From NCBI GenBank assembly GCA_026397505.1, contig JAPLUR010000113.1:1-45791 (forward strand): a DNA stretch of 45,791 nt, read 5' to 3'. Both the position numbers and the translations under genes were made by a program. This DNA is from Candidatus Zixiibacteriota bacterium. Lineage in GTDB: Bacteria > Zixibacteria > MSB-5A5 > GN15 > PGXB01. Positions 1 through 45,791 of the stretch are shown piece by piece (position 1 is the first letter of the stretch; the number at the start of each line of letters is the position of its first letter). The notes beneath the pieces are model-generated. The model was not told where the DNA came from, did not search any database, and saw only the letters and a program-made list of their open reading frames with translations.

Positions 1-110
1 ATGTCTATAATGAGAAACGATTGCATTCCTCTCTGGGCTATCGACCACCCAACGAGTTCGAGGCCCTACTGAGGAACGAAAAAGTGAACCGCCAAACCGT
101 CCTACCCTAA
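1..110 (+). CDS. IS3-family transposase (OrfB), C-terminal end only
   Basis: Reading from base 3, the frame gives YNEKRLHSSLGYRPPNEFEA and stops with TAA at 108-110. This is the characteristic tail of IS3-family OrfB DDE integrases, where an H-S-x-L-G-Y-x-x-P motif follows the catalytic core. Only about 35 residues lie in the window; the DDE residues and OrfA would be to the left. The stop is about 27 bases from the inferred right end of the element, which is normal for this family. The frame is not in the supplied long-ORF set because it is short and has no start inside the window. Confidence 0.85.
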   Translation, partial: VYNEKRLHSSLGYRPPNEFEALLRNEKVNRQTVLP

Positions 111-137
111 CCTGTCCAACAAAAGGGGTTCACTCCA
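1..137 (+). mobile_element. Right end of an IS3-family insertion sequence
   Basis: Downstream of the transposase stop comes tgtccaacaaaaggggttca followed by ctcca. Read inward on the other strand this starts TGGAGTGAACCCC, the kind of terminal inverted repeat IS3-family elements carry. The element probably ends at or near base 137, because from there the reading frame matches a beta-helix protein. The left end, the other inverted repeat and any 3-4 bp target duplication lie outside the window. Confidence 0.75.
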
Positions 138-2491
138 ATTCTATACTTATTAATGCAGGTAATTATACTGGCCCGGGAAACAGAAATATTAATCCGCAGG
201 GTAAATCAATTGTGATAAAATCAATTAGTGGACCTGATAGCACGATAATTCTGGTCGACAGCGTGGAATGGGATAATACCGGTTTTAATGTAATAAATGG
301 CGAGGATAGCACTACAACCATTATAGGCTTTACTATCAAGCCTCTAAAAGATCAAGCATGGCAGGGGGCTATGCATGGGGGGGCTATAAATTGTATCAAT
401 TCCTCACCAACCATAATTGGATGTGTCATAAAGGATCATTGGGGCATCAATGCTGGTTGCGTATACTTGATTAACTCAAATGCTCATATGGTCAATTGCC
501 TATTTAGAGATAATTGGGTAGGCTGCGGTGCATGTAAGGCGTCTTCACTATTGTCATCGTCGCTGGCGCCCCGTACGTTTGTCGGTAATGGTGGTGCAGT
601 ATACACAATGAATTCAAATATAACATTTACCGGATGTTCATTTCATCATAATTATTCTGACAAGGGAGATGGAGGAGCAATAGCTGTTTATAGTACCAGT
701 ATAACGTTAATTGGATGCGATTTTACCGACAATGCTGCATTTATTGAAGAAGGTTCTGAAGGGCATGGTGGCGCAATTGCGATCTATACTGGTACACTGA
801 CTGCTGACAATTGTGCTTTTGTTTCAAATAGTGGATCTAATGGTGGTGCATGCTACTTATCTAATGTTACTCAAAGCACCATTGACTATTGCTTATTCTC
901 CCAAAATTCGGTATTTGTCGATTATGGTGGGGGTGGTGGTGCGATGTGCAGTGAAAATAGCATTTGTACAATGCGGAATAATACTTTTGCGGGTAATTTT
1001 GCCGACGGCATGGAAGGACCATTACCAGGATCTGCATTTTATATAGGCGGTGGCTATATTGAGGCCCAGAATTGCATAATAGCCTACAATGGCACTGCTC
1101 TGCCAATAGTCTGCGGACCAGAGACGATATTATTTGGTTGTTCAAATATTTGGTCCAGTGGTGTCAGCGGCTGGCCGGGAGGTATAAGTAGCCAACTGGG
1201 TATTAATGGCAATATTTCAGCAGATCCTCTATTCTGTGCTACACAGAATCAAGACTTTCATTTAAGCATAAGTTCTTCTTGTGCACCGGCTAATAATAGC
1301 TGCGGGCAGCTTATTGGCGCCTTTGATGTCGCATGCGGGCCTTATATCAGCAGTTTCGGGATGCAAGGTGAGAATATTATGCATGTTAAGTCAAACACTC
1401 CGCAGATCTACTGGTCTTACCATGATCTTGGCGCGATTCCGCAAGACAGCTTTCTTATTGCGGTCGGAACAGATTCAGACTGGGCCTTTGCCGAGATGTG
1501 GAATCCGGCGCCGGTCGCCTCCGCCGATACCTTTGTCACCTATGCCGGTGCGCCGCTTGTTGACGGGGCTACTTATTATCTCCGGCTCCGGGTGCATAAC
1601 GGAGTCGTCTGGTCAAACTGGTATCAGATCTCGTTCCGAATGAATTCGGTTCCGTCCGTGCCGGTGCTGGCGTCGCCGGATAGCGGGGCGGTTGTCAACA
1701 CCGCCACACCAACGCTTTATGTTCACAACGCCACCGATGCCGAAAACGACACGCTCGTCTATGAATTTTCCATTACCAATCATAGTATGTGGGGGCCGCC
1801 CCAAACAACCACCGGCACCAATATCCCCTCGGGCGTCGATTCGACCGGCTGGATCGTTTCCTCGCCCCTCAATGAAAACTGGCAGTATATCTGGCAGGCG
1901 CGCTGTTTCGATGGATACGAATATTCGGACTGGACCCCCTATGGTGAACGCAGAAACTTATATGTCAACGCGGTCGAGGAATCTCCCTGGCCGTTTGAGC
2001 TGGTCAAGCCGCCCGATACGGCCGGAAATATTATATTCAACATGCTCCCTTATTTCTTCTGGGGGATTTCCATCGATCCCGATCCGCTCGATTCGGTGCG
2101 CTATACGTTGTACCTTGCGCTCGACAGCAATTTCCAGTTTGTTAAGACGATTGAGATTCCCGAAAACCAATATACCCCGACCGATAGTCTCTTTTTCGGC
2201 ACCAGATACTGGTGGAAAGTGAAAGCGACCGATAAGACCGGACGTTTCACCTATTCTACCGATATCCATAATTTCCGCACCTGGAAACTGGGTGATGCCA
2301 ACGGCGACTGGCTGGTCAATATCCAGGATATAACCTTTATCATAAACTTCCTATATAATGACGGCGCAGAACCGAAACCGAAGTTTGTGGCTGATATCAA
2401 CGGCACTTGTCTGGTGAATATCCAGGATATTACTTATTTGATAAATTACCTGTACAAAGGCGGCCCCGCGCCGAAGATTGGGTGCATGTAA
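138..2491 (+). pseudogene. Secreted right-handed beta-helix protein with C-terminal dockerin, 5' end cut by the IS
   Basis: The frame is open from inside the IS end (in-frame TGA at 11-13) and gives protein-like sequence from about base 137: NSILINAGNYTGPGNRNI, the usual first strand of polymorphic-outer-membrane or pectate-lyase-like beta-helix proteins. The missing 5' part would hold the signal peptide. The GTG at 212 is only the first start-like codon and has no ribosome-binding site. Residues 1-380 (counted from 212) are Gly/Asn/Cys-rich beta-helix rungs such as GGAI and NCxF. About 400-600 looks like fibronectin/Ig-type modules. Residues about 692-755 form a dockerin with two calcium loops (DANGDWLVNIQD and DINGTCLVNIQD). 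The helix half is AT-rich and the rest is GC-richer, so it may be a chimera. Probably a surface protein inactivated by the insertion; a truncated product cannot be excluded. Confidence 0.8.
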
Positions 2492-2497
2492 AGTTTT

Positions 2498-2559
2498 GTA
2501 GGTCAGGTCTCTTGCAGACCTGACACGGTAATGTCAGGAGCGTAAAGCTCCTGACCTAC
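2498..2559. repeat. Nested double-hairpin palindromic repeat
   Basis: Outer arms GTAGGTCAGG (2498-2507) and CCTGACCTAC (2550-2559) are exact complements. Inside are two perfect 9-bp hairpins: GTCAGGTCT/AGACCTGAC (2502-2510, 2516-2524) and GTCAGGAGC/GCTCCTGAC (2533-2541, 2547-2555). The unit lies just after the dockerin gene and before the convergent barrel gene. It could act as a two-way terminator or be a dispersed REP-like repeat; a degenerate relative lies at 3387-3413. Confidence 0.75.
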
Positions 2560-2636
2560 CTAAACATATTCTACTATCTTGGTCTTCTCGGCCGCAGTAT
2601 TTCTTATGTCAGGACCGCAATCCGGCAACGCTCGGA

Positions 2637-3119
2637 CTATTTGCCAAAAGTCCAACCGACCGTAAACTTTGCGTCGGGGGCGTCAGCCAGCCCAAGCTTG
2701 GCCTCAATGAAAAAATATCCCGAATTTCTGCCGGATAATCCTTTCATGATCCCGCCCTCGATATAGAGACCGAATTCAGTATTGCTGCCGCCGTGCTTGG
2801 CGGAATAAAAAATCGGCCCGGCACTGCCGCCGAGATAGGGCGTCCAGACGCCCCAGTCGGAGCGGAAGCGATAATCAAGTTCAAAGGACGGTGCAATCGT
2901 AGTCAGATTGTCGCCAAAACCTATTTCCAGATTTGGAACCATCATCAAATTTGTGGCAATCTCTCCGAAGTCTATATGACCCCCAAAATGAATCTGGTCG
3001 GGATTAACCGTAAAGCCGACTCTTGGCCCTACACCGTAGAAACCGGCGGAACGTGTGCCGGCAGTCGCCGTCAGGGCGAATAGCAGGATTATGATCAATG
3101 ACGTGATGATTTTTCTCAT
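2637..3119 (-). CDS. Probable outer-membrane beta-barrel protein
   Basis: A 160-residue protein with a clear signal peptide (MRKIITSLIIILLFALTATA) followed by alternating Gly/aromatic strands such as GFYGVGPRVGFT, LEIGFGDN, SFELDYRF and WTPYLGGSAGP, ending KFTVGWTFGK. The pattern, size and C-terminal aromatic-rich strand suit a small 8-stranded barrel (OmpW/OmpA-barrel type), but no specific family is recognised. The ATG at 3119 is chosen over an upstream start at 3176 because AGGAACAGGA lies just ahead of it and the signal peptide begins there. It is convergent with the interrupted dockerin gene. Role unknown: surface structure or small-molecule passage are possibilities. Confidence 0.75.
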   Translation of the reverse strand: MRKIITSLIIILLFALTATAGTRSAGFYGVGPRVGFTVNPDQIHFGGHIDFGEIATNLMMVPNLEIGFGDNLTTIAPSFELDYRFRSDWGVWTPYLGGSAGPIFYSAKHGGSNTEFGLYIEGGIMKGLSGRNSGYFFIEAKLGLADAPDAKFTVGWTFGK

Positions 3120-3178
3120 TTCCTGTTCCTTTCGGTTTGAGTTTTTCCTTCGGCCACCTGTGGCGGCCGATATCAATT

Positions 3179-3206
3179 AATATATCAGCACTTATCAACA
3201 AATCAA
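3179..3206 (-). promoter_or_regulatory. Putative promoter of the barrel gene
   Basis: On the minus strand TTGATT (3201-3206) is followed after 16 bases by TATATT (3179-3184), about 60 bases ahead of the start codon. A sequence match only. Confidence 0.45.
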
Positions 3207-3430
3207 ATTCATTCTTCTAACATGGAGTAAGTTTACTTAAATAAAGTCAGCCGGGTAGTTCGAGGTCCTTGCGCCTGTCCCGACCCCTTGGTCGGGGTTT
3301 GACACTTATCTTTATTCACATCCTGTTTCTCCCCTCAAAATCCATATCAGACCGATGCTGATCCGTGCCCTGCAACCCTTTATAGAAAGTTTTGTAAGTC
3401 AATTTTGACCTACAATCTGACCTAAATCAA
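3207..3430. other. Intergenic stretch with two small inverted repeats
   Basis: No gene is seen here. The stretch holds a CCCGACC-CCTT-GGTCGGG hairpin (3279-3296) with no gene ending at it, and the hairpin GTAAGTCA/TGACCTAC (3394-3413), which is preceded by aagttttg exactly as the larger palindrome at 2498 is. The second looks like a decayed copy of that repeat. Confidence 0.5.
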
Positions 3431-3460
3431 AACCCCCATTCCGGGGTCGGAACGGGGGTT
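3431..3460 (-). terminator. Intrinsic terminator of the M23 peptidase gene
   Basis: A 12-bp stem, AACCCCCATTCC (3431-3442) with GGAACGGGGGTT (3449-3460), one wobble pair and a 6-base loop. On the minus strand it lies 32 bases after the M23 gene's last base and is followed by a T-rich stretch. Confidence 0.75.
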
Positions 3461-3491
3461 GAAATGCTTTTATCGTTGGATTTGCCGGCCG

Positions 3492-4397
3492 TTACCGCAT
3501 ACTCACAATATAGTCAAGGGGATTGATTTGCCGGTTATCTCTTAGAACCTCATAATGAAGATGCGGCCCGGTGGAATAGCCGGTGGAGCCAATATAACCG
3601 ATCAAAGTGCCCCGCTTGACAGTCTGACCGACAAAAACCTTCATCTTGCTCATATGACCATACCTGGTTGTAAACCCGTATCCATGATCGAGTACCACCA
3701 GGTTGCCCAGTCCGCCATTGTCATGAGCGGCAAATTCGACTGCGCCATCAGCCGTGGCATAGATCGGGGTGCCGGTTCGGTTGGCAATATCTATGCCGCC
3801 GTGGAACTGCTGGTTGCCGGTGAAGGGATCATATTTCATCCCAAAGCCACGGCTCTGGGAGCCATGAGTTGGGGCTATCGAGGGAGTATGATCGAGAAGT
3901 GATTTCTTGGCCGTCATTGATTTATATACTTCCTCGTACTTCTCCTTTTCAAACCGGGCCAGCCTCAGCAAAGCCTCAACGGCCGATTCGGCCGATGTGG
4001 CCAGTTGCATGGCATTGGAAACAGTTCTGAAAGCGGCATTTTCCGGTCCGCCTATCCCAAGCTCCCGCTCATCAGTGCCAACCTCGGGTAGATTGAAAAT
4101 ATTCCGGATAGCCACCTCTTTCTGAACCAGCCCGTCATAAATATTTGTTATCTCCGAAACCTGACCTCGTAACTCCTGATATTTTCTGGAGAGATAATTA
4201 TTCTCCGACTGCAGCTTCTTTATTTCAAAAGCTGAAACCTGCGACTTCACAAAGGAGGTGGTGAGGAGGATGTTGGCGATGAAAAGGAAAGCGGCGATAA
4301 TTGCGCAACCCAATAGAAACCGATAGGAAACCTGGAAATGGCGCAACTTATCCCGGCTGCCGGCGATTAACATAAATGAAAGCTTTTTGTTTAGCAT
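3492..4397 (-). CDS. M23-family (LytM) membrane-anchored peptidase with coiled coil
   Basis: 301 residues. One membrane segment lies at about 28-50 after a short basic cytoplasmic end. A helical, probably coiled-coil region (about 52-95) and a second helix (about 125-170) follow, then a LytM domain (about 180-295). The zinc ligands of M23 endopeptidases are present: His199 and Asp203 in FHGGID, and the GPHLHYE motif with His279 and His281. It should therefore be an active peptidoglycan endopeptidase, rather than a degenerate EnvC/NlpD-type activator. The order membrane anchor, coiled coil, LytM is the usual one for periplasmic cell-wall hydrolases used in division or envelope growth. GAAGGAAAGG lies just ahead of the ATG at 4397. 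It is a single gene with its own promoter and terminator. Confidence 0.9.
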   Translation of the reverse strand: MLNKKLSFMLIAGSRDKLRHFQVSYRFLLGCAIIAAFLFIANILLTTSFVKSQVSAFEIKKLQSENNYLSRKYQELRGQVSEITNIYDGLVQKEVAIRNIFNLPEVGTDERELGIGGPENAAFRTVSNAMQLATSAESAVEALLRLARFEKEKYEEVYKSMTAKKSLLDHTPSIAPTHGSQSRGFGMKYDPFTGNQQFHGGIDIANRTGTPIYATADGAVEFAAHDNGGLGNLVVLDHGYGFTTRYGHMSKMKVFVGQTVKRGTLIGYIGSTGYSTGPHLHYEVLRDNRQINPLDYIVSMR

Positions 4398-4468
4398 GAC
4401 CTTTCCTTCTATATGTTGACTACATGCCCGAAACCCGCAGATTTCCAGCGCTCACAAAAAGTCGTTGG

Positions 4469-4497
4469 AAAATAGCGACCCTCTCCCAACAAGTCAA
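4469..4497 (-). promoter_or_regulatory. Putative sigma-70-type promoter of the M23 gene
   Basis: TTGACT (4492-4497 on the minus strand), 17-base spacer, TATTTT (4469-4474). This leaves a 5' leader of about 65 bases before the start codon at 4397. Confidence 0.55.
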
Positions 4498-4535
4498 CAA
4501 AAATAATCAAGAAATTTTCAGAATCATGGCCGATA

Positions 4536-4676
4536 TCACTTAATCAATTGATACTCATTTCTTAAGACCTTCTCCACGACCCTGATAAATTTCTCACAGT
4601 TAAGGTTCTGCAAGCTATAGAGATGCCAATATATTTTCCGCGGCATCGCTATAACGTTTTTTCTCTTTGAAGCCAT
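4536..4676 (-). CDS. Possible 46-residue protein or C-terminal gene remnant
   Basis: The minus-strand frame from ATG at 4676 to TGA at 4536-4538 reads MASKRKNVIAMPRKIYWHLY and then SLQNLNCEKFIRVVEKVL, ending LIK. The amphipathic helical tail looks protein-like and the frame stays open upstream for about 12 more codons. No clear ribosome-binding site precedes the ATG. It may be the end of a decayed gene or chance. No family is recognised. Confidence 0.25.
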   Translation of the reverse strand: MASKRKNVIAMPRKIYWHLYSLQNLNCEKFIRVVEKVLRNEYQLIK

Positions 4677-4880
4677 CTCATAACCTCTCGGACTCCCGTC
4701 AAAGTCGAAGAATTATTTGATGACCCCAATAATAATATCGACCTTAAGCGGGCGAATGTTAACCTTTTCGATTCTTCAAAGTTGCAGAAACTATGCCCCG
4801 ATATGGGTCTGCTCCAATATTCAACTGGCAGCACTTATATTGTTATGCTACATATTCTTAAATCATTGTTCAACTGTTGA
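4671..4880 (+). pseudogene. Possible remnant of a nucleotide-sugar epimerase/dehydratase C-terminus
   Basis: An open plus-strand stretch without a start codon reads TPVKVEELFDDPNNNIDLKR, then ANVNLFDSSKLQKLCPDMG, and stops with TGA at 4878-4880. The pattern (V-x-V, then R-A-N-V, then D-S-S-K-L) recalls the end of extended SDR sugar epimerases/dehydratases, where R-P-A-D-V and D-x-S-K-L occur. An in-frame TGA at 4668-4670 separates it from an upstream ATG at 4623. The family match is tentative. Confidence 0.3.
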
Positions 4881-4985
4881 ATTTGATACGGTTTGAGGAA
4901 CGGTCAGGAGGAAATAATTGGCGTTTCCCCATATTTTGGCTATCCGGCCAACAGTGGGCGACTATTCCACGGCCCACCTCTTGCC

Positions 4986-5014
4986 TTGACAGTCTTCCCG
5001 GTCGAGCTTAATAT
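4986..5014 (+). promoter_or_regulatory. Near-consensus sigma-70 promoter of the SDR gene
   Basis: TTGACA (4986-4991), 17-base spacer, TAATAT (5009-5014). Transcription would start near 5021, about 34 bases before the ATG at 5055. This rules out the much earlier ATG at 4893 as the translation start. Confidence 0.7.
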
Positions 5015-5054
5015 ATCCCCATTAAATTCATTAACCAAAAAGGATTCATGTTGT

Positions 5055-5828
5055 ATGATATCTCTTAAGAATAAGCTTGCTCTGGTAACCGGGGCTTCCT
5101 CCGGGATTGGTGAGGCGACTGCTCATCTATTTGCCCAACAGGGTGTCAGGCTTCTTTTGGTCGCCCGAAGGATGGATCGGCTGGAAAAGCTGGCCAAGAA
5201 CCTCAAGAAGAAATATGAAATCGAGACATTCTGTCTCCAAATGGATGTCCAGAACCAGAGGGAGGTGGAGGGAAGACTGGAGGCACTCCCGATTGGATGG
5301 AAAAAGGTCGATATTCTGGTCAATAACGCCGGCCTGAGCCGCGGCCTGGATAAGCTCCATGAGGGGAAATTGAGCGATTGGGAAGAGATGATCGACACCA
5401 ATATTAAGGGGCTTCTCTATGTCAGCCGGGTGGTGATCCCCTGGATGGTTAAAAGGGGCAAGGGGGATATTGTCAATATCGGGTCGATTGCAGGGCATGA
5501 GCTTTACCCCGGCGGGAATGTCTACTGCGCAACCAAGTTTGCCGTTGATGCCCTCACCAAGGGGATGCAGATTGATCTGGTCGATACCCCGCTCCGCGTC
5601 AGCGCGGTTGATCCCGGGATGGTGGAAACGGAGTTTTCGATGGTCCGATTCCACGGCGACAACGAACGGGCGGGGAAAGTCTATCAGGGGGTAGCGCCGC
5701 TAACCGGTGAGGATGTAGCCGAGGCGATCCTGTTCTGCGTGACCCGGCCGCCGCACGTGAATATCCATCAGGTGCGTATCATGCCGACCTGCCAGGCTGG
5801 GGCGATGGTTTTACACCGGAAGGGATAA
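5055..5828 (+). CDS. SDR-family NADP-dependent 3-hydroxy-acid dehydrogenase-like oxidoreductase (YdfG type)
   Basis: 257 residues with all classical short-chain dehydrogenase motifs: the cofactor loop TGASSGIG near residue 14, NNAG near residue 93, the active-site Ser in IGSIAG, and the YCATK catalytic Tyr/Lys pair. The C-terminal DPGMVETEFS and the closing VNIHQVRIMPTCQ stretch match the YdfG/serine-3-dehydrogenase-like subgroup, which oxidises small 3-hydroxy acids such as serine or 3-hydroxypropionate derivatives. That substrate is known for relatives and inferred here. The start at 5055 follows AAGGA and a strong promoter. It is monocistronic as far as can be seen. A second partial copy of its 3' end lies about 350 bases downstream. 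Confidence 0.9.
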   Translation: MISLKNKLALVTGASSGIGEATAHLFAQQGVRLLLVARRMDRLEKLAKNLKKKYEIETFCLQMDVQNQREVEGRLEALPIGWKKVDILVNNAGLSRGLDKLHEGKLSDWEEMIDTNIKGLLYVSRVVIPWMVKRGKGDIVNIGSIAGHELYPGGNVYCATKFAVDALTKGMQIDLVDTPLRVSAVDPGMVETEFSMVRFHGDNERAGKVYQGVAPLTGEDVAEAILFCVTRPPHVNIHQVRIMPTCQAGAMVLHRKG

Positions 5829-5860
5829 TTTCGACCGCAATCGTGCGTGGGAGATACCCA

Positions 5861-5923
5861 CGGCCCGGTGGATTTTTGGGCTTTGGCGCGATTGGCGATA
5901 AGCTGCTTTTCGCTTATTGACAT
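5861..5923 (-). pseudogene. Truncated start of a small helical protein gene (KSTGP-type N-terminus)
   Basis: On the minus strand AGGAG precedes an ATG at 5923 opening MSISEKQLIANRAKAQKSTG. This is the N-terminal signature (EKQxxANRxNAxKSTGPxT) of a small hypothetical protein often found in several copies per genome. After KSTGP the family continuation is lost at about 5861, and the frame runs into sequence antisense to the SDR 3' end. A gene start was evidently joined to foreign sequence. Confidence 0.6.
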
Positions 5924-6050
5924 GTTTTCATACTCCTGTAAAGGGGTACGAGGAGAAATCGCCATCGATGTTGTAGTGATTTTGCAGGCCAGCCCACAGC
6001 ACGCCATGGCGGGTGGAGCACCCAGGCAAAATGACAACGACCAATAAAAA

Positions 6051-6099
6051 GTGTTACCAATGTGCCCGGTCTATTGTGTAACCTATCTGCGGATTATAC
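6051..6099. repeat. Two abutting imperfect direct repeats, possible IS-end remnant
   Basis: gtgttaccaatgtgcccggt with its next five bases (6051-6075) is followed directly by the related gtgtaacctatctgcggatt plus tatac (6076-6099). Arrays of GTGTTACC-type repeats occur at ends of some rve-type (IS481-like) elements, but the assignment rests on appearance only. Confidence 0.35.
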
Positions 6100-6101
6100 A
6101 C

Positions 6102-6176
6102 AGGCCACACCTGAATATCCATCAGGTTCGTATCATGCCGACATGCCGAGCAGGGGCGATGGTGCTGAACCAATAA
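6102..6176 (+). pseudogene. Duplicated 3' end of the SDR gene
   Basis: The frame reads RPHLNIHQVRIMPTCRAGAM, then VLNQ and a TAA at 6174-6176. It matches the SDR's own closing residues PHVNIHQVRIMPTCQAGAMV nearly residue for residue, and the DNA is also closely similar. Nothing of the upstream SDR body is present. This is either the leftover of a tandem SDR paralogue deleted by an insertion or a partial duplication. Confidence 0.8.
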
Positions 6177-6211
6177 ATAGAGCATTTATTTCTTAAACAA
6201 AATCAATAAAA

Positions 6212-6242
6212 GAAGGCGGCAGTCCCGACTGAAGCCGCCTTC
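6212..6242 (-). terminator. Intrinsic terminator of the small secreted-protein gene
   Basis: Perfect 9-bp stem GAAGGCGGC (6212-6220) with GCCGCCTTC (6234-6242) and a 13-base loop. On the minus strand it is followed by TTTTATTGATTTTG, so it serves the minus-strand gene at 6318-6515. Confidence 0.7.
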
Positions 6243-6317
6243 CAATCCATTGGCTCAGTAGCTGTTAAGAAAGAATTTTGTCCCAGGTGCTTGCAAAAAG
6301 CGCCGCTGCCTCTGCTG

Positions 6318-6515
6318 TCAGCAGAAATTCTTTCCCATTGCGTTGTCATTTGAAGCAAATAATGGTGTTGAATTATGATAGCCGCCTATCACACGGATTT
6401 CTACCTTCAGGCCAACCGGGTCATTGCTTGCGTACTGGCTGACCGAAGGAAATAACAAGACAGCAAATAGCACTAGCAGGAGAAGAACAAAAATCACACG
6501 TTGAAAAATCCTCAT
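6318..6515 (-). CDS. Small secreted or membrane-anchored protein, unknown function
   Basis: 65 residues. The strongly hydrophobic N-terminus, MRIFQRVIFVLLLLVLFAVL, ends near FPSVSQYAS and could be a signal peptide or a membrane anchor. A short polar tail follows (KVEIRVIGGYHNS). No family is recognised. ATG 6515 is chosen because AGGAGG lies eight bases ahead; the GTG at 6524 and ATG at 6521 are too close to that site. A TTGCAG-17-TATAAT promoter and a clean terminator enclose it, so it looks like a genuine, well-transcribed single gene despite its size. Confidence 0.7.
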   Translation of the reverse strand: MRIFQRVIFVLLLLVLFAVLLFPSVSQYASNDPVGLKVEIRVIGGYHNSTPLFASNDNAMGKNFC

Positions 6516-6570
6516 TATCATCACCTCCTAACCCAAATTGTAGGCAAGAACTGGAAGCAAATCTATTTAT

Positions 6571-6599
6571 ATTATATATCAAGAACGTAATTCCTGCAA
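6571..6599 (-). promoter_or_regulatory. Sigma-70 promoter of the small secreted protein
   Basis: TTGCAG (6594-6599, minus strand), exactly 17 bases, then consensus TATAAT (6571-6576). Start of transcription expected near 6564, about 50 bases before the ATG. Confidence 0.7.
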
Positions 6600-6677
6600 T
6601 AGAAAAATGATCTATCTACATTTTTTTCTCAATCTATCCCAATACCTTAGCATGTTTAACAGGAACAAAATCGCTCT

Positions 6678-8558
6678 TCAAGTAAAAAGACCGCCGAATG
6701 CAGCGAGACTGAAAATCATAAAAACCCATCCTAATATTATATGTAAAACCTTATACGCCTGTAACATGGCGCCCTGTCTGGGATTATACTTATCTCTAAA
6801 CCCGAGAGCAATCAACGGCAGTGCAAGGTCTAGGCTGTAAAAAAATGATCTATATTCTTCTTCACAACCTACATTCATATTCCGCTTTCTGAAGACCCAA
6901 CTACCGAGAAACGCCAGCCCCAAAAAAAAGCCAAAAGAATATTCCGGATTGCGTCCGAATCCTATTGACCATTTATATAGATAATATCGAACCCAATTTA
7001 GAAATCCGCCTTTTTCCTTGGATTCACGCCACATGCGTTTCTTATAAACCGCATCCGCCCGCTCGCCTTCCCCCTCACGTTTGTAAAAACCCTCCAGAGT
7101 TGTATACATGCCAATATTAAAGGACGCTGAATCGAGAAGACCTAATAGAATATTCATTGACGCGTCCTTCGTCGTATCCGCGGAAATTTGTATATAAGTC
7201 ATCTCGTCAAAATCAAATACATAATCATTTTTTTGTAGATCGGCCCCATGCCTGTCATGCTGTAAACCATTAAAACTTAAATTGTGAAAAGAGGCATTCT
7301 TCATTATTAGCATTCCACCAAATAACAATCCATCAAGATATGCGGTACCACCAACGGCGACGCCGCTTAAAACTGTGCTATCACCCAATATCCGCGCTTG
7401 ATTCATCCTTAAATCGCGGTTCATTGAGGCATTCGTCAGACTAATACTTCCGTCAAATCGGGAATATTCAAGAAACACATTATACTCCACCTTGATATCG
7501 GTGAAGTTCCCGTCACCACTGCAGATAAGTGTGTCACCTCTCAGATTTGAACCGATTCTTGCACCTTGCGCATCGATTGTGCCAATGAATTGGCAATTCC
7601 TAAGATAAATAGATCGACCTACCTCTGACCCATTGATACTGAGTCCTTCACTTCCTAATACCATGGTATTCACTAATTCCAGATTATTGCTTATTCGACA
7701 ATGAGTAAAATCAAGTGAAGAAAATATGACTGCGTTCCCAAATTGGGCACCACCCCCAATTTTTGCCCCATAAAAACTACAGTTGGAGGTACTGCAACTT
7801 ACATACATAGAGGAGTCCCTTTTCAAATATGTTATGAGTGCGTCAAGATTATGCTCACTCTCTTTCCATTTGGTTATAATCGATTTCAGAGTATCCCTAT
7901 AGATAGCAGTATCTGCAAGTTTGCTGACTACAAAAATAGAATCAGCAATGAGATTCATGCCTATCTTAACATATTTAGCGTCAACATTTCCTGTCAATAT
8001 TGCATTTGAAAGCGAAAAACTGCAGAGAGTTTCCATTTTATTGAAAATGGCTTTGCCGTGAAATCGACTTTTCTCCAGACGGATATCCCTCTTAAAAATA
8101 CAATCTTGAAAGCTGACATCATCCCAGAAATCACAATCATTCATATTTAATTCATATGGCACGGTCGCATTTAGCAAATTGAGATCACCTATAATATCGG
8201 CACCCGCAATCATAATGCCGTGGTAGTGCAAACCACTATCTTTGGCCTGTGTTGCAATGCGTTCAATAAAAGAAGCCCTGATTATTCGACCTATGCATTC
8301 TCTTTGGGATAAATCGACAGAAACACCTTTCTTCAGCGTGTCAAGAATCCTTTTTTCGGTAACGACTATACTATCCATGATTTCTCTCTCGGCCGCTGTT
8401 AGATTTGCGATATTACCACATAACTTCATCCGGGTTTCTTTTGCGAGCGGACTGATGCCAGATACGACAAAATTGCTGTCACACTTATGCCTGCCCGGTT
8501 CTGCCAAAGAAATAGAACAGAGAATAATGAATGCCATGACTAATGATAATGTACGCAT
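6678..8558 (-). CDS. Pentapeptide-like repeat protein with C-terminal two-helix membrane domain
   Basis: 626 residues. Signal peptide (1-19), then a helical region (about 40-100), then a long run of degenerate pentapeptide-type repeats (about 110-420; e.g. FDGSISLTNASMNRDLRMNQ) predicted to form a right-handed quadrilateral helix. After a charged helical segment (about 480-520, EGFYKREGE) come two membrane helices (about 550-570 and 605-626) enclosing SLDLALPLIALG and ending LGWVFMIFSLAAFGG. This tail resembles the two-helix module attached to other bacterial pentapeptide proteins, sometimes compared with ion-channel pores; function is not known. GGGAGG precedes the ATG. The gene is AT-rich compared with its neighbours, suggesting transfer. 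It follows glnA on the same strand by 70 bases. Confidence 0.7.
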   Translation of the reverse strand: MRTLSLVMAFIILCSISLAEPGRHKCDSNFVVSGISPLAKETRMKLCGNIANLTAAEREIMDSIVVTEKRILDTLKKGVSVDLSQRECIGRIIRASFIERIATQAKDSGLHYHGIMIAGADIIGDLNLLNATVPYELNMNDCDFWDDVSFQDCIFKRDIRLEKSRFHGKAIFNKMETLCSFSLSNAILTGNVDAKYVKIGMNLIADSIFVVSKLADTAIYRDTLKSIITKWKESEHNLDALITYLKRDSSMYVSCSTSNCSFYGAKIGGGAQFGNAVIFSSLDFTHCRISNNLELVNTMVLGSEGLSINGSEVGRSIYLRNCQFIGTIDAQGARIGSNLRGDTLICSGDGNFTDIKVEYNVFLEYSRFDGSISLTNASMNRDLRMNQARILGDSTVLSGVAVGGTAYLDGLLFGGMLIMKNASFHNLSFNGLQHDRHGADLQKNDYVFDFDEMTYIQISADTTKDASMNILLGLLDSASFNIGMYTTLEGFYKREGEGERADAVYKKRMWRESKEKGGFLNWVRYYLYKWSIGFGRNPEYSFGFFLGLAFLGSWVFRKRNMNVGCEEEYRSFFYSLDLALPLIALGFRDKYNPRQGAMLQAYKVLHIILGWVFMIFSLAAFGGLFT

Positions 8559-8628
8559 GTTAGCCTCCCATGAATTTGAGCAAAGGTTTCAATCCCTTGC
8601 GAATTTGATTAAATCAATAAGATATTAA

Positions 8629-10050
8629 TCATTTATCATAGTACAAATAGAACTCCCAGGGGTGGGGACGGATACGAATCTGCTCCACGTCCTTACGCTT
8701 CAGCGCAATCCAGGATTCAATCAAATCGGTGGTGAATACCCCTCCCTCGAGAAGAAACTGGTGGTCTTTTTCCAGCGCATCGAGCGCCTTGGTGAGCGAG
8801 GTGGGAAGCATCGGTATCTGCGCCAGCTCTTTCTCGGACATATGGGTCAGGTCGCGGTCGAACGGCTGCCCGGGGTCGATTTTATGTTTGATACCGTACA
8901 TTCCGGCCATGACCATGGCGGCATAAGCCAGATACGGGTTGCAGGTGGCATCGGGAGGACGGAATTCAAATCGGTAAGTCAGGGTATTCCGCTGGTACCC
9001 CGGTATCCGGACACAGGCGGTGCGATTGCCGACCGAGTAGTTTCCGCGAACCGGCGCCTCAAAACCGGGGATCAGCCGCTTATAGGAATTGGTGGAGGGG
9101 TTGGTCAACGCCAGCACCGCCCCGGCATGCATGAGCAGCCCGCCGATAAAGTACAGCCCCTCATTGGAGAGCGCCGCCGGGCCCTCTTTATCATAAAATA
9201 TGGAGCCATTCTTGTCGGCCAGGTACAGATGAACATGCATCCCGGAACCCGGCTCGTTGAAAAGCGGCTTGGGCATAAAAGTGGCCGACTTGCCGCAGCG
9301 GAAAGAATGATTTTTCACGAAATATTTGACCATCATCGACTGGTCGGCCATTTTCGGCATGGTATCGAACTTGGTTTCGATTTCATGCTGGCCGGCGCCG
9401 CCAACCTCGTGATGGTGATATTTTATGGCGACTCCGACTTCTTTTAAAAGGGTGGTCATTTCGGAACGAAGATTGAAAGTCCGGTCTTTGGGGGGGGCGG
9501 CATGATACCCGCCCTTATATTGCACCTTGTAAGCGAGGTTTTTGCCACCCTCCCGCCCGGCGGCGTTCCATTCGGCCTCCTCGGAGTCGATAAAATAGTA
9601 CCCCTCCCCCGGTCCCTGATTGAACCGGACATCATCGAAAAGGTAGAACTCAAACTCCGGGCCGAGCATCGAATGGGCGCCCGGTACAACGGTCTGTAAA
9701 TAATTCTCGGCATCACGCACCACCCGCCGCGGGTTGCGTGAATAAGGTTCGATTTCTTTTTCGACAGCCATTATATCGCAGATAAACGAAAGGGTCGGTT
9801 TTTCAAAAAACGGATCGATAAAGGCGGTCTCGGGGTCGGGGATAGCAATCATGTCCCCTTTTTCGATGCGGGTGAATCCCGGAAGCGAGGAGCCATCAAG
9901 GCCGACACCATCGCGGAACAGCTCCGGGGTGAGAGCCTCGGCCGGGAGTGTTATATGATGCCATTCGCCCAAGAGATCGCTGAATTTGACATCGATATAC
10001 TCAATATTTTTCTCACTGACTATTTTCTGAAGCCTGTCCAACGCAACCAT
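8629..10050 (-). CDS. glnA: Glutamine synthetase, type I
   Basis: 473 residues, the normal length for GSI. It makes glutamine from glutamate, ammonia and ATP in the cytoplasm. Visible family signatures are GSSLPGF near the N-terminus, the metal-binding GPEFEFYLF, HHEVGGAGQHEIE, the NEPGSGMHVH segment, the NPSTNSYKRLIPG glutamate-binding stretch, and RFEFRPPDATCNPY. At the position of the adenylylated tyrosine of enterobacterial enzymes (NLYDL) this protein has DLTHM, with Thr402 in place of Tyr, so control by adenylylation is unlikely. AGGAGAT lies four bases before the ATG at 10050. No GlnR or sigma-54 site was recognised upstream. Confidence 0.97.
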   Translation of the reverse strand: MVALDRLQKIVSEKNIEYIDVKFSDLLGEWHHITLPAEALTPELFRDGVGLDGSSLPGFTRIEKGDMIAIPDPETAFIDPFFEKPTLSFICDIMAVEKEIEPYSRNPRRVVRDAENYLQTVVPGAHSMLGPEFEFYLFDDVRFNQGPGEGYYFIDSEEAEWNAAGREGGKNLAYKVQYKGGYHAAPPKDRTFNLRSEMTTLLKEVGVAIKYHHHEVGGAGQHEIETKFDTMPKMADQSMMVKYFVKNHSFRCGKSATFMPKPLFNEPGSGMHVHLYLADKNGSIFYDKEGPAALSNEGLYFIGGLLMHAGAVLALTNPSTNSYKRLIPGFEAPVRGNYSVGNRTACVRIPGYQRNTLTYRFEFRPPDATCNPYLAYAAMVMAGMYGIKHKIDPGQPFDRDLTHMSEKELAQIPMLPTSLTKALDALEKDHQFLLEGGVFTTDLIESWIALKRKDVEQIRIRPHPWEFYLYYDK

Positions 10051-10164
10051 TCCTATCTCCTGAATTAACAGTAACTAATCTAAGGCGGTAATTTAATCAA
10101 TTCCGCCGGAAAGGCAACGGGAAAAGCAGATTGCAGAATTTCACAAAAAAATCCTACAACGCGC
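10051..10164. other. Upstream region of glnA
   Basis: Nothing decisive is visible: no TGGCAC-N5-TTGC sigma-54 motif and no convincing minus-strand -35/-10 pair. The block shared with the second leader begins just after, at 10161. Confidence 0.4.
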
Positions 10165-10193
10165 TTGACAATTCGGGCGGATTTGCGTTATTT
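10165..10193 (+). promoter_or_regulatory. Promoter of the first dockerin paralogue
   Basis: TTGACA (10165-10170), 17 bases, TTATTT (10188-10193). The same arrangement, TTGACA-17-TTCTTT, precedes the second paralogue in inverted orientation, and the shared sequence begins here. Confidence 0.6.
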
Positions 10194-10609
10194 GAATCAA
10201 GAGCCAAATTCAGGTTTTTACATCGGGCTATGACATCGCGCTTCACAACAGGCAGTGGCTTTTTTAGTTAAATTTGGCGTTTGATACGCTGTTACATTTC
10301 TCTTGCTGTTTGGCGGCGATTAATTATGCGGTCTCGGGAATGATACTCTTAGAGATTGAAAATGTTGTTTTTCAGGGACTTTTAAGGCTGGATTGCGGGG
10401 GGAGGTGATCGGTTGGCGGAAGCATAACGGTTGCAAAGCCATTAGTTCGATGACAGCTTAACAACGCCCCGGCCGTTCATATAGTATGTTTGAGCCGGCC
10501 CGGGGAAAAGCGGGTTCATTTACCTAAATTTGTCCAGGAATTTTTATGGAATAGATTTAGGGAATAAGTTGGGAATTTTAAATAAAAATGCTTTGAAAGG
10601 AGTTCAGCA
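10194..10609 (+). promoter_or_regulatory. Long 5' leader conserved between two paralogues
   Basis: About 416 bases separate the promoter from the ATG. From about 10200 to 10478 the sequence is nearly the same as the reverse complement of 22640-22935: I count about 15 differences in some 280 bases. It contains a TGAAAA/TTTTCA hairpin, a GGGGGGAGGTGAT tract, the box GCAAAGCC (10433-10440; ACAAAGCC in the other copy) and a GC-rich hairpin (about 10466-10505). The last about 70 bases are AT-rich and absent from the other copy. AAGGAG lies eight bases before the ATG. Possible roles are cis-regulatory RNA or a remnant of recent gene conversion. Confidence 0.6.
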
Positions 10610-13600
10610 ATGACAAGGAAATTATCGGCGATTTTCATTATCTCCTTGTTAGCCGTTGCTTTTCTTGCCGCTTCTTCATTTGGTACGAGTGCGGGCGGCG
10701 GTAGTAATAAGGTGGTCAATAAGGTCCCCATCAATCGGCCCATGGGGAAATCTCAGATTATCGGCGCCGAGCAGCCGGTTGAAGAAACCTCCGGTAAAGC
10801 ACCGGCACCGGCAAGCCTTGGTTTTGATCAGGTGCTGGGATACGCTCCTGGTTACAGGATCGGTGTCACTACTTATGATTATCAGCATAATGGCCGTATG
10901 GGCCGCCAGGTTGACTGGCGCGGAAACAAGGTGGTTCATTTTGCCTGGACGAAGATGATCTCGGTCAAGCGGGGCGTGCGGTGGCGGACCGGCTATGAAG
11001 CCTATGACGCCGGCTTGGGGACGTTTGCCCAGGCGGGTGCTTCCGATTCCGGCGGTTGCGATATTCACTCCGTGAATCGCTATAATGGTTCCGGTTATGC
11101 AACTCTCGATGTTGATACCGAAGGTAAAGCGGTCATTGCCAACCACCACACCGAGACCGGTGATGCCGCCGATTATGCCACCACCATTTGGTATGATTAC
11201 GATCAGGGCGGCTGCTATTTTGCGCCTTACAGAAGTAAGGTTCCGGACAGCACGATGAACTACTTTGCCGATCAGCTACACGAGAAACGTTATCTCTGGC
11301 CCTCAATGGAATATCAGGTCTGGAACGGTGATACGGTCACCCATCTCTTCTCACAACAGCTCAAAAGCGATATGGAGCCGCAGTTCATTGTTTATTTCCG
11401 CAGACATGGCAGTGATACCGTTGGTCACTGGGAATATCCGCCGATGATGGTTGACACGGTCAACGCGGTTTCTCAGACGGTCAGCGCCTCACGGGTCAGC
11501 GGCAAGGTGGCTTTGTGCTGGTTGATGTGCTATCCCGACATTGTGGGCGATCCCGAGTCGAAGCAGCGCAACGGCGATCAGAGAGTCAATGATGTCTATT
11601 ACATGATGTCGACCGATATGGGCGACACCTGGGGGCCCAAGGTCAATGTCACCAAGTTTGACCCCTCCGATACCGGCTGGCTGGCTCATACCGACATGTC
11701 GGCTTTGATTGGCACAGATGACAAGCTGCACATCATTTGGAACGCGCGCGACGTGACGCCCTTTCCGGACGGACCGGATTTCAACCATTTTTATGGCAGC
11801 CGTCTGTTCCACTGGGACGAAGGCAGCAACCTCATTCGGACCATCAAGGATGCCAACTGGGTCCTTGCGGACGATGGTTGCTATGGCGGCGCCTGGAACG
11901 AAATGAGTATCACGAAGATGCAGATTTCGGAGTGCGCCGGCAAGTTCTACGCCCTCTTTGTGATGTATAACGATTATTTCAACGGTATCACCAACGACTG
12001 CCACTCTTCCAACTGGATAGGTCATCGGAACGGTTCGGCCAACGGCGAACTTTTCATTTCCGTTTCCGACAATGGCGGTTTGATCTGGGATATCGCCCGC
12101 AACCTGACCAATACGCGGACGCCTCATTGCGACACTGCCGGATCTGGCAACCCGGTTATCTGCGGCTCCAAAGTGTGGCCCTCGATGTCCCGTTTTGGTA
12201 TGGATCGTTCGGGCGGCGACTGGACCGGTATTCCGATTGTTGACCCCTCGGGAAGCTATACCGGGAATATGTACCTTGACGTATTCTACGTTCAGGACAA
12301 ATATCCCGGCGGCTGCGTGCAGGATGACGGCGTCTGGACTTATAACCAGATGAAGTGGTTCCGCGTGCCGTGCGTCGAGTGTGTTCCGAACCCGCAGCTG
12401 AGCTTGGACCCCAGCATTATTGTTGACCCGGCCTGGCCGAAACCGAGTGTCCAACTTGACTCAACCCTCAAGCTGGAAAACATTGGTAATGCCGTTCTGC
12501 ATATCTATGCGGTCAATATTGTTAAGACCACTCATACCGGTCTGGATTGGCTGGGTATCTCCGGTGTTCCGGGGTCGATTTCGCATCTGGTTCCGAACTT
12601 TGTCAATGCGACAGTCAATCTGAACAAGGGTGGTGCGATAACCACCGGTCCGGCGGTTGGCGTAGGATTCATCGAGTTTGTAACCGACGCTCCGACCTCG
12701 CCGGATACTCTGTTGATTCGTCTGATTGTTGCCGACACGGTTCAGTTCCCCGAGTGGGCCAGTATCAGAACGGCCTGCAACCGGATCGTTCTGAACAATG
12801 CCGGTAATCTCGGTAATATCGGCGAGGGTCTGAACGATGTTTATGGCTTCAACCTGAACTTCTTCAACGACTGCGACACGACCGGCAACACAGACGGTGC
12901 CAGTGACAATGCCCTGGTATATCTCTATGACGCGAGTCCGTTTATTCTTCGCGCCAAAGGCGCTCTCCCCGGCGACACCATTCTGAACTCCTACATTTTT
13001 GATGCCAACTGGTTGTACAACGATGGCTTCCGCCCCGGGAAAGGTCTCGTGGTCGATTCCACCAGCCATGAGGACTTTCAGTATGCCTACACCAACCAGT
13101 TCCTGACCAAGGACTCCGGGATTGGTGTTGAGTGCGAATACTGGATGCCTTTGCATTCGGATACCTGCGGATTCATTATCCAGAAGCTCAAGATCGTCAA
13201 TAAGAGCGCCGCGGCTATCAACAACCTTATGATCGGCGAGCTTATGGACTGGGATATTCCCTCCGACTCGGGTGTGGAAAACGGCTCTGATTATGATGCC
13301 ACGCGTCAGATGATGTGGTGCTATGGCGCCGAACTCGTCCCGGATAGTATCGCCAACAACGACTGTGTGCCGGCCAATAATCGCGCCGGCGGTTTCGCTT
13401 ACCTCAACGGTTACAAAGTGCCGACGACCGGTCCGACTGATAGGTTTGCCAACGTCACCGGCATGTATACCGGTTTGAACCCCGACTGGATATATCCGAC
13501 CGGTAACTTCGTGCCGCAGCAGTTGTATAACAAGCTGAATAATTTCAGCGGTTATCAGACCTGGTTATCGACTGAACCGACCATGGAGGATTCGTTGTAT

Positions 13601-14272
13601 CAGGATCTGAACATGGTTGCTTACTACGGCAAGAAGAACCTGGGCATGAATGATACGTTGGTCTTCATCAAGATTATCGCCACCGAGTATAACAATGGCG
13701 CTCTTGGTCTGAAGGACTGCATCGACAAAGCCAAGCAGTGGTGGAAGAATCGGTTCAAAAATGCCCCAATCGTGCTTGATCCGGGTGTAAGGTACGGCGC
13801 CACGGGTGTGCCGATGATCTTTATGGTCAGCGGTTTTGACCTTGACGGTGATGCCATTAGCATGACGGCAAGCGGCTTACCTGCCGGGCCACCCGCCGCG
13901 ATATTTGCCGATAATGGTAACGGCACCGGCACCTTCAACTGGACGCCTCCGGTGGTCGGAAATTACACATTTACCGTGACGGCCAACGACGGCAAGGCGA
14001 CCGGTTCGCGGGTGATTCAGGTTAATATCATTAGCACCTGCTGTGTGAAGCCCGGCGATGCCAACCACAATGGTATACTCAACATTGCTGATATTACTTA
14101 CCTCATCAAGTTCCTGTATCAGAGTGGTCCTAAGCCTCCTTGTCAGGGCGGCGTTGGCAAATATCCCGAAGGGGATGCCAATGGTAATGGGATAACCAAC
14201 ATTGCTGATATTACTTATCTCGTCAAGTTCCTGTATCAGAGCGGTCCTGCTCCGATTTGCGGACCAATGTGA
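10610..14272 (+). CDS. Large secreted Asp-box (sialidase-like propeller) protein with C-terminal dockerin
   Basis: 1220 residues. Signal peptide (about 1-29, ending in the AAS-SFG region). The region about 80-600 carries Asp-box motifs of sialidase-type propellers (STDMGDTW near 333, SVSDNGGLIWD near 485) and aromatic/Gly-rich repeats. About 605-720 has an Ig-like fold pattern (KLENIGNAVLHIYAV); 720-1050 is unassigned and Cys/Trp-containing. About 1053-1140 is a cadherin-like/putative Ig module (GFDLDGDAISMTASGLP, NWTPP). Residues about 1143-1220 form a dockerin with loops DANHNGILNIAD and DANGNGITNIAD. No catalytic residues can be assigned; it is probably a cell-surface or extracellular structural or binding protein. 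It has its own promoter, long leader and terminator. Its closest relative is the inverted copy at 18957-22592. Confidence 0.85.
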   Translation: MTRKLSAIFIISLLAVAFLAASSFGTSAGGGSNKVVNKVPINRPMGKSQIIGAEQPVEETSGKAPAPASLGFDQVLGYAPGYRIGVTTYDYQHNGRMGRQVDWRGNKVVHFAWTKMISVKRGVRWRTGYEAYDAGLGTFAQAGASDSGGCDIHSVNRYNGSGYATLDVDTEGKAVIANHHTETGDAADYATTIWYDYDQGGCYFAPYRSKVPDSTMNYFADQLHEKRYLWPSMEYQVWNGDTVTHLFSQQLKSDMEPQFIVYFRRHGSDTVGHWEYPPMMVDTVNAVSQTVSASRVSGKVALCWLMCYPDIVGDPESKQRNGDQRVNDVYYMMSTDMGDTWGPKVNVTKFDPSDTGWLAHTDMSALIGTDDKLHIIWNARDVTPFPDGPDFNHFYGSRLFHWDEGSNLIRTIKDANWVLADDGCYGGAWNEMSITKMQISECAGKFYALFVMYNDYFNGITNDCHSSNWIGHRNGSANGELFISVSDNGGLIWDIARNLTNTRTPHCDTAGSGNPVICGSKVWPSMSRFGMDRSGGDWTGIPIVDPSGSYTGNMYLDVFYVQDKYPGGCVQDDGVWTYNQMKWFRVPCVECVPNPQLSLDPSIIVDPAWPKPSVQLDSTLKLENIGNAVLHIYAVNIVKTTHTGLDWLGISGVPGSISHLVPNFVNATVNLNKGGAITTGPAVGVGFIEFVTDAPTSPDTLLIRLIVADTVQFPEWASIRTACNRIVLNNAGNLGNIGEGLNDVYGFNLNFFNDCDTTGNTDGASDNALVYLYDASPFILRAKGALPGDTILNSYIFDANWLYNDGFRPGKGLVVDSTSHEDFQYAYTNQFLTKDSGIGVECEYWMPLHSDTCGFIIQKLKIVNKSAAAINNLMIGELMDWDIPSDSGVENGSDYDATRQMMWCYGAELVPDSIANNDCVPANNRAGGFAYLNGYKVPTTGPTDRFANVTGMYTGLNPDWIYPTGNFVPQQLYNKLNNFSGYQTWLSTEPTMEDSLYQDLNMVAYYGKKNLGMNDTLVFIKIIATEYNNGALGLKDCIDKAKQWWKNRFKNAPIVLDPGVRYGATGVPMIFMVSGFDLDGDAISMTASGLPAGPPAAIFADNGNGTGTFNWTPPVVGNYTFTVTANDGKATGSRVIQVNIISTCCVKPGDANHNGILNIADITYLIKFLYQSGPKPPCQGGVGKYPEGDANGNGITNIADITYLVKFLYQSGPAPICGPM
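14081..14245 (+). repeat. Near-identical direct repeat inside the dockerin
   Basis: The two dockerin halves share almost the same DNA: AACATTGCTGATATTACTTA starts at 14081 and again at 14198, and both continue nearly unchanged for about 48 bases (CTC[A/G]TCAAGTTCCTGTATC...). This points to a recent duplication or conversion of one half onto the other. Confidence 0.8.
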
Positions 14273-14298
14273 TCCGGTAGTTTATGAGATCCAAAAAT

Positions 14299-14329
14299 TC
14301 AGGAAGCTATCCTCGTGATAGCTTCCTGA
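14299..14329 (+). terminator. Intrinsic terminator of the first dockerin paralogue
   Basis: Perfect 13-bp stem TCAGGAAGCTATC (14299-14311) with GATAGCTTCCTGA (14317-14329), 5-base loop, then GTTTTATT. The same hairpin ends the inverted paralogue. Confidence 0.9.
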
Positions 14330-14337
14330 GTTTTATT

Positions 14338-14586
14338 GGGATCAATTGAGATAATCGTACCAAATTGCGAATGGGGGCATTCGGGGTCGTAAAATTAACT
14401 CTTTAATAATCAATGGCTTAAGCTTACAATAATAAGACAACTCGTATGAATTTGCGAATTACCCCTTTCATTATAAAAGCAAACAATTGTAATCGCCAAT
14501 ATAAGTCATTATAAGAATTGAGATTGCAAAGAATACAAAAGCAGTCGGGTTTTCTCCGGCATTGCCGTTGCTACTTTATTGATACG
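14338..14586. other. AT-rich intergenic stretch without recognised gene
   Basis: No open frame with a ribosome-binding site and no repeat longer than a few bases was noticed. It lies just outside the left inverted arm. Confidence 0.4.
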
Positions 14587-14615
14587 TTGACGGTCATTTC
14601 AGTGGTCCTTTGATA
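14587..14615 (+). promoter_or_regulatory. Putative promoter ahead of the structured leader and SDR
   Basis: TTGACG (14587-14592), 17 bases, TTGATA (14610-14615). Transcription from here would pass straight into the hairpins at 14617-14709. Confidence 0.45.
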
Positions 14616-14616
14616 G

Positions 14617-14715
14617 CCTGACCGGTTAAGACTGATAATGATTTGTCAGGCACCATCTTCTTTTCTCATGATTGGATGCCCGCTCTCGAGGGGAGAGCGG
14701 GCTCCGGTCATTTTT
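14617..14715 (+). ncRNA. Candidate structured leader/attenuator or small RNA
   Basis: Three pairings can be drawn. CCTGAC (14617-14622) pairs with GTCAGG (14645-14650). GCCCGCTCTC (14678-14687) with GAGAGCGGGC (14693-14702) is a perfect 10-bp hairpin. GACCGG (14620-14625) pairs with CCGGTC (14704-14709), followed by ATTTTT. The first and third are mutually exclusive, as in attenuators. It may control the SDR-ferredoxin genes downstream or be a short independent RNA. It matches no RNA family I recognise. Confidence 0.35.
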
Positions 14716-14812
14716 GGCTACTTCCATAATTAGGACGTTTCGCCCCCTTTATTTTTCCGAAGGAATTTCATAGATTGTCTTTCGATTATTTGAAAAGCAG
14801 GAATTGCCTAAT

Positions 14813-15544
14813 ATGCGGTCTCTGAAAGATCTGGTCGTGGTTGTCACCGGCGCCAGCCAGGGTATCGGCGAGGGAATCGCCCGGCAGTTTGCCTCCGAGG
14901 GCGCCAAAATCACTCTTACCGCCCGCAACAAAGAGAGACTCCTCCGGGTGGCCGCAAGTCTCGGGATCGACCGCAAAAATTATATGGTTGTCACCGCCGA
15001 TATCACCCGCCGTTCGGGAATGAAAAAAATTGTCGCTTCCACGATCAGAAAATTCGGCCGGATAGATATTTTTGTCAATAATGCCGGGGTCGGTATCCAC
15101 AAACCTTTGATCGAAACGACCGAGCAGGAATTCGATACTATTTTCGATACCAATTTGAAGGCTGTCTATTTCAGTTTTCTGGAGCTTCTTCCCCAACTGA
15201 AAAAGCAAGGGGGCGGGCAGATAATAAATATCTCCTCGGGCGCCGGTCGGATCGGTGTCCCAGGGCTGGCGGCCTATTCTTCCTCGAAAGCGGCGCTTAA
15301 TGCTTTCTCCGAGGCGGTCGCCGGCGAGGTACGCAACGATAATATCAAAATATCGGTTCTCGCGCCCGCCTCCACCGATACCAAACTGATGTCGAATATG
15401 TCGCGGCAGTCGCATTCGCCATCGAAAGCGGCGCTGAAATTGACCGTTAATGAAGTCGCCGAGGCAGTCATATTCCTTGCCAAACAGAACAAAAATGCCT
15501 GGACCTCTATGGCCGATATCCGGCCGTTGCTGATTAATAAATGA
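14813..15544 (+). CDS. SDR-family oxidoreductase (3-oxoacyl-ACP reductase-like)
   Basis: 243 residues with the classical SDR set: TGASQGIG near residue 12, NNAG near residue 88, the active-site Ser in NISSGAG, and YSSSK with catalytic Tyr and Lys. NADP(H)-dependent reduction of a carbonyl is expected. The substrate cannot be read from sequence; the general form is that of FabG-like enzymes, though FabG itself usually sits with other fatty-acid genes. ATG 14813 is chosen over the TTG at 14804 because AGCAGGAA ends right before the TTG and is correctly spaced for the ATG. It leads a three-gene plus-strand group with the ferredoxin (65 bases on) and the asparagine-synthase-like gene. Confidence 0.88.
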   Translation: MRSLKDLVVVVTGASQGIGEGIARQFASEGAKITLTARNKERLLRVAASLGIDRKNYMVVTADITRRSGMKKIVASTIRKFGRIDIFVNNAGVGIHKPLIETTEQEFDTIFDTNLKAVYFSFLELLPQLKKQGGGQIINISSGAGRIGVPGLAAYSSSKAALNAFSEAVAGEVRNDNIKISVLAPASTDTKLMSNMSRQSHSPSKAALKLTVNEVAEAVIFLAKQNKNAWTSMADIRPLLINK

Positions 15545-15608
15545 TCCGGAATATCCTGATAATGATGAGAGTAAATTCGAGACATCTGATAAATGGAAGG
15601 GCGGCCGT

Positions 15609-16157
15609 ATGAGTAATGATGATTTAGCCATGCACTATGTATGCACCCGGGAGAATGCCCATCGCCTGGCGAACAGGCATTCCCGATTCTGGGTTTGTAA
15701 CTGCGGCTGCCGCGAGGGGCGCGGGTTTTGCACCCGTTCCCGTATCGATGTCTGCCTTATGTTCCGCGAAGATGCCGGTTCCAGCGGTTCCGGTATAAAA
15801 GAGATTTCATTTGCCCAGGTCGAGGCGATCTTTGATGAGGCCAAAGAGAAAAACCTGGTCACTCGTCCTTTCCGGAACACGGAGGACAAAAGCGTGGTCG
15901 ACGGCATCTGTTTCTGCTGTGATGATTGCTGCGGGTATTTTCTCAACGCCGATGAGAAATGCGATAAGGGGACACATCTCGCCCAAACGAATTTCGAGGA
16001 TTGCACCCACTGCGGTATTTGTGTCGAGGTCTGCTATTTCAAGGCCCGCAGTATGCAAAAAAGCAAGCTGGTGGTTGATGACGATAAATGCTACGGGTGC
16101 GGCCTCTGTGTCGATATCTGTCCGGAAAGCTGCATTATCATGGTTCCCCGGCTCTAA
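15609..16157 (+). CDS. Dicluster 4Fe-4S ferredoxin-like protein with Cys-rich N-terminal domain
   Basis: 182 residues. Two C-terminal 4Fe-4S motifs are visible: CTHCGICVEVC (about 136-146) and CYGCGLCVDICP (about 164-175). In the first the usual Pro after the fourth Cys is replaced by Tyr. The N-terminal part has further cysteines (CNCGCREGRGFC near 30-41, FCCDDCCGYF near 105-114) that could bind another metal centre or cluster. This resembles electron-transfer proteins with an extra N-terminal module next to oxidoreductases, and it could pass electrons to or from the adjacent SDR; that link is inference. GGAAGGGCGG precedes the ATG. Confidence 0.85.
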   Translation: MSNDDLAMHYVCTRENAHRLANRHSRFWVCNCGCREGRGFCTRSRIDVCLMFREDAGSSGSGIKEISFAQVEAIFDEAKEKNLVTRPFRNTEDKSVVDGICFCCDDCCGYFLNADEKCDKGTHLAQTNFEDCTHCGICVEVCYFKARSMQKSKLVVDDDKCYGCGLCVDICPESCIIMVPRL

Positions 16158-16213
16158 GCAGTGAGCGATACATTCGATTATCTGTCGGCACTTATTAACG
16201 AGGTGTTTATCGC

Positions 16214-18040
16214 ATGCCAGGCATAAACGCCATTTTCAGCCATCAGCCATTATCTCGCCCTCTACTCGGATCTTCTTTAGCGGAATTCGATTACCGGGAG
16301 GGGCTTACTCTTAATGATTTTTTTACTCCGGACAATGTCTCTATCACCTTTCATGGCTATAAAGGGTATCCCTCACAGTCTTTTGAAGACAAAGACATGG
16401 TTGTACTTATCGAGGGGATGATCTACAACCGGACAGATTTCGAAATCCACGCCACCCTTCAAGAAATCGCCGAGGCATATCTTGCGGGAAAAGATCATAA
16501 GAAATTGATCCTCGATTTTATCGATCACTCCGATGGCGATTTTCTGGCGCTTCTCTATTTCAAGAATCAATCGCGGGCGATAATATTTAACGATCGCTGG
16601 GGGCGATTGCCGACTTTCTTTGTGGCTAACAAGAGTCTCTTTGCCCTTTCGCGCGAAACGAAATTTCTCTTGCACTGGCTGGAATCTATCGAGTTTGACC
16701 CGCCGGCTCTGGCCGAGTTTCTGGCTTTTGAATATACTCTGGGCGAGAAGACGATCTTCAAAAAGATTCGCCGCCTTTCCCCGGCTTCATCTTTTGAAAT
16801 CGATTTCTCCGGTTCCGAAGTCGTGGTACAATCCGAAATGCTGCGGCCGGTCTGTTTTGATACAGCCGCTTCCGGGTTAAGCCGTGATGAAATTCTCAAT
16901 CATACCGTAAGTCTTTTTCAGGAATCTCTCCTGACACGGGTCAACAGATTCGAGGAAAAGGGGATACAGATAATCGCCGACCTAAGCGGCGGTTTTGACA
17001 CCCGGGCGCTGTTTCTGGAGCTTTGCCGGAGCGGGGCCGATTTCACCCCATGCCATGACCGGTTGGCCACCGGCGATGAGAGCGCGGTGGCGCAGGCGCT
17101 GGCTGACCATTTCGGGAAAAAGCTCCACAAATTTGCGGCTGTCTATCCGGCGGACAATTTCGCCGAAATGAAACGAATCATCTATTTGACCGACTGCCAG
17201 GTTAACGGATGGACCTCGCTGACCTGTTTCTATGATGATCTGGAGCGGGAAAAAACGCTATCAGGTCTGATGGCACATTTTATGGGTTTTGGCGGTGAAT
17301 TTATCCGCCATCCTTATCATCTGCAAAAACCATATCGCGATCTGGCCGTGGCACTGAACGATGATGCCTACACCAATCTTATCAATGCCTCCGATGCTTG
17401 CGGTATGATAAATCTGTCAGCGAATGATTTCCGGCATAACCTGCAACAGGAGATTGCCCGATTCCCGGAAAAGAATGATTCCGGGAGAATCCGCCACCTG
17501 TACTTTGATTACTACAACCGGGTGGTCAATGGCGGCGAAAACAGACACCGCCTTTTCTCCTGGACAGTCCAGCCGCTCTGGGGGAAGAATCTCTTTGAAT
17601 TTGAAATGAATCAAATCCGACCGGAGATGATTGATTTCGGATTCTTTATCGATTTTCTATTGCTCCTCGATCCCCGGGCGCTTGATATCCCCATTTACGG
17701 CCTCAGAAATAATCTGAAGAGCAAAACCGGGCGCCGCCTTTTCAATGCCCGGAAGAACCTGAAAAATAATCTGCGAGATAATCGGTACATTTTTAAGGGA
17801 TTCAAATCGGTCCGGAAGCAGCTTTATCGCTATCGGAATAAAGGGCCGATATATCAGCCGCTTGTTGCCGAAATTCGGCAAGTCCATAGCCAGAGCCCTC
17901 TTGTTTCCCATTATTTCGACAAGATTGCTCTGGACCGATTTCTGGCGGGAAATCCTACCGCGATGCAGCTTTACCAACTGCTGACCCTGATGCTCTATAT
18001 GGCTGAGATTGAAAACCGCTTCCCGGCCAAAGTCAGGTGA
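16214..18040 (+). CDS. Asparagine-synthase-like protein lacking the glutaminase cysteine
   Basis: 608 residues. The N-terminal half (about 1-190) follows the class II glutamine amidotransferase fold of AsnB (GDFLALLYF, NDRWGRLPTFF, ALSRETKFLL). However, it begins MPGINAIF, so the Cys that should follow the initiator Met is absent and glutamine hydrolysis is not expected. The second half has the ATP-pyrophosphatase loop DLSGGFDTRAL (about 257-267) in place of SGGLDS, with conserved surroundings, so adenylation of a carboxylate is possible. Such proteins include lasso-peptide and beta-lactam cyclases and sugar/amide-forming enzymes in polysaccharide loci. Here no precursor peptide is obvious. 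GAGGTG precedes the ATG. The substrate is unknown. Confidence 0.8.
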   Translation: MPGINAIFSHQPLSRPLLGSSLAEFDYREGLTLNDFFTPDNVSITFHGYKGYPSQSFEDKDMVVLIEGMIYNRTDFEIHATLQEIAEAYLAGKDHKKLILDFIDHSDGDFLALLYFKNQSRAIIFNDRWGRLPTFFVANKSLFALSRETKFLLHWLESIEFDPPALAEFLAFEYTLGEKTIFKKIRRLSPASSFEIDFSGSEVVVQSEMLRPVCFDTAASGLSRDEILNHTVSLFQESLLTRVNRFEEKGIQIIADLSGGFDTRALFLELCRSGADFTPCHDRLATGDESAVAQALADHFGKKLHKFAAVYPADNFAEMKRIIYLTDCQVNGWTSLTCFYDDLEREKTLSGLMAHFMGFGGEFIRHPYHLQKPYRDLAVALNDDAYTNLINASDACGMINLSANDFRHNLQQEIARFPEKNDSGRIRHLYFDYYNRVVNGGENRHRLFSWTVQPLWGKNLFEFEMNQIRPEMIDFGFFIDFLLLLDPRALDIPIYGLRNNLKSKTGRRLFNARKNLKNNLRDNRYIFKGFKSVRKQLYRYRNKGPIYQPLVAEIRQVHSQSPLVSHYFDKIALDRFLAGNPTAMQLYQLLTLMLYMAEIENRFPAKVR

Positions 18041-18127
18041 ATGCATAGAGAGGTAATATCGCGGCGCAGGAAATCATAACATAAACCGAATCGGGTATCG
18101 TATAGTTTGAGGATATTGAGTCATCGC

Positions 18128-18156
18128 TTGACACGATTAAGATGAGAATCTATCTT
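18128..18156 (+). promoter_or_regulatory. Promoter of the lipoprotein gene
   Basis: TTGACA (18128-18133), 17 bases, TATCTT (18151-18156). It lies downstream of an in-frame ATG at 18142, which therefore cannot be the start if this promoter is used. Confidence 0.65.
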
Positions 18157-18183
18157 GAGACAGATCAATTCAGAGGTGGACAG

Positions 18184-18777
18184 ATGAAAAAGATTATTCT
18201 ATTAATGACAATACTATTATTGGCCGGATGCTCCTCGAACAAGCCGGAGGAACCGGCCAAATTCACTGAAGGGGCCAAATATTTCCCTTTGGCCGAGGGT
18301 GATACCTGGTACTTTACCACCAGCGACCAGCGCAAAATTGTCCGGACGGTTTCCGGCGATACGACGGTGCTGACTGTAACCTGCAAGCGGATTCTGGAGA
18401 ATGACAGTACTGCCGAGGCCTGGACGGTCGATACCAGCGGATTCAAGTTGCATCTTCTGCTGAAAGACCACTGGGCCGATCCGCCGCTTCTGATTCCGTT
18501 CAATCTCGTTCAGGGGAAACCTTACCACTACGACTCCAGGATTTATTTCTATGAGGGAGATGTTCTTTACTACTCCGACTTAACCGGCAGTTTGGAATTC
18601 AAGGGGTATATGACCAGGACAGTGGCGGCGGGCACCTTTGCCAGGGCGATCAAACTGCATTATATCCCCGATGGTTCTACCGCCTATGATGAGTACTACG
18701 GCAAAGGGGTGGGGCTATTGGATAACGGCGACTATTTTCTGGACAGTGCTTTTATTGGCGGTGTTTGGTACAAGTAA
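18184..18777 (+). CDS. Lipoprotein of unknown function
   Basis: 197 residues. MKKIILLMTILLLAGCSS is a type II signal peptide with lipobox LAGC, so the mature protein would be acylated on Cys16 and probably sorted by the Lol system also encoded in this window. The mature part is rich in beta-type sequence (GDTWYFTTSDQRKIVRTVSG, YYGKGVGLLDNGDYFL), typical of small periplasmic or outer-membrane-anchored lipoproteins. No named family is recognised. The start follows AGAGGTGG. It has its own promoter and terminator and lies between the two inverted dockerin arms. Confidence 0.8.
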   Translation: MKKIILLMTILLLAGCSSNKPEEPAKFTEGAKYFPLAEGDTWYFTTSDQRKIVRTVSGDTTVLTVTCKRILENDSTAEAWTVDTSGFKLHLLLKDHWADPPLLIPFNLVQGKPYHYDSRIYFYEGDVLYYSDLTGSLEFKGYMTRTVAAGTFARAIKLHYIPDGSTAYDEYYGKGVGLLDNGDYFLDSAFIGGVWYK

Positions 18778-18796
18778 TTCCTTGATAAAATGAAAA

Positions 18797-18817
18797 AGGG
18801 AGGAGCAACTCCTCCCT
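18797..18817 (+). terminator. Intrinsic terminator of the lipoprotein gene
   Basis: AGGGAGGAG (18797-18805) pairs perfectly with CTCCTCCCT (18809-18817) across a CAA loop, followed by CTTTG. Confidence 0.75.
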
Positions 18818-18847
18818 CTTTGCCTCGGAGCTAACCCCTTAATAAAA

Positions 18848-18880
18848 TTCAGGAAGCTATCACGAGGATAGCTTCCCGAA
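18848..18880 (-). terminator. Intrinsic terminator of the second dockerin paralogue
   Basis: TTCAGGAAGCTATC (18848-18861) with GATAGCTTCCCGAA (18867-18880), 14 bp with one wobble. On the minus strand it is followed by a TTTTATT tail, the same as at the first copy. Confidence 0.85.
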
Positions 18881-18956
18881 TTTTCAAATCTCATAAACTA
18901 CCGGATCACATTAATCCGCAAATGGGAGCAGGACAGCCCTGAATTGTCCATCCGGC

Positions 18957-21900
18957 TCACTTGCTCATACATTTCTGTTCCCACTCCTGACAAGTAGGGC
19001 AGCTTAAGGGAAAGCCTGAGTATAGCACTTTAATCAACCCAGTGACATCTTGGATATTTAAGATACAATCGCAGTTCAGATCAGCTTCCGGATACTTGCC
19101 TGGAGCGACCTTACAAGGGATACAAAAAACACTCTTATATAGGAAATTGATAATGCAAGTAACATCCTGAATGTTGACTCTGCCATCATGGTTGGCATCG
19201 CCGCGTTTCACACAGCAGCTAGTGGTAACCACGACATAGATGGTCGCGAAACCGGAGTCTCTGCCGTCGTTGGCGGTCACCGTAAAGGAGAAATGACCAC
19301 TATCCGGAGGCGTCCAGTTGAAGAGGCCAGTACCATTACCATTGTCGGCAAAGATCGAGGTACCCGGCAAACCGGTTGCCGTCATTGTGATGACATCACC
19401 ATCAAGGTCAAAGCCGGTTACCGTGCCGATCATCAACTGGGCCTTATTGCCGTAAAAAGTCTTGGATTGGACTATCGGGGCATTGTTGAACCGATCTCTC
19501 CACCACTGTTCGGCTTTGTCGATGGTGGTCTTCAGACCAGCAGCGCCAGTGTTATACTCGGTGGCGAGAATCTTGATGAAGATCAGCGTATCATTCACGC
19601 CCAGGTTCTTCTTACCGTAGTAAGCCACCATATTCAGATCCTGATACAGCGAATCTTCCATCATCGGCCGAGTCGACTGCCAGGGCTGATAACCGCTGCA
19701 AGTATTCAGCTTGTTATACAACTGCTGCGGCACGAAGTTACCGGTCGAATAGACCCAGTCGGCATTCAAACCGGTATACATACAGGTGATGTTGGGGAAC
19801 CGGTCGGCGGAACTGCTTGCGGGCAGTTTATAACCGTTGAGGTAGGCGAAACCACCGGCGCGATTGTTCGCCGGCACACAGTCATTATTGGTAATGCTGT
19901 CCGGGCCATATTCGCCGCCATAGCACCACATCATCTGACGCGTGGCGTCATAATCCGAACCGTTTTCCACACCAGAGTCGGAGGGAATGTCCCAGTCCAT
20001 AAGTTCGCCAATCATCAGATTGCTGTAAGCCACGCCGCGCTTATTGACGATTTTGAGCCTCTGGATAAGGAATCCGCAGGTATCCGGATGCGGAGGCATC
20101 CAGTACTCGCACTCAATACCCATTCCGGAGTCGCTGGTCAGGAACTGGTTGGTATAGGCATACTGATAGTCCGCATGGCTGGTGGAATCAACCACCAGTG
20201 CTTGCCCCGGACGGAAGCCGTTCTTATTCAGCCAGTCGGCATCAAAAATGTAAGAGTTGAGAATGGTGTCGCCGGGATTGTTACCCTTAGCCCGCAGAAT
20301 GAAGGGACTTGCGTCATAGAGATATATCTTGGCGTTGTCATCCTGACTGTTGGTGTTGAGGGTGGTGTCGCAGTCGTTGAAGAAATCGAGGTCATATGCG
20401 CCCCCTCCCTGATTACCCTGACGACCAAGATTTCCCGCGTTGTTCAGCACAATCCGGTTGCATGCGGTTCTGATACTGGCCCACTCGGGGAACTGAACCG
20501 TATCGGCAACAATCAGACGAACAGGCAGAGTATCCGGAGAGGTCGGAGCGTCGGTTACAAACTCGATGAAACCTTCGCAAACCTTCGGACCGCTTGTTAT
20601 CGCGCCACCCTTGTTCAAGTTAACGGTCGCATTGACAAAGTTCGGAACCAGATGCGAAATCGTCCACGGAACACCGGTGATACCCAGCCAATCCTGGCCG
20701 GGATAAGTCGTTTTGACAATATTGACCGCAAAGATATGCAGAATAGCATTACCGATGTTCTCCAGACGAACTGTCGTGTCAAGCGGGGTTGACGGTTTCG
20801 TCCAGGCCGGATCACCGATCTCATTGGGGGTGCATTCCAGCCGCGGGTTCGGAACCGGCGCGACGCATGGCAGGCGGAACCATTTCACCGGATTATATGT
20901 CCAGACGCCGTCATCCTGCACGCAGGCGCCCGGATAACGGTCCTGAACATAGAGGACGTCAAGGTACCAGTTCCCGATATAGCTTCCCGAGGGGTCAACA
21001 ATCGGAATACCGGTCCAGTCGCCGCCGCTCTTATCCATACCAAAACGGGACATCGAGGGCCACATCTCGGAGCCGCAGATAACCGCGCCAATAGTGTCGC
21101 AATGAGGCGTATAGGTATTGGTCAGGTTACGGGCGATATCCCAGTTCAAACCGCCGTTGTCGGAAACGGACATATAAAGCTCGCCGTTAGCCGCCGCTTC
21201 ATCCATTTGGCGATAACAGTCGTTATCTATACCATGGGCAATATCATTGAACTGGACAAATAGAGCATAAAACTTCCCATCACATTCTGACAACTGCATC
21301 TTAACTATACTCATCCGGTTCCAGACATCGCCATAGCATCCCGAATCAGGAATATCCCAGTTGGCGTCTTTAATTGTGGTAATCACATTGTTTCCATTAT
21401 CCCAATGAAACAAGCGGCAGCCATGGAAATGGTTGAAAACCGGTCCGTCCAGGGAGGGCGTCGCCTCGCGCGCGTTCCAAATGATGTGAAGCTGATCATC
21501 GGTATCAATAAGAGCCGAAAGGTCAGTTTCCGCTAGCCACCCGCTCTCATCTGGAACATAATTGTATTTTGTGACATTGACGGTCGGCGTCCAGGTAGCC
21601 CCCATGTTGTCAGACATCATATAATATACATCCGAATATTGTGGATAGCGCCACGGTGAAGAATTGTCATCGGGTGGCTCCGCATAGCCTGCGGTCCAGA
21701 CTAAAGCCACCTTTCCACTGACTCTTGAGGCGGTTACTACCGCGGAAATGGAACTGACGGTATCGATGGCTTTAGGAGGATATTCCCAGTGACCTACAGT
21801 GTCACTGCCTACCCTTCTAAAGTAGGAAATCCGCATGTTACCGGAATATCCACTACCCAGATGTGGATCCAGATAGTGCCAATTATCCCATTGGGCCAAA

Positions 21901-22592
21901 ACATGGGTTACAGTGTCACCGTTCCAGACTTGATATTCCATCGAGGGCCACCGATACACATATTGCCCAGGATTTCCATAGTCGGTTGTGCTGTCCGGAA
22001 CCTTGCTCCGGTAAGGCACAAAATAGCAGAAGCCCGGTGCGTAGTCATACCAGACTGTAGGTTTAGAATCGCCAGCATATCCGGTCTCGGTGTGATCGAT
22101 GCAAAGAATTGCTTTACCTTCGGTATCCACATCAAGGCCCACATAACCGGAAATATTATTGGGGGCTCCGGCATGAACATCGCAACCGCCGCTATCGGCG
22201 GAACCCTCCTGGAGAAATATCCCCAAGCCGGCGTCATAGGCTTCATAGCCGGTTTGCCAAAGCTCGTCCATCACTGTCGTCGTCTGTTTGGTCCAGGCAA
22301 AATGAACCATCTGTGTGCCGCGCCAGTCAACCTGCCGCTGCATACTGCCATAGTGTTGGTTATCATGGATTGTCACGCCAATTTTATAACCTGGTGCAGG
22401 ACTTGGGTAATTAACATATCCCAAACTCTGCCCTGTGCCCCCCTTATCCGCGGTTCCCTTTGCGGCATTTTGGGCCGGTGCGGCAAAGGGGTCCTGCTTC
22501 TTTATTGGTTTCTGCATGCCATGGGTAATCGATACCAAAAAGGTGAGGAATAGAAGCAGAATAGCCGAGTTCACCAAAATTCTATTTGTCAT
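18957..22592 (-). CDS. Large secreted Asp-box protein with C-terminal dockerin (inverted paralogue)
   Basis: 1211 residues with the same layout as the gene at 10610-14272: signal peptide (about 1-25), Asp-box-bearing propeller-like region (MSDNMGATW, SVSDNGGLNWD), Ig-like segment (RLENIGNAILHIFAV), a Cys/Trp-containing middle, an Ig/cadherin-like module (GFDLDGDVITMTATGLPG) and a dockerin (about 1125-1211). The middle part is very similar to the paralogue (e.g. ISHLVPNFVNATVNLNKGGA in both), while the N-terminal part is more diverged. The dockerin differs (DANHDGRVNIQD and DLNCDCILNIQD). It ends EQKCMSK, with its TGA 16 codons ahead of a TGA corresponding to the paralogue's stop. GGAAGGGATG precedes the ATG. 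Likely extracellular; activity unknown. Confidence 0.85.
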   Translation of the reverse strand: MTNRILVNSAILLLFLTFLVSITHGMQKPIKKQDPFAAPAQNAAKGTADKGGTGQSLGYVNYPSPAPGYKIGVTIHDNQHYGSMQRQVDWRGTQMVHFAWTKQTTTVMDELWQTGYEAYDAGLGIFLQEGSADSGGCDVHAGAPNNISGYVGLDVDTEGKAILCIDHTETGYAGDSKPTVWYDYAPGFCYFVPYRSKVPDSTTDYGNPGQYVYRWPSMEYQVWNGDTVTHVLAQWDNWHYLDPHLGSGYSGNMRISYFRRVGSDTVGHWEYPPKAIDTVSSISAVVTASRVSGKVALVWTAGYAEPPDDNSSPWRYPQYSDVYYMMSDNMGATWTPTVNVTKYNYVPDESGWLAETDLSALIDTDDQLHIIWNAREATPSLDGPVFNHFHGCRLFHWDNGNNVITTIKDANWDIPDSGCYGDVWNRMSIVKMQLSECDGKFYALFVQFNDIAHGIDNDCYRQMDEAAANGELYMSVSDNGGLNWDIARNLTNTYTPHCDTIGAVICGSEMWPSMSRFGMDKSGGDWTGIPIVDPSGSYIGNWYLDVLYVQDRYPGACVQDDGVWTYNPVKWFRLPCVAPVPNPRLECTPNEIGDPAWTKPSTPLDTTVRLENIGNAILHIFAVNIVKTTYPGQDWLGITGVPWTISHLVPNFVNATVNLNKGGAITSGPKVCEGFIEFVTDAPTSPDTLPVRLIVADTVQFPEWASIRTACNRIVLNNAGNLGRQGNQGGGAYDLDFFNDCDTTLNTNSQDDNAKIYLYDASPFILRAKGNNPGDTILNSYIFDADWLNKNGFRPGQALVVDSTSHADYQYAYTNQFLTSDSGMGIECEYWMPPHPDTCGFLIQRLKIVNKRGVAYSNLMIGELMDWDIPSDSGVENGSDYDATRQMMWCYGGEYGPDSITNNDCVPANNRAGGFAYLNGYKLPASSSADRFPNITCMYTGLNADWVYSTGNFVPQQLYNKLNTCSGYQPWQSTRPMMEDSLYQDLNMVAYYGKKNLGVNDTLIFIKILATEYNTGAAGLKTTIDKAEQWWRDRFNNAPIVQSKTFYGNKAQLMIGTVTGFDLDGDVITMTATGLPGTSIFADNGNGTGLFNWTPPDSGHFSFTVTANDGRDSGFATIYVVVTTSCCVKRGDANHDGRVNIQDVTCIINFLYKSVFCIPCKVAPGKYPEADLNCDCILNIQDVTGLIKVLYSGFPLSCPTCQEWEQKCMSK

Positions 22593-22942
22593 TCTTTCAT
22601 CCCTTCCAATGCACGTTTACCTGCTTCTCCCCGGGCCCGGCTCAACTCATGCTGAATGAACGGCCGGGGCGTTGTTAAGCTGTCATTGAACTAATGGCTT
22701 TGTAACCCGAGTGCTTCCGCCAACTAATCACCTCCCCCCGCAATCCAGCCTTAAAAGTCCCTGAAAAACAACATTTTCAATCTCTAAGAGAATCATTCCC
22801 GAGACCGCATAATTAATCGCCGCCAAACAGTAAGAGATATGTAACAGCGTATCAAACGCCAAATTTAACTAAAAAAGCCACTGCCTGTTGTGAAGCGCGA
22901 TGTAATAGCCCGATGTAAAGACTTGAATCTGGCTCTTAATTC
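22593..22942 (-). promoter_or_regulatory. Long 5' leader of the second dockerin paralogue
   Basis: About 350 bases, nearly the same as the leader at 10194-10609 in inverted orientation, including the TGAAAA/TTTTTCA hairpin, the GGGGGGAGGTGATT tract and a stronger GC-rich hairpin (CCCCGGCC pairing with GGGCCCGGGG). It lacks the AT-rich last part of the first leader. The coordinates also explain the gene-free stretch to the right of the coding region. Confidence 0.6.
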
Positions 22943-22971
22943 AAAGAACGCACACCGCGCCGAATTGTCAA
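22943..22971 (-). promoter_or_regulatory. Promoter of the second dockerin paralogue
   Basis: On the minus strand TTGACA (22966-22971), 17 bases, TTCTTT (22943-22948). It is aligned with the promoter of the first paralogue. Confidence 0.55.
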
Positions 22972-23091
22972 GCGCATGCGCCACTTTATTTCTTATCAAA
23001 ATACCTGTTCGGCGCCGTTCTATCCCTAACCGCTTGATTTTCAGGCAAGTGCGGAGGAGCCGATTTTGGCTTCTTTATCGCATTTTTTCTC

Positions 23092-23119
23092 TTGACAACA
23101 TTTAACGACATATTATATT
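23092..23119 (+). promoter_or_regulatory. Promoter of the DUF4159-DUF4175-TPR operon
   Basis: TTGACA (23092-23097), 16 bases, TATATT (23114-23119). The leader of about 140 bases includes an ACCCCCG/CGGGGGT hairpin (about 23147-23176) followed by ATTTATT. Confidence 0.65.
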
Positions 23120-23262
23120 AGGACGACCTTAGACATAATCCCTCCCACCCCCGCGCTCATCACTGGGCCCGGGGGTATTTATTTGAGCATTCCCACTGAT
23201 TTCCGTTAATATTTTTCATCGGGAACTCGATTTGGGTAGTATATTAATATGATGGTGTAACT

Positions 23263-23994
23263 ATGCCCAGAATTTACTTGCTTGCTATTTTACTTGCCTT
23301 ATTTATCGCAAACCCGATCGGCGCTCAGGAGCGGCGGGGCATGCTTCCGCCACAATTGCGCGTGCCTCAGCCCCCTCCCCCACCCCCGTCAATCAACCCT
23401 TCGGCGGTCACGGTGGCGCGGCTTCACTACAGCGGCGGCGGCGACTGGTATTGGGGCGGATCCTCGATCCCCAATTTCCTCAAATTCCTTCGGGAAAACA
23501 GCAATTTCCCGATCGATCCCGAGGAGAAGACTATCCAGATAATGGATGATAACCTGTTCCGGTACCCGTTTCTGTTCGCGACCGGGCATGGGATCATGAA
23601 ATTCACCGATGATGAAAAAGTTCGCCTGCGAACCTATCTGGCCGGAGGCGGTTTTCTGTTTATCAACGACTCGTACGGGATGGAGAAGAATCTAAAAAAG
23701 GAACTGGCGGCTCTTTTCCCCGAGCGGCCGCTGGTGGAACTCCCTTTTGACCATCCGATTTACCACAGCTATTACGATTTTTCCACCGGCCCGCCCAAAA
23801 TCCACGAGCACGACAACAAACCACCCCAGGGATTCGGGATAACGATCGATGGCCGCGTGGTATTGTATTACCTCTATGAATCCGATATAGGTGATGGCTG
23901 GGAGGACCCGCAGGTGCACAACGATCCGCCCGAAAAGCGGGAAGCGGCCCTGAAAATGGGGATGAATATTTTAGTCTATGCCCTGACCCATTAA
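23263..23994 (+). CDS. DUF4159 domain protein, secreted
   Basis: 243 residues. Signal peptide (about 1-22, IANPIGAQE), a Pro-rich linker (PQPPPPPPS), then a DUF4159 domain (about 48-243): VARLHYSGGGDWYWGG, LFATGHGIMKFTDDE, GGGFLFINDSYGM and MNILVYALTH. DUF4159 has a glutamine-amidotransferase-like/ThuA-like fold and usually lies in MoxR-type gene clusters with DUF4175-type membrane proteins, as it does here, but no catalytic function is established. Only a weak ribosome-binding site precedes the ATG. The next gene begins 25 bases on. It is probably the first gene of a three-gene operon. Confidence 0.85.
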   Translation: MPRIYLLAILLALFIANPIGAQERRGMLPPQLRVPQPPPPPPSINPSAVTVARLHYSGGGDWYWGGSSIPNFLKFLRENSNFPIDPEEKTIQIMDDNLFRYPFLFATGHGIMKFTDDEKVRLRTYLAGGGFLFINDSYGMEKNLKKELAALFPERPLVELPFDHPIYHSYYDFSTGPPKIHEHDNKPPQGFGITIDGRVVLYYLYESDIGDGWEDPQVHNDPPEKREAALKMGMNILVYALTH

Positions 23995-24019
23995 GGTCGA
24001 AGGGCTGACAAGGAACAAT

Positions 24020-27000
24020 ATGAAAGAGCACGAAAGAATTGCCGGGCTGAAAAAGCGGATCAGGCGCACTCTGAACCGCGAACGGGCGCTCCTCTTTGCC
24101 GCCGGCCTCGCCGGAACGGTCATGGGTTTTCTGGTCGTGATGATTGTCCTTTCCCTGCTGGCCGGGGTGGTAGTCATACCGGTATGGGTTAAGATAATTC
24201 TACTGGCGACATCAGGGTTGGCACTTCTCTATATCTTCTGGCGGTTGGCTTTCTCCCGCCTGTTCCATGGTTCCGCCGAAACAACGGCGCTGAAACTGGA
24301 AAAGAAATTTCCGGACCTGAAAGGACGCCTGATTGCCGCGCTGCAGTTTTCCGAGTCGAAAGAATCGGATCTGGCCGGCTATTCGACCGATTTGATTTAT
24401 GCCACGCTTCTTCAGGCCGAACAGAAAAGCACCGACCTTAATTTTAACGAGATAATTTCGGCTTATCCTTTCTGGCACAATCTGAGGAATCTGGCTCTGA
24501 CCGGCGCGGCGGCCCTGCTGATGCTGCTTCTATTCCCCGGCCTCTTCAGTTTTTCTTACGAGGTTTATTCCCGCCCGACCGAACTTATCATCCCGCCCCT
24601 GGGATATACGCTCAGCACTTATCCGGGCGATTTTACCGCCATCAAGTACCGTGATATCGATATCGGGGCAGTGATAAAAGGGGACAAATTCCCCGATAAG
24701 GCTGTGGTTTATTACCGATTCACCGAGGGAAACTGGCAGAAAACCGAAATCAATCTGATCGGAATCGCACATCATCCTTCATCGTTTGGCGACTCGGCAC
24801 TGATACTCACGACTGTCAAGCAGGCTCGGCGGCCGCTCGAATATTATGTCCGCGCCGGAAGAATTACTACTCCAACCGCTCATATCGAGGTGGTCGATCG
24901 TCCGCGTGTGACCGGGATCAAACTTTCGCTCTTCTACCCCGATTATACCGGCCTTGCCCCGGCGGTCATCGATGAAAACGACGGCAACATTTCCGCTGTC
25001 CTGGGAACACGGGTTACCATGAAAATCGAGACCAATCTCCCTTCTGTCAAAGCCGAGATGTTATTTGAAGATTCCTCCCGCTCGCCTTTTGAGATAAACG
25101 GCCTAACGGCCGAACAATCGTTCCGGGTGGAAAAAGACCGCCGGTATGTAATTCATCTGATGGATAAGCAGAACGAGGTCAACCCCGACCCGATCGAATA
25201 CAAGATTACGGCTATCCCCGACGATTACCCCGTTATCGAGGTAATCCGCCCCGGCGGTGATATGAATCTCAACGAGGATATGATTGTTCCGCTTCTGCTG
25301 CGCATTTCCGATGATTACGGTTTCTCCTCGTTGATTCTGAAGTACAATATCATTTCCGGCGGTAATAAAGGTGAAGAAAAAATCGCCGTGCTTCATTTCT
25401 CCGATCGGATCAAAACCGAGGGTGAAATCGATTTCGCCTGGGATATCGAGCCGCTCTACCTTCAGCCCTCCGATTACGTGCAGTATCATTTCGAGCTGGC
25501 CGATAACGACCGTATCAGCGGCCCGAAGGTGACCGTGTCGCGGCAGTATATCGCCCGTCTCCCCTCTCTGGATGAGATCATTTCGCAGACCGAGCGGGAG
25601 CAGAACCAGAATATCGACCGGGCGGAAGAATCGATGAAGGCGCAGAAGGAACTGGCGGAACGGCTGACAAATATCGCCCGCAAGCTTGAGGAGGAAAAAA
25701 ACAGCGGCGATAAGAAGCTTGCCTGGCAGCACCAGCAGGAGCTTGAGGAAATCGCCAATAAGCAGGGTGATGTAGAGAAACAGGTTCAGGATGCGGCCAA
25801 ACAAATGGAAAATCTGGTCAACAAGATGCAGGAAAATCGCGCCACCAGCCGGGAAGTCCTGGAAAAATTGGTGGAAATTCAGAAGCTGTTCGAGGAGATC
25901 GCCACTCCGGAAATGCGCGAGACAAGGTTGAAATTGATGGAAGCGCTCAAGAAAATGGATCCCAAACAATTGGAACAGGCGCTTAAAGATTTTCAGCTTT
26001 CCCAGCAGGAATTGATGGAGCGGCTGGACCGTACGATCGCCCTTCTTAAGAAAATGAAAATCGAGCAGAAGGTTAATGCTCTGACCGAGATAGCCAGGGA
26101 GCTGGCCGCCAAACAGGAGAAGATGAATCAAAATACCTCGGATTCGGCCGCCGAGAAACTCCCCTCACTTGCTCCCGAAGAAAAGAAAGTGAAAGACCAG
26201 CTTGATGATCTGAAACGCCAGGCTCAGGAATTGCGGCAGATGCTTAAAGAGACCCCTTACAGCAAGGCCCAGGATGCGGATCAATTCTGCAAGGCGGTGG
26301 AGCAGAATGATGCCGGGCAGAATATGGAAAACATGTCTCAGAATCTTTCCGGTAAGAAAAAAGACCCTGCCCTCAATGAAGGCAAGCAGGCCCTTTCCAA
26401 ACTTCTTTCGATGCTCGATTCCATGCAGAAGGGTCAGGCCAGCATGTGTCAGGGGGGCGACAGTGAAATTGCCGGCAAGATGCGCGAGGCGATTGATGAT
26501 ATCAACTACCTTTCCGACAATCAGGAGGTTTTGATCGACCAGGCGGCGATGATTCAGGGTCAATCCGAGGTCCTTCGCGATCTGGCCGCGCAGCAACAGG
26601 TTTTGAAAGAATCGGTGGGCGGGCTGGCCCGAAGAATCGTCGAAATGGGGAAAGAGTCTCCTTTTATCGCCGCGGAATTGGATAATCTTGTCCAGAAGGC
26701 TATGGCCAATATGGACCTTTCGATCGACAAGTTTACCAACCGCTTCGGAGCCGAGGGAGGCACTTATCAGCAGGAGGCGCTCTATAATCTCAACCGGGCG
26801 GCGGTTCGGATGCTTGATGCGCTCGAATCTCAAAAAAATTGCAACAAGGGTGGTTCGTGCAATAAGCCGACCCAGAAACTCAACTCCCTCTGCGACCGTC
26901 AGGATATGCTGAATCGGAAAACCCAGTCGCAGTGCCAGAACCCAAAAGACTTAAGCCCCGGCGACCGTGAAGCAATGCAGCGCCTTGCCGCCGAGCAGGA

Positions 27001-27433
27001 TGGAATCCATAAATCGCTGGAGCAACTCGAGCAGGAATTCGGCGACAGCCGCGAGGTGCTTGGCCGTCTGGACGCCATCTCGAAAGATATGGAAGAGATC
27101 GTCGATCAACTAAGTTCCGGCCCGGTCGGTCAGGAGACATTGGAGCGTCAGCTTAAAGTGTACTCCCGCATGCTCGATGCCGCCCGCACCATGCAAAGAA
27201 AGGATTTCACCGAACAGCGCAAAGCTGAGACCGGAAAAGATATTCTGCGCAATTCGCCGCCGGCTCTATCGGGCGATCAGCTTCAGGGCGGACTTAAGGT
27301 TGAGGATAAATTGCGGCAATTTCTCGATGAAAGCTATCCCCCCGAATATGAACAGCATATAAAAGCCTATTTTAAGGCCCTCCTCGAGAAAACCGAATCC
27401 GCTCCGGCCACCCCAGATTATGAAAATAAGTAA
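24020..27433 (+). CDS. DUF4175-like membrane protein with long coiled coil
   Basis: 1137 residues. Two N-terminal membrane helices (about 24-46 and 52-74), a short linker, a third helix (about 153-175), then extracytoplasmic beta-rich domains (about 185-520) and a very long Gln/Glu/Lys-rich coiled-coil region (about 520-1100; e.g. LARKLEEEKNSGDKK-type heptads). A cysteine-bearing stretch (about 885-975: FCKAV earlier, then NCNKGGSCNKPTQ, SLCDRQ, SQCQNP) is unusual for the coiled coil. The layout matches DUF4175-type proteins encoded beside DUF4159 genes. Its role is unknown; a periplasm-spanning scaffold is plausible. AAGGA precedes the ATG. Its 3' end overlaps the TPR gene by 14 bases, so the two are probably translationally coupled. 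Confidence 0.8.
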   Translation: MKEHERIAGLKKRIRRTLNRERALLFAAGLAGTVMGFLVVMIVLSLLAGVVVIPVWVKIILLATSGLALLYIFWRLAFSRLFHGSAETTALKLEKKFPDLKGRLIAALQFSESKESDLAGYSTDLIYATLLQAEQKSTDLNFNEIISAYPFWHNLRNLALTGAAALLMLLLFPGLFSFSYEVYSRPTELIIPPLGYTLSTYPGDFTAIKYRDIDIGAVIKGDKFPDKAVVYYRFTEGNWQKTEINLIGIAHHPSSFGDSALILTTVKQARRPLEYYVRAGRITTPTAHIEVVDRPRVTGIKLSLFYPDYTGLAPAVIDENDGNISAVLGTRVTMKIETNLPSVKAEMLFEDSSRSPFEINGLTAEQSFRVEKDRRYVIHLMDKQNEVNPDPIEYKITAIPDDYPVIEVIRPGGDMNLNEDMIVPLLLRISDDYGFSSLILKYNIISGGNKGEEKIAVLHFSDRIKTEGEIDFAWDIEPLYLQPSDYVQYHFELADNDRISGPKVTVSRQYIARLPSLDEIISQTEREQNQNIDRAEESMKAQKELAERLTNIARKLEEEKNSGDKKLAWQHQQELEEIANKQGDVEKQVQDAAKQMENLVNKMQENRATSREVLEKLVEIQKLFEEIATPEMRETRLKLMEALKKMDPKQLEQALKDFQLSQQELMERLDRTIALLKKMKIEQKVNALTEIARELAAKQEKMNQNTSDSAAEKLPSLAPEEKKVKDQLDDLKRQAQELRQMLKETPYSKAQDADQFCKAVEQNDAGQNMENMSQNLSGKKKDPALNEGKQALSKLLSMLDSMQKGQASMCQGGDSEIAGKMREAIDDINYLSDNQEVLIDQAAMIQGQSEVLRDLAAQQQVLKESVGGLARRIVEMGKESPFIAAELDNLVQKAMANMDLSIDKFTNRFGAEGGTYQQEALYNLNRAAVRMLDALESQKNCNKGGSCNKPTQKLNSLCDRQDMLNRKTQSQCQNPKDLSPGDREAMQRLAAEQDGIHKSLEQLEQEFGDSREVLGRLDAISKDMEEIVDQLSSGPVGQETLERQLKVYSRMLDAARTMQRKDFTEQRKAETGKDILRNSPPALSGDQLQGGLKVEDKLRQFLDESYPPEYEQHIKAYFKALLEKTESAPATPDYENK

Positions 27434-29276
27434 AGCAATTCTATTTCTTTTGGGAATATGGGTCGCTCTGGGCGTACCGATTGTGGCGGCTCAGTCGGAG
27501 CCGATGCAACCTCCTACCCGCATCCTCCCCGGCGACAGCCAATCGGTCATTTCCGGCCGGGATGGCCGGCTGGCCGTAGTTCGGCAGCTTATCGCGCAGG
27601 GGGCTTATATCAGCGCCATTAATCTGCTCGAAACTTACTACGCCGAGGAGCCGGATAACGAAACCCTGGTCGATCTCATGTTGAACTGCTATGGGGCGCT
27701 CAAAGACAATGCCAGAGCGGAAGCTTTATTGCGCGACCGATTAGCCCGAAAACCATCGGATTATAGAAATCAATATCTGTTGCTTGATCTCTATCTCCGG
27801 ATGGGCGCCGACTCCCTTATTGACGAACAAGTCAGGGAGACGGAACGGCTTTTCCCCGACAATCCTGATATCGTTTACTCCACGTTGCATCTACTCATCA
27901 ACTACGGCGAAGGGGACCGGGCCTTGAAATTGATTCAGGAAAAACGAAAGGAATTCAAAAATAATAACCTTTTTGGCCTTGAGATGGCCTCCCTACTGGA
28001 GATGAAGGGGGCCTATTATGATGCTGTTCTGGAATGTTTCCGGGGACTGGGAAACGATACCGCCAAGGCACGGGATGTTGACCGCAAGATTGCCGGGATG
28101 ATCCGGTTACAGGGGGCACCGCCGGAAGTGATTCGGGGGCTAAAGACGGTTCTCGATTCCGTGCCGAATAAAATTCCGGCCCTGAGGATGCTCAATGAGG
28201 CTTATATAAAGAATAATCAGTATGCCGAGGCCTACAATGTCACGATCCTTCTTGATTCGCTCACACAGAGCGACGGGCGCGAGCTTTTTATATACCTGCG
28301 GCAATGCCGCGAAAGAAAATTGTATGAACAGGTGCTGAAAACGGCGGAATATATCGACCGCAAGTATGCCTCCAATTGGTCACTATCGGAATATAAATTC
28401 TACTATGCCGAGGCGCTGGCCGGGGTGGGACGCTTTCCGCAGGCGATTGCCCAATATAAAGAGATCGCTGCCAGGTACCCGCAACCCAGAGATCAGGCCG
28501 AAGCGATGTTGGAGACGGGAAATATCTATCGCTATAACCTTCGCCAATACGATTCGGCCCGCGTCTATTATCGGATCGTCTCCTCGGCTTTTGCCTTTTC
28601 CTCTTATAATGTTCGGGCTGCCCTGGAAATGGCCAAAATGCTCCTGGTAGAGGGAAAGCTCGATTCGGCGGAAGCCGCTTTCCTGAATCTGCAGCGAGAA
28701 CGGATCAAAACAGAAGAGAGGGAATTCGCCGACTATGCCGTGGCCATGATCCTGCTCTTTCGGCATCAGTTCGATGAGGCAAATATCGCTTTCAGGAAAG
28801 TTATTGAAACCTATCCTCGCGGTTTCTATGTCAATGATGCTCTGGTCAACAGCCTGATTATTGGTGAGGCATCGGGTTCCGCCCCCGATGTGCTGACCCC
28901 TTATGCCGAGGCCCTCTTTTTCGAAAATCGTTTGATGCCCGATTCGGTCGAAAACCGCCTTCAGGCAATAGTTGCCGTTGGGGAATCCCCTCTTTCCGGC
29001 CCGGCAATTTACAAACTCGCCCAATTCTATATCGGACAGGGGGATACACTAAGGGCGCTTGGGACGATCGATGAAGCCGAGAAGCTGTACCCCCAGAACT
29101 ACTTCTTTCCCTATTGTTTGAAGCTCAAAGGAGATATCTTTTTCGGCAAAATAGACGGCAAAAAGCAGGCGGCCGAAATCTATAAAACGCTTCTGGAGAA
29201 ATTCGGCAACTACCCCTTTGTGGGCGAAGTGCGATTGAAACTCCAGGAGTTGGAAGGGTATCGCCTTCCGGGATAA
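27420..29276 (+). CDS. Secreted TPR-repeat protein
   Basis: 618 residues. N-terminal signal peptide (about 1-24, GVPIVAAQS), then helical tetratricopeptide-type repeats across about 45-600 (e.g. LIAQGAYISAINLLETYYAE; FRKVIETYPRGFYVNDAL; YKTLLEKFGNYPF near the end). It probably acts in the periplasm as a protein-binding scaffold together with the DUF4159 and DUF4175 proteins. The start lies inside the end of the preceding gene, giving tight coupling. No enzymatic motif is seen. Confidence 0.85.
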   Translation: MKISKAILFLLGIWVALGVPIVAAQSEPMQPPTRILPGDSQSVISGRDGRLAVVRQLIAQGAYISAINLLETYYAEEPDNETLVDLMLNCYGALKDNARAEALLRDRLARKPSDYRNQYLLLDLYLRMGADSLIDEQVRETERLFPDNPDIVYSTLHLLINYGEGDRALKLIQEKRKEFKNNNLFGLEMASLLEMKGAYYDAVLECFRGLGNDTAKARDVDRKIAGMIRLQGAPPEVIRGLKTVLDSVPNKIPALRMLNEAYIKNNQYAEAYNVTILLDSLTQSDGRELFIYLRQCRERKLYEQVLKTAEYIDRKYASNWSLSEYKFYYAEALAGVGRFPQAIAQYKEIAARYPQPRDQAEAMLETGNIYRYNLRQYDSARVYYRIVSSAFAFSSYNVRAALEMAKMLLVEGKLDSAEAAFLNLQRERIKTEEREFADYAVAMILLFRHQFDEANIAFRKVIETYPRGFYVNDALVNSLIIGEASGSAPDVLTPYAEALFFENRLMPDSVENRLQAIVAVGESPLSGPAIYKLAQFYIGQGDTLRALGTIDEAEKLYPQNYFFPYCLKLKGDIFFGKIDGKKQAAEIYKTLLEKFGNYPFVGEVRLKLQELEGYRLPG

Positions 29277-29279
29277 CGA

Positions 29280-29531
29280 TTAATATTCAGCCGGCGTTTT
29301 CTCCCGCTCTGTTTTGATAGCCCGCAACTCTGATTCCAGACTCCCAATTCGATTTTCGTAGCTTTCGATCTTTCGCGCTTTCATCTTGGTGGTTGTCCTG
29401 ACCAGGAGACCAAGCGAAATAAACATAAAAAGGACCGAATTGATTTGCCGGAAAATCTCTCCATAATTGAAAAGAGAATCCAGGAAGGCGGCTATGCCCA
29501 AGAGAAACAACATTGTACACCAGATAAACAT
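29280..29531 (-). CDS. Small membrane protein with C-terminal coiled coil, unknown function
   Basis: 83 residues: two hydrophobic segments (about 3-20 and 28-45) and a charged helical tail (KARKIESYENRIGSLESELR) likely to form a coiled coil. GGAGG lies five bases before the ATG at 29531, so this frame rather than the overlapping one (29287-29520) is real. It ends three bases from the convergent TPR gene. A weak TTCACA-17-TTTATC pair precedes it. No family is recognised; the shape recalls small subunit or regulator membrane proteins. Confidence 0.7.
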   Translation of the reverse strand: MFIWCTMLFLLGIAAFLDSLFNYGEIFRQINSVLFMFISLGLLVRTTTKMKARKIESYENRIGSLESELRAIKTEREKTPAEY

Positions 29532-29609
29532 ATTACCTCCAATAAACCTATCTCCCGGGGGATAAACAGGTTCAGAAAAATGTTGTGAATTCTGTTATTC
29601 TTCTTATAT

Positions 29610-29639
29610 TTGTGCCAATATTTTCAGAATTTGTATAAT
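29610..29639 (+). promoter_or_regulatory. Putative promoter of the DUF2723 gene
   Basis: TTGTGC (29610-29615), 18 bases, consensus TATAAT (29634-29639), about 54 bases before the start codon. Confidence 0.5.
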
Positions 29640-29692
29640 TTTCAGGCTCTTCCTGTATATCGGAAGGTCTGTCTTGAGCTTTAGGAGGAAGA

Positions 29693-32437
29693 TTGGAGAT
29701 TAAACGATACTTGCCCGGAGAAGGTTTTGACCGGACCAACGCCATCATTGCCGGTCTGGTCTTCCTTTTCAGTTTTGTCATTTATAGAATGACAGTTGCG
29801 CCGACTCTTTCTTTCTGGGACTGCGGGGAATTTATCGCCTGCGCTTATACTCTGGGCGTCCCGCATCCTCCGGGTTGGCCGCTATTTGTCGTTCTGGGGA
29901 GAGTAATCTCTGTCCTCCCTATTGCCGCCGATATCTCTTTCCGCATAAACATGCTTTCCGTGATAGGCTCCGCCTTTGTCGCTTTCTTCGGCTATCTGTC
30001 GGTGGTTCGGATGATAAAATATTGGTATGCCAATACCGAATTTGACGGCTGGAAGCGCGTCATTGCTTACCTCGGTGGCACCATTGGCGCTTTTTTTATG
30101 GCCTTCTCTGCCTCGCACTGGGGCAATGCCGTGGAGGCCGAGGTCTTTGGCATCTCGATGATGCTGATGACGATGATTCTATGGTTGCTGCTTTTATATT
30201 ATGAACATCGCGACACGCCCAAAGGAAATCGAATAATAATTTTGGCCTGCTATCTGGGCATGCTCAGCGTGGCCGCCCATCTGGCCACTTTTCTGATCAT
30301 CCCGGTGGCGGCGATTTTCTTTATCCTCAAAAAAGATGCCCCGCCCAGAGCCTGGGTGGCCCTTTGTGCCTTTTTTGTGGCCGAATTGCTGGCCATTATC
30401 ATGGTCTCCAATGGGCGCGGCGGATTCCCGGCCTTCATTGCCCTTTCGATCATATTCCTGACCATCGTGGCAATCATGGTTTACCGTCATATCAACTGGC
30501 CGATCCTGATCGGTATCGCCGCCTTCTCCATGATTATGATCGGATTCTACGAGTTCCTTTTTGGAATAATCGGCGGTTCACTCGTGCTTTTGCTGGCCGC
30601 TTATTTCTTCCGCCAATCGGAATGGCGAACCGGTATCATAATTATTCTTGTGGCCGTGATTGGTTTTTCTTTCCATCTGCTCATTCCCATCCGTTCCGCG
30701 CTCGACCCGGAAATCGATATGAATAAAACCTCCCGGAGCTTTAAGTCCTTTGTCGATTTCCTGGACCGCAAGCAGTACGGCCGACAATCGATGGTGGACC
30801 GCATGTTCGAACGGCGCGGCACCTGGTCGCATCAATTCGGACGGCATGCCAATATGGGCTTCTGGAGCTATTTCGAAGACCAGTACAGCAATCCCAAAGT
30901 CTTCGGCCTGCTTTTCCTGATGGGACTTTTCGGAGTCGTTTTCATGATCCGGAAGAAAATGGAGATCGGCCTGCCGTTTCTGATCTTCCTTCTCCTGGCG
31001 ACGGTGGGGTTGGTTCTTTACATGAACTTCGCCGACGGTATCAAATACAATGAGCGGACAGGTGATGCCTATCTTGAGGTGAGAAACCGGGATTATTTCT
31101 TCACCCCGGCCTTCATCTATTTTGGCCTCGCCATCGGGATAGGGGCCGCCGCCCTGATGGAATGGGTACGTGCCAAAACCGCAAGCGCCCGGCCGGCGGC
31201 CTATCAAAGACCGGCCATGCTGGCCATGTCGCTGATGATCTTCCTCCCTTCGCTGGCTCTGGCGCATAACTATTTCACGAACGACCGTTCCCGAAATTAT
31301 TACCCTTACATTTACGCTTATAATATTCTCCAGACATGCGAAAAGGACGCCATACTCTTCACATCCGGTGATAACGATACTTTCCCCTTATGGTGCGTAC
31401 AAGCGGTGTATGGCCTCCGTAAAGACGTTCATGTGGTCAATCTTTCCCTTTTCAATACCGACTGGTACGTGGCCCAAATGAAAGATCACGGGGTGCCGTT
31501 ATCGCTCACGGACGACCAGATATACTGGTATCCTTTTGACTACGATGGCGAGGAGATCATGCGGCCGAAAGAGACGTTCTATGACCGTCCGCGGAAACGG
31601 AAAACCTATTTGATTCCTCTCCCCTATGAGGGAAGAGTGATGAAACTTCAGGACATGCTGATGGATGACGTGGTCCTGACCAACAACTGGAAAAACCCCG
31701 TTTATTTCTCCTCGGAGCCGTATGCCGAATCGCCGCTCAAGCTGCGCGACCTGTCGATTGCCGACGGTATGCTTTATAAGATGGTGAAAAATCCGCCGGG
31801 GCGCAAAATTGACGTCGAAAGCGGCCATCGGCTGTTCACCGAAGTCTATAAATATGACGGCCTGAATGATCCCACCATATTTCGGGATGAAAACGCCTCG
31901 GGAGTCATGCTCACGCTGGGATTCAATGCTCTGAGAATATATGATGAATTCCAGAGAACCGGGCAGAAAGAAAGGGGTCTGGAGATGCTTCATTTCATTG
32001 TCGATAAATACCCCGAATTTTTCCAGGCTTATGTCACCCTTTCCCAGGAATATAAGAAGGATGGCGATACGGCTAAAGCCGACAGCGTCCTCGCCGGTAT
32101 GGAGCGGACACTGGCCGATTTGCACCGGAGAAATCCATCCAGCCTCTTTTACATCCAGGATCTGGGGCTGGCGAAATATTATCGCGGCGATGTTGAGGGC
32201 GGGTTGGCCCTGCTGTGGGAGGCTTTCGATGCCAATCCCAACAGCGCCTATGCCTATCGCAAGTTAATGCAGGTTCTCTTTGATACCAAGCGATCTTCGG
32301 AGATAATCAAGGCCACACAGATGTACGCCGCTTATAAGATTAATCTGAGCGATCCCCTGGTACGGTCGGTTCTGGATATGTCCCAGCCGCCCGCTCCACA
32401 GGGAGCACCGGGCGGTGAAATACCCACCGGGCCTTAA
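29693..32437 (+). CDS. DUF2723 membrane protein (GT-C glycosyltransferase-like) with C-terminal TPR-like region
   Basis: 914 residues. About 10-13 membrane helices span residues 18-530. The first extracytoplasmic loop holds SFWDCGEFIACAYTLGVPHP, the hallmark of DUF2723, with acidic residues placed like the catalytic loop of protein O-mannosyltransferase-type GT-C enzymes. The soluble C-terminal part (about 540-900) includes DNDTFPLW and YFSSEPYAES stretches and ends in helical TPR-like repeats (AYRKLMQVLFDTKRSSE). Function by analogy: transfer of a lipid-linked sugar to proteins or glycans outside the membrane; this is not proven. The start is a TTG, chosen because AGGAGG lies four bases ahead and no ATG is suitably placed. 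A promoter and a terminator enclose it. Confidence 0.85.
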   Translation: MEIKRYLPGEGFDRTNAIIAGLVFLFSFVIYRMTVAPTLSFWDCGEFIACAYTLGVPHPPGWPLFVVLGRVISVLPIAADISFRINMLSVIGSAFVAFFGYLSVVRMIKYWYANTEFDGWKRVIAYLGGTIGAFFMAFSASHWGNAVEAEVFGISMMLMTMILWLLLLYYEHRDTPKGNRIIILACYLGMLSVAAHLATFLIIPVAAIFFILKKDAPPRAWVALCAFFVAELLAIIMVSNGRGGFPAFIALSIIFLTIVAIMVYRHINWPILIGIAAFSMIMIGFYEFLFGIIGGSLVLLLAAYFFRQSEWRTGIIIILVAVIGFSFHLLIPIRSALDPEIDMNKTSRSFKSFVDFLDRKQYGRQSMVDRMFERRGTWSHQFGRHANMGFWSYFEDQYSNPKVFGLLFLMGLFGVVFMIRKKMEIGLPFLIFLLLATVGLVLYMNFADGIKYNERTGDAYLEVRNRDYFFTPAFIYFGLAIGIGAAALMEWVRAKTASARPAAYQRPAMLAMSLMIFLPSLALAHNYFTNDRSRNYYPYIYAYNILQTCEKDAILFTSGDNDTFPLWCVQAVYGLRKDVHVVNLSLFNTDWYVAQMKDHGVPLSLTDDQIYWYPFDYDGEEIMRPKETFYDRPRKRKTYLIPLPYEGRVMKLQDMLMDDVVLTNNWKNPVYFSSEPYAESPLKLRDLSIADGMLYKMVKNPPGRKIDVESGHRLFTEVYKYDGLNDPTIFRDENASGVMLTLGFNALRIYDEFQRTGQKERGLEMLHFIVDKYPEFFQAYVTLSQEYKKDGDTAKADSVLAGMERTLADLHRRNPSSLFYIQDLGLAKYYRGDVEGGLALLWEAFDANPNSAYAYRKLMQVLFDTKRSSEIIKATQMYAAYKINLSDPLVRSVLDMSQPPAPQGAPGGEIPTGP

Positions 32438-32458
32438 GAACCCGGGCATATCTCTTTC

Positions 32459-32498
32459 AATCCCGGTGACGATGGAAATGAATATCGCCACCGGGATT
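32459..32498 (+). terminator. Intrinsic terminator of the DUF2723 gene
   Basis: AATCCCGGTG (32459-32468) pairs perfectly with CACCGGGATT (32489-32498) and is followed by CTTTTAT. The 20-base loop can pair partly inside. Confidence 0.8.
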
Positions 32499-32543
32499 CT
32501 TTTATGAATGCGCGAGTTCCCCAAGGCGCCGCACAATAATGGA

Positions 32544-32572
32544 TTGACATTAACCGCCCGGCACGGTTAATT
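32544..32572 (+). promoter_or_regulatory. Promoter placed for a leaderless EamA transcript
   Basis: TTGACA (32544-32549), 17 bases, TTAATT (32567-32572). The ATG at 32580 is the eighth base after the -10 box, where transcription should begin. Confidence 0.6.
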
Positions 32573-32579
32573 CCTCGGC

Positions 32580-33443
32580 ATGGCAATTCTGATATATACG
32601 CTTCTCTGTCTTATCTGGGGTTCAACCTGGATGGCCATAAAGGTCGGATTGGAGGATTCTCCGCCGCTCTGGTCGGCCGGGCTCCGTTTTGTGATTGCCG
32701 GCCTGATGGTTCTTGTAATCAGCCGGTTTCGAAGCGCCAAATTCCCCCGCTCCTGGAAAGAATTAGGGAAAGTGGCCATACCCGGCATATTCATGTATGG
32801 TCTCAGTTATATGCTTGTCTATCGGTCGGAGGTTTACATCGATTCGGCTCTGACGGCCGTTCTCTTTGCTTCCTTTCCCTTTTTTGTGGCCGGCATTTCT
32901 CATTTCATGCTGCGCGAGGAATCTCTCAACCTTTGGGGATGGGTCGGTCTGGTAATCGGCTTTCTGGGTACCGCCGTTGTCTCCTACGACTCTCTGCTCC
33001 AGTCCAGATTTGTTTTTCTGGGAACACTGCTTGTCCTTCTGGCCGCAGCCGCCTCGGCCTACGGGACAGTTTACATTCGCGCCCGTCTCAAGGAATATGA
33101 TATTGCCGTCATGGCCTCCATCCAGATGATTCTGGGCGCTCTTATTATTGTTTTGACTGCTTTCATTTTCGAGCCGCTGAATGCTTTCCGGATAACTTTC
33201 AAATCGGTCACCGCCTTGTTTTATCTTGCCGTATTCGGCACCGTCGTGGCTTTTCTCGGATACTACTGGCTGCTGAAAAGACTGCGCGCTATTATTGTCT
33301 CCCAGATCGGATTCATAACTCCGATCATTGCACTTATCCTGGGATATTTCTTCATGTCCGAGAGATTATCATTTCGGGCCGGGATTGGATCGCTTCTAAT
33401 TCTGGCCGGGGTCTTTCTGGTTGTCAGAAGAGGGAGCAAATGA
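32580..33443 (+). CDS. EamA/DMT-family transporter
   Basis: 287 residues with ten predicted membrane helices arranged as two EamA repeats (about 3-135 and 148-283). Family signatures are visible: LIWGSTWMAIKVGLEDSPP at the start, GTVVAFLGYYWLLKRL in the second repeat and the closing AGVFLVVRRG. Drug/metabolite transporters of this type export amino acids, nucleotides or other metabolites across the inner membrane; the substrate is unknown. No Shine-Dalgarno sequence precedes the ATG; the promoter position suggests leaderless translation. The last four bases (ATGA) overlap the next gene. Confidence 0.9.
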   Translation: MAILIYTLLCLIWGSTWMAIKVGLEDSPPLWSAGLRFVIAGLMVLVISRFRSAKFPRSWKELGKVAIPGIFMYGLSYMLVYRSEVYIDSALTAVLFASFPFFVAGISHFMLREESLNLWGWVGLVIGFLGTAVVSYDSLLQSRFVFLGTLLVLLAAAASAYGTVYIRARLKEYDIAVMASIQMILGALIIVLTAFIFEPLNAFRITFKSVTALFYLAVFGTVVAFLGYYWLLKRLRAIIVSQIGFITPIIALILGYFFMSERLSFRAGIGSLLILAGVFLVVRRGSK

Positions 33444-34948
33444 AACGATTCATTCAAAGACATCCCCTCTGGACCTGCCTGACAGTGGCGCTGCTTCTGC
33501 GTCTCATAGCGGTAGTCTATTCCAAAGGATACATGGCTTCGGATGACCATTACGAAACCGTCCAGGTTGCTTATGACGGCATCCAATCGGGACTGCTCAA
33601 CGAAGACGGCCTGTTGAAGTGGAATGCCGTCCAGCCGGGTGATATCGGCCGCTCGCCGCTCTATGTGCTCTTTCTGTATACCCAGATGACCGTGCTCAAA
33701 GCGCTTGGAATAGAGAATCTCGACGGCATGATGTACTTCGTCAGAGCGGTGCATGCGATTCTTTCTCTCCTGACCGTCTGGTTCGGCTATAAATATGTCC
33801 ATCGGGCGACCGGGAAAAGCAATTATGCCCTGCTGGCCGGGATGATACTGGCCGGGCATTTTCTGATGCCCTATCTCTCGGTGCGAAACCTGATCGAGCA
33901 GGTCTCCGCTGACTTCTTGCTTCCGGCACTCTTCTTTGCCTGGAAAGGCACGGAGGAAAATGACAGCCGCCTGATGATTGTTTCCGGTTTGCTGGCCGGC
34001 CTAAGCTGGATGATACGCTTCAATGCCGCTCTGGCGGTGATAATGATCCCCTGGGCTGCATGGTATCTGACCCGGAACATCCGCCCGGCGCTTTATTTTG
34101 CTTCCGGTCTGCTGGCGATGTTTCTTTTCAGCGGCACGCTCGATATGATATATCTGGGCGGCTTCGGGCGATCGACCATTAATATTCTCAGCAGCGTCAT
34201 CTATCCGCCCGGCGCTCCGCCGATTCCGCAGCCGTTCTGGACTTATGCCGTACTTGTCCTGGCCGTCCTCATCCCGCCTTTCTCCTTCTACTTCATCTTT
34301 TCCTTTTTCCGCAGGAGAATCGTTGCCCGGCATCTCATAATCTTTTCGGCGGCGGCGCTATTCTTTATCGCACATAGTTTCATCAGACATAAGGAAGAGC
34401 GCTTTCTTATCCCCATCTTTCCTCTGCTCATCGTCATGGGAACCATCGGCCTGGAAAGCTGGCTTTCCGGGAATCGGATTGCCCCCGTTCATCGCCGCCT
34501 GTTCAAGATTTCAGGTATTGCCGCTCTCGTGATCAATATCGCCCTGCTGGCCGTCTTCACAGTACATTATGGGCACAAAGGTTCGGTGGAGCCGTTTGTC
34601 TATCTGTCCAAACAACCAGATGTCAGAAATCTCTTGATTGACCGCACCGAACGGAACAATCTGGTCCCCTATGCTTACGCCGGTTTTTCCAGTCCGGTCC
34701 CGATAAAAATAGAAAATTGGGAAATGCTCGGCCCCTCCAACCGTTTCTATTATAAATTCGATTCCATAAACTATTTCGTCATCTTCACCGACACCGCCTT
34801 GAGCCGCCACCTGGATACACTGGTCGATCACTTCGGGCCGATGAAAGAGGTTTTTCACGCCACGCCCTCGGCTCTGGATCGATTGCTTCATTTAATGAAT
34901 CCGGCGCACAATTTCACCAATGAATCATGGGTTTTCAAGAAGGATTAA
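33440..34948 (+). CDS. GT22-like (ALG9/PIG-B type) membrane glycosyltransferase
   Basis: 502 residues with about nine to ten membrane helices. The first extracytoplasmic loop carries MASDDHYETVQVAYD, matching the acidic catalytic loop of GT-C enzymes. RHKEERFLIPIFPLL (from Arg316) is the HKExRFL signature of Glyco_transf_22 mannosyltransferases. It probably adds a sugar from a polyprenyl-phosphate donor to a glycan on the outer face of the inner membrane. Donor and acceptor are unknown. It overlaps the EamA gene by four bases (ATGA), implying coupling. With the DUF2723 gene nearby it suggests surface glycosylation capacity. Confidence 0.8.
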   Translation: MKRFIQRHPLWTCLTVALLLRLIAVVYSKGYMASDDHYETVQVAYDGIQSGLLNEDGLLKWNAVQPGDIGRSPLYVLFLYTQMTVLKALGIENLDGMMYFVRAVHAILSLLTVWFGYKYVHRATGKSNYALLAGMILAGHFLMPYLSVRNLIEQVSADFLLPALFFAWKGTEENDSRLMIVSGLLAGLSWMIRFNAALAVIMIPWAAWYLTRNIRPALYFASGLLAMFLFSGTLDMIYLGGFGRSTINILSSVIYPPGAPPIPQPFWTYAVLVLAVLIPPFSFYFIFSFFRRRIVARHLIIFSAAALFFIAHSFIRHKEERFLIPIFPLLIVMGTIGLESWLSGNRIAPVHRRLFKISGIAALVINIALLAVFTVHYGHKGSVEPFVYLSKQPDVRNLLIDRTERNNLVPYAYAGFSSPVPIKIENWEMLGPSNRFYYKFDSINYFVIFTDTALSRHLDTLVDHFGPMKEVFHATPSALDRLLHLMNPAHNFTNESWVFKKD

Positions 34949-34950
34949 AG

Positions 34951-35025
34951 ATGGACACTTTTTCCCTGATGGGAGTTGCTTTTTACGGATGGTTTTATAT
35001 ATTGGGCCATCGCCTCGACAAGTAG
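34951..35025 (+). CDS. 24-residue hydrophobic peptide
   Basis: ATG at 34951 to TAG at 35023-35025 encodes MDTFSLMGVAFYGWFYILGH followed by RLDK: a single hydrophobic helix with a basic end. AAGGA lies about eight bases ahead of the ATG, inside the end of the GT22-like gene, which stops two bases earlier. ComEA-like starts 12 bases on. Position and ribosome-binding site favour a real small membrane protein; function is unknown. Confidence 0.5.
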   Translation: MDTFSLMGVAFYGWFYILGHRLDK

Positions 35026-35037
35026 TTTTGAGAGATT

Positions 35038-35412
35038 ATGGCTCGATTTACCGGTTTATCAGCGGCACAGTTAAAAGCACTGCTCTTTTTCTCGGGAGTT
35101 CTGTTTGTCTTCTCCCTGAGCCGCTTTGCCGGAAGTTATGAAACAATCGGCACTGTCGGCGCGGAACCTCTGCATCCCGTGCCGACCGAGGCAAAACATC
35201 ACGATACCATCATTAAAGTCAATCTTAACCTATCCCCCGCAGATTCGCTCCAACTTCTTCCCGGCATTGGACCGGCCCTGGCCGAACGTATCGTCTCATT
35301 TCGCGACAGCGCCGGGCCTTTTGAAAAGCCGGAAGATATAATAAAGGTCAAAGGGATTGGCAACCGCATGTATGAAAAAATCCGCCCTTACGTTGAGGTG
35401 ACGCCATGGTAG
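35038..35412 (+). CDS. ComEA-like helix-hairpin-helix protein
   Basis: 124 residues. One N-terminal membrane helix (about 13-31), a linker (about 35-58), and a ComEA-type double helix-hairpin-helix domain (about 60-120): VNLNLSPADSLQLLPGIGPA, then LAERIVSFRDSAGPF and IKVKGIGNRMYEKI. Family members bind DNA at the cell surface or in the periplasm during natural transformation. The order membrane helix then HhH is that of ComEA. Whether it serves DNA uptake here is inference; no comEC is present in the window. It overlaps the next gene by seven bases. Confidence 0.85.
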   Translation: MARFTGLSAAQLKALLFFSGVLFVFSLSRFAGSYETIGTVGAEPLHPVPTEAKHHDTIIKVNLNLSPADSLQLLPGIGPALAERIVSFRDSAGPFEKPEDIIKVKGIGNRMYEKIRPYVEVTPW

Positions 35413-36260
35413 AATTACGCGCCCGACGTTATGGCGGCGACCCGGTCGGTTCGCATCTTCAGTTGGCTCGCCGTTCCTCCGAGTCCGGGAAATTCCAGAT
35501 TGATTTCCTCGGCGAATTTGACCTGGGGCAGGACCTTCGCAAGCAGTTCGGCGAAGAGGGGGATTTCCACTTCTCGGTATATGAGAAAGATGCCATTATC
35601 ACTTCGGTGCAAATCCCAAAAGACAGCACTCTCGATCCGGAAAAACTGGCGCTGTTTGAATTTACCTCGACTCTGCTCGATGATTCCGACCGGTACTTTC
35701 TGGAAACTTATCCCCTCAACGGCGATCTTGAAAAGCTGGCGGTGGCGTACAATCGCGAACTGATAGGTGAAAAAATATCGCTGCTGGAGCAGCAGTTGAC
35801 CCGGCCGGCCGGTTTCCGGCTCCGCTCACTGGCGCTGGCCGCCGGTTATAAGCACTTTTGCCGGCCCGAGGGAGGCGAGCTTATCTCTCTTATTGATATC
35901 GGCCCCGGCTATACTTCATACTGCTTTATGGAAAGCGATCTCCCGGTTTCGGTCGGCGGCATGGAATCATCACCTCCGGTAATGGAAAGCGACACGATCG
36001 GTATAAACGGTTATCTGGCAGATCTGGTTGCCACCATCGCTTTCCGGCGGATGCTTCTTTTCAATGCCGGCCACACCGCGCCGCTATCGTTGATACTTCT
36101 CACCGGAACCATGGCCGATTTATCTCTGGCCGGAAAGATAAGCGAGGCGATGCATCTCAGGGCGGCGCTTCCCGAACCCAAAACAGAACAATTCGCCCCG
36201 GAATTGGCCTCGCTGGCTTGCCAGTATCTGGTCAGTCTCGGGCTTACGGTTGATCTCTAA
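35406..36260 (+). CDS. PilM-like actin-fold protein (tentative)
   Basis: 284 residues without membrane segments. LISLIDIGPGYTSYCFME (about 158-176) resembles the phosphate-binding loop (DIGxGxT) of actin/ASKHA-fold proteins. LLTGTMADL near 236 resembles the later G-rich motif, and a helix-rich middle lies between. PilM and GspL cytoplasmic domains have this form, and the neighbouring ComEA-like gene would fit a pilus or DNA-uptake setting. No pilN/pilO/pilQ genes follow, so the call stays tentative. It starts inside the ComEA-like gene and its TAA shares a base with the rsmD ATG. Confidence 0.5.
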   Translation: MVELRARRYGGDPVGSHLQLARRSSESGKFQIDFLGEFDLGQDLRKQFGEEGDFHFSVYEKDAIITSVQIPKDSTLDPEKLALFEFTSTLLDDSDRYFLETYPLNGDLEKLAVAYNRELIGEKISLLEQQLTRPAGFRLRSLALAAGYKHFCRPEGGELISLIDIGPGYTSYCFMESDLPVSVGGMESSPPVMESDTIGINGYLADLVATIAFRRMLLFNAGHTAPLSLILLTGTMADLSLAGKISEAMHLRAALPEPKTEQFAPELASLACQYLVSLGLTVDL

Positions 36261-36805
36261 TGCGTATCACCGGCGGCATATACCGAGGGCGGCTTCTGAA
36301 ATCCACTCCCGGCCTGGAGGCTCGGCCGACCACCGACAAAGTCCGCCAGGCGATTTTCAATATTCTCATGAATGATATCGAGGATAAACGTGTCCTCGAT
36401 ATTTTTGCCGGATCGGGTGCGCTGGGTATCGAGGCTCTCTCGCATGGTGCGCAATCGGCGGTGTTTATCGAAATTGCTCATCAGCAGGCCGAAGCAATCA
36501 GACGAAATCTGAAAGGGCTGGAACTGATTGAGGAAATCATTCAGGCCGACTATATCAAAGCTTGCCGCCATCTTTCCGAACGGGGAGAGCAATTTGATTT
36601 GATATTCGCCGACCCCCCCTATGACAGATTTGCTCCCCAAGAGATCATCCAGACCGTTCTTCAATATAACTTGCTTGCGCCTGATGGATTCCTTATTATT
36701 GAGCATCGTTCCGGCGCTGCGACCGAAAGCGACAGAATGATTATCTTGAAAAACAGGAAATTCGGCCAGACTGAGGTGACATTTTATGCCCACAAAGAAA
36801 CATAA
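36260..36805 (+). CDS. rsmD: 16S rRNA (guanine966-N2)-methyltransferase
   Basis: 181 residues. It methylates G966 of 16S rRNA using S-adenosylmethionine. Signatures: the N-terminal MRITGGIYRGRLL, RPTTDKVRQAIFNIL, the SAM loop VLDIFAGSGALGIEALSHGA, and the catalytic DPPY (118-121). Length is typical. It overlaps coaD by 20 bases; the rsmD-coaD pair is a common bacterial arrangement. Confidence 0.96.
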   Translation: MRITGGIYRGRLLKSTPGLEARPTTDKVRQAIFNILMNDIEDKRVLDIFAGSGALGIEALSHGAQSAVFIEIAHQQAEAIRRNLKGLELIEEIIQADYIKACRHLSERGEQFDLIFADPPYDRFAPQEIIQTVLQYNLLAPDGFLIIEHRSGAATESDRMIILKNRKFGQTEVTFYAHKET

Positions 36806-37301
36806 AACCGCCAAGACCGCGATCTATCCCGGGACTTTCGACCCTATCACCAACGGACACCTTTCCCTGGTGGAACGAGCGTCTCCCCTGTTTGATAATC
36901 TCATTGTAGCGGTCGCCGAAAACGCCGGCAAAGACCCCTTTTTTACTCACCAGGAAAGATACCAACTGGTCAAAGCCAGCCTTAAAGGGATGAAGAGGGT
37001 TAAGGTGATAAAATTTACCGGCCTTCTGGCGGAACTGGCCCTGCAGTACAACGCCTGCGCCATAGTTCGTGGTTTGCGGGCGGTCTCCGATTTCGAATAT
37101 GAATTCCAGATGGCCCTGATGAATAGAAAGCTTGTACGCACGGTGGAAACGGTCTTCCTGATGCCGTCACTGTCGTGGGTGTACCTGTCGTCGACTATTG
37201 TCAAAGATGTCGCTTCCAATCGCGGCGTTATCAGAGGGTTGGTTCCCCTGCCGGTGGCCGAAGCGATCCGGAAGAAAATGAACAACAAACGAAAGAAATA
37301 A
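36786..37301 (+). CDS. coaD: Phosphopantetheine adenylyltransferase
   Basis: 171 residues. It catalyses the penultimate step of coenzyme A synthesis, joining 4'-phosphopantetheine and ATP. The nucleotidyltransferase motif TNGH (22-25) within AIYPGTFDPITNGH is clear, as is VRGLRAVSDFEYEFQMALMN in the substrate-binding region. YLSSTIVKD stands where most CoaD proteins have an I-S-S-T-x-x-R-E stretch. A GAGGTGA site lies six bases before the ATG, within rsmD. A C-terminal basic tail (KKMNNKRKK) extends it slightly. Confidence 0.96.
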   Translation: MPTKKHKTAKTAIYPGTFDPITNGHLSLVERASPLFDNLIVAVAENAGKDPFFTHQERYQLVKASLKGMKRVKVIKFTGLLAELALQYNACAIVRGLRAVSDFEYEFQMALMNRKLVRTVETVFLMPSLSWVYLSSTIVKDVASNRGVIRGLVPLPVAEAIRKKMNNKRKK

Positions 37302-37308
37302 CATTGCC

Positions 37309-38877
37309 ATGAGTGATAAACCCGAACATAATTCCGAAAGTACCGAACCGCAGATTCCTCTTGATGAATTAATCGAGATCCGGCGGAAGAAAATTGCCGA
37401 TTTCCGGAATGAAGGAATCAATCCTTACCCTTACCGCTATGACCGGACGCACATCATAGCGGAAACGCTGGCCGCCTTTGACCAACTGGCCGCCGCCGAA
37501 ACAAGTATCCGGCTGGCCGGACGGATCATGCTCAAAAGGAAAATGGGCAAATCAATCTTCGCCGATATCCACGACCTCTCCGGGAAGATACAGGTTTATC
37601 TTAAAATCGATATCGTGGGCGAGAAGAACTTCTCCCTCTTTGACCGTCTCGATTTGGGTGATATTGTCGGCGCCGAGGGAATTCTCTTTGTCACGCGCAC
37701 AGGCGAAAAGACACTTAAGGTGCATCAGTTTGAGCTCCTCGCCAAATCGCTTCATCCTCTTCCCGATAAACATGCCGGCCTGGTCGATAAAGAGATGCGT
37801 TACCGCCGCCGTTACGCCGATTTGATTGTCAATCCCGAGGTGCGTCAGACTTTCGCGCAGCGAAGCCGCATCATCAAATCGATTCGCGAGTTTCTGGACA
37901 GCCGCGGTTTTCTCGAGGTGGAAACGCCAATTCTGCAGCCGCTTTATGGCGGCGCCGCCGCCCGGCCGTTTATGACTCATCATAACACGCTCGACTATGA
38001 CCTGTACCTCCGAATCGCCGATGAGTTGTATCTCAAGCGTCTTATTGTCGGCGGCTTTGAAAAAGTCTGGGAGTATTGCAAAGATTTCCGCAACGAGGGG
38101 ATGGACCGCCTGCATAATCCCGAATTCTCCATGATAGAGCTGTACTGGGCCTACGCCGATTATAATGATATCATGGTCCTCCTGGCCGACCTGTTCCGCA
38201 AAGCGGTGTTTGATCTGCACGGTAAATACAAAATACCCTATGAAGAATACGAGATAGATTTTGAACCTCCGTTCAAAGTAGTCTCCATGATTGATGCCGT
38301 CAAAGAAACCACCGGTACCGACCTTCTGCCGCTCGATTACCGGGCCGCCCGGGCGAAAGCCAGAGAAGCCGGGATTGACTCGGAAGGTCTGATCAATTGG
38401 GGAAAAGTGGTGGAGGCGTTCTTCGAGCATTTCGTGGAACCGAAATTGATTCAGCCGACCATAATCAAGGATTTCCCGCGCGAGATTTCCCCTCTTGCGA
38501 AAGGGCATCGCGATAACCCGTGCCTGAGCGAACGATTCGAGCTGTTTATTGCCGGGCTCGAAATGGGGAATGCCTTCTCGGAATTGAACGACCCCGAGGA
38601 TCAGAGACAGCGCTTCATGGATCAACTGGCCCAGCGGCAGGCCGGTGATGAGGAAGCGCAGCAGTACGATGAAGATTATGTCACGGCCCTTTCTTACGGC
38701 ATGCCCCCGACCGGCGGGCTGGGGTTCGGTATCGACCGGATGATCATGCTTCTGACCAACAGCCATTCGATACGGGATGTGATATTCTTCCCGCAGATGC
38801 GCCCGGAAAAGGCAGTTACCGGCACTATCGATACATCTTTTAGTGCAAGTCGACCTGATAATGAGAGTAAGAGCTAA
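37309..38877 (+). CDS. lysS: Lysyl-tRNA synthetase, class II
   Basis: 522 residues, a normal length. It charges tRNA-Lys. The N-terminal OB-fold anticodon-binding domain (about 60-170) includes LAGRIMLKRKMGKSIFADI. The class II catalytic core follows: motif 1 around VETPILQPLYGGAAARPF, motif 2 with CKDFRNEGMDRLHNPEFSMI, and motif 3 with GLGFGIDRMIMLLTNS. The MDRLHNPEF stretch varies slightly from the usual form but retains the key residues. No strong ribosome-binding site is seen; it follows coaD by seven bases. In Firmicutes lysS also lies near ctsR-mcsA-mcsB-clpC, so its closeness to mcsA here is notable. Confidence 0.97.
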   Translation: MSDKPEHNSESTEPQIPLDELIEIRRKKIADFRNEGINPYPYRYDRTHIIAETLAAFDQLAAAETSIRLAGRIMLKRKMGKSIFADIHDLSGKIQVYLKIDIVGEKNFSLFDRLDLGDIVGAEGILFVTRTGEKTLKVHQFELLAKSLHPLPDKHAGLVDKEMRYRRRYADLIVNPEVRQTFAQRSRIIKSIREFLDSRGFLEVETPILQPLYGGAAARPFMTHHNTLDYDLYLRIADELYLKRLIVGGFEKVWEYCKDFRNEGMDRLHNPEFSMIELYWAYADYNDIMVLLADLFRKAVFDLHGKYKIPYEEYEIDFEPPFKVVSMIDAVKETTGTDLLPLDYRAARAKAREAGIDSEGLINWGKVVEAFFEHFVEPKLIQPTIIKDFPREISPLAKGHRDNPCLSERFELFIAGLEMGNAFSELNDPEDQRQRFMDQLAQRQAGDEEAQQYDEDYVTALSYGMPPTGGLGFGIDRMIMLLTNSHSIRDVIFFPQMRPEKAVTGTIDTSFSASRPDNESKS

Positions 38878-38912
38878 TGAACGATGTCATAAGGACAATA
38901 TAAGATACAGCT

Positions 38913-40145
38913 ATGTACTATGAACGCTTCATAGCCGGCCGGTATCTCCATTCCGGCCGTTTTTTTACCTCGGTTTCCACCTGGATAACCACCCTCGGGG
39001 TGACTCTGGGCGTGGCCGTGGTCTGCTTTGTCATGTCGATGCACAACGGCTTCGAATCGGAACTGCGAAAACGGCTGCTCGGCACCACCTCGCATATAAC
39101 CATCTTCCCCCGCGATTCCATGACCATTCACGATTACCGCGATCTGATTGCCCGGGTCGAGAAAATCCCTTCGGTTGTCGCCGCCTCCCCTTTTATCTAT
39201 TATAAAGCTGCCATTTCCTCCGCCTCGTCAGGTGACGGTATCGTCATTCGGGCGATCAATCCCGATGAAGAAAAGCGCACCTCCAATATCGCGGACGACA
39301 TTATCAAAGGGAAATATTCCTTTGACTTGCCTTCAGCCGCCGATACCTCCGAGGGCGCCTCGGGGATGCTGATGGGGGCCATTCTGGCCGACCGGATGGG
39401 GGTCAATCTCGGCGACCCGGTCGTACTTTATTCTCTCCGGGGCGAGGATCTTCGCCGCTCCAGCCGACCGCGCGTGGCCAAATTCTATATTTCCGGCATT
39501 TTTGAAACCGGCATGTATGAATTTGACGCCGAACTGGCCTATATATCACTGGCGTCGGCTCAGAGATTATTTCAAATGGATGATGAAGTCACCGCGGTTC
39601 ACCTGAAATTAACCGATATATATCTGGCCAATAAAGTGGACACCCTTATCAGAAATGCCATCGGTTACGGTTATGATGTTGTCCCATGGAATGTTTTGCA
39701 CAAAAATCTCTTTACCTGGATTGCTCTGGAAAAGAAAATTTTGTTCATAGGCTTTATCTTAATCGTCCTGGTGGCCGCTTTCTCCATCATATCAGCGCTG
39801 GTCATGCTGGCGATGGAGAAACGTTCCGAAATCGGGATTCTCAAGACTATCGGCTCGACTCCGGCTTCGGTTCGCAGGATTTTTATATACAACGGCTTAG
39901 TTGTTGGCGGAATAGGCATTATCATTGGCTGGGGGCTGGCTTTGGGGGCAGCCTGGATTCAGAATAAGTATGCGCTGATTTCGCTTCCGCCCGATCTCTA
40001 TTTTATTAGCTATCTCCCGATTGAGGTGCACCCGCTCGATTTTGTCTTTGCCGGGATAATTACAATTATAATCTGTTTTCTGGCGGCACTCTACCCGGCG
40101 CAACAGGCGGCGCGGCAATCGGTGATAGATGTTTTGAGACAATAA
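38913..40145 (+). CDS. lolC: Lipoprotein-releasing ABC transporter permease, LolC/LolE family
   Basis: 410 residues. Membrane helix near 25-48 (TWITTLGVTLGVAVVCFV), a large periplasmic MacB-like domain (about 50-265) and three C-terminal helices (about 275-300, 325-350, 372-395) in an FtsX-type core. The opening YERFIAGRYLHS is the LolC/E signature. Together with LolD it would extract lipoproteins from the inner membrane towards the outer membrane. Only one permease is present, as in organisms with a single LolF-type subunit, so LolC versus LolE/F cannot be decided. Only a weak, distant AAGGA precedes the ATG. Confidence 0.88.
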   Translation: MYYERFIAGRYLHSGRFFTSVSTWITTLGVTLGVAVVCFVMSMHNGFESELRKRLLGTTSHITIFPRDSMTIHDYRDLIARVEKIPSVVAASPFIYYKAAISSASSGDGIVIRAINPDEEKRTSNIADDIIKGKYSFDLPSAADTSEGASGMLMGAILADRMGVNLGDPVVLYSLRGEDLRRSSRPRVAKFYISGIFETGMYEFDAELAYISLASAQRLFQMDDEVTAVHLKLTDIYLANKVDTLIRNAIGYGYDVVPWNVLHKNLFTWIALEKKILFIGFILIVLVAAFSIISALVMLAMEKRSEIGILKTIGSTPASVRRIFIYNGLVVGGIGIIIGWGLALGAAWIQNKYALISLPPDLYFISYLPIEVHPLDFVFAGIITIIICFLAALYPAQQAARQSVIDVLRQ

Positions 40146-40177
40146 CCTGCTGAAAATAGAAGAGTTAGCTAAATTAT

Positions 40178-40206
40178 TTGACGAATCTGGCGAAAATAAG
40201 TATATA
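40178..40206 (+). promoter_or_regulatory. Putative promoter directly before lolD
   Basis: TTGACG (40178-40183), 17 bases, TATATA (40201-40206), four bases before the ATG at 40211. If used, transcription would start at or just inside the first codon. Confidence 0.4.
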
Positions 40207-40210
40207 GATT

Positions 40211-40942
40211 ATGACAGCATTATCAGGGAGTGAATCTGAATTGGAAGCAACCAACGCCAACCATCTCCTGGTGGCAAGGGGGGTCTGCAGGAATTTTGAG
40301 ACATCCGAAGGAACTCTGGAGGTCCTGAAAGGCGTCGACCTGGCTGTTAATTCGGGAGAAATGGTCGCGGTCGTGGGTGAATCGGGCGTCGGAAAATCGA
40401 CGCTCCTTCATATTTTGGGCGGGCTCGACCGGCCGACCCGAGGCACACTGGAAATAAGCGGCGAACCGCTCCTCAAGAAAAGTGAGGCGGAACTGGCCGT
40501 TTTCCGGAACAGCCATGTTGGATTTGTGTTTCAGCATCACTACCTGATGGAGGATTTTACGGCGGTCGAAAATGTGATGATTCCGGCTCTCATTTCCGGC
40601 AAAAACCGCCGCAAAGCGACGGCCATGGCGGAACAACTTCTTGCCGAGGTTGGTTTAGCAAGTAGGTTGAAGCACCGGCCAAGACAGTTATCGGGTGGTG
40701 AGCAGCAGCGGGTAGCGGTGGCCAGAGCGTTGGTCAACAGACCGGAGGTGGTTATTGCCGATGAACCCTCGGGTAATCTGGATATTAAGACCGGCGAAAA
40801 GCTGCACCGATTGCTCTGCGATTTAAACGAAACCCGCGGGACCACTTTCCTGATAGCGACGCATAATTTGGAATTGGCCAAAAGCTGCCGCAGAATTGTA
40901 AGATTAGAGGATGGCCTCATGCATGAGGTCACCGAAAAATAG
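40211..40942 (+). CDS. lolD: Lipoprotein-releasing ABC transporter ATP-binding protein
   Basis: 243 residues. All ABC ATPase motifs are present: Walker A GESGVGKST (56-64), Q-loop in FVFQHH, signature LSGGEQQRVAVARAL, Walker B VVIADEPSGNLD, and the switch His in LIATHNLELA. The LolD/MacB group is indicated by the paired permease. The start is uncertain: the ATG at 40211 has no ribosome-binding site and follows a -10-like TATATA by four bases, while an in-frame TTG at 40241 has AGGGAG ten bases ahead. The conserved domain begins after both. Confidence 0.93.
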   Translation: MTALSGSESELEATNANHLLVARGVCRNFETSEGTLEVLKGVDLAVNSGEMVAVVGESGVGKSTLLHILGGLDRPTRGTLEISGEPLLKKSEAELAVFRNSHVGFVFQHHYLMEDFTAVENVMIPALISGKNRRKATAMAEQLLAEVGLASRLKHRPRQLSGGEQQRVAVARALVNRPEVVIADEPSGNLDIKTGEKLHRLLCDLNETRGTTFLIATHNLELAKSCRRIVRLEDGLMHEVTEK

Positions 40943-40951
40943 GTAATTACT

Positions 40952-41473
40952 ATGGTTTGCCAGGATTGTAAGAAACAACAGGCGACAGTTCACCTGACAC
41001 AGATTGTCAACAACGAGAAAATGGTTCTCTCGTTGTGTAAAGACTGCGCCGCCAAGCGTGGATTTCATTCCCCGCTGGATAATGTCCCTTTTCCGCTGGC
41101 GGAGATTCTCTCGGGCATAATTCAGCAGCAGTTCCCGCAGAAAACCGAGCCGACCGTGGATATCAGATGCCCCCACTGCGGTCTGACATTCGAGGAATTC
41201 ACCCATCAGGGAAGATTCGGCTGCGGCGAATGCTATCGTGCCTTTCGTCCCCAACTGGAGACTATCATGCGGAGAATACACGGCTCCTCGCTGCATAAAG
41301 GGAAATTGCCCGCCTCCGGCACCAATCAGCCGATTCCGGTCAAAGAGGAGGAGCGCCTTGAGGCGGAACTTAAGAAAGCGATTGATAGTGAAGATTTTGA
41401 GCGGGCGGCCGATTTACGGGACAAGTTGAAAAACTTCCGAGAACAATACATGGCTCCGAAGAGCGGAGAATAA
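40952..41473 (+). CDS. mcsA: Activator of protein arginine kinase McsA
   Basis: 173 residues. Four CxxC pairs (Cys3/6, Cys29/32, Cys73/76, Cys91/94) form the two zinc-binding N-terminal units of McsA. A C-terminal UVR-type helix hairpin (about 133-168; EERLEAELKKAIDSEDFERA) completes it. In Firmicutes McsA binds and activates the arginine kinase McsB and responds to redox and metal stress. It lies nine bases after lolD and five before mcsB. No CtsR repressor gene, CtsR box or CIRCE-type repeat was found upstream. Confidence 0.93.
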   Translation: MVCQDCKKQQATVHLTQIVNNEKMVLSLCKDCAAKRGFHSPLDNVPFPLAEILSGIIQQQFPQKTEPTVDIRCPHCGLTFEEFTHQGRFGCGECYRAFRPQLETIMRRIHGSSLHKGKLPASGTNQPIPVKEEERLEAELKKAIDSEDFERAADLRDKLKNFREQYMAPKSGE

Positions 41474-41478
41474 TTGGT

Positions 41479-42522
41479 ATGTTTGAGGATATGGCGGGAA
41501 ATTTGACCGGCTGGCTTTCGGGCGTAGGGGAGGAGAGCATGGTGGTACTATCCACCCGCGTTCGACTGGCTCGTAATCTGGCCGGATGCATCTACCCCTC
41601 GGCGGCCGACAGCGCCACCCGCGAGAAGGTGGTCGGTTATTTTGATTCGGCTTACGGTCACTCCGAGAAACTCGCCGCAGGGAAATTCCATCGCGCCTCG
41701 GAGCTTTCGCGGCAGGACCGCGATTTTCTGATCGAACGGCACCTGATGTCGCCGACTTTCATGCAGGATGACGGCGCCGGAGCCCTCTTTGTCGGCCATC
41801 AAGAGCAGATTTCGATTATGATCAATGAGGAAGATCATTTCCGCATTCAGGCCCTGACCCCCGGGCTGGCCCCGGAAGAGGCTTTGCGGCTGGCGGGCGA
41901 GTTCGACAACGAAATTGGAAAATTCCTTGAATTCGATTACGATTCCGATTTTGGATTTCTCACCGCCTGCCCGACCAATGTCGGCACCGGTATGCGCGCC
42001 TCGGTGCTTATTCATCTTCCCGGCCTGGTCATAACCAAGGATATCGACCGAGTCATCGCCAGAATCACCAAGATCGGAGTCGTTGTGCGCGGTTTTTACG
42101 GCGAGGGAACCGATGTGCTGGGAAATCTTTTTCAGATTTCCAACCAGACCACGCTCGGCGTCATGGAGAACGATATTCTGGAACTTATTCGCAGCGTGGC
42201 GCGTTCCATTATCGAGGATGAGGCTGTTGCGCGTGACCGACTTATGCAGGAGGCTCCCAACCAGATCATCGACAAAATCTGGCGCGCTTACGGCATTTTA
42301 AAATATGCCCGGGCACTGACCTCCGAGGAGGTCATGAATCTTCTTTCGGCCCTGAGGCTGGGGGTCGCCATGAACATCATCAATTTCATAGAAGTATCGT
42401 CGATAAATGAAATATTGCTTCTCTCGCAGCCGGCTCATTTGCAAAAATATCTTGGAAAAGATTTGAACCCGGACGAGCGTGATGTTGTTAGAGCAGAGAT
42501 GGTGAGAGAAAAATTGAAGTGA
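41479..42522 (+). CDS. mcsB: Protein arginine kinase McsB
   Basis: 347 residues, the usual length. It belongs to the phosphagen (guanidino) kinase family and phosphorylates arginines on proteins, marking them for ClpC-ClpP degradation. Visible are STRVRLARNL (ATP-binding arginines, about 23-32), the substrate-side helix region, the CPTNVGTGMRAS loop with the conserved Cys at about 164, and RGFYGEGTD further on. The C-terminal helical domain typical of McsB is present. GGAGA precedes the ATG. Coupled with mcsA. Confidence 0.95.
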   Translation: MFEDMAGNLTGWLSGVGEESMVVLSTRVRLARNLAGCIYPSAADSATREKVVGYFDSAYGHSEKLAAGKFHRASELSRQDRDFLIERHLMSPTFMQDDGAGALFVGHQEQISIMINEEDHFRIQALTPGLAPEEALRLAGEFDNEIGKFLEFDYDSDFGFLTACPTNVGTGMRASVLIHLPGLVITKDIDRVIARITKIGVVVRGFYGEGTDVLGNLFQISNQTTLGVMENDILELIRSVARSIIEDEAVARDRLMQEAPNQIIDKIWRAYGILKYARALTSEEVMNLLSALRLGVAMNIINFIEVSSINEILLLSQPAHLQKYLGKDLNPDERDVVRAEMVREKLK

Positions 42523-42574
42523 TTCAGAACAGAATTGAAAGAAATTGCACTTATAGGAAACTTTGAGAATATCG

Positions 42575-43021
42575 ATGGCTGGGATGTTTACAGAGTTGGC
42601 TCGCAAGGCGATTGAATACGCCCGCGATGAAGCCGCCCGGCTTCGTCATGACCATATCGGCACCGAGCATCTCCTGCTGGGGCTGATTCGCCTCGGGGAG
42701 GGGCGAGCAGTCGAGATCATCAACAATCTCGGCCTTGATTTAAAGGAGTTAAAGGACTCAATTGAGAAGTCTGCCCAGCCGGCGGGCGGCACGATGACCA
42801 TGGGCCAGCTGCCTTTGACCGCCCGGGCGAAAAATACGCTTCAGCTTTGCGACGAGGAAGCTCGCGCCCTGGAGTCGGAGGATTTAGACACCGAGCATCT
42901 CCTGCTGGCCATGCTCGCAGATGAAAAAACATCAGCGTCCCGAGTGATGTCAAAATATAAAATCACGTATTGGGATGTTTTGGATGAGCTTGAGAATATT
43001 CGGAATAAGGAGATTTCTTAA
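42575..43021 (+). CDS. Free-standing Clp N-domain protein
   Basis: 148 residues consisting only of the two Clp_N repeats: first repeat [20 protein letters not shown] with [11 protein letters not shown], second repeat around ALESEDLDTEHLLLAML. The AAA+ modules are absent. The acidic residues of both GTEH/DTEH sites, which in Bacillus ClpC bind phosphoarginine, are retained. Its first about 150 bases (42583-42732) differ from clpC at one position only, while other parts diverge. The ATG at 42575 is preferred; a TTG at 42563 is too close to the AGGAAA site. It could present arginine-phosphorylated substrates, compete with ClpC, or be a degenerating duplicate; none of this is shown. Confidence 0.85.
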   Translation: MAGMFTELARKAIEYARDEAARLRHDHIGTEHLLLGLIRLGEGRAVEIINNLGLDLKELKDSIEKSAQPAGGTMTMGQLPLTARAKNTLQLCDEEARALESEDLDTEHLLLAMLADEKTSASRVMSKYKITYWDVLDELENIRNKEIS

Positions 43022-43158
43022 TTATAAAAGAAATCGTAATGAATCAAACCAAAGTTGAAAATAATTGTTTATATAGGATGGTGAAATAAGATGAACGAGA
43101 TGTTTACAGAGTTGGCTCGCAAGGCGATTGAATACGCCCGCGATGAAGCCGCCCGGCT
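42583..43158 (+). repeat. Tandem duplication of the Clp N-domain 5' end
   Basis: The segment starting GATGTTTACAGAGTTGGCTC at 42583 recurs at 43099 with one mismatch over about 150 bases (CAT to TAT, His to Tyr). A second near-identical block of about 60 bases around 42776 and 43292 has three mismatches. Between these blocks similarity is much lower, giving a mosaic pattern. Confidence 0.85.
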
Positions 43159-45550
43159 TCGTCATGACTATATCGGCACCGAGCATCTCCTGCTGGGGCT
43201 GATTCGCCTCGGGGAGGGGCGAGCAGTCGAGATCATCAACAATCTCGGTCTCGAAATACAGGACCTGAAAGCCTCGGTGGAGGAGGTTGTTCAGCCGGCC
43301 GGCGGCACGATGACCATGGGCCAGCTGCCTCTGACCGCTCGGGCGAAAAAGACGCTCGAGGTCTCCGGACAGGAGGCGCGTGCCCTGAAGTCCAAGGACA
43401 TCGATACCGAGCATATCCTTCTGGCCCTGCTCAAGGATGAAGAGGGAGTGGCGGCGCAGGTACTGTCGATGTACGAAATCGACTATAAAGAAGTTTACGA
43501 AGAACTCAAGAATATTCAGAGCGGGAAACCCTCTTCATTTAAGAGGAAACGGAAAAAATCAAAAACCCCGGCGCTGGATCATTTCGGACGCGACCTGACC
43601 GAACTGGCCCGCCGCGGGCGTCTTGACCCGATTATCGGCCGGGAGGATGAAATCGAACGAGTCAGCCAGATACTTTCCCGCCGGAAAAAGAACAACCCGG
43701 TCCTTATCGGCGAACCGGGCGTCGGCAAGACCGCCATTGCCGAAGGATTGGCGCAGCGCATTGTCGAGGGGAAAATACCCCAGACGCTGGAAAACAAGCG
43801 GCTGGTCACTCTCGATATGGCCTCGCTGGTGGCCGGTACCAAGTACCGCGGCCAGTTCGAGGAACGCCTCAAAGCGGTCATGCAGGAGATTATTAATTCC
43901 AAGGATGTTATCATTTTCATCGATGAACTGCACACCATCGTCGGCGCCGGCGGCGCCGAGGGTTCGCTCGATGCCAGCAATATTTTCAAACCGGCTCTGT
44001 CGCGCGGCGAATTGCAGTGTATCGGCGCCACCACGCTGAACGAGTACCGCAAGTACATAGAGAAAGACGGCGCCCTGGACCGTCGTTTCCAGACGGTCAT
44101 GGTCGAGGCTCCCTCGACCGAGAATACCGTCCAGATTCTCAAAGGTTTGCGCCATAAGTACGAAGAACATCACAAGCTGGTAATCTCCGATGAGGCGATT
44201 GAAGCGTCGGTGAAACTCTCCAACCGATATATCACCGGCAAATTCCAGCCCGATAAGGCGCTTGATGTTGTCGATGAGGCAGGCAGCCGGGCGCACCTGG
44301 CCACGTTCGCCAAACCGCGGGAATTCAGCGATATCGAGAACGAAATTACCCGCCTTCAGGAGGAAAAGGAAAAGGCGGTCAAGAACCAGGCTTTCGAACG
44401 GGCCGCTCAGCTCCGCGATGAACTGAAATTCAAAAAGGAGAAGCTGGCCGAGATGAAGAAAGACTGGAATGACCAGCGCGATAAACAGCGCACGGTGCTT
44501 CGCGAGGAGGATATTGCGGCGGTCGTTTCCAAAATGACCGGTATTCCGCTGTTCCGTCTCGAGGAAAAGGAATCGCGCCGCCTGCTCCGCATGGAGGAGG
44601 AACTCAGGAAACGGATTATCGGGCAGGATGACGCGATCCTGTCCATCACCCGCGCCATCCGCCGCGCCCGCGCCGGACTGGGCGACCCGCGCCGTCCCAT
44701 CGGCTCGTTCATCTTCCTGGGACCGACCGGTGTCGGCAAAACCGAACTGGCCCGCGCTCTGGCGGGGTTCCTGTTCGAAGATTCCGACTCCCTCATCCGT
44801 ATCGATATGTCGGAGTACATGGAGAAATTTGCCGTGTCGCGCTTGATCGGCGCGCCTCCGGGATATGTCGGATATGAAGAGGGCGGCCAATTGACCGAGA
44901 AAGTACGGCGTCGCCCGTACTCGGTAGTGCTGCTCGATGAAATCGAGAAGGCTCATCCGGATGTATTCAATATCCTGCTGCAATTGATGGATGACGGCTC
45001 GCTCACCGATTCTTTCGGTCGCCGGGTCGATTTCCGCAACACGGTCGTGATTATGACCTCCAATATCGGCACCCGCCGCATCAAAGACGGCAAAACCATG
45101 GGGTTCGGCGCCGAGAAGGAGGATGCCTCGTACGATTCGATGAAAAAGAAAGTCACCGAGGAACTGCGCAAGATGTTCAACCCGGAACTCCTGAACCGCA
45201 TCGACGAGACGGTAGTATTCCATTCGCTCGACATCGACCATATCAAGCTGATTGTCGATATTCTGGTGGCCGATGTGGCCAAACGTCTGGCCGAAAAAGG
45301 TATCAGTTTCGTGTTGACCGACCCGGCGCGCGAATTTTTGGCCCACAATGGGTATGATCCGATGCTGGGTGCTCGTCCGCTTAAACGGGCGATACAGAAG
45401 TACCTTGAGGATCCTCTGGCCGAGGAGCTTCTGCGCGGTCAGTTCGCCGGCGACTGCAACCTGAATATCGGCGCCAATGCAGAGAAACTGCTCTTCACTT
45501 TCAACGACCGGCCGGCCGTGGACAAAAAGCAGGAGCCGGTCGCCAAGTAG
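43091..45550 (+). CDS. clpC: ATP-dependent Clp protease ATP-binding subunit ClpC
   Basis: 819 residues. N-domain (about 1-150) with two Clp_N repeats, D1 AAA+ module with Walker A GEPGVGKT (207-214) and VIIFIDELH, a UVR-like middle helix hairpin (about 415-455; [20 protein letters not shown]), and D2 with Walker A GPTGVGKT (544-551) and [25 protein letters not shown] loop near 670 lies where ClpP-binding GF loops occur, so it should unfold proteins for ClpP, which is not in the window. AGGATGGTG precedes the ATG. Last gene of the array; a strong terminator follows. Confidence 0.97.
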
Positions 45551-45580
45551 GCATCAGCGCGATATTATAGTATAGATTCA

Positions 45581-45606
45581 GCCCTGCCCCTTACGGGGGG
45601 CAGGGC
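45581..45606 (+). terminator. Intrinsic terminator of the clpC operon
   Basis: GCCCTGCCCC (45581-45590) pairs perfectly with GGGGCAGGGC (45597-45606) and is followed by seven T. Confidence 0.97.
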
Positions 45607-45687
45607 TTTTTTTGCATTTCTGCCCCAAATACCGGAACAGGCGAGTAACAATGGGTAATATCTTTATAAGTGTGTAAAAACGACAAG

Positions 45688-45732
45688 AGGTGTATCCTTA
45701 AGATTTACAAGCTGATTCAAAAGGAGACACCT
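45688..45732 (+). promoter_or_regulatory. Hairpin covering the ribosome-binding site of the last gene
   Basis: AGGTGTATCCTT (45688-45699) pairs with AAGGAGACACCT (45721-45732) at 11 of 12 positions. The second arm contains the AAGGAG ribosome-binding site of the ATG at 45734. Such occlusion is known upstream of transposase genes, where it blocks translation of read-through transcripts. Confidence 0.55.
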
Positions 45733-45733
45733 A

Positions 45734-45791
45734 ATGTCGTATAACGAGTTAGATTTTAGCAGGAGAAACATAGTCTTTGCGCTTTCGGAAG
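45734..45791 (+). CDS. Start of an unidentified gene, possibly an IS transposase
   Basis: The frame MSYNELDFSRRNIVFALSE runs off the window. AAGGAG lies seven bases ahead of the ATG and is held in a hairpin. TGTGTAAAAACGAC about 60 bases upstream resembles termini of some insertion sequences. No conserved catalytic motif is reached, so neither the family nor the mobile nature is certain. Confidence 0.45.
   Translation, partial: MSYNELDFSRRNIVFALSE

Follow-up and report, generated by a model that had tools for sequence, protein, structure and literature searches.

A long 5′ leader conserved across an order of Zixibacteria precedes one family of secreted proteins

A long 5′ leader that is absent from Rfam is conserved across a whole bacterial order of the Zixibacteria lineage. 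It belongs with one secreted-protein family, and all genuine matches that were checked precede that family. The leader is described here from a window of 45,791 nucleotides of a Candidatus Zixiibacteriota genome (contig JAPLUR010000113.1, positions 1–45,791, forward strand), which carries two paralogous genes termed A and B (Table 1). A preliminary description of this DNA had suggested a cis-acting RNA shared by dockerin genes; homologous genes do share a cis-acting leader, which is order-wide and, between species, slower to change than silent sites. The 280 nt that had been flagged upstream of gene A are not the conserved part, as they have neither relatives nor a folding signal. The conserved element in A is a Shine-Dalgarno (SD)-like box together with a block at 10513–10609, and this 3′ leader block is, by its fit to a covariance model, a true member of the leader family. 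The leader most likely acts post-transcriptionally, through ribosome docking or mRNA stability, in a manner that would resemble the STAB-SD of Bacillus thuringiensis.

Layout and distribution of the leader family

Homologues of the A protein are found in 86 of 98 relatives. Its orthologues, which come from Zixibacteria-lineage MAGs in two families of one order, have a 5′ leader of approximately 330–450 nt with a common layout. From 5′ to 3′ this consists of a TTGACA promoter, which most orthologous leaders have between −320 and −470, a 5′ half of 150–300 nt, the SD-like box GAAGGGAGGTG, a variable hairpin, and then hairpin P3. Directly abutting P3 is AATAAGTTGGGAAC, which is followed by the gene's own SD GAAAGGAG and, from the ATG, by a signal peptide that is also conserved (MTRKLSAI..SLLIVAFLA).

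When 84,980 species across GTDB were scanned with the pattern TAAGTTGGGAAC..GAAAGGAG..ATG, 22 contigs matched. Twenty-one are from the Zixibacteria lineage (several are labelled Zixiibacteriota and others are mislabelled Calditrichota or Ignavibacterium), and one is from Butyrivibrio, a chance match before an unrelated gene. The single match among viral contigs also lies before an unrelated ORF. A contig scan with the protein as query gave no match, whereas the leader DNA pattern did. Within the order, a shorter pattern is present in 27 of 80 genomes with zero matches for the reversed-pattern control; at the phylum level the counts were unchanged and the control matched once. All 30 of the 30 loci fetched from the order scan precede this secreted-protein family. 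Covariance model R1 matched 39 genomes of the order, with up to six copies per genome, and those of the extra strong matches that were checked precede the same family. The Rfam scan that had been proposed matched no family to the leader at the gathering threshold, and relaxed thresholds gave chance matches only. In a text search of the literature, no paper was found to combine Zixibacteria with either riboswitches or dockerins.

A second covariance model, R2, was trained on six other genomes with this genome excluded. It matches this genome in two places only, on contig C75 (E 1e-13) and at the 3′ module of A (E 3e-11 genome-wide, 4e-13 in the window). The initial suggestion that the leader is shared by dockerin genes at large was rejected, in that there are about 118 matches to the query protein in the 3.4-Mb genome, nearly all to the dockerin-like C-terminal region, as against two places for the 3′ block and three for the exact box.

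Table 1. Features of genes A and B and of their leaders (window coordinates)
Feature	Position	Strand	Basis or remark
5′ half of leader A	10160–10517	+	92% identity (flanks included) to 22975–22619; common to B only
−35 box TTGACA of gene A	10165–10170	+	identical in A and B; present in most orthologous leaders
Non-initiating SD-like box GGGGGGAGGTGAT	10397–10409	+	exact pattern three times in genome, each before a family paralogue
GC-rich hairpin	10467–10505	+	A and B: stem nearly identical, loop different
3′ module (hairpin P3, AATAAGTTGGGAA, SD, start codon)	10513–10612	+	covariance model R2, 66 bits
Hairpin P3 (CCTAAATTTGTCC ... GGAATAGATTTAGG)	10523–10561	+	alignment-free swap test
Invariant core AATAAGTTGGGAA	10563–10575	+	near-invariant in 43 leaders
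Shine-Dalgarno of gene A, GAAAGGAG	10595–10602	+	invariant in family
Gene A	10610–14272	+	ORF, Pfam, predicted fold; 1220 aa secreted protein
3′ UTR and terminator hairpin GGAAGCTATCCTCGTGATAGCTTCC	14270–14340	+	common to A, B (18840–18908) and third paralogue (L053, 13170–13250)
Gene B	18957–22592	−	ORF of 1211 aa, paralogous to A
Promoter and leader of gene B	22619–22975	−	same 5′ half as A; 3′ module absent, no R2 match
SD-like box of B, GGGAGGTGATTAGTTGG	22720–22736	−	pattern search of genome

Genes A and B and their paralogues

Pfam and the predicted fold give the A protein a sialidase-like propeller, an Ig-like domain and a dockerin-like C-terminus, and the predicted fold also holds further beta domains. 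Its best PDB matches are sialidases, with low TM-scores. The C-terminal repeats of A and B resemble Dockerin_1, with both proteins below the threshold of that Pfam model. The genome, which is assembled in 147 contigs, has a third paralogue on contig C75 that is 80% identical to A in amino acid sequence. The signal peptide of the C75 protein is nearly the same as that of A; that of B is unrelated.

Other copies are also present. One further paralogue (G000:C12:4534–7361) has two internal TAG stops and is a decaying gene copy. A fourth paralogue, L047 (G000:C108), has a short leader of approximately 130 nt with its own TTGACA; its box AACCTCACTTGCC resembles that of the order-wide 5′ half, and this is possibly a shrunken leader. 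Elsewhere in the window are a 60-nt direct repeat (5750–5809 and 6104–6163, 88% identical) and a 300-nt tandem repeat (42574–42873 and 43090–43389, 87% identical). The latter is found at the 5′ ends of the ORFs at 42563–43021 and 43091–45550, a partly duplicated gene.

The chimeric leader of gene A

The preliminary description counted about 15 differences in some 280 nt between the two leaders, and the count is sound: there are 16 substitutions in 281 nt (10197–10477). It also stated correctly that the N-terminal halves of the proteins differ much more. Over codons 0–100, A and B are identical in 36% of amino acids and 50% of nucleotides, and over the first 300 codons in 54% of amino acids, 64% of nucleotides and 57% of fourfold sites; the N-terminal coding halves are about 65% identical. 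The window-by-window comparison thus shows that the likeness is not uniform through the N-terminal coding region.

The purine tract GGGGGGAGGTGAT and the GCAAAGCC/ACAAAGCC box noted in the leader are both present. The proposal that the leader starts at a matched promoter stands for the TTGACA, but the −10 is weak (tentatively placed at about 10189–10194) and a consensus promoter scan did not report a promoter for gene A. Several hairpins had been noted as well, but the A and B leaders have no more than expected by chance (z −0.5 for A and +0.9 for B relative to dinucleotide shuffles), and the 5′ halves of both give a folding z of about 0.

Matches to the whole leader at the DNA level were confined to this genome in a search that included 60 relatives, because the flagged half is lineage-specific. 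The search of related genomes that had been recommended therefore came out empty for the flagged half, whereas the 3′ module proved to be order-wide. Leader A also had no match in a plasmid collection. Since the flagged half has no homologues, constraint on it cannot be assessed, and its function could be nil. Neither A nor B matched an order-wide profile of the 5′ half that was trained without this genome, whereas the C75 leader matches this profile along its whole length (E 7e-32). The 5′ half of A is thus a lineage-specific replacement, one that kept the SD-like box near its usual place.

The likeness between A and B stops abruptly at 10517–10521, and from there on A is 89% like the third paralogue. 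There are two full copies of the leader in this genome, and a third match, that of C75, covers 10521–10620 only (89%). As A is B-like up to 10517 and C75-like from 10521, gene A is a chimera. Its promoter and 5′ leader are of the B type; its 3′ leader is of the third-paralogue type, as are its signal peptide and coding region. The mosaic structure proves that an exchange took place. The near-identity of A and B is best explained by a transfer of promoter and 5′ half between paralogues, to which constraint is added.

Constraint between species

In six close interspecies ortholog pairs, the leader is more alike than the fourfold-degenerate sites of the gene. Leader and fourfold-site identities are, respectively,.84 and.69 for L063/L107,.98 and.77 for L064/L066,.91 and.62 for L109/L113,.92 and.73 for L113/L122,.97 and.89 for L090/L113, and.84 and.57 for L073/L129. 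With Jukes-Cantor distances, leader change is roughly 0.07–0.45 of the silent rate. The alignment baseline obtained with shuffled leaders is.63, and more diverged pairs say less; leader identity in L071/L096 and L065/L097 is near this baseline. It should be pointed out that the upstream flank is as alike as the leader in two of the pairs. The comparison shows that the leader type evolves more slowly than fourfold-degenerate sites between species, i.e. that purifying selection is general in the type. The strength of this constraint would by itself allow the likeness of A and B.

The observations on A and B can also be read as plain recent gene conversion or duplication of a leader that has no function beyond promoter and SD. 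The sharp edge of the mosaic at 10517–10521 fits this explanation, as do the 3′ UTR common to A, B and C75, and a flagged 5′ half that lacks both folding signal and relatives. However, conversion within one genome can explain neither the slow evolution of the leader between species nor a 3′ module conserved order-wide, and the leader-to-silent-site ratio of A and B, about 0.11, is inside the interspecies range. Conversion alone is therefore unlikely to be the whole explanation; the identity of A and B is the product of a leader swap in addition to purifying selection on the leader type.

RNA secondary structure

Across 30 leaders, the segment from the SD-like box to AAGTTGGG has a more favourable fold than its dinucleotide shuffles (mean z −2.46, s.e. 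0.23), and the 5′ half of orthologous leaders folds hardly better than shuffles (mean z −0.87, 33 leaders). The arms of P3 pair better with those of their own leader than with the arms of other leaders (z −2.9 to −6.3; controls 0 to −2.0). Column-wise analysis within two subfamilies (alignments A1 and A2) gave no covariation above shuffles, because the arms vary too little within subfamilies. Covariation, for which a test had been recommended, is thus seen when arms are swapped without an alignment, but not in the columns of the subfamily alignments. Structure in the 3′ part of the leader is likely on these grounds.

Possible functions of the leader

The SD-like box is found at −111 to −211 in 40 leaders, approximately 150 nt before the start codon. 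The GG, GG and T are fixed in all 40 leaders, and GGAGGTG is invariant or nearly so. The box is complementary to the canonical 3′ end of 16S rRNA, a canonical tail being assumed for this genome. Exact GGGAGGTGATNNNNTGG occurs before A, B and C75. Thermodynamic folding predicts the box to be mostly paired, with 28% unpaired compared with 38% for the whole leader. Sequestration of the box by an upstream ACCTC was considered and rejected as a general property; it is seen in some alignments of family f1 and is plausible in part of f1.

The leader is proposed to act after transcription. A 30S subunit would dock on the SD-like box, a match to the usual 16S rRNA 3′ end, and/or the hairpins between box and SD would shield the message. 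Docking or shielding may then set the ribosome loading and mRNA life-time of a presumably abundant exported protein. The reading favoured, with moderate confidence, is that docked 30S would influence stability or loading. The entire account, i.e. a constrained order-wide leader, a chimeric gene A, and docking and/or shielding, is put forward tentatively, at slightly below an even chance.

The closest known parallel is the STAB-SD of B. thuringiensis cry3A. It binds 30S without initiating translation and blocks RNase J1, and the stable transcript has its 5′ end at −129 (PMC4113751). In both cases a non-initiating, SD-like sequence able to pair with 16S rRNA lies over 100 nt ahead of the start codon (PMC4113751), and cry3A encodes a very abundant protein, as the Zixibacteria gene presumably does. 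In contrast to STAB-SD, the Zixibacteria box is flanked by order-wide conserved hairpins and a core. A further difference is that RNase J, the exonuclease blocked in cry3A, was not found here: TIGR00649 matched nothing in this genome, the completeness of which is 100, and the control was positive in 13 of 14 genomes. RNase E/G is present. A more far-reaching proposal is somewhat doubtful: that this is a new long-5′-leader RNA family, in which an exported protein's mRNA would be stabilised and loaded by 30S parked on an extended non-initiating SD about 150 nt upstream, in bacteria that lack RNase J.

A second parallel is offered by the ribosome standby sites of structured 5′ UTRs (PMC3936740), which provide a platform for ribosome binding well upstream of the true SD, ahead of the hairpins. 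The Zixibacteria leader differs in that its sequence is conserved across the order and in that folding does not support accessibility of the box.

The same box might be a target of CsrA, which would bind ANGGA there and in the gene SD and either repress or stabilise the message. This genome has a CsrA gene (83 bits, E 4e-23), ANGGA is present in 34 of 40 SD-like boxes and also in the gene SD, and CsrA can shield the 5′ ends of mRNAs from RNase E (PMC7652899). CsrA-bound leaders such as that of Escherichia coli glgC also have GGA motifs, one of which overlaps the SD (PMC7652899). However, GGA is in every SD anyway, and, the two SD motifs apart, ANGGA shows no excess (3.35 observed compared with 2.15 expected). 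The conserved positions extend far beyond GGA, and the box in L063 and L107 contains GGGGGG. CsrA sites typically lie in hairpin loops, and a hexaloop position was not evident for those of the leader. CsrA binding is putative, and control by CsrA is unlikely.

A structured 5′ leader confined to one gene family also calls to mind the cis-regulatory leaders and riboswitches of Rfam. Were the leader a riboswitch, a thermosensor or an attenuator, its 3′ module would alternate between P3 and a pairing of the same 5′ arm with GAATAAGT on a change of ligand or temperature. In f1 (the L063–L107 leaders) the arm AUUUGUUC can indeed pair with either of the successive GGAAUGAGUUU or GAAUAAGU, and the invariant AATAAGTTGGGAAC adjoins the SD. 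Against a switch are the lack of an Rfam match at either threshold, the strong variation of the hairpin sequences, and an association with one gene family only, without a metabolic theme; such a role appears improbable.

A leader peptide, encoded by a short regulatory ORF that would be initiated from the SD-like box, is barely credible and largely refuted. The box is a good SD, and short TTG ORFs follow it in A and B. It is nevertheless unlike the start of a leader peptide, given that 30 of 40 boxes have no start codon 3–12 nt downstream; the ORFs are not alike in length or sequence, those of A and B included, and no conserved short ORF follows the upstream SD in 40 leaders. Short leader ORFs shared by A and B were rejected as candidates, as they have no SD support or conservation elsewhere.

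Significance

The case of A and B shows that leaders of this type pass between paralogues as modules. Should the box park ribosomes, as the docking proposal has it, the STAB-SD idea would extend to a lineage where no RNase J was found. An order-wide leader that evolves more slowly than silent sites suggests that an abundant exported protein is under tight post-transcriptional control in these uncultured bacteria.
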